Below the pieces are notes generated by a model that saw only the letters and a program-made list of their open reading frames with translations, did no database searches and was not told where the DNA came from. From a virus, in IMG/VR virus record IMGVR_UViG_3300047994_000035, positions 1 through 36,725 of that record: a stretch of DNA of 36,725 bases. One strand, 5' to 3'. Position 1 is the stretch's first letter, and every line of letters begins with the position of its first letter. Positions 1 through 36,725 of this stretch are shown one piece after another. The translations under genes and the position numbers were made by a program.

Positions 1-81
1 GCCGACCGGGTGGGCGCGTATATGATCGACGCCGCCACCCAGGCGGGCGCGCGGCCAGTTGGCGAGCGGCGCGATGGCTGA
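1..81 (+). CDS. C-terminal end of a truncated gene, unknown function
   Basis: An open frame enters from the left edge and ends at a TGA at 79-81, giving only the last 26 residues (ending PVGERRDG). The stop overlaps the ATG of the next gene at 74 by 8 bases, the same kind of junction seen between the following genes. This suggests it is the 3' end of a real upstream gene in the same rightward operon as the excisionase-like gene and integrase. Too little is present to name a function. Confidence 0.45.
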   Translation, partial: ADRVGAYMIDAATQAGARPVGERRDG

Positions 82-328
82 CAAATGCTGCGCCGATTGC
101 GCCTTCCGCCACGGCTCGCGCGAGCGTTCAGACCCATGGACGTGGATGCGTCTGAACGAAGGCTGGGACGCGGGCGAAGGTCCGTTCTATTGCCACGAGA
201 GCGTGCCCGGCCACCCCCAGGAAGTGCAGGATGACCGGCCTCGGATGCGCGTTTGCGCCGGGTATACGGCAATGCGCGGGGTGTCGGTTGTGCGGATGAT
301 GGCGCTGGCGGAGCATAGGGATGCCTGA
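74..328 (+). CDS. Small Cys-rich protein of the integration operon, unknown function
   Basis: This frame encodes 84 residues if started at the ATG at 74; a TTG at 59 is possible but less likely. The N-terminus has CCADC (Cys5, Cys6, Cys9), with further cysteines near residues 40 and 61, compatible with a small metal-binding fold, though no standard zinc-finger spacing is clear. Its start overlaps the end of the truncated upstream gene. Its stop overlaps the start of the AlpA-like gene by 8 bases, so the genes are probably translationally coupled. I do not recognise the family. Position suggests an early accessory or regulatory protein made with the recombination genes. Confidence 0.6.
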   Translation: MADKCCADCAFRHGSRERSDPWTWMRLNEGWDAGEGPFYCHESVPGHPQEVQDDRPRMRVCAGYTAMRGVSVVRMMALAEHRDA

Positions 329-569
329 CCGCCCCCTCCCCGGCTGGCCGCGCGGCATGCACTTGGAACTGGCCGCGTCCTATGTCGGCCTGTCCGTCGG
401 GTCGATCGCCAATGAACGCAAAGCCGGACGCTTCCCCGAGCCGGTCAGCCTGACGCGGGGCCGGATCGTCTGGCTGCGGGAGGACCTGGACGCCTGGCTC
501 GACCGCAAAGCGGGCAAGGCCGCGCCAGAGGACGCCGTTGCAGGGGACGGGTCCGAATGGGTAGCGTGA
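321..569 (+). CDS. AlpA/excisionase-like helix-turn-helix DNA-binding protein
   Basis: This 82-residue protein looks like the MerR/AlpA-type winged helix-turn-helix group used as recombination directionality factors or phage activators. An N-terminal helix-turn-helix (about residues 16-40, AASYVGLSVGSIANERKAGR) is followed by the FPEPVSL and GRIVWLREDLDAWL pattern, in which a short beta wing leads into a helix. That ending is characteristic of AlpA-like proteins. It overlaps the upstream Cys-rich gene by 8 bases and the integrase start by 13 bases, so excisionase-like protein and integrase are made from one message. The expected role is to bind the attachment region and bias integrase toward excision, or to control int. 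This role is inferred from fold and position. Confidence 0.8.
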   Translation: MPDRPLPGWPRGMHLELAASYVGLSVGSIANERKAGRFPEPVSLTRGRIVWLREDLDAWLDRKAGKAAPEDAVAGDGSEWVA

Positions 570-1714
570 CGTTCATGCCGCCAGCCAAGCCGCCGCCCTA
601 TGTGTTTTGCCCGAAAGGCGGCAGCGGCCGACGGTACACCTATTACCGACGCAACGGTGTCCGCACCAAGCTGCCCGATCAGGATGACCCAGGCTTCTAT
701 GCCGCCTATGCCGCCATCCACGAAGCCGCGGAAGCAAAGTCCACCGCAGCCGCCCCGCCAATCGCCGCGGATGCACCGGGCAGCCTCGCGACCCTGATCG
801 CCGCCTACAAGGCCTCCGAAGAGTGGCGTGGCCTCGCGAAAGGCACGAAGCGGGATTATGACAAGGCGCTGGAGCCGCTGCGCACGCAGTACGGACGCTT
901 CACCGTCGCCACCATGCCGCGGAAATTCGTGCTCGATCTGCGGGACAAATACGCGCGCAAGACGGTCCCTGCCAAAGCGCCGGATGGCGTGGCGATCGTG
1001 GGCCAGGATGGCGCACCCGCCATGACGGAGATCGCCACGCCCCGCCGGGCGAACCACATGGTCAACGTGCTGCGGCTGCTGATGAGCTGGGCCGTCGATC
1101 GCGGTTGGCGCAAGGATAACCCAGCGCTGCGGGCCGGCCGGCTGCGGACCGGCCCGGGCTTCAAGCGCTGGACGGACGAGGCGTTCGCCGCCTTCATGGC
1201 ATCTGACGCCGTCTCTGAGCCGATGAAGCGCGCCGCGGCGCTCGGCATCTACACCGGCCAACGGAAGGGCGATTGCCTGACCATGACGCGATCGGCGCGC
1301 AAAGGCGGGGTGATCGAGGTTGTCCCCGCAAAGACGAAGGATACCACCGGCGTGCGGCTGGAAATCCCGGAACACCCGGACCTGACCCGCATCCTGGACG
1401 CGGCGCCGAAAAGCGACGCGCTGACGCTGCTGACCCGGGCCGACGGCCACCCATGGCGGGAGGACAATTTCAATCACCTGTTTGCCGCCGCGATCAAGGC
1501 CGCAGGGCTCACCGGCCTGTCGTTTCATGGTTTGCGCAAGGCCGCCAGCGCCAGGCTGGCCGAAGCGGGTTCCACCGATTCGGAGATCGACGCCGTGCTC
1601 GGCCACTCCGACCCGAAGATGACCCGGCTCTACCGGCGGCAGGCCGACCAGCGCATCCAGGCGAAAGCGGCCATCACCAAGCTGGTTCAGAAGGGCGGGA
1701 AGAACGGCTCATAA
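557..1714 (+). CDS. int: Tyrosine site-specific integrase
   Basis: The 385-residue protein has the layout of phage tyrosine recombinases. An N-terminal arm-binding-type region (about 1-70) is followed by a SAM-like core-binding domain (about 75-185) and a catalytic domain (about 200-370). The catalytic set is visible: Arg236 in YTGQRKGD, Lys259 in PAKTKD, His324 and Arg327 in FHGLRKA, His350 in LGHSDP and the nucleophile Tyr359 in MTRLYRRQ. The gene points at the attachment core, which begins about 70 bp beyond its stop, as expected for an integrase using the adjacent attP. It overlaps the AlpA-like gene. It should catalyse strand exchange between the phage tRNA-Met 3' core and the host tRNA gene. 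All key residues are present, so it is probably active. Confidence 0.96.
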   Translation: MGSVTFMPPAKPPPYVFCPKGGSGRRYTYYRRNGVRTKLPDQDDPGFYAAYAAIHEAAEAKSTAAAPPIAADAPGSLATLIAAYKASEEWRGLAKGTKRDYDKALEPLRTQYGRFTVATMPRKFVLDLRDKYARKTVPAKAPDGVAIVGQDGAPAMTEIATPRRANHMVNVLRLLMSWAVDRGWRKDNPALRAGRLRTGPGFKRWTDEAFAAFMASDAVSEPMKRAAALGIYTGQRKGDCLTMTRSARKGGVIEVVPAKTKDTTGVRLEIPEHPDLTRILDAAPKSDALTLLTRADGHPWREDNFNHLFAAAIKAAGLTGLSFHGLRKAASARLAEAGSTDSEIDAVLGHSDPKMTRLYRRQADQRIQAKAAITKLVQKGGKNGS

Positions 1715-1738
1715 ACGGCGCAGTGTAAACGCCGTTTA
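1712..1738 (+). terminator. Inverted repeat at the end of int (terminator or recombination structure)
   Basis: A perfect 9-bp inverted repeat (TAAACGGCG at 1712-1720 and CGCCGTTTA at 1730-1738) flanks a 9-base loop and starts on the integrase stop codon. There is no T-run after it, so as a terminator it would be weak. Its right half contains the first GTGTAAAC repeat of the attachment region, so it may instead take part in integrase binding. Confidence 0.4.
1723..1730 (+). promoter_or_regulatory. Candidate integrase arm-type site 1 (GTGTAAAC)
   Basis: This is the first of three direct copies of GTGTAAAC around the tRNA core (others at 1745-1752 and 1917-1924). Here the match to the third copy extends to 11 bases, GTGTAAACGCC. 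Copies 1 and 2 are spaced 22 bp apart, about two helical turns. Repeats on both sides of a crossover core are what integrase arm-binding domains use in lambda-type systems. The assignment is inferred from position and repetition. Confidence 0.5.
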
Positions 1739-1744
1739 GAGTGA

Positions 1745-1752
1745 GTGTAAAC
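1745..1752 (+). promoter_or_regulatory. Candidate integrase arm-type site 2 (GTGTAAAC)
   Basis: Second direct copy of GTGTAAAC, on the integrase side of the attachment core and 22 bp from the first copy. It lies in the AT-richer noncoding segment between int and the tRNA-derived core. Confidence 0.5.
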
Positions 1753-1770
1753 TTTCCCGGGAACGCCACC

Positions 1771-1783
1771 TAACCTATTGATT
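1771..1783 (-). promoter_or_regulatory. Candidate IHF site (int side of core)
   Basis: Read on the minus strand the bases are AATCAATAGGTTA, an exact match to the IHF consensus WATCAANNNNTTR. It sits 4 bp from the tRNA CCA end of the attachment core. Two more exact matches lie on the other side of the core, which supports a real intasome rather than a chance match. Confidence 0.6.
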
Positions 1784-1786
1784 AGA

Positions 1787-1830
1787 TGGTAGCGGCGGAC
1801 GGATTTGAACCGCCGACCAAGAGATTATGA
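1787..1830 (-). other. attP core: 3' half of a tRNA-Met(CAU) gene
   Basis: Read on the minus strand this is a tRNA 3' portion. It runs from the anticodon (CAT at 1829-1827) through the 3' anticodon stem TCTCT, variable loop TGGTC, T arm (GGCGG, loop TTCAAAT, CCGTC at 1814-1798) and acceptor strand CGCCGCT to discriminator A and CCA (1789-1787). The bases beyond 1831 cannot pair as a 5' anticodon stem, and no D arm or 5' acceptor strand follows, so the gene is only a half. The anticodon and sequence fit elongator tRNA-Met; a CAU tRNA-Ile is less likely. Phages carry such 3' halves so that integration rebuilds the host tRNA. Flanked by integrase on one side and lysis genes on the other, it is best read as attP. 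Confidence 0.88.
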
Positions 1831-1850
1831 TTTCCCGGTAAATCGAACGA

Positions 1851-1863
1851 TATCAACGCTTTG
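1851..1863 (+). promoter_or_regulatory. Candidate IHF site (lysis side of core, 1)
   Basis: TATCAACGCTTTG matches the IHF consensus WATCAANNNNTTR at every specified base. It lies about 20 bp beyond the tRNA-derived core and 30 bp from the next exact match, so the two would face the same side of the helix. Confidence 0.6.
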
Positions 1864-1880
1864 ATCAATTTAGACGCCAA

Positions 1881-1893
1881 AATCAACCCATTG
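1881..1893 (+). promoter_or_regulatory. Candidate IHF site (lysis side of core, 2)
   Basis: AATCAACCCATTG is a further exact match to WATCAANNNNTTR, between the first lysis-side site and the third GTGTAAAC repeat. The surrounding bases also carry inverted GATATCAA and TTGATATC copies (1849-1856 and 1891-1898), which may be sites for the excisionase-like protein. Confidence 0.6.
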
Positions 1894-1916
1894 ATATCCA
1901 ATGTGATTTTTTTTCG

Positions 1917-1927
1917 GTGTAAACGCC
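1917..1927 (+). promoter_or_regulatory. Candidate integrase arm-type site 3 (GTGTAAACGCC)
   Basis: Third direct copy of the GTGTAAAC element, identical over 11 bases to the copy at 1723-1733 but on the opposite side of the core, about 90 bp away. It marks the probable outer limit of attP before the late-operon terminator. A weaker relative (TTTAGACGCC) lies at 1869-1878. Confidence 0.5.
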
Positions 1928-1959
1928 ATCCGGCCACCGCTCGCCAAACCCCAGACATG

Positions 1960-1992
1960 AAAAAGCCGCCGCCGGGTCTCCCCAGCGGCGGC
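1960..1992 (-). terminator. Rho-independent terminator of the late/lysis operon
   Basis: On the minus strand an 8-bp GC stem (GCCGCCGC at 1992-1985 with GCGGCGGC at 1972-1965) encloses a 12-base loop with inner G-C pairing. It is followed directly by a run of five T (1964-1960). It lies about 30 bases after the last lysis gene. It should stop the long leftward late transcript before it reaches the attachment site and integrase. Confidence 0.8.
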
Positions 1993-2021
1993 CCCCAACG
2001 GTGCAAGCAATCCTTGCTCGT

Positions 2022-2405
2022 CTACGTCACCCGCGCGGCCACCGGAGCCGCCACCTGATACGTCGGCGCGACCATCGGCGCCACCGGCACCACAAGCGTG
2101 CCCGGCGGGAAGTCGGACGCGAGCTTCACCAGATCGGCCGTGATCGCCGCGACGCTCCCCGCCGAGCCCTTGTCGGCCACCGCCGCCATGCCGTCGGCGA
2201 CGGCTTGTTTCACGTCGGCCTGCACGGCCGGCTTCTCGGGGATCGCGATCATCGCCACGCCGCCGCACGCCGCGGTGATGGCCTGCGCCGGCGAAAACGT
2301 CTTGCTGGCATAGCCCGCCGCAGCGCTGACGATCGTGCCCAGGCCGATGATGGTGGTGGGCTGGCGGATATACGCCGCAACATCGGATAGCGTCGGCATG
2401 GTCAT
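2022..2405 (-). CDS. Putative holin-like small membrane protein
   Basis: This 127-residue protein has two hydrophobic stretches near its N-terminus (about residues 18-33, around TTIIGLGTIVSAAAGY, and 41-55, ITAACGGVAMIAI). A mostly non-hydrophobic Ala/Val/Pro-rich C-terminal half follows. Its start overlaps the endolysin stop by the ATGA junction at 2402-2405, and it is the last gene before the late terminator. Size, membrane segments and place beside the endolysin suggest a holin or other lysis-timing protein, but I see no family signature. It could be an accessory membrane protein. An internal ATG two codons in is an equally good start. Confidence 0.65.
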   Translation of the reverse strand: MTMPTLSDVAAYIRQPTTIIGLGTIVSAAAGYASKTFSPAQAITAACGGVAMIAIPEKPAVQADVKQAVADGMAAVADKGSAGSVAAITADLVKLASDFPPGTLVVPVAPMVAPTYQVAAPVAARVT

Positions 2406-3058
2406 ACTCCTGTCTGTGGGTTGAACTGGTCATCGAGCGCATCGGCGCCGGGCTGCGGCGCGGCATAGCGCATGGCCGCCCCCGTCCCCGCGTGGACGCT
2501 GGACGCGATCGGCGGCATGGCGGGGACGGCCACTGGCGGCGCATGGATCGTCAGCGCCAGCGCCGCCGCCTGCCGCCGCGTGGTCCGCGCCAGCCACCCG
2601 GCGCCGAACACGGCAAACCCAGCAAGGCCGCGGTAATATTCGGCTTGCAGCGCGCCAAGGCTGGCGATCCGGCTCCGCAGCACGGCCAGCCCGCACGCAC
2701 TGGCCTTGATCGTGTCCGGACCGATATCGCCGTCCTGCTCGACGCCGGCCACGCGCTGCAGCAGCCGCGCCGACGCGCTCACCCCGGCATTCACGCCGAA
2801 ATCGAACACCATCAGGTCAAGCCCCGCCGGCAGGTCAGACCCGCACACCGCATTCCAGTAGCGCGCCGCATAGATCGCCGTGGCCTCCGCCTGGGTCAGC
2901 GCCCTCACATCCGCCGCCGTACACGCCGTGCCGCGCCATTCCGCCAGCGTGGCCAGCGTAATGCCCATGTTGGTCGCCCCGCCCGGGTCCTGCGGATCAT
3001 CCACAAACCCGCCCTCCGCTTGCAGCGTGAACGCGATCACCGGCGCAAAATCAGCCAT
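2402..3058 (-). CDS. Endolysin: GH108-type N-acetylmuramidase with peptidoglycan-binding domain
   Basis: This 218-residue protein is the cell-wall hydrolase of the lysis cassette. The N-terminal domain carries the GH108 catalytic signature EGGFVDDPQDPGGATNMGIT (about 15-34), with Glu15 as presumed acid, and continues with the Ala-rich lysozyme-like helices (YAARYWNAVCGSDLPAG). About residues 83-130 (DFGVNAGVSASARLLQRVAG, then DGDIGPDT) match the peptidoglycan-binding domain usual in this family. It should cut the glycan between MurNAc and GlcNAc. The sequence begins MADFAPVIAF with no signal peptide, so release to the periplasm would need a holin. A Pro/Ala-rich C-terminal tail (about 170-218) has no clear counterpart in the family. 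Confidence 0.93.
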   Translation of the reverse strand: MADFAPVIAFTLQAEGGFVDDPQDPGGATNMGITLATLAEWRGTACTAADVRALTQAEATAIYAARYWNAVCGSDLPAGLDLMVFDFGVNAGVSASARLLQRVAGVEQDGDIGPDTIKASACGLAVLRSRIASLGALQAEYYRGLAGFAVFGAGWLARTTRRQAAALALTIHAPPVAVPAMPPIASSVHAGTGAAMRYAAPQPGADALDDQFNPQTGV

Positions 3059-3067
3059 CCCAGCCCC

Positions 3068-3352
3068 CTATTGCTTCGGAACCCGCAGCACAAACTCGGC
3101 CGCCACCACCGCGCCCGCGATCACCGCCGCCCAGATCGCCTGTCCGGCGCCGTTCAGAAACACGCCGAGCGCCGCCTTGCCGCCCGCATTGCGGCTGTCT
3201 TTGGTCAGCAGCAGATCGAGCTTGCCGTCCATCGAGTGCATCGTGGCGCTCAGCTCGGCGACGCGCTCGCGGTCCGCCTCCCGCAACGCCTCCAGCCGCG
3301 CCACGCGCTGCGGGATCGGCAGGCCGTCCCGCTCCATCCCATCCTCCATCAT
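3068..3352 (-). CDS. Small coiled-coil/transmembrane lysis-cassette protein (XhlA- or holin-like)
   Basis: This 94-residue protein has a charged, coiled-coil N-terminal half (about 12-50, RVARLEALREADRERVAELS) and one hydrophobic segment near the C-terminus (about 70-88, AIWAAVIAGAVVAAEFVL), ending VPKQ. This coil-then-membrane-anchor plan is that of XhlA-type haemolysin/holin accessory proteins found next to phage endolysins. It is 9 bases upstream of the endolysin and overlaps the tailspike stop by an ATGA junction (3349-3352). It probably helps permeabilise or anchor at the inner membrane during lysis. A spanin role is less likely because the membrane segment is C-terminal and no lipoprotein partner is seen. 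Confidence 0.72.
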   Translation of the reverse strand: MMEDGMERDGLPIPQRVARLEALREADRERVAELSATMHSMDGKLDLLLTKDSRNAGGKAALGVFLNGAGQAIWAAVIAGAVVAAEFVLRVPKQ

Positions 3353-5148
3353 GTGACGCGTATCTGCATCACTGAGCCGTTGCGGTAGACGCCGCCGATC
3401 GGGACCAAACCGCTTGCCGCAGCAGCGGCGTCGTTCGCGTAGCTGGCCGTGGCGACAAGGGGGGTGCTCGCTAGCTGTGTGAAATTGATGACGCCTTGCT
3501 CAATAACGGTATTCGATATGACTAGGTTGGCCGCTTGGATCGTCAGCGTGCCCTGATTGGCGGTGCCAGCCGTGCCAGATGTGAAGGTGAAGGTCACGTC
3601 TGGAAAGGCAGAACCGCCGCCAGACGAGTATGCCTTGATCAGAGGCGTAGAGGCTGACGACTGCTTGCCGAGCACCAGCAGCGTGTCGGCACCCACAATG
3701 CTGCCGTCTAGCGATCCTCCAGCCGACGCCTGGACTCCAGGGACAAGCAATGTCTCCGAGAACGAATAAGAATTGCCGGAGTTATTGGCCGTCATGCAGC
3801 CTTGGATGACGACTGACGCTACAACAGGCGGCACATTGAATGGCGCGGTAGAAATGAACGTGCCTAGCGCAATATTGTCCTTGACCACGCATCCCGCGTT
3901 CAAAAACAGACTATCGCAATATATCGCGTAGGCAGTTGCCCTCCCCGAGCCGCGCGTGTCGTTAACGACGTTATCGCGGATGATAATGTTCGTCGGCGTT
4001 CCGCCGCCCGAGGTCCCACAGATCGCATAGGCGCCGACCCCGCCAGCAACCCCGCAATCCGTCAGATAGTTGTTTTCAACGATGATGTTCGCGAGGGGGC
4101 CGTTGATCCAAATCGAATAGGGCTGGGTGCCCAAATCGCCGTGAATGGTGTTTCCGGCTACCCGAACGCCGCTTGACTGCTTGATATTGATAGAGCCTGT
4201 TCCCGCGGTGCCGCCAGTTCCGTTCCCATACATGATGTTATTTACAACTTGGCACCAATTCTCCTGACCCCCAGACCCACTGACGCCGGAAACAAAGAGC
4301 CCAAAATCACGGATGCCGTAGACAATATTTTCAGCCATTAGGCAGTAGCTGTCGCCTGCTGGCTGCGGTGTATCCGAATAAATTCCAATCCCATCCCAAC
4401 AACTATAGACGGTGTTTCCGACAACAGAACAATTGGTATCACCGGCATATAGGCTAATGCCTTGGTCAGTAATATTGTAGACCGTATTAAAGCGAAAATG
4501 ACAGTTCGAAGCGGCGTTAACCTCAGCGGAATTTCCACTGTCATGCATCAAACAACGCTCTATGATGCAATTTGTCACTCCGACGGTCAGGTTTACCGGC
4601 CAGTTGACGATATTGGTTATTTCAAGATCGGTTATATGGATATCGCTGTAGCTCCCGGCGCATCCTATACCCGCTGACGCGGAACCTGTCCCCGTTTGAC
4701 CCGCCTTGTTCCCGTCAATCTTGCCGGTATTTCCGCCCGTAATAAATACGTTACTGCCGACAATATTAAGGACGGTGCGCAGAGTCCCTGTGCTCGGAAG
4801 GGCCGTGATCGTGCCATAGAGCATTAGGTGCGTCATAGCCGGGATTGACAAGGTTCCGAACGTTCGCACGTTCAGACCAGCGGGATGCAGCAACGCACAT
4901 TTCCCGGCGCATTCATTTAGCGCGTTCTGATAGGCGGTCGTATCATCGGTGGTGCCGTCGCCAAATACACCGAAATCAAGTATTGACATAGCATCGGTGA
5001 AGCGGCTCGCCAGCGTCCGGGCCACCGCGCCGCTAATATTCGGCGTCACCAGGCGAGCGGCGGTAATGGCGTCCGCCTGCGCCGCCTGCAAATCCCCGGC
5101 CGTGAGAACAATGTTGTCGTAAAACAGCCCGTCCACATAAGCGCCCAT
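3349..5148 (-). CDS. Tailspike protein with pectate-lyase-like beta helix
   Basis: This 599-residue protein starts with a short particle-binding-type region (about 1-50) and then the sequence ILDFGVFGDGTTDDTTAYQNAL (about 56-77). That sequence is the hallmark N-terminal turn of the pectate-lyase-3/tailspike beta helix. About residues 90-430 show repeated short Asn/Gly-rich coils (such as NIIVENNYL, NIIIRDNVVND, CSVVGNTVYS) typical of parallel beta-helix rungs. A separate C-terminal domain ends at MQIRVT. Such spikes bind and often cleave surface polysaccharide. The DNA is clearly less GC-rich than its neighbours, especially 4200-4800, which suggests recent exchange of the receptor-binding module. 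It lies between the tail fibre and the lysis genes. The substrate is unknown. Confidence 0.88.
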   Translation of the reverse strand: MGAYVDGLFYDNIVLTAGDLQAAQADAITAARLVTPNISGAVARTLASRFTDAMSILDFGVFGDGTTDDTTAYQNALNECAGKCALLHPAGLNVRTFGTLSIPAMTHLMLYGTITALPSTGTLRTVLNIVGSNVFITGGNTGKIDGNKAGQTGTGSASAGIGCAGSYSDIHITDLEITNIVNWPVNLTVGVTNCIIERCLMHDSGNSAEVNAASNCHFRFNTVYNITDQGISLYAGDTNCSVVGNTVYSCWDGIGIYSDTPQPAGDSYCLMAENIVYGIRDFGLFVSGVSGSGGQENWCQVVNNIMYGNGTGGTAGTGSINIKQSSGVRVAGNTIHGDLGTQPYSIWINGPLANIIVENNYLTDCGVAGGVGAYAICGTSGGGTPTNIIIRDNVVNDTRGSGRATAYAIYCDSLFLNAGCVVKDNIALGTFISTAPFNVPPVVASVVIQGCMTANNSGNSYSFSETLLVPGVQASAGGSLDGSIVGADTLLVLGKQSSASTPLIKAYSSGGGSAFPDVTFTFTSGTAGTANQGTLTIQAANLVISNTVIEQGVINFTQLASTPLVATASYANDAAAAASGLVPIGGVYRNGSVMQIRVT

Positions 5149-5149
5149 C

Positions 5150-6520
5150 TCAGTACTCCACGATTACGAGGCCAGGCGCGCCCACGCCGCCATTGCCGTT
5201 GACCTGGTAGCAGCCGCCGGCGCCGGACCCAGCCGCCTGGCCATTGGCCTGCGCCGCCCCGCCCGCCGTGGCGCCCCGCCCGCCACCGCCGAACGCCGAC
5301 GCGCCGCCATTGCCCGGGAACATCAGCGAACCGGCATTGCCGTCCGTGCCATAGCCGCCGGGCTCGTTGATCGCGCCGCCCGTGCCCGCGCCGCCCGCGC
5401 CGCCATAGGCGTAGGTCGCCGCCGCAAGCCCGCCGAGCCCGCCAGTGGCGCTGCAATAGGACCCAAAGATCGTGCTGCCGCCCTGCCCGGACACGGTGCC
5501 GCCATAAATGCCCGCCGTGCCACCAGCACCGATCGTGACGGCGATCGAAGCACCGGGCGTGACGGTATAGACGCCCTCGGCATAGCCGCCCGCGCCACCG
5601 CCGCCGCCGCCCTGGCTGGTGCTGCCGGAACCGCCGCCGCCGCCGCCGCCCACCAGCCGCACCTTGATCCTGGTGACGCCCGCCGGAACCGTGAAGTTGC
5701 CGGACGCGCTGAAAACCTGCTGGTTGGAAAACCCGGCATGGGTCGTGTATCCCGCTGCCGCCACCCCCGCGAGCGTGGTATAGCCCTGCGCCGTCACCCA
5801 GGCCTCCGCAGCCGCCAGCGCGGCGGCAGCCGTGGTGTAGCCCAGCCCGGCGATATAGGCCGGCACGTCCGGCAGCGGCACGGTGATGAACGGCGCGCCG
5901 GCCGCCACCGCAATGCTCGCCGTCGTGATCGTGGTCTGGCCGTTCGCCAGCGTGATCACATACAGCGGGACCCAGCCCGAGGTCACGCCCGGGATGGTCT
6001 GCGATCCGGTGGCCGCCGGCGCGCCCGGCACCACTTGCAGCGCCACGGTCTGCAGCCGCTGCGTATTGGTCGCCGCCCCGCTGCCGCCCGGCCCGGAAAA
6101 CGGCACCGCCGGGTTGGCGGCGTTGTAGAACGGCAGCACCAGCGGCGTGCCGTCCGCCTCCTGCATCTGCCCCTCGATCAGAAAGCACTGGCTCTGCCCC
6201 GCCGTCGAAGGCGGCACGAAGGTCAGCGTGGTCGCGGCCAGGTTGATGCCCGCTTTCATCAGCGGATCCGTCGTGTCCGCCAGCAGCGAGGATCCGAACG
6301 CGGTGGCTTCCAGCACGCTCAACTGGCCCAGCGTGCCGCGCCCCACCAGCACGCTCAGCGAGGCGGGCGAGGTCGGCACGCAGCCCAGGCCATAGGCCCA
6401 GGCGGAGGGTCCCATCGCCGCTTCCAGCGCATAGCCGATCGCCTTCATGGCGAATTGTTCGGCCTGGTTAAACTCGTAGCTGCGCGGCAGCGAACCGAGC
6501 GTCGCGATCTGACGGTCCAT
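5150..6520 (-). CDS. Tail fibre protein with glycine-rich C-terminal domain
   Basis: The first half of this 456-residue protein (about 1-230) begins MDRQIATLGSLPRSYEFNQA and looks like a fibre shaft and baseplate-attachment region as seen in Mu/P2-type phages. About 225-275 has a repeated GYTT-type element (AGLGYTTAAA, AQGYTTLAGV, AAGYTTHAGF). From about 280 the sequence FTVPAGVTRIKVRLVGGGGG opens a Gly-rich domain dominated by GGxG loops and ending GAPGLVIVEY, the pattern of glycine-rich receptor-tip domains of phage fibres. It follows the gp48/I-like baseplate gene and precedes the tailspike, the normal place for host-recognition genes. It probably binds the host surface; the receptor is not predictable. 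Confidence 0.88.
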   Translation of the reverse strand: MDRQIATLGSLPRSYEFNQAEQFAMKAIGYALEAAMGPSAWAYGLGCVPTSPASLSVLVGRGTLGQLSVLEATAFGSSLLADTTDPLMKAGINLAATTLTFVPPSTAGQSQCFLIEGQMQEADGTPLVLPFYNAANPAVPFSGPGGSGAATNTQRLQTVALQVVPGAPAATGSQTIPGVTSGWVPLYVITLANGQTTITTASIAVAAGAPFITVPLPDVPAYIAGLGYTTAAAALAAAEAWVTAQGYTTLAGVAAAGYTTHAGFSNQQVFSASGNFTVPAGVTRIKVRLVGGGGGGGSGSTSQGGGGGGAGGYAEGVYTVTPGASIAVTIGAGGTAGIYGGTVSGQGGSTIFGSYCSATGGLGGLAAATYAYGGAGGAGTGGAINEPGGYGTDGNAGSLMFPGNGGASAFGGGGRGATAGGAAQANGQAAGSGAGGCYQVNGNGGVGAPGLVIVEY

Positions 6521-6529
6521 GTCGTCTCC

Positions 6530-7267
6530 TTAGATAATTCGCGCCTGGCCGAGCGCGCCGGCGCCCAGCACCAGCGGCGCGCCGTTGACGATCCGCACCC
6601 AGGCGGTGCAGCCGGACGCCATCACCCCGGCAATGGCGGCGTAGATTTGCGGATCAGTGACGCCGCCGATCGAAAGCGCCGACCAGGCGAACGCGCCCTC
6701 GTCCCAGCCGCCCAGCGGTTCATCCCAGCCGGACGGCTTGCCCAGCGTGGCCGCCTGCAAGGCGCCGATATCGGGCGCCGTGCCGCGCTCGATGGTGACG
6801 AAAATTTGAAACGAGCAATTCAGATCGCCCCAGCCGCCACCCGAATCCCAGCCGAACGCGCCTTCATCCCACGCGCCCGTGTCGCGGATGTTCGACGGTT
6901 CGAACAAGGCCGGCGTGTTGCCGGTCAGGTCCTGGCACGCCTCGATGATCGCCGCCCGGGTCAGCCGCGGCCGCAGCACCTCATGCTGGATGCGCATCGC
7001 AAAGCCGTAATCGCTCTCGTTCGGACGGCGCACCACGGTGAAGCCCAGGAAATCCTGCGCCGCCAGGTCGACAAACCCATCCGTGGCGGTCAGCAGCCGG
7101 GTCTGCAATTGGACGTAGCCCAGCAGCCCGTAGACCTGGGCCAGCACCGATCCCAGCCCCGCCAGCAGCCCCGACAGCACGGGCGTGCTGTCCGCATCGG
7201 CGAACCATCCGCCCGGCAGCACGGCCCGCAGCCGGGCCGCCATGTCGCCCTGATCGCCGACAGCCAT
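6530..7267 (-). CDS. Baseplate protein of the Mu gp48 / P2 gpI (YmfQ-like) group
   Basis: This 245-residue protein follows the gp47/J-like gene, overlapping its stop in a TGATG junction. It starts with MAARLRAVLPGGWF and a helical region (LSGLLAGLGSVLAQVYGLLG), then FVDLAAQDFLGFTVVRRPNESD. That combination is typical of baseplate wedge proteins that link the J protein to the fibre. Two internal Trp/Gly-rich repeats (GAWDEGAFGWDSGGGWGDL near 130-150 and GWDEPLGGWDEGAFAWS near 180-197) look like a duplicated module. The protein should sit at the baseplate rim and hold the fibre. Assignment rests on gene order and sequence character. Confidence 0.85.
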   Translation of the reverse strand: MAVGDQGDMAARLRAVLPGGWFADADSTPVLSGLLAGLGSVLAQVYGLLGYVQLQTRLLTATDGFVDLAAQDFLGFTVVRRPNESDYGFAMRIQHEVLRPRLTRAAIIEACQDLTGNTPALFEPSNIRDTGAWDEGAFGWDSGGGWGDLNCSFQIFVTIERGTAPDIGALQAATLGKPSGWDEPLGGWDEGAFAWSALSIGGVTDPQIYAAIAGVMASGCTAWVRIVNGAPLVLGAGALGQARII

Positions 7268-8376
7268 CAGGCGACCGTCGAAGTCGTGATCCGGCAGCGC
7301 TGATACGCCGCCGCCGTGACGCTCACCGCGCCGCCATTCAGCGTCAGCGTGGTGATGTCGGCCACGCCCGGATCGGCGCCAAGGATCACCTGATACATCC
7401 GGCCGATCGAGAGCGTCTGGCCGAACGCCAGCGTCGCGGCATAGGCGGCAATGGCGGTCTGCACATTGGCGATCACGTCGGGCTGCACCGCACCGGCGTT
7501 GTAGGACAGCACCGCGTTGACCGAGACGCCGACCACCTGGACGGCCATGACATACAGCGTGATGCCGCTGGCCCGCACGGCATCGACGGCGGCGAACACG
7601 CTGGCCAGCAGATTGGACGGCGGCGCGCCCGATCCGTCATCGACATACACCGTCGATGATCCCGCGCCCGGCGCGCCGTCCACGATGGTATAGGTCAGGC
7701 CTTGCTGGACCGACACCACGGCAGCGCCGATCGCCGCATCGGTGCCCGCCCGCAGGCCCAGGATGAACAATTGGAACCGCGCCTTCAGCGCCGCGTCCGT
7801 CTCCGCGTCGGCGCCATTCGTGAAGGCGGCGCTGTTGGTCGCATAGTCGATGCCCGCCACGCCGGTCGCCATCAGGGTCAGCGTGCCCGGCAGGATATTG
7901 CCCGCCGATCCCGCCACCGCCGCCTGCACCGGCACCGTGACGCTGGCCGTCCCAGCCGCCACCACATAACCGAGCGAAGTGGCCGACCACGCCGCGTTGG
8001 TGGTGTCCGTGGTGACGGTGAAGATCTGCGAACCGTCCGTCGTCTTGATCTGCACGCCCGGCAGCACCAGCGCCGGCTGGGTGGCGCTGTAGCGCGATAG
8101 CGTGACAGTCCCGGTGGCCGCCACCGCCGGCAGGCGGGTCAGCGTCCAGTCGCCGACGAAGCTATCGACGTCGGTCCCGGTGCTGGTGGAGAGCCGCGTG
8201 GTCTGCAGCACCAGCAGGATCAGCCATTGCAGCCACAGCCCGACGCTGGTCACCGCCTCCGCCATGGCGCGCCAGACCGAGCCGATGGTGAAATCCAGCA
8301 CGGTCGCCGTGGTCGCCTGCGCGGCGGCGGCGAAGCGCCGCACCGTGGCGATCTGGGTCAGCAGGTTCAATTGCAT
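7267..8376 (-). CDS. Baseplate J-like protein (Mu gp47 / P2 gpJ family)
   Basis: This 369-residue protein has the baseplate-J layout. The N-terminal region contains DFTIGSVWRAMAEAVTSVGLWLQWLI (about 27-52), the family's initial motif. A middle section has RLPAVAATGTVTLSR and AGSAGNILPGTLT, and the helical RFQLFILGLRAGTDAAIGAAV is the usual segment preceding the conserved core. It forms the wedge that surrounds the central spike in contractile tails. The order W-like, J-like, I-like in the same operon confirms the assignment. Its stop overlaps the next gene's start by one base. Confidence 0.93.
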   Translation of the reverse strand: MQLNLLTQIATVRRFAAAAQATTATVLDFTIGSVWRAMAEAVTSVGLWLQWLILLVLQTTRLSTSTGTDVDSFVGDWTLTRLPAVAATGTVTLSRYSATQPALVLPGVQIKTTDGSQIFTVTTDTTNAAWSATSLGYVVAAGTASVTVPVQAAVAGSAGNILPGTLTLMATGVAGIDYATNSAAFTNGADAETDAALKARFQLFILGLRAGTDAAIGAAVVSVQQGLTYTIVDGAPGAGSSTVYVDDGSGAPPSNLLASVFAAVDAVRASGITLYVMAVQVVGVSVNAVLSYNAGAVQPDVIANVQTAIAAYAATLAFGQTLSIGRMYQVILGADPGVADITTLTLNGGAVSVTAAAYQRCRITTSTVA

Positions 8377-8392
8377 GGGGCGCTCCGGCAGA

Positions 8393-8773
8393 TCAGGGCG
8401 CGTTGGACGCGACGGGAACGGTGGCGGTCTGGCTGGTCCCGGTCACGGCATCGACATATTCGACGGTCGCCGTCACCGTGCCATCCACCGCCACGGTCAC
8501 GGTGACGCTGGGCGGGTCCGGCGTCTGGCTGACCACGAACTCATAGGTGATCTGATTGAGAATCACCGCCTCGATCGCATCGGCCGCGGCCGGCTCGCCG
8601 ATGAACTGCGCCAGCCCGGCGCCGTAATCGAGTTGCCAGATATAGTCGCCGGGGTTGGTCAGCAGCCGCCGCAGCACGCGCTGTGTGCCAAGCGCGCTGC
8701 CATCGGCCGCCAGAATGTCGCCCGCCGCCGACAGCGCCAGGTCGCCGCTGAAATCGAGGGAAAGGTCAGGCAT
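8393..8773 (-). CDS. Baseplate wedge protein W (gp25-like / Mu gp46)
   Basis: This 126-residue protein fits the small gp25/W-like group. The N-terminus is LDFSGDLALSAAGDILAADGS, followed by TQRVLRRLLTNPGDYIWQLDYGAGL (about 30-54). The QRVLRRLLTxPG...YG.GL pattern is the family's recognisable core. A beta-rich C-terminal half (VTVTVAVDGTVTATVEYVDA) follows. It belongs to the inner baseplate wedge that initiates sheath contraction. Its start overlaps the stop of the spike gene by one base, and the J-like gene begins 16 bases further on. Confidence 0.88.
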   Translation of the reverse strand: MPDLSLDFSGDLALSAAGDILAADGSALGTQRVLRRLLTNPGDYIWQLDYGAGLAQFIGEPAAADAIEAVILNQITYEFVVSQTPDPPSVTVTVAVDGTVTATVEYVDAVTGTSQTATVPVASNAP

Positions 8774-9357
8774 CAGGGCGTGACCAGATTCGGCGCCGCG
8801 GTCTGCGCGCTGCCGCTCTGCACGCCGCCATGGGTATGCGCGTTATGATCGGTCCGCAGCAGCGCCAGCGTGCCATGGGCGCCGTTCTGGTCGCTGATGT
8901 CGCCGCTCACCAGCAGCGTGCCGTTGATCTTGACCGTGCCATTCATTTCGATCACGCCGCCCGCGGTCAGCCGGAAGGTCGAGCCGCTGGGGTGGCGGAA
9001 TGTCGGCTCACCCGGCACGGGCGGGATCGCAACACCCCCGCCATAGGGCTGGATCGTGCCGACGGGCTGGCTGGTCGAGTGCACCGCGCCAAGCACCACG
9101 CCATGCCGCAGATCGCCCATATCCGGCGCCACATAGACCTGGGTGCCGACGGTCGGCAGCGTCGAGGCGCCCCAGCCGGCGCCCGCCGCCATCTGCGCCA
9201 CCGGCAGCCAGCCGGATTGCGTGCCTTCCTCGTCCCAGGACACGCGCACCAGCGGCTCGGTCGGATTGACGGCCGAGACGATCGCATGCCGGCCCTGGCC
9301 CATATTGGCGAGCTGCTCGGCCACGATGCCGCGGATCATGTTTTCCAGTTCGGTCAC
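8773..9357 (-). CDS. Baseplate central spike protein (gpV / Mu gp45 family)
   Basis: This 194-residue protein has an N-terminal helix and an OB-fold (about 20-105; VRVSWDEEGTQSGWLPVAQM, then PTVGTQVYVAPDMGDLRHGVVLG). The OB-fold is shared by gp45, gpV and VgrG proteins. A beta-prism-like repeat region (GSTFRLTAGGVIEMNG, VKINGTLLVSGDI) and a C-terminal tip with HNAHTHGG come after it. The His-x-His cluster resembles the metal-binding apex of P2/phi92-type spikes, where iron is held at the point. It should pierce the outer membrane on sheath contraction. It overlaps the hub gene stop by four bases. Confidence 0.93.
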   Translation of the reverse strand: MTELENMIRGIVAEQLANMGQGRHAIVSAVNPTEPLVRVSWDEEGTQSGWLPVAQMAAGAGWGASTLPTVGTQVYVAPDMGDLRHGVVLGAVHSTSQPVGTIQPYGGGVAIPPVPGEPTFRHPSGSTFRLTAGGVIEMNGTVKINGTLLVSGDISDQNGAHGTLALLRTDHNAHTHGGVQSGSAQTAAPNLVTP

Positions 9358-10445
9358 GGCGCTGCCTCATCGGTTTGCGGGCCATGGTTCTTGATGGCGA
9401 TCGTCTGTTCGGTGCCGTCCTGGCCGATATGCCGCGTCACCTCGCCGACGTAGTAAGGCTGCGCCTCCCAGCCGGTGCCCACGCCTTCAAGCTGGATCAC
9501 GTCGCGTGGCGAGACGGCCAGTTCGACGGGGCACTCGATCGTGCCGGTGCGCTCATGCCGGGTGATCTGCTCGCGGTACTGGTCGGCCAGCTTCTGCGCC
9601 TGGTCCTCGGTCAGATTCGGGCGGGTGTAGACGTAGCGGGTCACGCCATCCTTCGGCTGGCCCGTCGTGGAGCCGGATGGCGAGCCGCGCTGAAACGAAC
9701 GGCCTTCGCGCGAGCGCCAGGACCGCACCACGACTTGCACGTCTTTGGCCAAGGTGAGGCTTCGCCGCAGCACCAGCCGCGTCGCGCCCAGCGCCCGGAT
9801 GTCCGGGTCGAACCGCACGGTATAGGGGTTGCCCGGCAGGGTGACGCCGGGCTGGAAATACAGCGTTGTCCCGCTGACAAACACGTCGAAGCCTTCGTCG
9901 CGCGCCAGCTCGGTCAGCAAATCCCACTCGGTGCGCACGCGGGAAAACTGGTCATGCGTGATCTGATCGTGATCGACGGCATAGAAGCGCTTCACCAGCG
10001 TCGTCGTCGCCGTCACCTGCGGGGTCAGCCCGTGCCGCCCGGCCAGGGTGGTGGCGATCTCGCTGGCGGTCTGGTTAGCGAAAGCCTCCTGAGTCTTCGC
10101 CGCCACCAGCCGCTGTGTCAGGTCTTTGCCCTTCGCCCGCACGCTGCCCCAGACCGGATCGATCTCGATCTCGTCCGCCTCGCCGATGATCAGCGACGTC
10201 CAGCCCTGCCCGCCATCGATCGAGGCCTGGACATCGAACAGCGCGCCCTTCAGGTCATCGCCGCCCCACCACTCCAGCGACGGCGCGCCTGGCGCATACA
10301 GCGCGAATTCGGCCGACCACGTGTCCGGCTGGTAATGGCTGTTCTGCGTGACATCGGCGGACACCGCGCCGGGTAGCAATTTGCCATTCACCAGAACCTT
10401 CAGCGCGATCGTGCGGACCGCGCCAAGCGTCACCAGCGATTTCAT
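9354..10445 (-). CDS. Tail hub protein (gpD / Mu gp44 family)
   Basis: This 363-residue protein belongs to the late-control gpD/gp44 hub group. The N-terminal beta domain (LKVLVNGKLLPGAVSADVTQ) and the segment GEADEIEIDPVWGSVRAKGKDLTQRL (about 96-121) are typical. The middle contains DHDQITHDQFSRVRTEWDLLTELARDEG (about 178-205), the helical region conserved in hub proteins, then beta domains. The hub joins the tail tube to the central spike encoded next. It lies 9 bases after the X-like gene and its stop overlaps the spike start by four bases. Confidence 0.9.
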   Translation of the reverse strand: MKSLVTLGAVRTIALKVLVNGKLLPGAVSADVTQNSHYQPDTWSAEFALYAPGAPSLEWWGGDDLKGALFDVQASIDGGQGWTSLIIGEADEIEIDPVWGSVRAKGKDLTQRLVAAKTQEAFANQTASEIATTLAGRHGLTPQVTATTTLVKRFYAVDHDQITHDQFSRVRTEWDLLTELARDEGFDVFVSGTTLYFQPGVTLPGNPYTVRFDPDIRALGATRLVLRRSLTLAKDVQVVVRSWRSREGRSFQRGSPSGSTTGQPKDGVTRYVYTRPNLTEDQAQKLADQYREQITRHERTGTIECPVELAVSPRDVIQLEGVGTGWEAQPYYVGEVTRHIGQDGTEQTIAIKNHGPQTDEAAP

Positions 10446-10454
10446 GGCGGCGCC

Positions 10455-10655
10455 TTACGACTGGGGCGGCAGGCCGCCGCTATCCGGGTTGGCGCCATCG
10501 GGGATTGTCAGCGTGACGATGGCCGGGCCCAGCAGCGGATCGGTCAGGCCGGATGCCTCCGCGATCCGCCACCACGCCAGCGGGTCGCCCAATTCGCGGG
10601 CGGCCACGTGGAACAGCGTCTTGTCGGCGCCGGACGCGGTGATGGTCCGGCTCAT
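10455..10655 (-). CDS. Small tail protein X-like (LysM-type)
   Basis: A 66-residue frame starts at the ATG at 10655, whose ATGA overlaps the stop of the upstream gene (10652). The sequence TLFHVAARELGDPLAWWRIAEASGLTDP (about 13-40) has the LysM-like pattern of a helix, a tryptophan pair and a second helix, as in P2 gpX-type small tail proteins. It lies between the gp43-like and gp44-like genes, where X-like genes often occur. It probably acts as a small hub-attached assembly protein. Longer frames over this region are shadows of the gp43-like gene. Confidence 0.8.
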   Translation of the reverse strand: MSRTITASGADKTLFHVAARELGDPLAWWRIAEASGLTDPLLGPAIVTLTIPDGANPDSGGLPPQS

Positions 10656-11425
10656 AATGCGTTGATCGTCTGCACGCCGGACCCAGCCAGCGCGCCTACG
10701 GCCGAGCCGCCCGCCGCGACGCCCGCCGCAGAGACGGTGCTGGTCAGCCCAAGGGCCGTGGTGGCGCCGCCGATCACGGTCAAGCCTGCTGAAGCGGTGG
10801 ACGCTGCCGCCGTGGCAATCCCGGCCACCGTGCCCAGCCCCGCGCTCACCGCGGCCAGCCCGGGCACGCCGGGCAGCACCGCGCCGATGCGCTGCAGATC
10901 GTCCTGCGCCGTCGCCAGTGCATCGCTCGCCGCGCCGATCTGCGCCGTCAGTCCGGACACGCCCAGCGCGTCGCCGATCTGGTCGAGCAGCGACTCCTTG
11001 ACCGAGGCATCCGGCGGCGGCGGCAGCGGCACGCGCTCGCACGTCACGCTGTAGCGGATTTGGTTGAAGCCTTCGTCGAGCCTGCAATCCGTGAGCACCA
11101 CGCGCAGGCTGGTGCTGCCCCAAAGCAGGGTCATCGGCTGGCCCGCCACGCGCAGCCCGTCCAGCAGCCGCGCCCGCCTTTTGGCGGAGCCGCCCAGGAA
11201 GGTGCCGGACCAGGTGACCGGCGCATCGTCGGGGCCGGTGACATCCATCACCCGCGCGCCGCCGGGCAGCTTGTGCAGTTTGTTGGCCTGCGCCCCGCCG
11301 GACTGGATGCGCTCCGGGACCTCGAAGGCCAGGAAGCGGAACGGCCCGAGCTGCACCGGCGCACCGGCAAGGAACGTGGCGGCGCTGTTCAGGCCGGACC
11401 CCACCGCGGACAGCGCGCCGCTCAT
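10652..11425 (-). CDS. Tail/baseplate assembly protein of the Mu gp43 (DNA-circularisation N-terminal) type
   Basis: The N-terminal half of this 257-residue protein (FRFLAFEVPERIQSGGAQANKL, about 28-49, then KLPGGARVMDVTGPDDAPVTW) is a beta-rich domain of the kind found directly after tape-measure genes in Mu-like and related phages. About 60-130 continues with TWSGTFLGG and SLRVVLTDCRLDEGFNQIRY. The C-terminal half (150-257) is a long Ala/Gly/Ser/Thr-rich region that looks helical and hydrophobic. It overlaps both neighbours by ATGA. Gene order (tape measure, this gene, X-like, gp44-like) supports a role in connecting tail tube and baseplate hub. The exact function is unproven. Confidence 0.75.
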   Translation of the reverse strand: MSGALSAVGSGLNSAATFLAGAPVQLGPFRFLAFEVPERIQSGGAQANKLHKLPGGARVMDVTGPDDAPVTWSGTFLGGSAKRRARLLDGLRVAGQPMTLLWGSTSLRVVLTDCRLDEGFNQIRYSVTCERVPLPPPPDASVKESLLDQIGDALGVSGLTAQIGAASDALATAQDDLQRIGAVLPGVPGLAAVSAGLGTVAGIATAAASTASAGLTVIGGATTALGLTSTVSAAGVAAGGSAVGALAGSGVQTINAL

Positions 11426-13800
11426 GGCAGCCCCATGCCGGGCCAGGGATTGACCCGCACATCCGGCCCGCTGGTGCCCGTGCCGGCCGCACCGCCGATG
11501 CCGCGGGCGATCACGTTGCCGACCTTCTGGCCGTCCAGATTGACCGTGCCGTTCAACTGGATCGGCTTGTTCCGATCGGGCAGCGCCGGGTAGCGGGGCG
11601 CCGCACTCATCCAGGAGCCATTCGGATCGGCCCAGGTGCTGCGGTCGAAGATGCTGAATTTGTCGTCGGCCTGCTGCGCCCGCTTATACCAGTCATGCCT
11701 GCTATCGCGCTGGCCGTCCGTCTCGCCGAGCAGTCCATGCACGCCGTCGCCCAGCTTGCCGGCAAGATAGTCGAAGCCGCTATGCAGCGCCGTGCCGGCG
11801 GCGTAGGCGCCGAGCGCCACCAGGCTCAGACGGGCCGCAGTGGCAGCGCCTGCCATCGCAACCCCGAACATCGTGACGTTCCCGGACATAGCCGCCGCCT
11901 CGGCGCCTGCCAGCCATTGGAACGTCTTGATCATCGGCCCAGCGAACCCGAACACCAGCGACGCCGCGCCGACCGCCAGCGACAAGGCGCCCAGCGCCTC
12001 GGCCGTCTTGACCATCAGCCCGGCGGTGCCGGGGTTGCGCTCCGCCCAGGCGCTCATCGCATTCAGCGCGCCGGTGATATCCTTCACGACGCCGACCGCC
12101 GCCCCCATCACCGGGCCGCCCAGCGCCACCATCAGCCCGTTGACCGCCGCCTCCATCTCCTGGAAGCGCAGTTTCGGGTCGCCATCGACGCGCTCCTTGA
12201 ACGCATCCCGCTCGCCGCCGCCGGCGATGGCGTCGCGGTCGCGCTTGAGCAGCAGATAGTTGCGGATCACATCGCCGATCAGCGCGCCGCCCGGGATGCG
12301 CGAGGCCAGTTGCTGCGCCGTCGCCATGCGCTGGCCCCGCAAAGCGTCGGGATCGGTGGCCAGGCCGCCATGCATGGCGTCGTAACGGTCTATGAACGGC
12401 AGCATCGTCTTTTCGATGAACTCGTACGGGTGGAGCTGCGCCTCGCGCGCATCCGGCAGCACGTTCTGCGGAAAGCGGAATTGCCCGATGCCGGTGTGGA
12501 AATCGATCAGTTGAGGATAGATGCCTTTCCTGCGCTTATAGGCCCGATCTTCATCGGTGATCTCGCGCAGGTGCAGCATCCCGCCTTCCAGCAGCATGTT
12601 CGCTGCCGCCTCGCTCATTTTCCCGGATGCCATCTGCATGGAGAAGCCTTGCAGCGCCGTGCCCGCCTTGGCTGCGCCCATCGACAGGATCGGCATGATG
12701 CTGTCCGCGAACAGCGCCGGGTCAGCCAGCATCGCGCCGGCGGCGTTGCTTGATTTCAGGAATTGCAGGATTTCCGCCGGCCCCACCCGCCCGCCGGTCT
12801 GCACCGTCGTCACTTCGACGTTGCGCAGGAATTTCATCAGCCCGGCGGGATCGATCTCGCCATCCGGGCCTGACAGCGCGCCGCGCAATTCGCCCGCCTG
12901 GATCGCCTTGAACAGATTGCCGATGGCGTCGCCCTTGCCGGCGCTCTGCAGCACGATGGCGGTCTGCGCCATCGCCTTCAGCGCGTCGGGGTTGAGCGCC
13001 TCCTCCGGCTTCTGCAGCAGGCTCATCACGTCCTGGATCATGTGCAGGCCGCCGCCGATCGTCATGCCCGGCACGTTGCGCTGCAGATCGATCGCCTGAT
13101 CGAGTGCCCGCGCCGCCTGCGCCGCGCTGAAGCCCATCGTGCGCAGGCCGGATTGCGCGTGCTCGACCTCGGCCCGCGCCTTCACCACGCTATCGACGAA
13201 TTCGGTCACGGCCGCGCCGACCATGCCGAGGCCGAGGCCGGTCTGCATGAACTCGCTGCTGCTCGGCCGCTCCGGGGGCGCCTTGTAATTCAGCGGGATG
13301 CCCGGCGCGCCGAGCGGGATCTGGAACGGCATCACGCCGCGCCCGGGCGTCGTCAGAGGACCAGCCCCCACTGCCCCGGGACCACCCGGCGGCACATACA
13401 GCGCTGGAAGCTGCGGCGCTGCAGCCGGTGGCGTTGCCCGCGGGCCGCCCCGCGCCGCCGCGTTCGCAGCCGCCGCGGCCGCTGCCGCAGCGCCTGCCGC
13501 GCCGCCAGACGGGATATCCGTCACCGCCCGGTTGAGCGCCCGCGCCGACTCCGCCGCGCGCGCCTGCGCCTGGTGCAGCCGCTCCATCGTCGCCGCCAAA
13601 GTCCGGATGCCCGGCTCGGCCCGCGCGATGCCGCGCAACTGGCTGCCCAGCGTCGTGGCGTTGGACTGCGCGCTCTTGATGATCTTATCGAGCGCCTCGA
13701 ACTGCCGGATCAGCCCCGGCAACGCGGAATTAACGTTGGTTTCCAGGAACAGCGATACACCGATGCGATAGGCTTCGATCAATGGACCGCTCCCCCGCAT
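11422..13800 (-). CDS. Tail tape measure protein
   Basis: This is the longest gene of the tail module (792 residues), placed after the tube and chaperone genes, as tape measures are. It has an N-terminal helical region (about 25-90, GLIRQFEALDKIIKSAQSNA), an Ala-run linker (about 100-130), a long helical body and hydrophobic stretches near 600-690 (LGALSLAVGAASLVFGFAGP and RLSLVALGAYAAGTAL). The role is to set tail length and probably to help DNA entry. The ATG at 13800 lacks a good ribosome site. A TTG at 13782 has GGGGGAG about 7 bases upstream and may be the true start. The ATG overlaps the start codon of the divergent nuclease gene. Confidence 0.93.
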   Translation of the reverse strand: MRGSGPLIEAYRIGVSLFLETNVNSALPGLIRQFEALDKIIKSAQSNATTLGSQLRGIARAEPGIRTLAATMERLHQAQARAAESARALNRAVTDIPSGGAAGAAAAAAAAANAAARGGPRATPPAAAPQLPALYVPPGGPGAVGAGPLTTPGRGVMPFQIPLGAPGIPLNYKAPPERPSSSEFMQTGLGLGMVGAAVTEFVDSVVKARAEVEHAQSGLRTMGFSAAQAARALDQAIDLQRNVPGMTIGGGLHMIQDVMSLLQKPEEALNPDALKAMAQTAIVLQSAGKGDAIGNLFKAIQAGELRGALSGPDGEIDPAGLMKFLRNVEVTTVQTGGRVGPAEILQFLKSSNAAGAMLADPALFADSIMPILSMGAAKAGTALQGFSMQMASGKMSEAAANMLLEGGMLHLREITDEDRAYKRRKGIYPQLIDFHTGIGQFRFPQNVLPDAREAQLHPYEFIEKTMLPFIDRYDAMHGGLATDPDALRGQRMATAQQLASRIPGGALIGDVIRNYLLLKRDRDAIAGGGERDAFKERVDGDPKLRFQEMEAAVNGLMVALGGPVMGAAVGVVKDITGALNAMSAWAERNPGTAGLMVKTAEALGALSLAVGAASLVFGFAGPMIKTFQWLAGAEAAAMSGNVTMFGVAMAGAATAARLSLVALGAYAAGTALHSGFDYLAGKLGDGVHGLLGETDGQRDSRHDWYKRAQQADDKFSIFDRSTWADPNGSWMSAAPRYPALPDRNKPIQLNGTVNLDGQKVGNVIARGIGGAAGTGTSGPDVRVNPWPGMGLP

Positions 13801-14260
13801 GACGCCAAAAGACTACGAACACCACTGCGCCGCCCTGCTACGCGCCGCCGGTTGGCAGGCCCGCGTGGTGGGCCAGTCCGGCGACCAAGGGGCCGACATC
13901 ATCGCCAAGCGCCCCGGCCAGAGCCTGGTTGTCCAGTGCAAGCTGCTGACGGCGCCGGCCGGCAACGCCGCCGTGCAGCAAGTCTGGTCAGCCCAGCGCT
14001 ATTACGGCGCGCCGCACGGGGCCGTCGTGTCCGATAGCGGCTTCACGCCCGCCGCCCGCGCGCTGGCCCGCTCGACCGGCGTGCATCTCTGCCATACCGG
14101 CGCGCTGCTGATCCTGCTCGGGCCGCCGAAGGCCGCCCCGCACCCGACCCATTCGGTACAGTTCTGCCCCTGCGACAAGCTGCTCATCCGGCTGCCTAAA
14201 GGCCGCATCGGCACGGTGCGATGCCCGGATTGCGCGCGCCGCTTCCACGCCGTCGGCTAG
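13799..14260 (+). CDS. Mrr-type restriction-endonuclease-like protein with C-terminal zinc ribbon
   Basis: This 153-residue protein lies on the strand opposite the whole late operon. Residues 5-108 match the Mrr_cat (PD-(D/E)xK) pattern: YEHHCAALLRAAGWQ, then GDQGADIIAK with Asp33, VVQCKL with Gln46 and Lys48 as the (E/Q)xK pair, and a tail of GAVVSDSGFTPAARALA. Residues 120-151 hold CxC...CPDC (Cys123, 125, 142, 145), resembling a zinc ribbon. The catalytic residues are intact, so a DNA nuclease is likely. Its ATG shares CATG with the tape-measure ATG, and its TAG shares CTAG with the stop of the HK97-gp10-like gene, so it fits the gap exactly. No clear ribosome site or promoter is visible. 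It is probably an independently expressed cargo (moron) gene; defence or superinfection exclusion is inference. Confidence 0.85.
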   Translation: MTPKDYEHHCAALLRAAGWQARVVGQSGDQGADIIAKRPGQSLVVQCKLLTAPAGNAAVQQVWSAQRYYGAPHGAVVSDSGFTPAARALARSTGVHLCHTGALLILLGPPKAAPHPTHSVQFCPCDKLLIRLPKGRIGTVRCPDCARRFHAVG

Positions 14261-14790
14261 TTTTCCGGCGGCTCGCCGGGCGGGCGGTTGGACGGCGGCA
14301 ACCCGGCCAGCGCATGCGCCACGTGACCCGCGATGGTGTTGACCACCCAATCCTGCTTACGGAACGCCGCCGCCCCCAGGAACGAACGGGGCGGGACGCC
14401 ATGCCCCAATTCCTGCACCTCGGCGACCAGCCCGATATTGCGCACCGGATTCTCCCGGCTGCCATCGCCGACTTCGCGGTCCGCCACGCCGATCGCCGCT
14501 TCATGGCCGCTCGCCGTCACCTCGATGCTATCGCGCAGCGTGCCGGTGCGCAGCTCGGGATCGTTCTCGGAAAATCCGAGCCGGACCCGCTCGGCCTTGG
14601 TTTCCTCCGCCAGTTCCGCCCAGGCCGCGAACGGCCCGGCCTCGCCTTGATAGATGCCGATCTCGGCGCGCGCCTCGGTCTGCACGATCTCGGCCGCCAG
14701 CCTCACGCCGTCATGCCCGGCGATCTCGGCCGCCGGGATGCGCGTTTCCAGGAACTCGGCGAATGCACCGATCGAGCCGAAATCACGCAT
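14257..14790 (-). CDS. HK97-gp10-like tail completion / virion morphogenesis protein
   Basis: This 177-residue protein shows the gp10-like pattern: an N-terminal helical half (about 5-75, AEFLETRIPAAEIAGHDGV) and then ELRTGTLRDSIEV (about 80-92), the common R-T-G-x-L-R-x-S-I core. The C-terminal GHGVPPRSFLGAAAFRK (about 128-144) is the PPRxFLG motif typical of these head-tail joining proteins. Its ATG at 14790 sits inside the end of the T frame (stop 14783), with GGGAGCGGGAAG upstream as ribosome site. It usually lies in the neck module; here it is between the tail chaperones and the tape measure. Function is inferred from the motif. Confidence 0.78.
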   Translation of the reverse strand: MRDFGSIGAFAEFLETRIPAAEIAGHDGVRLAAEIVQTEARAEIGIYQGEAGPFAAWAELAEETKAERVRLGFSENDPELRTGTLRDSIEVTASGHEAAIGVADREVGDGSRENPVRNIGLVAEVQELGHGVPPRSFLGAAAFRKQDWVVNTIAGHVAHALAGLPPSNRPPGEPPEN

Positions 14791-15312
14791 CTTCCCGCTC
14801 CCATTCCAGGCGGTCCCAGTTGAACGTCCCGCCCTTCAATTCGCCCAGCGCGATCACCGCGGCAAAGCGCCGGACGGCTGACCATTTCAGCGCCACGTCC
14901 CACGGCACCCCGCCGCCGGCCAGGATCAGCATGTCGAGCAAAGCGGGGTGCCGGCTCAGTTTTTTGCGATGGCCCGCTCGCCGTCTTCGTCTTCGCCGGC
15001 CCGCTCGCCGTCTTCGTCTTCGCCGGCCGGCACGGCGTCGCCATAGAGCTGCTTGCCGGCCGCGGCGATGCCGTCATGGCCGACCAGCACGGCGTTGCGG
15101 CGGATCGCCGTCTTGGTGGACGCCACCGGCACCGGCACGCCGTCGATGCTCGCGACCGAGGCGATGATCAGCGCGTATTGCATCCACACCTTGTTGTCGG
15201 CGGCGGACCCGGCCGCCTCCATCAGATCCATCATCTGCGCCGGGTCGACCACCTGCAATTGCAGCACCCGCCCGCGCGCATCCGTGACGGTCATGTCGGC
15301 AGCATCGCTCAT
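14783..15312 (-). CDS. Tail assembly chaperone GT, made by -1 frameshift
   Basis: If ribosomes slip back one base at 14959-14965, the G protein continues for 58 more residues in the -1 frame, ending at the TGA at 14785-14783. The fusion is about 176 residues. The extension begins LSRHPALLDMLILAGGGVPW and continues with WSAVRRFAAVIALGELKGG. It is open throughout, has high GC at third positions, and resembles the T part of GT chaperones in tailed phages. Its stop overlaps the next gene's start, as in the rest of this operon. GT proteins bind the tape measure and recruit tube subunits. The frameshift is inferred from sequence; no independent start exists for the T part. Confidence 0.85.
14956..15312 (-). 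CDS. Tail assembly chaperone G
   Basis: This is the zero-frame product of the G/GT pair, 118 residues from the ATG at 15312, whose ATGA overlaps the tube-protein stop. About 22-90 (VVDPAQMMDLMEAAGSAADN, KVWMQYALIIASVASIDGVP) is the helical chaperone domain. The C-terminus is acidic and contains a perfect tandem repeat of GEDEDGERA, then AIAKN. The stop codon directly follows the slippery heptamer, so most ribosomes end here and a minority make GT. Together the two proteins should coat the tape measure before tube polymerisation. Confidence 0.88.
   Translation of the reverse strand: MSDAADMTVTDARGRVLQLQVVDPAQMMDLMEAAGSAADNKVWMQYALIIASVASIDGVPVPVASTKTAIRRNAVLVGHDGIAAAGKQLYGDAVPAGEDEDGERAGEDEDGERAIAKN
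14959..14965 (-). promoter_or_regulatory. Programmed -1 ribosomal frameshift site A AAA AAC
   Basis: On the minus strand the G reading frame ends GCA AAA AAC TGA. This contains A AAA AAC in exactly the X XXY YYZ phase needed for a -1 slip, with the zero-frame stop as the next codon. The -1 frame then stays open for 58 codons with T-like sequence. This is the classic arrangement of tail G/GT genes. Confidence 0.85.
14971..15024 (-). repeat. Perfect 27-bp tandem duplication in the chaperone gene
   Basis: Two identical 27-bp units (14971-14997 and 14998-15024) stand head to tail, just upstream of the slippery site on the message. They encode the doubled GEDEDGERA peptide. Being an exact multiple of three, the duplication keeps the frame. 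It lengthens the acidic linker between the G domain and the frameshift point. Confidence 0.85.
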
Positions 15313-15764
15313 ACCTGGCGCCTCCGCCCGGCTTCGAATTCGAGCGTCTGCTTCACGAACGCGTCGCCTTTCCACGTGCCGGCATTGCCCAGCGTGATCG
15401 TCACGTTGTCGAAGACATAGGTGGTGGTGCTGCCATCCGTCTCGGTGATGTATTGATACAGCATCCCCGTCATATACAGGCCGGTCGTGTACCAGGCCGT
15501 CTCTTCCACGGCGATCACGTTTTCCAGCGCGTTGGAGCCGCGTTCCAACCCGAAGCTGCCATTCCAGCCCATCGGCAGAGCGGCGCGCATGATCACGCCG
15601 TCGAGCCGGTTGGATTTCAGCTTCGTCTTCTCTTGCTTGGCGTCGAAATCGGTCACGTTGGGCATGTCCACCCGCGTGGTGACGCCGGTGCCGGTGCCCA
15701 TGAGCAGCACCAGCGACACGTCGCGCCCGACAGACGCCTTGGCGCTGCTATTGATGACAGGCAT
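15309..15764 (-). CDS. Tail tube protein
   Basis: This 151-residue protein directly follows the sheath gene (4-base gap) and precedes the chaperones, the standard place for the tube. It is beta-rich: MGTGTGVTTRVDMPNVTDFD, a middle with LKSNRLDGVIMRAALPMGWNGSF (about 53-75) and a C-terminus TYVFDNVTITLGNAGTWKGD. The phrase on mutating a background and looking at the effect on the GSFGLERG region matches Mu-like tube proteins in style. It should polymerise into the inner tube around the tape measure. Identity rests mainly on gene order, size and beta content. Confidence 0.85.
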   Translation of the reverse strand: MPVINSSAKASVGRDVSLVLLMGTGTGVTTRVDMPNVTDFDAKQEKTKLKSNRLDGVIMRAALPMGWNGSFGLERGSNALENVIAVEETAWYTTGLYMTGMLYQYITETDGSTTTYVFDNVTITLGNAGTWKGDAFVKQTLEFEAGRRRQV

Positions 15765-15768
15765 CTAT

Positions 15769-17328
15769 CTAGCTCCCCACTTGCCCGGACGGCGTGGTCT
15801 GTTTGGCCACCGTCACCGTCTGCCCGCCCTCGATGTTGGCGATGAATTTCTCGTTGATCGCCTGGTACTGCACCTGGCAATCCGCCTGCACGTAGCCGAG
15901 CGAGGTACGGGTGAAGGGATTGTTGCTGGTGTCGCAGATCACGCCGAAGGGCAGCGAGCCATCCAGCGTGCCCAGCAGCCCCTGGCCCAGCAGGTTCTGG
16001 AAGAAGCCCAGCAACGTCGCGCGGATGCGCTGGAATAGCGTGGAATTGACCACCTGCCCGACATAGGCCCCCATCCCCGCCGCGATCGTCGCCGCGATGT
16101 AGTTGGTCATGCGGGTGTAGTTGTCGCCGTTCGTCGCCGCGTTGCTGGACGAGTTGTGCCCGCAGCGCACGCCCCAATAGGCGCCCCCGGGTTGCGGGTT
16201 GGAAATCACGTCGATCCCCGCCTGAAACAGCGTCTGCAATTCGACCGACGCATAAGTCGTCGCCGCCGACGCGCCGGGCAGGCCGGATTTCTGCGAACCC
16301 GCGATGCTGTAAAGCTGCTTGTTCAGGCTGCTGTTCTGCGGCGAAAGATTGCCTAAGCGGCCCGCCACGAAACCTTGCGGCGACACCAGGCGCAGGACCT
16401 GATTGACCGGATCATTCCAGTAAATCCAGTCGCCGAACATGTGCTTGACGGCATAGCTGTCGAGCCCCGCCGTCGCCTTGGCCGTGACCGCGTTGGCGAT
16501 GGTATCCCCGGCGGGCGTCACGGTGATCATATAGACGCCTTCAGACAGGCCGAACGCCGCCTGAGTCGTCCACTGCGTCGCGTCGTCGGCGTCGGCCAGC
16601 AACCCGATGGAACAGCCCTGGCCGCGCAGCGCATACATGCCCGTCCGCGGCGTCGTGTCCGCGCCGATCAGCACGGCGGCCGTCAACGTGGTCACGCCAT
16701 CCGTGCCGCCGGTCAGGCTGTAAGTCGCAGCCGCCGGCGTCGTGGCGCCCACGCCAGCCGTGGCGGTGATCAGCAGCGAAGGCGGGCGCAGAATGCCGTT
16801 GCCGGTGTTGATCGCCGCGGCCAGCGCCACCCAGAACGCGTTCCCGCTTCCGGCGATGTTGTTGTAGACCTCGGGCGTCCGCCCGGGCAGCCCTACCACC
16901 GCCTGCCAGGTATTGGCCTTCGACCCGGCGCTGATCGCCACGGTGATCGAATTGCCCAGCGTGCCGGTATACTTGGCGGTGAAGGTGATGCAGTTGGTCA
17001 GCGCCGTCACCGTCGCCGCCACGTCCGTGCCATCGGTCACGCGGACGCATTTGAAGGCGGAGGCACCCTGCTGCACCGCGGTGGCCACCTGGGTGCCCAT
17101 GTCGTATTTGCGGTTCTGGATGGCGCCGAAGGCCAGCGCGTAATCGCCCATCGCCGAGCAGATGACCGGCTGATTGACCGGCCCCCATTGCGCCGTGCCC
17201 ACCACGCCGATGACGTTGGTCGGCACCCCGTTCAACACCAGGTTCTGCGGCGGCACGATCTGGACATAGAGATCGGGCACCACAAGCGCCGTGGTGTTGA
17301 GCGCGCCTTGCTGGGTGATCTGCGCCAT
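15769..17328 (-). CDS. Tail sheath protein (Mu gpL-like)
   Basis: This 519-residue protein has sheath features. The N-terminus NLVLNGVPTNVIGVVGTAQWGPVNQP (about 30-55) is the G-x-x-G-T-A-x-x-G-P-V segment that begins most phage sheath proteins, followed by SAMGDYALAFG. The middle (about 110-230) carries an inserted beta domain with KYTGTLGNSITVAIS and SLTGGTDGV. The C-terminal half contains DWIYWNDPV, SPQGFVAGRLG and helical segments, with RTSLGYVQADCQVQYQAINEKFIAN near the end forming the inter-subunit linking strand. It contracts to drive the tube through the envelope. The preceding DUF2635-like gene agrees with a Mu-type arrangement. Confidence 0.95.
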   Translation of the reverse strand: MAQITQQGALNTTALVVPDLYVQIVPPQNLVLNGVPTNVIGVVGTAQWGPVNQPVICSAMGDYALAFGAIQNRKYDMGTQVATAVQQGASAFKCVRVTDGTDVAATVTALTNCITFTAKYTGTLGNSITVAISAGSKANTWQAVVGLPGRTPEVYNNIAGSGNAFWVALAAAINTGNGILRPPSLLITATAGVGATTPAAATYSLTGGTDGVTTLTAAVLIGADTTPRTGMYALRGQGCSIGLLADADDATQWTTQAAFGLSEGVYMITVTPAGDTIANAVTAKATAGLDSYAVKHMFGDWIYWNDPVNQVLRLVSPQGFVAGRLGNLSPQNSSLNKQLYSIAGSQKSGLPGASAATTYASVELQTLFQAGIDVISNPQPGGAYWGVRCGHNSSSNAATNGDNYTRMTNYIAATIAAGMGAYVGQVVNSTLFQRIRATLLGFFQNLLGQGLLGTLDGSLPFGVICDTSNNPFTRTSLGYVQADCQVQYQAINEKFIANIEGGQTVTVAKQTTPSGQVGS

Positions 17329-17331
17329 GGA

Positions 17332-17490
17332 TCAGCCCTCCGCCTTCGGCGCGGGCGGGACCGCCACGCGGATCAGATGCGAGCCGACGCGTTCGGCCAG
17401 CATTTCCGACGGGACATCGGTCAGCTTGTCGCCGATCGCGTGGCCGTCGAAGACCTGGATCACGACGTAATGGTAGCTCTGGTCGGGCAT
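17332..17490 (-). CDS. Small DUF2635-like protein (Mu gp38 position)
   Basis: A 52-residue frame starts at the ATG at 17490, 10 bases after the tail-terminator stop, and ends 3 bases before the sheath start. The sequence is beta-like (YHYVVIQVFDGHAIGD) with a Pro-rich end (VAVPPAPKAEG). In Mu-like phages a small DUF2635 gene (gp38) sits exactly between the gp37-like and sheath genes, so I assign it by size and place. Function in that family is unknown. Longer frames in this stretch are shadows of the terminator gene. Confidence 0.65.
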   Translation of the reverse strand: MPDQSYHYVVIQVFDGHAIGDKLTDVPSEMLAERVGSHLIRVAVPPAPKAEG

Positions 17491-17500
17491 TGACGGGCTC

Positions 17501-18301
17501 CTAGTGAGGCAGGCCGATCTGATCGGCGTTGATGAGGTCCGTGCTGGTCGGCGCTTCGGTGCTGACCACCGCCGCCAGCCGTGCGCCGGTCGCCGTCGTG
17601 GCGGTGCTGAATTCGCACTGGTAACAAAGGTCCCGGCGGTAGAGCCGGTCGGCCTGGCCCGTGTCGAACGACACGGTATCGGCGTAGAGCAGCCGGGCCT
17701 CGCTTTGGTCCGGCAGCGGCAGCCAATCCGTTGCCGCGAGGGTCGCATCGATCGCGATGGCCATGGCGTCGCGCGTCGCGGGGTCCGGCGCCCAGATGGA
17801 CACCCGGAAGCGCTGCGCCTGCATGCGGGTTTCGGTCCACATCGCGCCGTCGGCATACACCGCCGCCGACACCACGCCAGGCCCGCAGGTCAGCGCCGCG
17901 CCCGACGCCGTGCCGCCGCATTCGGCCGCCAGCGCCGCCGCCACACTCGCCGGCGTATCGCCCGAAGCGGTGCGGTAGGTAAACGCCAGCCAGCCAATCT
18001 GCACCGCCGCCACCTGGCCCAGCGCCGCCGTGCCGCCGAACGTGACCACCTGGCCGGACACCACCACGGTGAGCGAAGGCGTGGCGGTCGAGACATCGAT
18101 CTCACGGTCCAGATAGCGCGTGGTGCGGCGGACGCCCCGCTCGGGGTAGACGCTGACATTGACCAGCCCGGCGGCCAGGTCGGCATCGAGCGCCGCCGGG
18201 ACCGGCCAGCCGCGGTAGATTCGCGCCGTCGCGGCCACCGCCAGCGCAGGCGGCGCCACCGCCGCGACCAAGGCGTTTTCCACGTCGCTTTGGTCGGCCA
18301 T
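17501..18301 (-). CDS. Tail terminator-like protein (Mu gp37 position)
   Basis: This 266-residue protein begins MADQSDVENALVAAVAPPAL, a helical start common in tail-terminator proteins. It has ARIYRGWPVPAALDADLAAG and VNVSVYPERGVRRTTRYLDR (about 27-67), then beta-rich sequence. About 155-180 (RMQAQRFRVSIWAPDPATRD) and the helical AMAIAIDATLA match the R-x-x-x-I-x-W-x-P-x-P-x-x-R-D pattern seen in these proteins. It lies between the neck proteins and the sheath, where the terminator capping the tail tube is expected. Its start touches the upstream gene's stop in a TGATG-type overlap. Confidence 0.78.
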   Translation of the reverse strand: MADQSDVENALVAAVAPPALAVAATARIYRGWPVPAALDADLAAGLVNVSVYPERGVRRTTRYLDREIDVSTATPSLTVVVSGQVVTFGGTAALGQVAAVQIGWLAFTYRTASGDTPASVAAALAAECGGTASGAALTCGPGVVSAAVYADGAMWTETRMQAQRFRVSIWAPDPATRDAMAIAIDATLAATDWLPLPDQSEARLLYADTVSFDTGQADRLYRRDLCYQCEFSTATTATGARLAAVVSTEAPTSTDLINADQIGLPH

Positions 18302-18963
18302 TACGCGGCGACCAGAACGGCGGCCAGATGCAGCCCCTGCGGCTGGCGGTTGACCAGCGAGACGACGTAGCGCCGCCCGGCATCATCGACCACGATATCG
18401 GCGTTGCTCGGCATTACCCCGCCCCACGGCAGCAGGATTTCGACCAGCGGCAATTTGCCATCGGCGGGCAATTTGGTGGCGTTGCTCTCCGACCGGCCTT
18501 TGGGCAGCAGCGCCGCGGGCCAGCCGGTCAGCACGGGGACCAGATTGGCCGCCGTCTCGCCGCCATAACCACCGATGCCAGCGACGGCCGCCGGCGCCCG
18601 GCTGATGGTCAGCACGGCGTTGCAGCGGATCACCAGCGCGGGCGCCACGCCGCCGCATGCGGCCACGAAATAGGTCCAGCCTTCATCCGGCCCGCTGCCC
18701 TGGCCGACGAGGTAATCACCGGTCAGCAGCGCCGCCGGGTTGCCCAGCAGATAGAACGCCGCCTTGTCGAACACCTGCTGCGACTTGAATTGCAGCGCCG
18801 CGGCCACGTCGAAATCGGCCGTGATCGAGCCCACCAGCGTGCCGGACCCAATCGGCGCCGACGCGCCGGACGGGCGGTATTGATTGACCGTGTAGCCCAG
18901 GATCGCCCCGGCCTTGCCCAGACCATACTGGACCTTCGCCCGGATCAGCGCGCGGCTGACCAT
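18301..18963 (-). CDS. Neck / head-tail joining protein (stopper candidate), unassigned
   Basis: The start is taken at the ATG at 18963, which overlaps the previous stop by one base (TGATG), giving 220 residues; longer versions only add shadow sequence. It opens MVSRALIRAKVQYGLGKAGAI and continues with beta-rich stretches (GTLVGSITADFDVA, AFYLLGNPAALLTGDYLVG, GWTYFVAACGGVAPALVIRC). The ending VDDAGRRYVVSLVNRQPQGLH is reminiscent of head-closure proteins. Placed between the adaptor candidate and the tail terminator, it is the natural candidate for the head-tail stopper. I do not recognise a named family. Confidence 0.72.
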   Translation of the reverse strand: MVSRALIRAKVQYGLGKAGAILGYTVNQYRPSGASAPIGSGTLVGSITADFDVAAALQFKSQQVFDKAAFYLLGNPAALLTGDYLVGQGSGPDEGWTYFVAACGGVAPALVIRCNAVLTISRAPAAVAGIGGYGGETAANLVPVLTGWPAALLPKGRSESNATKLPADGKLPLVEILLPWGGVMPSNADIVVDDAGRRYVVSLVNRQPQGLHLAAVLVAA

Positions 18964-19385
18964 CAGACGACGAAGGAGACGCCGCCCTCGCCCAGGCCTG
19001 GACCGGGCGGGATGCCGAAGAAACGGCAGAGGCGTCGGCACCATTGATCCAAGAGCTTCGAGCGGTCGCGCACTTCGTTCCTGTTGTGGACCCACACCGC
19101 GGCGCTGTCCGTATCAAGGTTTGCGCTCGCCGACGCAACCGCCCCTTCCAAGGCATAGAGCCCAGGCACCGTGCCGCTGCCATTAAGGAAAAACCGCATC
19201 ACCTGCAGCTCCTCCGGCCTGGCGTTGGTCATCTTGTATTCGAGCACGCCATAGGCCTGGTAAAACCGGTCGCCGACGAAGCCCGCATTGCCCGGGCCGT
19301 ACATGTCATACCCCGCGTAACGCCTGATATCGGCCCGCTCCCCATCCGCCAGCGCCGCCGTGGACAGGCCGGCGGTGAAGCTCAC
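18963..19385 (-). CDS. Head-tail connector (adaptor) candidate
   Basis: A GTG at 19385 overlaps the TGA of the upstream esterase gene (GTGA) and gives 140 residues. The sequence LSTAALADGERADIRRYAGYDMYG (about 6-29) is a helical start frequent in alphaproteobacterial phage neck proteins. Helices around VLEYKMTNARPEELQVMRFFL and RSKLLDQWCRRLCRFFGIPP follow. Small all-helical proteins in this place usually bind the portal base. Function is inferred from position and predicted helices. Confidence 0.7.
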   Translation of the reverse strand: MSFTAGLSTAALADGERADIRRYAGYDMYGPGNAGFVGDRFYQAYGVLEYKMTNARPEELQVMRFFLNGSGTVPGLYALEGAVASASANLDTDSAAVWVHNRNEVRDRSKLLDQWCRRLCRFFGIPPGPGLGEGGVSFVV

Positions 19386-21535
19386 GGCGCCACCATCTGC
19401 GCCACCGGCACCGTCGCCGACAGCGCCGCGTAATCCGCCTGCGTCGGGTGCGTCCCGTCGATCGAGTAATAATACGCCGTGCTCGCATTGAACGGCCAAT
19501 AGCCGCCGTTCAGCGTCAGCGTGCCCGCCGCGTTGATCTCGATCGCCCCCGCCGGATCGAACACCCCCGCCAGCGGATGCCCCGCTTGGCCCGCCACAAT
19601 CGCCCCCGTCGTGCCGGGGCTGACCGGCGTATACACCCCGGCCCAGGTCGCGATCTGCGCCGCCGTGCCGCTCACCGTCACCGGGCACCCCGCCCGCACC
19701 CACGTGTTATACCCCGCCCGCACCGCCTCCACCGCCGGGCGCTGCAGCATCGCGGTCAGCGTCGTATACGTGCCATTCCCCGCCACCGGCAGGGTCAGCC
19801 CGGCATCGGTGAACAACTCGAACGTGTTGGTGCTGATCGCCCCGATATAGAACGTGCCGTTCATCGCCGTGTTGCCGACGCCGCCTTGCAGCGTCACGGA
19901 GGCGCCGTTGGCGAACCCCGACGCATATGACCCGGACAGCGTGAGCACCATCGGCGACGCATTGGTCGCCGATGCGATCAGCATCCCGCCCGGCGCCTGG
20001 TTGGCCGTGCTTTTCAGGCTGTCATTCGTCACCACCCGCGGCAGCAGCGTGGCCTTCCAGATGCGGGGGTAGATCGTCCCCGCCGGGCCGCGCTTGCGCC
20101 ATTCCGCCCAGCGCACCAAATCCTGGGCCTGGACCGTCGCCAGCGACGACGGCGAACCCTGCGTCACCCCGCCGATGCTGATATCGTTGGTGTTGCCCTC
20201 ATCGATGATGTCGCTGACCGCCGCCGCGTTCAGCATGCGGTTGCGCGCCAGCGGCTGCACCCAGTCATACATATAGGCGCCCAGCCGGCAGCGGTCGAAA
20301 TACGGAATACCGGCCGTCATCAGCGCGCCCATGATGAAACCGCGGTCGTAAATATCCCCCGTGCCGGCGCAGATGCTATCCCCCGCCGTCATCACCACGG
20401 CCAGGTCCAGCCCGGCATCCGGGGTGGCCTCGATCTCGGTCGGCCCATACATCAGGTTATTGGTGCCGGACGCCTCCCACGCCGTGCCGGACGTGGTCAA
20501 CTGGTTGCTGGCATTACCCCCGGCGGACACGTAATTGCTGTTCTGTCCGGCCGGCAAAGACGGCCCGGCCGTCACGGCCGTTCCCTGGCTGCTGGGCCCC
20601 AGCGGATAGGTCGGCACCGTCACCCCGGAGGCATATTGCGTGGGCGACAGCGGCGACACCTGCGCCCCCGTATCGGTCCATGTCGTCGTGTTCGGCTGCG
20701 CTGGGATTTGCGTAAACAAATCAGCACCGCCCCCCGCGCCGCGGTAGATGTTATACGCGGTGGGCTGCGTCGCCGTGCCCAGCGCCCCGGCAGGCGCGGT
20801 AATGACCAGTTGCACGCTGGACGTGCTGCCGGTGGTGGTCACGGCTTGGTTGGCCGCCACGGCACTTTCCCCCGCAGCGCCGCCCACGGCGCTCACGCGG
20901 TAGTTGTAGGTATTGGCCGCCAGCGTGCCGCCCGTGCTGGACCCGGCAGCGGAGAAGCTGGGTGTCTTCATCGTCTGCAGGAAGGTCCGCACGCAGACAG
21001 CCGTGCTGGCCGGCACGCTGATGCCAACGGGGTCCGTCAAAACCTCGGAGAGCGGCGGAATGCTCACCGTGGCGGGCGGATTGATGGTGCTGGATGAGCT
21101 GCCCGTAATCCCGGTGCCAGCCGTCCCGTAGGTGAGTGGGATAAAGGTGTTGGCCGGGTATTCCAGCACGGCGGAGAGCGTCACGGGATAGATCGGCGCG
21201 TATTGGCCGCCGCTATATTCGCCCACCCCGCTATCGATGACATTCTTGAACCGGACCCGCAAATCATGCACGGCGCCCGCCGTGGTGAAGCACACCCGGC
21301 TGGTGCCGCCAATATCCGTGGTGCCGTTGGACGTGCCCGTGTTCATCCAACGCCCGCCCAGCAGCGGCACGCCGATCGTGCGGGACGGGTAGGGGCTATT
21401 AAAGGCGTTCATCGTATTCAGCACGCCATGGGCATTCAGCGGCGCCGCGCCGGACGCCTGGCCCAAATTGCCCTGCGCCAGCGCCAGGCTGGGCAGCAGC
21501 GCCAGCAGCGCGGCGCGGATCATCGCGCGGATCAT
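19382..21535 (-). CDS. Secreted-type SGNH/GDSL esterase with Fn3- and fibre-like domains
   Basis: The start is taken at the ATG at 21535 (ATGA overlap with the upstream gene), giving 717 residues. The N-terminus MIRAMIRAALLALLPSLALA is a Sec-type signal peptide, with cleavage near 20-21. After a beta region, about 191-300 looks like a fibronectin-III domain (NTYNYRVSAVGGAAGESA, YNIYRGAGGG). The SGNH hydrolase signature follows: GDS at 385-387, GNTND at 447-451 and DGTHP at 693-697, with Ser387, Asn450, Asp693 and His696 as likely active-site residues. An E1_FCCH-like beta insert lies near 520-590 (TNASPMVLTLSGSYASGFAN). It could remove acyl groups from surface polysaccharide. A signal peptide and a place between capsid and neck genes are unusual for such a protein. 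Confidence 0.85.
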   Translation of the reverse strand: MIRAMIRAALLALLPSLALAQGNLGQASGAAPLNAHGVLNTMNAFNSPYPSRTIGVPLLGGRWMNTGTSNGTTDIGGTSRVCFTTAGAVHDLRVRFKNVIDSGVGEYSGGQYAPIYPVTLSAVLEYPANTFIPLTYGTAGTGITGSSSSTINPPATVSIPPLSEVLTDPVGISVPASTAVCVRTFLQTMKTPSFSAAGSSTGGTLAANTYNYRVSAVGGAAGESAVAANQAVTTTGSTSSVQLVITAPAGALGTATQPTAYNIYRGAGGGADLFTQIPAQPNTTTWTDTGAQVSPLSPTQYASGVTVPTYPLGPSSQGTAVTAGPSLPAGQNSNYVSAGGNASNQLTTSGTAWEASGTNNLMYGPTEIEATPDAGLDLAVVMTAGDSICAGTGDIYDRGFIMGALMTAGIPYFDRCRLGAYMYDWVQPLARNRMLNAAAVSDIIDEGNTNDISIGGVTQGSPSSLATVQAQDLVRWAEWRKRGPAGTIYPRIWKATLLPRVVTNDSLKSTANQAPGGMLIASATNASPMVLTLSGSYASGFANGASVTLQGGVGNTAMNGTFYIGAISTNTFELFTDAGLTLPVAGNGTYTTLTAMLQRPAVEAVRAGYNTWVRAGCPVTVSGTAAQIATWAGVYTPVSPGTTGAIVAGQAGHPLAGVFDPAGAIEINAAGTLTLNGGYWPFNASTAYYYSIDGTHPTQADYAALSATVPVAQMVAP

Positions 21536-23655
21536 TGCAGTTCCTCCGTGGTGTCGGCCCGCGCCAGGCAATGCACCGTGTCGGTGTTGCCGGCCGGCGG
21601 GGTCCAGGTCACGCCCAAGCCTTGGTCGGTGGTGTCCGCCGCCAGCAGCAGCGTCATGCCGGTCAGCGTGCCGCCGGACCGGCTGGGCGCCGTCGCGGTC
21701 AAATAGCCGCCGCTATAGCTCGCATTGCCCGTGGCGCCCCGGTCCAGGTCGCTGCTCACCGCATCCCAGGACGCCCAGCCCGCCGCCGTGGTGTCCCGGC
21801 AGGACGCGGAAATGCGCAAATGGTAATGCGTGGACGCGGGGATGTTGCCGACGTTATACGCGCCGGCCGCGGCCCCGTCCGACGTGCCGGTGATCGCCGA
21901 CGCACTGGCGCCAGACCCGCGCAACTGCAGCCAGCCCATCTGCGCATCGCCGGCGGTCGCGAACTTGCCGCCGGCATAGACGAACTTGCCATTCGTGCCG
22001 CGGTCGGTGGACGACGTGCCGAACGCATAGCCGGACACGCCCGCCGCCGTGTCGCCCAGCCCGCAGGACACCGAATACTGCCCGTAGGACAGGTTAAAGC
22101 CGCCACACAGCACGGTCGAGCGGTAGCCGGACGCCACGTTCTGCGTGCCGCCGGTGATGATGGCCTCTTGGTTGGTCGCCTTGTTGCTGTCGCCGCCGGC
22201 GATCGTGGCATTAGCCCCCGTCGCGGTATGCTGCGTGCTGGTGCGCGAGCCGACGCCGTTCTGCAAATCCACCGCGCCCACGCCGGCCGCCACCGGGATC
22301 ACGGCGCCCACATAGGGGATGATCCCGCCCACCGCCGGGCTGCCGAAATTGCGCAGCGGCGCCAACATGAAGCTGGTGGCGGTCGGGTCCACCGCGTAGC
22401 TCCACCCGGTTTCCGCGCCATTGCCGTCAAACAGCAAATTGGTGCTGGTCTGCGCGTTGGACGCGACCGTCACTTGTGTCCCCGTGGTGGCGATGCCGGA
22501 CAGGCGGAACGACATCGAGCGCCCCCAAGTCACGCCCACGCCCATGCCCGGCCCGGTCCCGATCAGCCCGTTGACATTGATGTTGTAGGGCATCGTGGCG
22601 TAGCTGGCCGCCGTGGTTTCCAGCGCGTAATAGCCGGCATAGGGGTTGATCAGTTCCAGCCCGAAAAATTGCAGATTGGCCACCGTGCCCAATTGGACCG
22701 GATCGCCGATCTGCAGCAGGTCGCCGGCAATGGCGGGGGACGGCGCATTGGCGCCCTCGATCCGCAGGCCATGCACCAGGAAGTTGCGCAACTGCATCCC
22801 CGTGCCGCCGCGGATCACGAAGCCCGGGCCGTTCGGCGCGAAGATGTTCATGTCGTTGATGTCGATCTCGTTCGTGCTGTCGCCGGACCCGGCGACGCTG
22901 TTGAACTCGACCGCCGGGACGCCCGCTGCCCCCGCCGTGAAAATGCGGACATTGTCGAACACGCTCTCGCGCATATAGCCTTGGCCGGAGACGTATTTCG
23001 ACACGCCGGAATACAGCGCCCGGCCATTGATGGTGGAAATGTTGACATCGCGCACCAGCACGAAATCGTCGCGGTCATAGAACACCATCGCGTTTTGCTG
23101 GCTGCTGGCCGCGGTGTTGCCGGTGATGGCAATGTCGCGGAAAATCGCGTTGGCCTTCTGCACCGTCGCCAGGGTCGATCCGGTCTGCTGCGGGTAGTTG
23201 GGTCCCATCCAGGCTTCGGACCAGGAAAACAAATCGCCCGCGTAGCCCGTGCCCATGGCCACGAAGGATTTAGCCGGCCCATCGCCGATGACGCAGCCCG
23301 GCCCGCGGAACGTGGGCAGCGCGGTGGCAGAAATCAGCGATGTGCCCGCCGGCATGTAGATGCAGGGGAAATACCCCGCCGCCATGTCGGTATTGACGGC
23401 ATTGATCGCCGCCGCCCAGGCGGCGCTGTCATCGGTCACGCCATCAAGCTTGGCGTTATACGGCGCATCCTTGATGTTGATGCGGTCCTGCGCGCGGGCG
23501 TCTTCCGTCCGCCCTAGAACCGTCCCGGTATCGAGCGCCGTGCCGGGCGTGAACCCGCCGGAGCCGCCGGAGCCGAGATATTCGTAGAGCGGCCCGGCCT
23601 GCGCCGAAGCCGCCAGAAACACCGCCAGCAGCAGGGCGGGAATGAAGCGCTTCAA
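21532..23655 (-). CDS. Signal-peptide-bearing beta-helix / YadA-head-like fibre protein
   Basis: This 707-residue protein begins MKRFIPALLLAVFLAASAQA, a clear Sec signal peptide (cleavage near 20-21), then a Gly-rich linker. About 59-400 has tailspike features: NAKLDGVTDDSAAWAAAINA is the pectate-lyase-3-type opening, followed by rung-like repeats. About 460-560 carries a YadA-head-like series (ANATIAGGDSNKATNQEAII, TGGTQNVASGYRSTVLCGG, GLGDTAAGVSGYAFGTSS) resembling the left-handed beta roll of trimeric adhesins. A C-terminal beta domain ends TTEELQ. ATGA overlaps tie it to both neighbours. It is probably a trimeric surface fibre, on the virion or on the lysogen surface. The receptor or substrate is unknown. 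Confidence 0.82.
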   Translation of the reverse strand: MKRFIPALLLAVFLAASAQAGPLYEYLGSGGSGGFTPGTALDTGTVLGRTEDARAQDRINIKDAPYNAKLDGVTDDSAAWAAAINAVNTDMAAGYFPCIYMPAGTSLISATALPTFRGPGCVIGDGPAKSFVAMGTGYAGDLFSWSEAWMGPNYPQQTGSTLATVQKANAIFRDIAITGNTAASSQQNAMVFYDRDDFVLVRDVNISTINGRALYSGVSKYVSGQGYMRESVFDNVRIFTAGAAGVPAVEFNSVAGSGDSTNEIDINDMNIFAPNGPGFVIRGGTGMQLRNFLVHGLRIEGANAPSPAIAGDLLQIGDPVQLGTVANLQFFGLELINPYAGYYALETTAASYATMPYNINVNGLIGTGPGMGVGVTWGRSMSFRLSGIATTGTQVTVASNAQTSTNLLFDGNGAETGWSYAVDPTATSFMLAPLRNFGSPAVGGIIPYVGAVIPVAAGVGAVDLQNGVGSRTSTQHTATGANATIAGGDSNKATNQEAIITGGTQNVASGYRSTVLCGGFNLSYGQYSVSCGLGDTAAGVSGYAFGTSSTDRGTNGKFVYAGGKFATAGDAQMGWLQLRGSGASASAITGTSDGAAAGAYNVGNIPASTHYHLRISASCRDTTAAGWASWDAVSSDLDRGATGNASYSGGYLTATAPSRSGGTLTGMTLLLAADTTDQGLGVTWTPPAGNTDTVHCLARADTTEELQ

Positions 23656-23987
23656 TTGCCATCCCCCCGCGTGAACTCGACGCTGGCCGTGCCGCTGGTA
23701 GTCAGGACCGCCAACGCTTTGATTTTGTCTGTGATGGCGAAAATCTCGATCTCGCCCGGCATCAGCAACAGGCTATTGGCCGGCGTGCCGACAACCGGCG
23801 CCACGCAATTGGCCGCTGCATCCGCCACGGCGAAGCCGAACGCCACGCGGATGGCGACGGTCGAGTTGTTGACGACCCGAACGTCATCACCGGTGCCCGG
23901 GAGCGCCACGGCCTGCGCCGTCGTGGTCGCGGCGACCAGGATCGTCATCTCGCGCGGCAGGAACGCCGGCGCCATGCCCGATGCCAT
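23652..23987 (-). CDS. Small beta-rich virion protein (possible head decoration)
   Basis: This 111-residue protein looks like an all-beta sandwich: MTILVAATTTAQAVALPGTG, VRVVNNSTVAIRVAFGFAVA, then NSLLLMPGEIEIFAITDKIKAL and SGTASVEFTRGDGN. Such patterns (a 'random variable value' strand, then PGEIE and a final VEFTRG) occur in small phage accessory capsid proteins. It lies after the major capsid gene and two small genes and overlaps the fibre gene start by ATGA. A decoration role or an anchor for the following fibre protein is inferred from position only. Confidence 0.7.
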   Translation of the reverse strand: MASGMAPAFLPREMTILVAATTTAQAVALPGTGDDVRVVNNSTVAIRVAFGFAVADAAANCVAPVVGTPANSLLLMPGEIEIFAITDKIKALAVLTTSGTASVEFTRGDGN

Positions 23988-23989
23988 GA

Positions 23990-24235
23990 TCAGGCCGCCG
24001 TGATCGGCGCGGACGCCGCATTGAGCGCCGCCAGCAGCGCCGCATCGACGCTATAGGGCGGGCCGGGCCGGAAACTCAGCGTCTGCCCGTTGAAGGCCTG
24101 GACCCAGGGCGCCGAAAACACGTAGGTCGCCGCCTCGCCCGCCAGCGCGTCCAGGACGGTCGCATTGGCCTGCGCCACGCCGCCGCCCGCCACATACGGC
24201 GCGGTGACCGGCTGGTCCCCGGTATAGATGGTCAT
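23990..24235 (-). CDS. Small head-region protein, paralogue of its upstream neighbour
   Basis: This 81-residue protein of unknown function has a core FNGQTLSFRPGPPYSVDAALLAALNAA (about 48-74). The core closely parallels YRGHTVTFQPGIRIIADTALKALVVAS in the gene just upstream. The two are therefore probably tandem duplicates: a beta hairpin ending F-(R/Q)-P-G followed by a helix. It ends 2 bases before the decoration-like gene. Its placement right after the capsid gene suggests a small capsid-associated protein. Confidence 0.72.
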   Translation of the reverse strand: MTIYTGDQPVTAPYVAGGGVAQANATVLDALAGEAATYVFSAPWVQAFNGQTLSFRPGPPYSVDAALLAALNAASAPITAA

Positions 24236-24238
24236 GGC

Positions 24239-24472
24239 CTAGCTCTCCCAGGAACAGGCTTTGTCGCTGGCCACCACCAGCGCCTTCAGCGCCGTGTCCG
24301 CGATGATCCGGATGCCGGGCTGGAACGTGACGGTATGGCCGCGATAGGCCACGCTGAAGGCTTCCAGCGGCACGCCGACATGCAGCCCGGCCGTCGCGGC
24401 CAGCGCGGGCGCCTGGGCCTTTGCTGCCGTGGTTTCGCCGGCCGTGACGACGCGTCCCACTCTAGCCGGCAT
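24239..24472 (-). CDS. Small head-region protein, paralogue of its downstream neighbour
   Basis: This 77-residue protein begins MPARVGRVVTAGETTAAKAQ and contains GHTVTFQPGIRIIADTALKAL (about 45-65), which parallels the downstream neighbour. Its start overlaps the capsid stop by 11 bases and it ends 3 bases before the neighbour's start, so it is coupled to the capsid gene. No family is recognised. A capsid-associated or decoration role is a guess from context. Confidence 0.72.
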   Translation of the reverse strand: MPARVGRVVTAGETTAAKAQAPALAATAGLHVGVPLEAFSVAYRGHTVTFQPGIRIIADTALKALVVASDKACSWES

Positions 24473-25826
24473 GCTCGATCATGACGGCGCGCTTGTACGT
24501 CGCGTTCGTCGCGGTCGGCAGGGTGGTGGGCTTCGTGGTGCTGTCGCTCGGCGCGGTGAAGCCGCCGATCCAATACCAGGATTGCGCGATGATCTGCTGC
24601 AGCCGGTCGAGCGGCTCGCGCGTCACCATCACCACATCATCGACCATGCTGATGATGCTATCCTTCGGCGCCACGTCGGCCGCCGCCATGCCGGCGAAGT
24701 CGCCCTCGACCAGCGCACCTTGCCCGCAGATGATCGGGCGGCGCACATTCAGCCCGCTGATGCTGGGATGCGCCTGCACGAAGGCCTCCGTCGTCGGCAG
24801 CATGCGCACACCGAGGAACGGGCTTTCCAGCGTGCCCCGGGCGAATTCGGCGATCAGCCCGACGCCCTGGAAGAGCTGCTTGAAATCCGGGTCGGCGAAC
24901 AATTGCCGGGCCGATTTCGGATCGAGATAGCAGTTGTACATATCCCCGCCGACGCCCGGCACGCCATTGAGGCGCAGGCTCGCCACGCCATCAAGCACGT
25001 TGCTCATGGTCAGCGTGTCCGTCGCCTGGATCAGCGAGGTGTTGCCCCGGCCAGACGGGCGCACGATCTGCGCGGCATTGCCCGCCAGCACGGTGTTGCC
25101 CGCCGTGCCATCGGCCACCGTGACGTTGCTGGAGAAGGTCAGCGTGCCGGAAATCCCGTTAGGGGTGGTGCTGACGTTGCTCCCGTCCACCGTCACGCCG
25201 GTCAGCGTGTAGGCGTCGCCATTGACGGTGCACGCCAGCGTGTTGCTGCCGGACACCGCCAGCATGGTCGGCGACACGCCCGCGCTGGTGGCGATGCCGG
25301 TCGGCGTGGTGGTGCCGAAGATGTACTGGAAGCCGCGCACGTCATCGACGCTGATGGTTGGGCCGGTGCTGCCCAGCGTGGTTCGCACCCGCGTGTTGCC
25401 CTGAAAATAGGCGGCGAACAGCGCGTTGCGCGCCAGCTCGTCCAGCGAACGCGCCGCCTGCTCGCCATTGACCTTCGCGTTCTGCATGAACTGGTTTTTG
25501 ATGCCGACGCGGTTGGTCACCATGTTCAGGTCGATGGTGTCGGCATACATGTTGAGCGTGATGGTGTACTGCTCGACCGCGAAGGTGGTGCTGCTCAACC
25601 CGTTATCGAGGTTGGTGTTGGCGTTTGCCGCCAGCGGGGTGGTCACGGTCGGCTTGAGCCCGGCGCGGGTCTTGGTCAGCGTCTCGCCGATGCCCACGGC
25701 GAAGGTTTCGCGGTCGGCAATGGCGCGGTAGCCCAGGCGGCTGCGCAGCGCCTCCTCGAACTCGCGCTCCTGGAAACCCTGCTGGATGATCGGCTGCAGC
25801 GCGGACGGAAAGTTCTGAATACCCAT
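24462..25826 (-). CDS. Major capsid protein (N4 gp56-like, HK97 fold)
   Basis: This 454-residue protein begins MGIQNFPSALQPIIQQGFQE and has the N4-gp56-type core: FAVEQYTITLNMYADTIDLN (about 82-101), then NRVGIKNQFMQNAKVNGEQA and RSLDELARNALFAAYFQGNT. The later part carries NVLDGVASLRLNGVPGVGGD, YNCYLDPKSARQLFADPDFK and DVAPKDSIISMVDDVVMVTR. About 190-265 (MLAVSGSNTLACTVNGDAYT and following) looks like an inserted beta domain. It forms the icosahedral shell. The gene has the largest upstream gap in the structural operon (88 bases) and a GGAG ribosome site. Confidence 0.9.
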   Translation of the reverse strand: MGIQNFPSALQPIIQQGFQEREFEEALRSRLGYRAIADRETFAVGIGETLTKTRAGLKPTVTTPLAANANTNLDNGLSSTTFAVEQYTITLNMYADTIDLNMVTNRVGIKNQFMQNAKVNGEQAARSLDELARNALFAAYFQGNTRVRTTLGSTGPTISVDDVRGFQYIFGTTTPTGIATSAGVSPTMLAVSGSNTLACTVNGDAYTLTGVTVDGSNVSTTPNGISGTLTFSSNVTVADGTAGNTVLAGNAAQIVRPSGRGNTSLIQATDTLTMSNVLDGVASLRLNGVPGVGGDMYNCYLDPKSARQLFADPDFKQLFQGVGLIAEFARGTLESPFLGVRMLPTTEAFVQAHPSISGLNVRRPIICGQGALVEGDFAGMAAADVAPKDSIISMVDDVVMVTREPLDRLQQIIAQSWYWIGGFTAPSDSTTKPTTLPTATNATYKRAVMIEHAG

Positions 25827-25854
25827 CGGGTCTAGGCTCCATCAAAGGGATGCG

Positions 25855-25869
25855 GCGCCGTCGCGGCGC
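25855..25869 (-). promoter_or_regulatory. Hairpin in the major capsid gene leader
   Basis: In the 88-base gap before the capsid gene a 6-bp GC stem (GCGCCG with CGGCGC on the minus strand) encloses a 3-base loop. It ends about 28 bases before the capsid start. No T-run follows, so it is not an obvious terminator. A stable leader hairpin could protect or regulate the capsid message; this is inference. Confidence 0.3.
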
Positions 25870-25914
25870 TGCGGTCCAAGGGGTGCCCAATCCCCGGATA
25901 AGGCAGACAGTCAG

Positions 25915-26451
25915 CTAAGCGGCGAGCATCGCCGCGCGGGCGGCTTTCCACTCATCGGCGGTCATGTCGCGGGCCGGCTTGCCGGCGGCCGGATTCGGCG
26001 GCGGCGGCGGGTTGCCCGGATTGCTGGTGGACGGCTTGCCGAACAGATGGCCCCGCTCGGCCTTCAGCGCGGCGATGTAGGCGTCCAGGCCCTCGACATC
26101 GCCGTCATCGGTCAGCTTCAGCGTGGACACGTCGAGCGTCGCCAGATCGCGCGGATCGAGCAGCCCGGCGGCTTTCGCGGCGCGGCGCAATTCGGCGCGG
26201 ATCATCCGCTCATCCGCCTTGGCCTGCGTTTCCGCCAGCTTCTGCGCCGTCTCGGCCTGTGCGGCGGTCAGCTCGGCCTTCGCTTCGTCGCGCTCCCGCT
26301 CGGCTGCCGTGGCGCGGCCTTTGGCGGCGGCGGCGTCGGCTTTATGCTGGTCGGCCCAGGCCGCGTAATCGGCGATCAGGCGGGGCTCGACGCGGTTCGC
26401 AGGGTCACGCGGCGGCCCGGGTTGCGGGGCAGGCGGGTCAGCTTCGGCCAT
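25915..26451 (-). CDS. Capsid scaffolding protein
   Basis: This 178-residue protein has a Pro-rich start (MAEADPPAPQPGPPRDPANR), a long charged coiled coil (about 30-95, ATAAERERDEAKAELTAAQA and ADERMIRAELRRAAKAAG) and LLDPRDLATLDVSTLKL (about 96-112), a motif frequent in phage scaffolds. A Pro/Gly linker leads to a basic C-terminal helix (MTADEWKAARAAML) that would bind the capsid protein. It sits between portal and capsid genes, the expected site. It should direct capsid assembly and then leave the shell. Confidence 0.85.
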   Translation of the reverse strand: MAEADPPAPQPGPPRDPANRVEPRLIADYAAWADQHKADAAAAKGRATAAERERDEAKAELTAAQAETAQKLAETQAKADERMIRAELRRAAKAAGLLDPRDLATLDVSTLKLTDDGDVEGLDAYIAALKAERGHLFGKPSTSNPGNPPPPPNPAAGKPARDMTADEWKAARAAMLAA

Positions 26452-26460
26452 TCGGGATCC

Positions 26461-27930
26461 TCAGACGGGAACATGGGTTGACGGGGACAGTTTGGCGGCG
26501 GCAGCGGCCTGCGCGGTGGCGCGGGCGTCGGCCTCGGCTTGGTCGGCCTTGATCGCGGCCAGCTCGGCGGGCACGTCGCCGATGTCATGGCTCTGCGCCA
26601 CGATCTTCACGGCGGTCTCCTGGCTCATCACGGCAGCGGTCAGCAGCGTCGAGAGCGTCGCCGCCTCGTCCACCAGGTCCCGCTGCGTGGGGCTAAACCA
26701 AGGCGGCCAGCGCAGCGTCAGCCGGGCGCCGGCGGGCATCGGCGGCACCGGGCGTCCGTCCGCGGTGAATTCGTAGACCGCCCGCGCCCGGATGATCATG
26801 CGCGCCAGCGCCAGCAGCCCCGCGCCGTAGCTCGACCGCAAATGGTCGCTCAGGTTGATCAGAGGCTGGTGCAGCATTTCCATGGCCCGGCCCGATTGCG
26901 CCGCCGCCATCTTCTCGGCGCTGGACCGGTTGCCGTGCACGCTTTCCAGCGCGAATTCCCGCAGCGCGCGGACATACTCGATCACCGCCGCCGCCGCCGA
27001 GCCGCCGATCTCCAGCAGCTTGGCGTCGCCGCGCTCGCCGACCACCAGCGCATTGCCGGCGGATTTGATCATCTCGCCCTCGATCGCGGGCTCTTTGATC
27101 ACCAGTTGCGGGTCGGAGGAGTATTTCAGCCCGCGCCCGGCCTGGGAGAGCTGGTAGTCGATCTCGATCGCGGTATGGATCGCCGCGCGGAAGGTGCAGG
27201 CGCCGTCCGGCGCCGTTCCGCCCGGCAAATTGCGTATCCAGACGATCGGCACGAAGCCCAGCCCATGCGTCACGCTGCGCCCCGGGTCCGGCACGGGCGG
27301 CTTGCCCGCGCTGGCGTCGCCGACCGGCTGCGGCACGAAGCATGTCTCGGCATGGTCATCCCAGACGACGCGCCACCAATACGTGGCGCCCCGCTCCAGC
27401 CCGGTGTAGCCGCATTCGTCCATCAGCACGCCGCCGCTGACCTTGTAGGCCTGCGTGACCTTCAGCAGCACGTCCGGCTCATCGGGCCGCCAGGCGGGCG
27501 TCAGCGTCGCCGTGTCTAGAACGTCGAGATACAGCCGCCCCGACAGGATGCGCAGCCGCACCGCCGCCGAGCCGACCGAGCCGCGGAGGGCGGCCTCGGT
27601 CATCACATCGGCCAGGCGGGCGTCCTGCGCCAGATCGGCCAGCGCCTCGCGGGTGGCGACATCCTCGCAATCGATCGCTGGGAAGCGGCCCTCGCCGAAC
27701 AGCATCGCCACGCTATCCGCCACCACGATCGCCGGCAGCGCATAGCGCACGCTGGGCTTGCGCCGGCGGATCGGGATGTATTCGCCCGCGGGGGATTTCT
27801 CATCGTGGAAATCGTGCTGCAGCACGTCGTAGAGCGTGCCGTCGAGCACGCGCTGCATCATCGTCAGCGTGCGGTAGCGGGCGGGCATGTCCGGATCGTG
27901 CGGCACGAGGGCGCAGAGCGTGTCGAACAT
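26461..27930 (-). CDS. Portal protein (SPP1 gp6-like)
   Basis: This 489-residue protein starts next to a small coupled gene (TGATG overlap). About 18-60 has MPARYRTLTMMQRVLDGTLY and then EYIPIRRRKPSVRYALPAIV (about 50-69), the R-R-x-K-P-x-V-x-Y feature of gp6-like portals. The middle contains HGLGFVPIVWIRNLPGG and AIEIDYQLSQAGRGLKYSSD (wing and stem) and a long helix (GRAMEMLHQPLINLSDHLRS). The C-terminal part has LRWPPWFSPTQRDLVDEAAT and Ala-rich helices. The twelve-subunit ring at one capsid vertex admits and holds the DNA. Terminase lies upstream and scaffold downstream. Confidence 0.92.
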   Translation of the reverse strand: MFDTLCALVPHDPDMPARYRTLTMMQRVLDGTLYDVLQHDFHDEKSPAGEYIPIRRRKPSVRYALPAIVVADSVAMLFGEGRFPAIDCEDVATREALADLAQDARLADVMTEAALRGSVGSAAVRLRILSGRLYLDVLDTATLTPAWRPDEPDVLLKVTQAYKVSGGVLMDECGYTGLERGATYWWRVVWDDHAETCFVPQPVGDASAGKPPVPDPGRSVTHGLGFVPIVWIRNLPGGTAPDGACTFRAAIHTAIEIDYQLSQAGRGLKYSSDPQLVIKEPAIEGEMIKSAGNALVVGERGDAKLLEIGGSAAAAVIEYVRALREFALESVHGNRSSAEKMAAAQSGRAMEMLHQPLINLSDHLRSSYGAGLLALARMIIRARAVYEFTADGRPVPPMPAGARLTLRWPPWFSPTQRDLVDEAATLSTLLTAAVMSQETAVKIVAQSHDIGDVPAELAAIKADQAEADARATAQAAAAAKLSPSTHVPV

Positions 27931-28112
27931 CAGACCCCGCTTTCAGGCCTCACCCGGTGGCAATGGGGCGCCACCCAATGGTCATTGCCGCTGCGCTTGA
28001 TGATCCGCTCGGCGCGCAAGCAAGCGCCGCGGTCCGGATAGGCCACGGTCACCGGCCGGCACTCGCCGGACGCGTTCACACACAGCCATGCGGTTAAAAT
28101 CCAGGCGCTCAT
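27930..28112 (-). CDS. Small secreted Cys-containing protein coupled to portal, unknown function
   Basis: This frame encodes 60 residues from the ATG at 28112; a longer version from 28163 would run through the hairpin. The N-terminus MSAWILTAWLCVNASGECRP resembles a short signal sequence, and the rest has Cys31 (GACLR) and Cys51 (HCHR) besides Cys18. The stop overlaps the portal ATG (TGATG), which argues that the frame is translated. No family is recognised. A small periplasmic or membrane-associated early/late protein is possible. Confidence 0.55.
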   Translation of the reverse strand: MSAWILTAWLCVNASGECRPVTVAYPDRGACLRAERIIKRSGNDHWVAPHCHRVRPESGV

Positions 28113-28124
28113 GAGGGCCGCCAC

Positions 28125-28170
28125 ACGAAAACGGCGCTCACCCGGGGAGGGCAGCGCCGTCATTTTTCGT
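28125..28170. terminator. Bidirectional terminator-like hairpin between the terminase block and portal
   Basis: A perfect 8-bp stem (ACGGCGCT at 28131-28138 with AGCGCCGT at 28153-28160) encloses a 14-base loop. Flanking ACGAAA (28125-28130) and TTTTTCGT (28163-28170) extend it after a short bulge. On the plus strand a T5 run follows the stem. On the minus strand TTTTCGT follows, so both strands have a weak Rho-independent terminator look. It lies inside the late operon, downstream of the DUF6456-like gene, and could attenuate transcription into the portal and capsid genes. Confidence 0.6.
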
Positions 28171-28207
28171 ATCGTGGGAATTTCATAGCGATTCGCGCCG
28201 CGCGGTG

Positions 28208-28954
28208 TCAAGCGTCTCGTTTTGCGCGCCATTCCGCCTCGATCACCGGCAGCAGATGGTCGCAGAGCCGGTCCAGCGCCGCCACCAGCATTCCCATGCC
28301 GACGTCCCGCCGCAGATCGGTGCGCCGCCCCGCGTCGTCCACCCGGCCGCGCCCCTTGCACCACGACGACACGTCGCTGTTGAGGATCACGACGGGGATC
28401 AGGATGGCGCAGAGCCGCGGGCCCACGGCGGCGGTGGCCTCGCGGTAGACCTGCATCTGGTCGAGCTGCGCCAGCGTCGGCCCGCCGGGCTGCAGCGTCT
28501 CCTGGACCGGGCCGGACGCAGCGCCTGCCGGCCGCGCGCCTTCGTGGCCGATCTCGTACGCCGTGCGGTAGCGCTTGGCGGCGCGCATGTGCTCGGCGGT
28601 GACCAAGTTGCCGTTGGCGTGAAGACCGGCCAGCACATCGATGCGGCGATGGCCCTGCACCATCTTCGCCGTGCGCCGGTTGGGGTTGGTATCGTCGGGA
28701 TCGCGCCACGCTCCCGCTTCCAAGTCGCGGCCGAGCCGCACCAGCTCGACCGGGCTGGCATGGGCCTGCGCCGCGGTCACGACGCGCCGCCGCTCGGTCC
28801 GCTGGGCTTCGGCGTAGCGCTTGCCCGCCTCCGCCGCCTGCGATGCGATCCGGGGCGCATCGGCCGCCGCGATGGCGTCGATGATCGCGGCGCGGCGGCG
28901 GTTCTCGGCGGCGCGCTCTTTGCGCAGCCGCTTGGCGAAGTCGGGGTTCGACAT
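28208..28954 (-). CDS. DUF6456-like basic protein between terminase and portal, unknown function
   Basis: This 248-residue protein begins with a basic helical region (MSNPDFAKRLRKERAAENRR) and helices to about 60. A linker with RRTAKMVQGHRRIDVLAGLH follows. Its C-terminal half (HMRAAKRYRTAYEIGHEG, about 122-139; YREATAAVGPRLCAILIPVV, about 170-189; DVGMGMLVAALDRLCDHL near 220-237) resembles the spacing of DUF6456, a domain of alphaproteobacterial DNA-binding-type proteins. That resemblance comes from pattern memory and is unproven. It stands 6 bases after the terminase stop and just before a terminator-like hairpin. A regulator or DNA-binding packaging accessory is possible. Confidence 0.6.
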   Translation of the reverse strand: MSNPDFAKRLRKERAAENRRRAAIIDAIAAADAPRIASQAAEAGKRYAEAQRTERRRVVTAAQAHASPVELVRLGRDLEAGAWRDPDDTNPNRRTAKMVQGHRRIDVLAGLHANGNLVTAEHMRAAKRYRTAYEIGHEGARPAGAASGPVQETLQPGGPTLAQLDQMQVYREATAAVGPRLCAILIPVVILNSDVSSWCKGRGRVDDAGRRTDLRRDVGMGMLVAALDRLCDHLLPVIEAEWRAKRDA

Positions 28955-28960
28955 GGGGCG

Positions 28961-30343
28961 TCACCGTCCGATGATGTTGATCTGCATCCGCCGCGCCGGG
29001 GCGGGGGCGGCTGTCAGCGTGTTGAAGGCCCGGCTGGAGGCGTCGACCTGATCGTCTTTCGTGCCCCCAGGAAAGTCGCGCAGCTCTTCGAGGTAAGCCC
29101 GGTTCCACGGCGCGCGCACCAGCGACACGTTGCCGACATTGGCCTGGCTGACCAGCGGCATGGCGCGCGTGGCCTTGTCGCCCGTCTCCGGCGTGCTCTC
29201 GACCACGTAGCCGATCAGGTGCTTGGTCAGATACAGCACCTGCGCCTTGCCCGCCTGGCCCGGGTCCTGCGGCAGGCTGATTCGCACGCCTTTGCCGTCG
29301 CGCTGCGCCGTGGCGACGATCGCCTGCTCGACCGCCTCCGGGCCGCCGCGCAGCCGCACCACGTCCTGCACGGTAAAGCGGCCATCTAGCCGTTGCATCA
29401 GCACGCCCACGGTCCAGTCCGGATCCCGCGTGCCCACCTGCTCGGTCGCGGCGAGGTCCCAGGCGCGGACCAAGCTGCCGCCCGCCGGCGCCGCGTCGAG
29501 CGTGCCGATCATCTCGATCATGATCAGCGCGCCTTCCGCCACGCGGGGCTGCTGCTGGAACAAGGCGGCGAAGTCGCGCTCGCCCACCACGGCGCGCTTT
29601 CGGGCCAGCGCCGCCTCATCCTCCCATTCCGGCCACAGCGCCGCGCCAATCGGGCGGCCCATCGGATCGTCCGGGCTGTCGGCGAGCGCAGGCAAGCAGA
29701 CGACGCGCCATTGGTCGCCGCCCGCCGCCATCTCCTCCAGCAGGCGGCCGGCCAGGTCATCGGGGTGCCAGCGGGTCTGGATCAGCACCATGCGCCCGCC
29801 GGGCCGTAGGCGGGTGTAGACGTCGTTGCGGTACCAGTCCCAGGTGCGCTCGCGGTAGACGGCGCTCTCGGCGTCCTGGCGCGATTTAACCGGGTCATCG
29901 ACGATGATCAGGTCGGCGCGCGCCCCGGTGATCGGGCCGCCCACGCCCGCCGAGCGGTAGCGCCCGCGGTTGGACGTCTCCCACAATTCGACGCTCTCGC
30001 GGGTCAGCCCATAGGCCAGCGCGTCGGCTTGCTCGATCGCCACCCGCATCGCCTTGCGGCTGAAATCCTCCGCCATCGAGGCGGTGTGGCTCGCGCCGAT
30101 CACGCTGAGGCCGGGGGCCTGCGCCAGGAACCACGGCGGGAATATCTCGCTGGCATAGGTCGATTTCGCCGAGCCGGGCGGCAGCAGCAGCATCAGCCGG
30201 TCCACCGCGCCATCGGCCACCGCCTGCAGCTCGCGGATGATCACGCGGTGATGCGCCGCCGGCGCCTGCCCCCGCGGCGCCAGAACGTCACTTGCGAACG
30301 TCAGCAGCGAGCGCCGGGCCAGGCGGCGGCGTTGCTCCTCCAT
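28961..30343 (-). CDS. terL: Terminase large subunit
   Basis: Taking the ATG at 30343 gives 460 residues; a TTG at 30445 and ATGs at 30418 and 30400 are alternatives that only add low-complexity sequence. The ATPase domain has a Walker A-like LPPGSAKST (about 54-62), Walker B LIIVDDP (about 145-151) and a motif near VLIQTRWHPDD. The nuclease domain has RAWDLAATE with Asp296, SLPQDPGQAGK with Asp360 and DDQVDASSRAF with Asp434, the three metal ligands of an RNase-H fold. It cuts and pumps the DNA concatemer into the prohead through the portal. It overlaps the small-subunit gene by at least 56 bases. Confidence 0.95.
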   Translation of the reverse strand: MEEQRRRLARRSLLTFASDVLAPRGQAPAAHHRVIIRELQAVADGAVDRLMLLLPPGSAKSTYASEIFPPWFLAQAPGLSVIGASHTASMAEDFSRKAMRVAIEQADALAYGLTRESVELWETSNRGRYRSAGVGGPITGARADLIIVDDPVKSRQDAESAVYRERTWDWYRNDVYTRLRPGGRMVLIQTRWHPDDLAGRLLEEMAAGGDQWRVVCLPALADSPDDPMGRPIGAALWPEWEDEAALARKRAVVGERDFAALFQQQPRVAEGALIMIEMIGTLDAAPAGGSLVRAWDLAATEQVGTRDPDWTVGVLMQRLDGRFTVQDVVRLRGGPEAVEQAIVATAQRDGKGVRISLPQDPGQAGKAQVLYLTKHLIGYVVESTPETGDKATRAMPLVSQANVGNVSLVRAPWNRAYLEELRDFPGGTKDDQVDASSRAFNTLTAAPAPARRMQINIIGR

Positions 30344-30719
30344 CACCCTCACCAAGCTCTCGCGCGAGCTGCGCGCGGCGCTGCTCAAGGGCGGCGTCAT
30401 CGAGGGTCGAGAGGGCATCGGCGTTGATGTTGATGTTTCGGGCAACGGGCATCCCCTCGATGCGGTTGAGCAGGGCTTCGGCGGCGCGGACCTGCACGGC
30501 GGGATTGTCGGACGTGGTGGCCAGCCCGAACAGCAGGTCTTTCAGGATCGCCGCCTGCTCGGATCGCGGGATGCCGGGCGGCGCCCCCGGATTGCCCGGC
30601 TGGAACAGCGCCACGGGCTTCGCCGGAGCCGTAGACGCGCCCTTGGCGGGACCGCCCCAGCCGGGACCGCCGGCGGGCGTGCCGCTGCCTTTCGGGCGGG
30701 TGGAGCGGGTCCGCGGCAT
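30288..30719 (-). CDS. Putative terminase small subunit
   Basis: This 143-residue protein has a low-complexity basic N-terminus (PRTRSTRPKGSGTPAGGPGW, then GGPAKG) and LFQPGNPGAPPGIPR (about 38-52), whose G-N-P-G pattern is common at the start of phage packaging proteins. About 52-90 is helical (SEQAAILKDLLFGLATTSDN, AVQVRAAEALLNRIEGMP) and would form the oligomeric core. It lies directly upstream of and overlaps the large-subunit gene. It should recognise the packaging start and load the large subunit. The assignment rests on position and general character. Confidence 0.7.
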   Translation of the reverse strand: MPRTRSTRPKGSGTPAGGPGWGGPAKGASTAPAKPVALFQPGNPGAPPGIPRSEQAAILKDLLFGLATTSDNPAVQVRAAEALLNRIEGMPVARNININADALSTLDDAALEQRRAQLARELGEGDGGATPPPGPALAADVRK

Positions 30720-30910
30720 CAGGCGGCATGGGCCTCCGCCAGGCCGCGCGCGCGCGCCGTTCCGGGGGCTTCGAGGGGCTCCCCGATGGCATGCAGCGCG
30801 GCCTGGTAGCAGGCGCGGTCGAGGCTGGACACGTCCGGCTCGGCGTGGCGTTCGCGCAGGATGGCGGCGACTTCGGCGGTCTCCAGCGGTGTCCAGGGGT
30901 GGGCGATCAT
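30719..30910 (-). CDS. Small hypothetical protein upstream of terminase
   Basis: A 63-residue frame starts at the ATG at 30910, whose ATGA overlaps the upstream gene's stop, and ends at 30719 where the small-terminase gene begins (TGATG type). The sequence WTPLETAEVAAILRERHAEP (about 6-25) and SSLDRACYQAALHAIGEP looks wholly helical. No family is recognised. Tight overlaps on both sides support translation. Confidence 0.65.
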   Translation of the reverse strand: MIAHPWTPLETAEVAAILRERHAEPDVSSLDRACYQAALHAIGEPLEAPGTARARGLAEAHAA

Positions 30911-31233
30911 GGCGTGCTCTCCGGTGCGGGGTTGGGGTCCAGGGCGGCTTCGGCGCGGGCCAGTTGGCGGCGCATTTGGGTCAATTCGTCCTCGCGGTCG
31001 TCGAGCTTCTGGGCGTAGAGGCCGAGGATGCGGCTGGTCCAATTGACGCGGCTGAGCGCTTTGTTGCGCTCCCGCCCGACGGCTTCGAGCATCCCGTGCG
31101 CGTCGGCCAGAGCGGCGCGCAGCCGGGCCATGGGGCGCCGCCAGAGGGTCCATCCGAGCAGCAGGCCGATGGCGAGCGCGATGACCTGCATGCCGAAAAT
31201 GACGGCGTTGACGGCGGTCTGATCGTCGGTCAT
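30907..31233 (-). CDS. Small membrane protein with coiled coil, unknown function
   Basis: This 108-residue protein has one N-terminal transmembrane segment (about 10-31, VIFGMQVIALAIGLLLGWTL) followed by a long charged helix (about 36-100) with KLDDREDELTQMRRQLARAE. A short membrane anchor followed by a coiled coil is the plan of an inner-membrane spanin (Rz), but it lies far from the lysis cassette and no Rz1-like lipoprotein overlaps it. It may instead act in superinfection exclusion or replication at the membrane. Its start overlaps the replication-protein stop by ATGA. Confidence 0.68.
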   Translation of the reverse strand: MTDDQTAVNAVIFGMQVIALAIGLLLGWTLWRRPMARLRAALADAHGMLEAVGRERNKALSRVNWTSRILGLYAQKLDDREDELTQMRRQLARAEAALDPNPAPESTP

Positions 31234-32072
31234 GCGGCCCTCTGGGTTCGGATTGCGTGGTCGAAATAGCTCAGGAAACGCGGCGGCTTGTAGGTTGGCC
31301 GGGCCGCTATGTCTTTGATCGCGGGCAGGATTTGCGCGTGCAGATCGAGGCCATCGGCGAGCCAGCCGAGCATGGGCCGCCAGTCCATGCCGGGGGTGTG
31401 GCCGTCCATCCGGGCGGCTTCGCAGACCAGGGCGGCGGCGGCATCGACATACCAGCCGCCGGCGGTGGCGTGAGGTTTGCCGTCGTCGCGCGACACCTCG
31501 GACGTGGGGGTCAGGTGCAGCCAGGCATGCGGCTCGTCGTTCAGCGTCGGCATCGGCGGACTCGCGCGCGTCGCTTGCTTTCTTTCTCTGACTCTAGCCT
31601 CTGGCCTCTGGGCTTTATCCCCCCCGTTATCCATGGGGTTATCCCCATCGTGCGCAGGGGGGTTAACCCCCCCCTTAACCGGCAACTCGCCTTGGGGGTT
31701 ATCCCCCCCCTTAAGGGTTGGGTTTCCGCCGCCCTTCCCGTTTCTGAAATCTGCCTCCGCCTTCTCTGCGTCTTTGACCATGCGCCGCGAGAAGATCGTC
31801 CCGTCCGCGGTGCGGCTTAGGACGCGCCATTGCTCAAGCTCCGCGATGGCGGCCCGGACCGTCTTCACGTCGCTACCGACCTGCTTAGCGATGTGATCGA
31901 CGCTGGGCTGCACGCCAGCAATCAGCAGATGACCGTATCGAGACGACTTATGCATCGTCGCAATCATCTCGATCCAGAGCCCCCGGGCGGTGAGGCTGCA
32001 CTGGCTTAACCCTTCATCGGCCTGCCAGTCTGCCGGGTAGAACTTCATCCATGGCTTGCGCTTTTCGATCAC
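31230..32072 (-). CDS. Replication initiator-like winged-helix protein (phage O-like)
   Basis: A GTG at 32072 overlaps the stop of the upstream gene (GTGA) and gives 280 residues; a longer frame adds only shadow sequence. The opening MKFYPADWQADEGLSQCSLT and RGLWIEMIATMHKSSRYGHL (about 9-50) is typical of phage proteins found beside DnaB-type helicases. About 50-105 (VDHIAKQVGSDVKTVRAAIA, ELEQWRVLSR) is a winged helix. About 110-165 is a repeat-rich linker with G-G-x-N-P units, encoded by the 12-bp-phased repeats. A C-terminal domain follows. It probably binds the origin and loads the helicase encoded upstream. It could instead be a DNA-binding regulator. Confidence 0.78.
   Translation of the reverse strand: MIEKRKPWMKFYPADWQADEGLSQCSLTARGLWIEMIATMHKSSRYGHLLIAGVQPSVDHIAKQVGSDVKTVRAAIAELEQWRVLSRTADGTIFSRRMVKDAEKAEADFRNGKGGGNPTLKGGDNPQGELPVKGGVNPPAHDGDNPMDNGGDKAQRPEARVRERKQATRASPPMPTLNDEPHAWLHLTPTSEVSRDDGKPHATAGGWYVDAAAALVCEAARMDGHTPGMDWRPMLGWLADGLDLHAQILPAIKDIAARPTYKPPRFLSYFDHAIRTQRAA
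31615..31722 (-). repeat. 12-bp-phased TTATCCCC / GGGGTTAWCCCC array, candidate replication origin
   Basis: Inside the winged-helix gene the plus strand carries TTATCCCC-like units at 31615, 31627, 31639, 31663, 31675, 31699 and 31711, all in one 12-bp register. Three form palindromes: GGGGTTATCCCC at 31635-31646 and 31695-31706, and GGGGTTAACCCC at 31659-31670. Initiator genes of lambda-like phages often hold their own origin iterons. The 12-bp step also equals four codons, so protein repetition alone could produce it. A pyrimidine-rich stretch lies just left at 31575-31600. Confidence 0.5.
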
Positions 32073-32269
32073 AGATCTGGCCCTCCGGTGGGCTGCAGCC
32101 ATCCGTCTCCAACGCGGACCCATCCGATCGACGCCATCATATTGACGGCATCCTGTTCGGAGCGGCCTATGGTGGCGGCGAGCGCGACCAGCATGTCATG
32201 AGGCAGCGGCGTGCCCCGGATATCGACCTCCGGCGGCACGAGCGGGGCGGGAATGTCAGTACCGGCCAT
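32069..32269 (-). CDS. Small hypothetical protein between helicase and initiator-like genes
   Basis: This frame encodes 66 residues from the ATG at 32269; a GTG at 32275 gives two more. It starts inside the end of the helicase gene and its stop overlaps the next GTG. The sequence has VPPEVDIRGTPLPHDMLVAL, then AATIGRSEQDAVNMMASIGW, VRVGDGWLQP. It looks like a small helical domain with a beta end. No family is recognised. Position suggests a replication accessory such as a helicase partner, which is a guess. Confidence 0.62.
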   Translation of the reverse strand: MAGTDIPAPLVPPEVDIRGTPLPHDMLVALAATIGRSEQDAVNMMASIGWVRVGDGWLQPTGGPDL

Positions 32270-33692
32270 GGTCACGCTCGCTAAAGGACGTTGTGGCGCC
32301 GCAGAAATTCAGATCGACCGTGCCAGGCTCGCCGTCGCGCACCTTGGCGAAGATCAGCTCCGCCCTGCCGGCGGCCGCGTCCCGCGCGGTCTGCCATTGC
32401 GTCTTGCGGTTGGCGAATTTCTCCATCGTCTCTCCGGGGCTCTGTTCCGGCTCCTTCGCCATGTAATATTCGGCGCGGTAGACAAACGCGACGGCGTCGG
32501 CGTCCTGCTCGATGTCGCCGGACTGGCGCAGGTCGGACAGGTTCGGGCGTTTGTCGTCGCGGTTCTCGACGCCGCGGTTGAGCTGCGCCAGCAGCAGCAC
32601 CGGACATTGATGCTCCTTCGCCAGCCGCTTCATCGCGCCGCTGATCCGGCCCACCGCCCAGGTGCCGCCATGGCGGGCGTCTTCATCCTCCGGGCGGATG
32701 ATGTGCAGGTGATCGACCATGACCAGGCCCACGCCGTGCTTGCGGCGGGCGTTGCGGATTTTCAGGCTGATGCCGGCCGCGGTCAGGCCGCCGCCATCCT
32801 CGATGGTGAGCTTGAGGCTCGCCAGCTCGCGCCTGGCATCGATCAGCAATTCGCGCTGGCCGGGCAGCAGCTTGCCCCGCTTCATGCGCCAGACTTCGAC
32901 GCCCGACAGCGTGGCCAGGGCCCGGCGGCCAAGTTCGAGGGCGGACATTTCCAGGCTGATCACCACCACGCCAATGCCCGCGCGGGCGGCGTTGACCGCC
33001 CATTGCCAGCCGAGCGCGCTCTTGCCCATGCCGGGCCTTCCGGCCAGCACGGTGAGCGTGCCAGGCTCCAGCCCTCCGGTTTTGTCGTCGACGCTGGGCA
33101 TGCCCGTTGACAACCCTGCCGGGCCGTCGCGGGCCGTCGCCTCATCGGCCGCCCGGAGTGCGGCGTCCATGGCGGCGTCCATGCTCATGCCCTGGCTGGC
33201 GGGCATGGAGAGCGCCAGGGCGTCCAGCCGCGCCATTGAGGCGCCGATTATGGCATCGGCGGATGCTTCGCCGGCGCTGGACGCATAGGCCTGCTCGCGC
33301 ATGTGCTCGGTCAGCGCGACGACTTCGCGGCGGCGGTGCAGATCGGTGATCAGGTTGCAGAGATTCGCCGCATAGCCCGGCTGCAGGCCGACGAAGCATG
33401 TCAGCAGGTTTGCCAAATACTTGGTTTTTTCGTGATCGTCCTGCGCGATGGCTTGTTTCACAGCGATCATGGCGGGCGCGCCGGGCTGGCCGACGGCGAT
33501 GATGGCTTCGTGGATCTCGGCGTGACCGTCATAGCCGTAATGCGCAGAACGGAAGCTCCCGGGCAAAGAGGCGAGGAGCGACGGCTTCGCCAGCAGCGCG
33601 CCGAGCAGCGCCCGCTCCGCCTCGATATTCAGCAGCCGGTTATCCGCCACCACGCGGAACGGCAGGGCGTCGGGTGAATAGGCGGCGCTCAT
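32256..33692 (-). CDS. dnaB-like: DnaB-type replicative helicase
   Basis: This 478-residue protein has the DnaB plan. The N-terminal helical domain (about 20-120) includes NIEAERALLGALLAKPSLLA. A linker helix follows, then the RecA-like ATPase. Walker A is GRPGMGKSAL (about 218-227), the catalytic Glu lies in VVISLEMSALE (Glu248), and Walker B is VGLVMVDHLHI with Asp327. The LLLAQLNRGVENR and DLRQSGDIEQDADAV segments (about 367-400) are family hallmarks. The protein unwinds phage DNA at the fork and should work with the host primase, since no primase gene is seen here. It overlaps the upstream small gene by ATGA. Confidence 0.95.
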   Translation of the reverse strand: MSAAYSPDALPFRVVADNRLLNIEAERALLGALLAKPSLLASLPGSFRSAHYGYDGHAEIHEAIIAVGQPGAPAMIAVKQAIAQDDHEKTKYLANLLTCFVGLQPGYAANLCNLITDLHRRREVVALTEHMREQAYASSAGEASADAIIGASMARLDALALSMPASQGMSMDAAMDAALRAADEATARDGPAGLSTGMPSVDDKTGGLEPGTLTVLAGRPGMGKSALGWQWAVNAARAGIGVVVISLEMSALELGRRALATLSGVEVWRMKRGKLLPGQRELLIDARRELASLKLTIEDGGGLTAAGISLKIRNARRKHGVGLVMVDHLHIIRPEDEDARHGGTWAVGRISGAMKRLAKEHQCPVLLLAQLNRGVENRDDKRPNLSDLRQSGDIEQDADAVAFVYRAEYYMAKEPEQSPGETMEKFANRKTQWQTARDAAAGRAELIFAKVRDGEPGTVDLNFCGATTSFSERDHGRY

Positions 33693-33895
33693 GGCGCGCT
33701 CTCCGCCAAGGCGGCGAGCTGCTGCAGCGCGGATACCGTCCCGTCGATCTCGGCGGCGATGTCAGCCTGGTCCGGGCGCGATTGCAGCCACGCCGAGAGC
33801 TTCGTCAGTATGGCTTGGCGCGCCTCGCAGAACTGCGCGTATGGGGCCGGCGGTGCGGGGCGCGCCGGCGTCTGTAGGCGCACCACGTTGCTCAC
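33689..33895 (-). CDS. Small hypothetical early protein
   Basis: A GTG at 33895 overlaps the upstream stop (GTGA) and gives 68 residues; an in-frame extension to 34066 is shadow sequence. A Pro-rich start (VRLQTPARPAPPAPYAQF) leads to a helical region with EARQAILTKLSAWLQSRPDQ and IDGTVSALQQLAALA. No family is recognised. Its stop overlaps the helicase ATG. Cytoplasmic and probably alpha-helical; function unknown. Confidence 0.62.
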   Translation of the reverse strand: MSNVVRLQTPARPAPPAPYAQFCEARQAILTKLSAWLQSRPDQADIAAEIDGTVSALQQLAALAESAP

Positions 33896-34164
33896 GCGGC
33901 CCGCCTGCGAAGCTGGGCCCGGACCGGCTCGCCAAGGCTGGCAACCCAGCCGCGCACGCTGGACAGCGTGGCGCCGGCAAACCAAACGTGATGGGTCACC
34001 ATGCCCGGCTCCGGCGTCCAGACGCTGACCAGCGGGTCGGGAAAGCCGTCGTAGCGCACGATCCAATAGCGCCAGGCGCCCAGCTCGCCGTAATCACGGG
34101 TCTGCGGCCTGCGGTGCATCAGCAGGGCGCATTCGGCGTCGGTGAGCGGGCGAGGCATGCTCAT
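33892..34164 (-). CDS. Small hypothetical early protein, Trp-rich
   Basis: The ATG at 34164 overlaps the upstream gene's stop (ATGA) and gives 90 residues. The sequence TDAECALLMHRRPQTRDYGE, then WRYWIVRYDGFPDPLVSVWT and MVTHHVWFAGATLSSVRGWV, is beta-like and rich in Trp. The C-terminus is basic (QLRRRAA). It has no recognised family. Its position among coupled small genes beside the helicase and resolvase suggests an early accessory or host-takeover protein. Confidence 0.62.
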   Translation of the reverse strand: MSMPRPLTDAECALLMHRRPQTRDYGELGAWRYWIVRYDGFPDPLVSVWTPEPGMVTHHVWFAGATLSSVRGWVASLGEPVRAQLRRRAA

Positions 34165-34427
34165 GCGAGCACCCGCCGCAACCATTCCCGAGCGGCCGCC
34201 AGGTCCGCGACCTCCTCGCTGAGCGGCGGGTCGACGGGATGCAGCGCGGACACCAGCAGCAGCCCTGGCGTGAACGGGCTGTCGTAGACGCCAACCGAGC
34301 GCCCGCGATACGGGCCGCTGAAGTGACAATGCGGCGGCGCGCAGAGCAGGGCCGCGTTGACGCGCGCAATCTCCGCGGGCGTCGGCGCGTCGCGCGCTGC
34401 GGCCTGGGCGTGTTGCTGGGGAGTCAT
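34161..34427 (-). CDS. Small hypothetical early protein
   Basis: The ATG at 34427 overlaps the resolvase stop (ATGA at 34424-34427) and gives 88 residues. It contains DAPTPAEIARVNAALLCAPP and HCHFSGPYRGRSVGVYDSPF. LLLVSALHPVDPPLSEEVAD and a C-terminal helix AAAREWLRRVLA follow. No family is recognised. Function unknown. Confidence 0.62.
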   Translation of the reverse strand: MTPQQHAQAAARDAPTPAEIARVNAALLCAPPHCHFSGPYRGRSVGVYDSPFTPGLLLVSALHPVDPPLSEEVADLAAAREWLRRVLA

Positions 34428-34909
34428 GCCGCCAGCCTCCGCATCGCCACCTTCACGCCGTACGCCCAGAGCGCGGCGGCGTCGGCGGCGTCCAGGTCGG
34501 GGAAGCGCCAGCCCTGCGCGGTGCACCAGGCGGCGACGTCCTCTTTCTTGCAGTTGCCGCGCCCCACGGTCTGCGCCCGCACCGTGCTGACATGCGCCTC
34601 GCGGCAATCGACCTCGCGCCGGAAGCACACCAGTTCCGTCACCATCGCCAGCCCCAGCAGGATGCGCCCCGCCTGGACGCCGCTATGCTGGCCGCGGGGC
34701 AGCGGCGCTTCGTAAAGCACGGTCGACGGCGCAAACGTCGTGATGGCGTCGGCCAGCCAATCGCAGAGCGCCGCGGCGATGGCGCCATTGTCGTAGCCGT
34801 TGCGGCCGAGCTGGACCGAGCCGAGCCGGGGCGCCGCATCCCCGGCGGCGCCGAAGCACCAGCCCGTATTGCCGGACAGGTCCAGCGCCAGGATGCGGAC
34901 GGGCCTCAC
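34424..34909 (-). CDS. RuvC-like Holliday-junction resolvase / RNase-H-fold nuclease
   Basis: This 161-residue protein starts at a GTG overlapping the upstream stop (GTGA). RILALDLSGNTGWCFG gives the first catalytic Asp (Asp10). STVLYEAPLPRGQHSG gives a Glu near 67, and FPDLDAADAAALWAYG near 137-152 supplies the C-terminal acidic pair (Asp140, Asp143). RGNCKKEDVAAWC (about 117-129) is the usual Lys-rich loop of phage RuvC relatives. It should cut branched DNA during replication or before packaging. All acidic residues look intact. It sits in the early operon before the helicase. Confidence 0.88.
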   Translation of the reverse strand: MRPVRILALDLSGNTGWCFGAAGDAAPRLGSVQLGRNGYDNGAIAAALCDWLADAITTFAPSTVLYEAPLPRGQHSGVQAGRILLGLAMVTELVCFRREVDCREAHVSTVRAQTVGRGNCKKEDVAAWCTAQGWRFPDLDAADAAALWAYGVKVAMRRLAA

Positions 34910-35451
34910 GCGGACGCCCGGTCCTCTGGGTTGCCCGATGCCTTGCGGCGGCCCTTGGCCTTCTTCGGCGCCATCTCGGCGGCGATCGTCGCCTGGCCGG
35001 CCAGCCAGCCCTTGTCCCAGCGCTGCCAGGCTTCGCTGGCGGTGGGATGCGGATTGGACTCGCGCAGCGCGCCGGCGGCGCCTTCGTGATGGCCGTCATC
35101 CTCGGCGCGATGCAGCGAATATTCCGCCTGCGCCTTCTCAGTCGGGTGCTGGTCATCCGTCGTGCCGAACAGACTGCCCTGCGCGCCGATCGGCAGGCCC
35201 TCCCATGCCGCAAAGCGGGCGAGGTTGCGGAAATGCATCGCCACCTCCTCCGGATCCTGCCGGCCGAGCTTCATCACCTGCGCCAGCGCCTTGGTGTCGA
35301 TGCCGGCGTTCTTCGCCCGCTTCATCGCCGTCTGGTGCTCGCTCTGCGCGGTCTGCAGCGCCGTGTAGGTCGCTCCGACGGCGGCGCGGTGTTCGAGGTA
35401 GGTTTCCGGCGTGAGATTGGATTTCGGCGTCTGATCCATCTTCTTGGCCAT
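34906..35451 (-). CDS. Conserved-looking phage early protein with Rmf-like C-terminal motif
   Basis: Using the ATG at 35451 gives 181 residues; a longer frame to 35487 overlaps the upstream gene and is less likely. The N-terminal helical half (SNLTPETYLEHRAAVGATYT, EHQTAMKRAKNAGIDTKALA, QVMKLGRQDPEEVAMHFRN) is followed by GLPIGAQGSLFG. TASEAWQRWDKGWLAGQATI (near 145-164) recalls the W...GW..G helix of ribosome modulation factor. The C-terminus is basic (APKKAKGRRKASGN). It may be an early nucleic-acid- or ribosome-binding protein; this is inferred from a short motif. Confidence 0.7.
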   Translation of the reverse strand: MAKKMDQTPKSNLTPETYLEHRAAVGATYTALQTAQSEHQTAMKRAKNAGIDTKALAQVMKLGRQDPEEVAMHFRNLARFAAWEGLPIGAQGSLFGTTDDQHPTEKAQAEYSLHRAEDDGHHEGAAGALRESNPHPTASEAWQRWDKGWLAGQATIAAEMAPKKAKGRRKASGNPEDRASA

Positions 35452-35453
35452 GT

Positions 35454-35675
35454 TTAGGCGGCTCCTTGGTGGGGTGCGGCGCGCCATCCGGCGATCACCT
35501 GTTCGGCGGCGATGCGGGCCGCCTCCGCTGTGGCGCCTTCGCAGGCGACCGCACTGTGCTTGAAGGCCACCGCGACGAAGCTGCCGTCGGGCAATGGCGG
35601 TCCGATCTGGACGCGGTAGCCGTCGCTATAGGCCGTCAGGCGCCGGCCGCCGGGGAAGATGTATGTGGCGCTCAT
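35454..35675 (-). CDS. Small hypothetical early protein
   Basis: This 73-residue protein begins MSATYIFPGGRRLTAYSDGY and continues with RVQIGPPLPDGSFVAVAFKH, a short beta meander. A helix (GATAEAARIAAEQVIAGWRA) follows. It lies 2 bases from each neighbour. No family is recognised. Compact spacing and high GC at third positions support it as a real gene. Confidence 0.65.
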   Translation of the reverse strand: MSATYIFPGGRRLTAYSDGYRVQIGPPLPDGSFVAVAFKHSAVACEGATAEAARIAAEQVIAGWRAAPHQGAA

Positions 35676-35677
35676 CG

Positions 35678-36211
35678 CTACAGCGCCGCCGGGCGGCTGG
35701 GACGGCCGATGCTGGCAGGCAGGCCCTCGCGCGCGGCGACGCCGCGGAACGGCATCGCCGGCTTGCCGGGCGTTGCCGCAGATGGCGCGACGGCTGCAGC
35801 CGGGCGCGGCCAGGCGGGCAGCGTCACCTCCAGCCAGCCGTCGGAAAAATCATAGTCGAGCGCGGTCGATTTCATGCCGGCTGCCGGCATGAACGGCAGG
35901 CCGTGCAGTGCCAGCGTCGCGCTCAAATTGCCGGCCTTGCCGCGCCCAATCACCTTCAGCAGAGTATGGCCGGGGCCTGGCTCGATCCGGACCAGGCCCG
36001 CGTGTTCGCCCGCGCCGAGCAGCACGGAAACGGTGGCGCCCGGCCGCCAGAACGGTAGCGCGCCGCCGGGCAGCTTGTGCGGGCAAACCAGAAGCAACGC
36101 CCGCTGGCGGAAGCACCGGCCATTCTTGCCGGACGGGTTGACCGTCATGGTCACAGGCATCGCCGCCGCAGCGCCGGATGACAGGGCGGGCGCAAGCGGG
36201 GTCCAACTCAT
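35678..36211 (-). CDS. Hypothetical beta-rich early protein
   Basis: This 177-residue protein has a low-complexity start, then FRQRALLLVCPHKLPGGALP (about 34-53), WRPGATVSVLLGAGEHAGLV and LLKVIGRGKAGNLSATLALH. LDYDFSDGWLEVTLPAWP comes next, and a Pro/Ala-rich tail with a basic end. The middle looks like an all-beta domain. No family is recognised. It overlaps the upstream zinc-finger-like gene by four bases. Confidence 0.65.
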   Translation of the reverse strand: MSWTPLAPALSSGAAAAMPVTMTVNPSGKNGRCFRQRALLLVCPHKLPGGALPFWRPGATVSVLLGAGEHAGLVRIEPGPGHTLLKVIGRGKAGNLSATLALHGLPFMPAAGMKSTALDYDFSDGWLEVTLPAWPRPAAAVAPSAATPGKPAMPFRGVAAREGLPASIGRPSRPAAL

Positions 36212-36429
36212 AGCGCCGCACTCCTATCCTGGCGGTTGAAGCATGCGGCGGAGCACCAGCCGCGCATGGGCTGGCCCGAATTGAGCAGAGCGGCGATAGG
36301 GTGGCGCTCCGGCGCGTCGCCGGGCTCGACCATTCGCAGCTCGGGCGATCCGCACGGGCAGGCGACGCCCGGCAGCGTCATGTAGTCGCGGCGGCCGTTG
36401 GCCTTGGCGGGGCGCATCACCGCCGCCAC
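36208..36429 (-). CDS. Small putative zinc-binding early protein
   Basis: This frame encodes 73 residues from the GTG at 36429; the ATG at 36417 is an alternative that overlaps the TGA of the 100-residue frame upstream. VACPCGSPELRMVEPGD and MRGWCSAACFNRQ provide two Cys pairs (CxC and CxxxC), a plausible small zinc-binding unit. No named family is recognised. It may be an early regulator. Its stop overlaps the next gene's ATG. Confidence 0.62.
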   Translation of the reverse strand: MAAVMRPAKANGRRDYMTLPGVACPCGSPELRMVEPGDAPERHPIAALLNSGQPMRGWCSAACFNRQDRSAAL

Positions 36430-36719
36430 CCCGTCAGCGGAAGCGGGATCTGGCGCGGGTCATCAACCGCCGCGCCCGGCTCGTGAGCCAAGCCGCCGTG
36501 CGTTCCCACCAGCCCGCCACGATCAGGCAGGCATTGCTGAGATGCAGCAGCAGCCACGGGCTGCGCAGGCAGAAATGCAGCAGCAGGCAGGTCGCGCTGA
36601 GAGACCAGCAGAAAATCCAGTAATTCGGCATTCTGTTTCCTCGCCGCGGCGATCCGGTCTTTTGCCGCGCGCTGGCGGGCCGCGAGGTCCCGCAGTTGGT
36701 CCATGACGTGGGCGGGCAC
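36417..36719 (-). CDS. Overlapping coiled-coil frame at right edge, possibly truncated, uncertain
   Basis: A second minus-strand frame (100 residues from a GTG at 36719, still open to the window edge) contains a convincing coiled coil at its start (VMDQLRDLAARQRAAKDRIA, ARKQNAELLDF). The later part has shadow-like sequence. Its stop TGA overlaps an ATG in the zinc-binding gene. Both frames over 36434-36631 cannot easily be judged without comparison. This one is probably the end of a gene starting outside the window or a false frame downstream of residue 45. Confidence 0.35.
   Translation of the reverse strand: MPAHVMDQLRDLAARQRAAKDRIAAARKQNAELLDFLLVSQRDLPAAAFLPAQPVAAAASQQCLPDRGGLVGTHGGLAHEPGAAVDDPRQIPLPLTGWRR
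36434..36631 (-). CDS. Small membrane protein candidate
   Basis: The ATG at 36631 has a strong ribosome site (GAGGAAAC, about 6 bases upstream) and gives 65 residues. The N-terminal half is very hydrophobic (WIFCWSLSATCLLLHFCLRS, then PWLLLHLSNACLIVAGWW), compatible with two membrane segments. It ends in an Arg-rich tail (TSRARRLMTRARSRFR). GC at third positions is high in this frame, more than in the overlapping 36417-36719 frame. Function unknown; the first gene of the minus operon inside the window. Confidence 0.5.
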   Translation of the reverse strand: MPNYWIFCWSLSATCLLLHFCLRSPWLLLHLSNACLIVAGWWERTAAWLTSRARRLMTRARSRFR

Positions 36720-36725
36720 GGCGGG

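Follow-up and report, generated by a model that had tools for sequence, protein, structure and literature searches.

The immI/sieA region of phage P22 (mnt-arc-ant, sieA) lies within the late operon, with the late genes 16 and 9 on either side (PMC8022706). In P2 and P4, the antiviral hotspots are small loci with a high gene turnover, carrying nucleases and toxin-type genes (Rousset et al. 2022, PMC9122126). Morons, such as those coding for the Ltp-type exclusion lipoproteins (PMC3952083) or HK97 gp15, are accessory genes of temperate phages able to exclude other phages. The present analysis concerns a virus record from IMG/VR (the window, 36,725 bases), in which a Mrr-type nuclease gene is inserted between a gp10-like gene and the tape-measure gene (TMP), and the same junction in related phages. 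This junction is very likely a recurrent antisense accessory slot with diverse and swappable occupants.

By its position, the slot resembles immI, both being variable regions within a late operon, and genes of the Arc and antirepressor types also occur in long gp10/TMP inserts (Arc, Rha, KilA-N or KilAC in L172, L277, L278 and L283). In the window slot, by contrast, Arc/Mnt-type repressor and antirepressor genes are absent. The lineage (Acetobacteraceae myophages) and the anchors (gp10-like, TMP) are also different, and the small inserts form here a single antisense unit, with Mrr nucleases among the occupants and a putative role. The P2/P4 hotspots are the closest precedent in behaviour, the common feature being that two conserved phage genes enclose a cargo with high turnover. 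They lie, however, beside cos (flanked in P2 by the replication and portal genes), and those described in other phages lie between cI and integrase or elsewhere, whereas the gp10/TMP slot is found between two tail genes and its cargo, mostly of about 60-280 aa, is antisense to the late operon. Like the morons, the slot nuclease is accessory and absent from close relatives, but no promoter or terminator was found at the window gene (with a sigma-70 consensus, by which alphaproteobacterial promoters may be missed), its base composition is like that of its neighbours, and it encodes a nuclease and not a membrane protein as HK97 gp15 and the Ltp-type morons do. With Mrr and the type IV restriction enzymes the window protein has in common the PD-QxK Mrr_cat core and the fold, whereas their N-terminal winged-helix or modification-recognition domain is replaced by a C-terminal zinc ribbon. 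Compared with PDC-S02 (about 330 aa) and ZorD (about 1070 aa), it is made of the nuclease part and the ribbon only.

The slot is apparently undescribed. No publication on it, or on a prophage exclusion gene of the Mrr type located in a tail operon, was found in the open literature, to which the search was confined (subscription papers lay outside its scope), and the passages searched of the phiKX1 paper (PMC8566455) do not mention the gp10/TMP junction. The slot would bring a second, unrelated lineage to the idea, derived from P22, that an immunity region can be nested within the late operon. Moreover, two conserved anchors enclosing an antisense gap could serve as a handle for collecting candidate anti-phage genes in prophages of alphaproteobacteria, among them the prophages of acetic acid bacteria with which vinegar is made.

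The nuclease gene and its borders

The features of the window considered here are as follows.

557..1714, + strand: tyrosine-type integrase gene (phrog_1, E 3.8e-35)
11422..13800, - strand: tape-measure gene (TMP), anchor on the 3' side of the slot, probable start at 13782 (phrog_28, E 1.6e-8; TMP profile of slot phages)
13780..13796, - strand: probable true TMP start, TTG 13782-13780 with GGGGGAG 13796-13790 (sequence; N-termini of relatives)
13799..14260, + strand: gene of the Mrr_cat nuclease with C-terminal putative zinc ribbon, 153 aa, slot cargo (Pfam, alignment, AlphaFold2, codon likelihood)
13799..14113, + strand: Mrr_cat (PD-QxK) core, residues 1-105, with invariant E7/D33/Q46/K48 (Pfam E 8.5e-23, alignment, model)
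14150..14257, + strand: zinc-ribbon-like tail, CPC-D...CPDC, residues 118-153 (four strands in the model; CPSC...CPCC in L177)
14257..14260, no strand: CTAG stop-stop overlap of the nuclease and gp10-like genes (sequence; same in L177)
14257..14790, - strand: gp10-like/Neck1 tail-completion gene, anchor on the 5' side of the slot (phrog_26, E 1.1e-4; homologues)
15769..17328, - strand: tail sheath gene (phrog_23, E 9.5e-49; DNA match to phiKX1/2)

The sheath and integrase genes of the window show that the phage is a temperate myovirus. At the DNA level, the Komagataeibacter phages phiKX1 and phiKX2 are its nearest named relatives, and its host probably belongs to the acetic-acid-type bacteria.

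The 153-aa reading frame is complete and lies in the tail operon, on the strand opposite to its neighbours. Its ATG is the sole in-frame start downstream of the preceding stop. When the codon likelihood was computed in the six frames over 13799-14260, the nuclease frame alone was positive (+0.25 bit/codon, against -0.18 to -1.28 for the others), and its GC3 is 0.88. In the Pfam scan, Mrr_cat (PF04471) matched residues 1-104 with an E value of 8.5e-23 and 81 bits, for a cut-off of 21. An alignment of 33 homologous sequences showed that E7, G28, D29, G31, D33, Q46 and K48 are invariant, so that the catalytic acidic residues and the QxK motif are present in the protein. A chance antisense frame was ruled out by the codon likelihood, the invariant catalytic residues and the existence of homologues. 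Searches with PADLOC profiles highlighted a match of the Mrr core to the C-terminal parts of PDC-S02 (E 1.3e-9) and ZorD (E 1.4e-14); neither match is full-length, since only the C-terminal 100 or so of their 334 or 1071 positions align with the window protein.

The AlphaFold2 model of the protein has a pLDDT of 88.1, and its nuclease part is arranged as helix-strand-strand-strand-helix-strand-helix-strand. Together with the Foldseek comparison against the PDB, which retrieved AF1548, MspJI, EndoMS and Hjc at E < 1e-3 and AspBHI at 1.5e-3, this model indicates a PD-(D/E)xK fold. The C-terminal region is modelled as a ribbon of four strands (E118-122, E129-133, E138-141 and E148-151), mostly with pLDDT of 86-93. 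In the homologue L177, found at the same site of another prophage, the corresponding motif is a canonical CPSC...CPCC; in the window protein, CPC-D replaces the first CxxC, so that the first knuckle is atypical and zinc binding is putative. A Mrr_cat domain followed by a C-terminal CxxC...CxxC ribbon was also observed at the end of longer bacterial proteins (L226, G397:C439; L227, G113:C79), and the predicted fusion is thus not unique to phages.

These results are in agreement with several statements of the initial annotation: the 153-aa frame at 13799-14260 on the + strand, the intact Mrr_cat residues D33, Q46 and K48 (none of them lost in the 33 sequences, a loss that was to count against the proposal), the C-terminal ribbon with its CxC and CPDC motifs, and the antisense location between an HK97-gp10-like and a tape-measure gene, the neighbours matching phrog_26 and phrog_28, both on the - strand. 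By contrast, the proposal of a modification-dependent (type IV) enzyme was abandoned, since the Pfam scan of the 153-aa protein revealed no winged-helix, SRA, PUA or other modification-sensing domain; Mrr_cat starts at residue 1 and only the ribbon follows it.

The gene had also been described as fitting between its neighbours without a spare base. On the gp10 side this holds, the CTAG shared by the two stop codons being real and present in L177 as well, whereas on the TMP side the overlap of the start codons is doubtful. In relatives, the TMP N-termini (MSMVEAYRVG, MSVEAYQIA, MTVEAYKIG) start 0-2 residues ahead of a (V/I)EAY-like motif. The TTG at 13782 aligns with these starts and is preceded, with a spacing of 7 nt, by GGGGGAG; the TMP start is thus probably TTG 13782 rather than ATG 13800. 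The CATG shared with the latter is then probably incidental, and the two genes are probably separated by about 16 bp carrying the TMP ribosome-binding site. A search with the sigma-70 consensus, which may miss alphaproteobacterial promoters, detected no promoter or terminator near the nuclease gene, and the promoter scores upstream of slot genes did not differ significantly from those of empty-slot controls (p 0.086). By its G+C content at each codon position, the nuclease gene resembles TMP and gp10, with no compositional contrast.

The gp10/TMP junction in related phages

The junctions were read after a gp10 search of genomes of the family Acetobacteraceae and of the order. Since the gp10 alignment is too diverse for scanning whole collections, relatives were also reached by sheath and genome searches. 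The gp10-like homologues are 35-54% identical and adjoin TMP in many prophages. In the counts, which include the window, L001, L149 and phiKX1 and leave L291 and L293 aside, the junction was closed in 19 cases; it was also closed in about 17 further, more distant IMG/VR sheath relatives in which both genes were visible, where some negative gaps correspond to alternative starts. In phiKX1, the two genes are separated by 16 bp without any insert. The nuclease gene is thus missing in phiKX1 and in some 35 further relatives where gp10 and TMP otherwise abut: it is accessory cargo, intercalated between neighbours that are contiguous in those phages, as the initial annotation had supposed. The recurrence of the antisense slot, with many different occupants, is the point which that annotation had missed.

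These observations bear on a first alternative, in which the nuclease would serve the lytic cycle of its own phage (breakdown of host DNA, Hjc- or EndoMS-like recombination, DNA repair) and would merely be encoded on the other strand. Nucleases of these types are frequent in phage genomes, and the fold resembles Hjc and EndoMS in addition to restriction enzymes. However, most relatives have no such gene at this junction and unrelated genes take its place, the gene is antisense to the late transcript, and its homologues fit best into restriction-type families. A lytic function is consequently considered rather unlikely.

Small inserts of less than 1.3 kb were found in 14 phages (the window, L001, L149, L169, L174, L175, L176, L177, L182, L276, L279, L282, L285 and L289) and long mixed inserts in five (L171, L172, L277, L278 and L283; for L171, L278 and L283, the stretch taken ends before TMP is reached). 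The genes that could be assigned run antisense to both gp10 and TMP in 13 of the 14 small inserts, the sequences being related and therefore not equivalent to 13 independent events. The remaining insert, L174, is ambiguous and contains two overlapping antisense frames with hydrophobic stretches and one sense frame. Codon likelihood was not used to call orientation in the other slots: its values for their cargo are mixed, and several genes supported by homology, such as the L282 nuclease, are not native-like.

An antisense Mrr nuclease occupies the slot in five distinct phages, namely the window and four others, so that an oddity restricted to the window was discarded. The proteins differ in architecture. 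L177 (identical to L185) encodes, like the window (153 aa), a Mrr domain with a ribbon; it has 177 aa, is 51% identical over residues 2-149 and shows the same CTAG overlap. L001 has one N-terminal hydrophobic segment followed by Mrr (178 aa from the ATG), L175 (identical to L191) a hydrophobic N-terminus followed by Mrr (196 aa), and L282 encodes a protein of 167 aa (Mrr_cat, 9.2e-14). The ribbon is thus dispensable for slot nucleases, three of the five being devoid of it, two of which have the N-terminal hydrophobic segments. A Mrr homologue was detected in 79 of 398 genomes, mostly within longer open frames located elsewhere than at the gp10/TMP junction. In the tree of Mrr cores, the slot copies are scattered among bacterial copies, although the AU test does not reject a single clade (p 0.144); the slot nucleases were likely captured independently.

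The other occupants are diverse. In L279, where gp10 is on the + strand, a complete HicB (2.4e-20) and HicA (3.4e-11) pair, both antisense, is encoded at 1864-2480 between gp10 and TMP. In L176, the antisense product is phosphoribosyltransferase-like and matches ShosT weakly (2.8e-4). Antisense proteins whose N-termini, judged by eye, are signal-like, lipoprotein-like or hydrophobic were found in L182, L276 and L285, an antisense membrane frame of 116 aa in L149, one of the IMG/VR sheath relatives, and a membrane frame of 63 aa in L289. The long inserts contain genes for Arc and DUF3800 (L278), Rha (L172), KilA-N (L283) and a KilAC antirepressor (L277). The occurrence of HicBA and of a ShosT-like product at this junction in other phages is compatible with a nuclease of the toxin or abortive-infection type, which would kill the lysogen upon infection instead of cutting the incoming DNA directly; the nuclease has, furthermore, no obvious domain for distinguishing self from non-self. 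Nevertheless, the window slot holds a single gene and no antitoxin or sensor gene accompanies the nuclease, which makes this mode of action unlikely.

A further antisense family was recognized in L149, L169, L172, L276, L277 and L278; its members carry an acidic DDGGTPxWR motif and have a hydrophobic helix at the C-terminus. The family gave no convincing match in Pfam, PHROGs or PADLOC. When IMG/VR was scanned with only this family as the query, 10 loci were obtained (L296-L305; L296 is apparently a duplicate of L172, and L301 of L277). Each of the 10 is encoded opposite a TMP gene, a gp10 gene or both, and all contain a strongly hydrophobic stretch. As the flanking genes were not used in this search, it constitutes an independent confirmation of the slot. 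With a short DNA pattern for DDGGTPxxW, six matches were obtained in 300 genomes, three of them beside TMP; around the other three, the short stretch taken matched neither TMP nor gp10 and, the pattern being loose, these three are possibly due to chance. The predicted proteins appear to form an undescribed membrane-protein family, found only at the gp10/TMP slot in the searches made.

The diversity of the occupants, the many empty junctions and the lack of an evident promoter would also be expected if the slot genes had no immunity role, the junction simply tolerating insertions that spare the late operon and the cargo being neutral or selfish DNA. This explanation, the least probable of those considered, does not account for the invariance of the catalytic residues, for the occurrence of Mrr five times in the slot, for the restriction of the DDGGTPxWR family to it, or for the antisense orientation in 13 of 14 small inserts, which mere tolerance would not lead one to expect.

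Proposed role of the slot nuclease

The reading that we favour, and hold to be rather probable, is that the nuclease is expressed in the lysogen from its slot in the late operon and acts against competing phages. As long as late transcription is off, the gene would be transcribed from its own putative promoter inside the TMP gene, and the predicted nuclease would cut the incoming DNA of the competitors. The ribbon, or the membrane segment in the sister phages, could provide contact with DNA or place the nuclease at the site of entry. During lytic growth, late transcription on the other strand would cross the gene and oppose its expression; that antisense cargo is restrained in this way is a directly testable idea.

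With moderate confidence, we infer this anti-phage role because the catalytic residues and the fold are intact and only the + frame is coding, and because the junction is closed in relatives and holds an antisense Mrr gene in L177, L001, L175 and L282. It is further suggested by the other antisense occupants (HicBA, ShosT-like and membrane proteins), all of kinds that are typical as cargo for defence or immunity, by the immunity-type regulators of the long inserts (Arc, Rha, KilA-N, KilAC), and by the DDGGTPxWR search, in which 10 of 10 loci lay in the slot. The presence of the integrase, the match of the Mrr core to known or candidate defence proteins (ZorD, PDC-S02) and the precedent of P22 immI/sieA within a late operon point in the same direction. 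The anti-phage role is weakened by the failure to find a site resembling a promoter or a terminator at the gene, with upstream scores not significantly different from those of the controls, by the lack of a domain or partner gene explaining how self-DNA is spared, by the atypical first zinc knuckle (CPC-D), and by the few matches to known defence proteins in the other cargo, of which the ShosT match is weak.

A more specific version is conceivable, which we regard as doubtful: the junction could be an antisense locus devoted to superinfection exclusion and physically linked to TMP. Its cargo (DDGGTPxWR proteins, membrane-anchored or ribbon-bearing Mrr) would then act where the DNA of related phages enters, and would be co-inherited with the very TMP allele that must escape its block.

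Concerning the surrounding region, the sheath of the window is about 70% identical to that of many metagenomic phages, whereas no IMG/VR relatives of its TMP and gp10 were found by a peptide-pattern search. At the sequence level, this difference suggests a strong mosaicism of 11422-17328. Two frames of about 700 aa were also observed between the capsid and sheath genes (19382-23655), one of them with a weak pectate-lyase-like match (PF12708) below the cut-off; these frames, unusually placed, may code for spikes or depolymerases.
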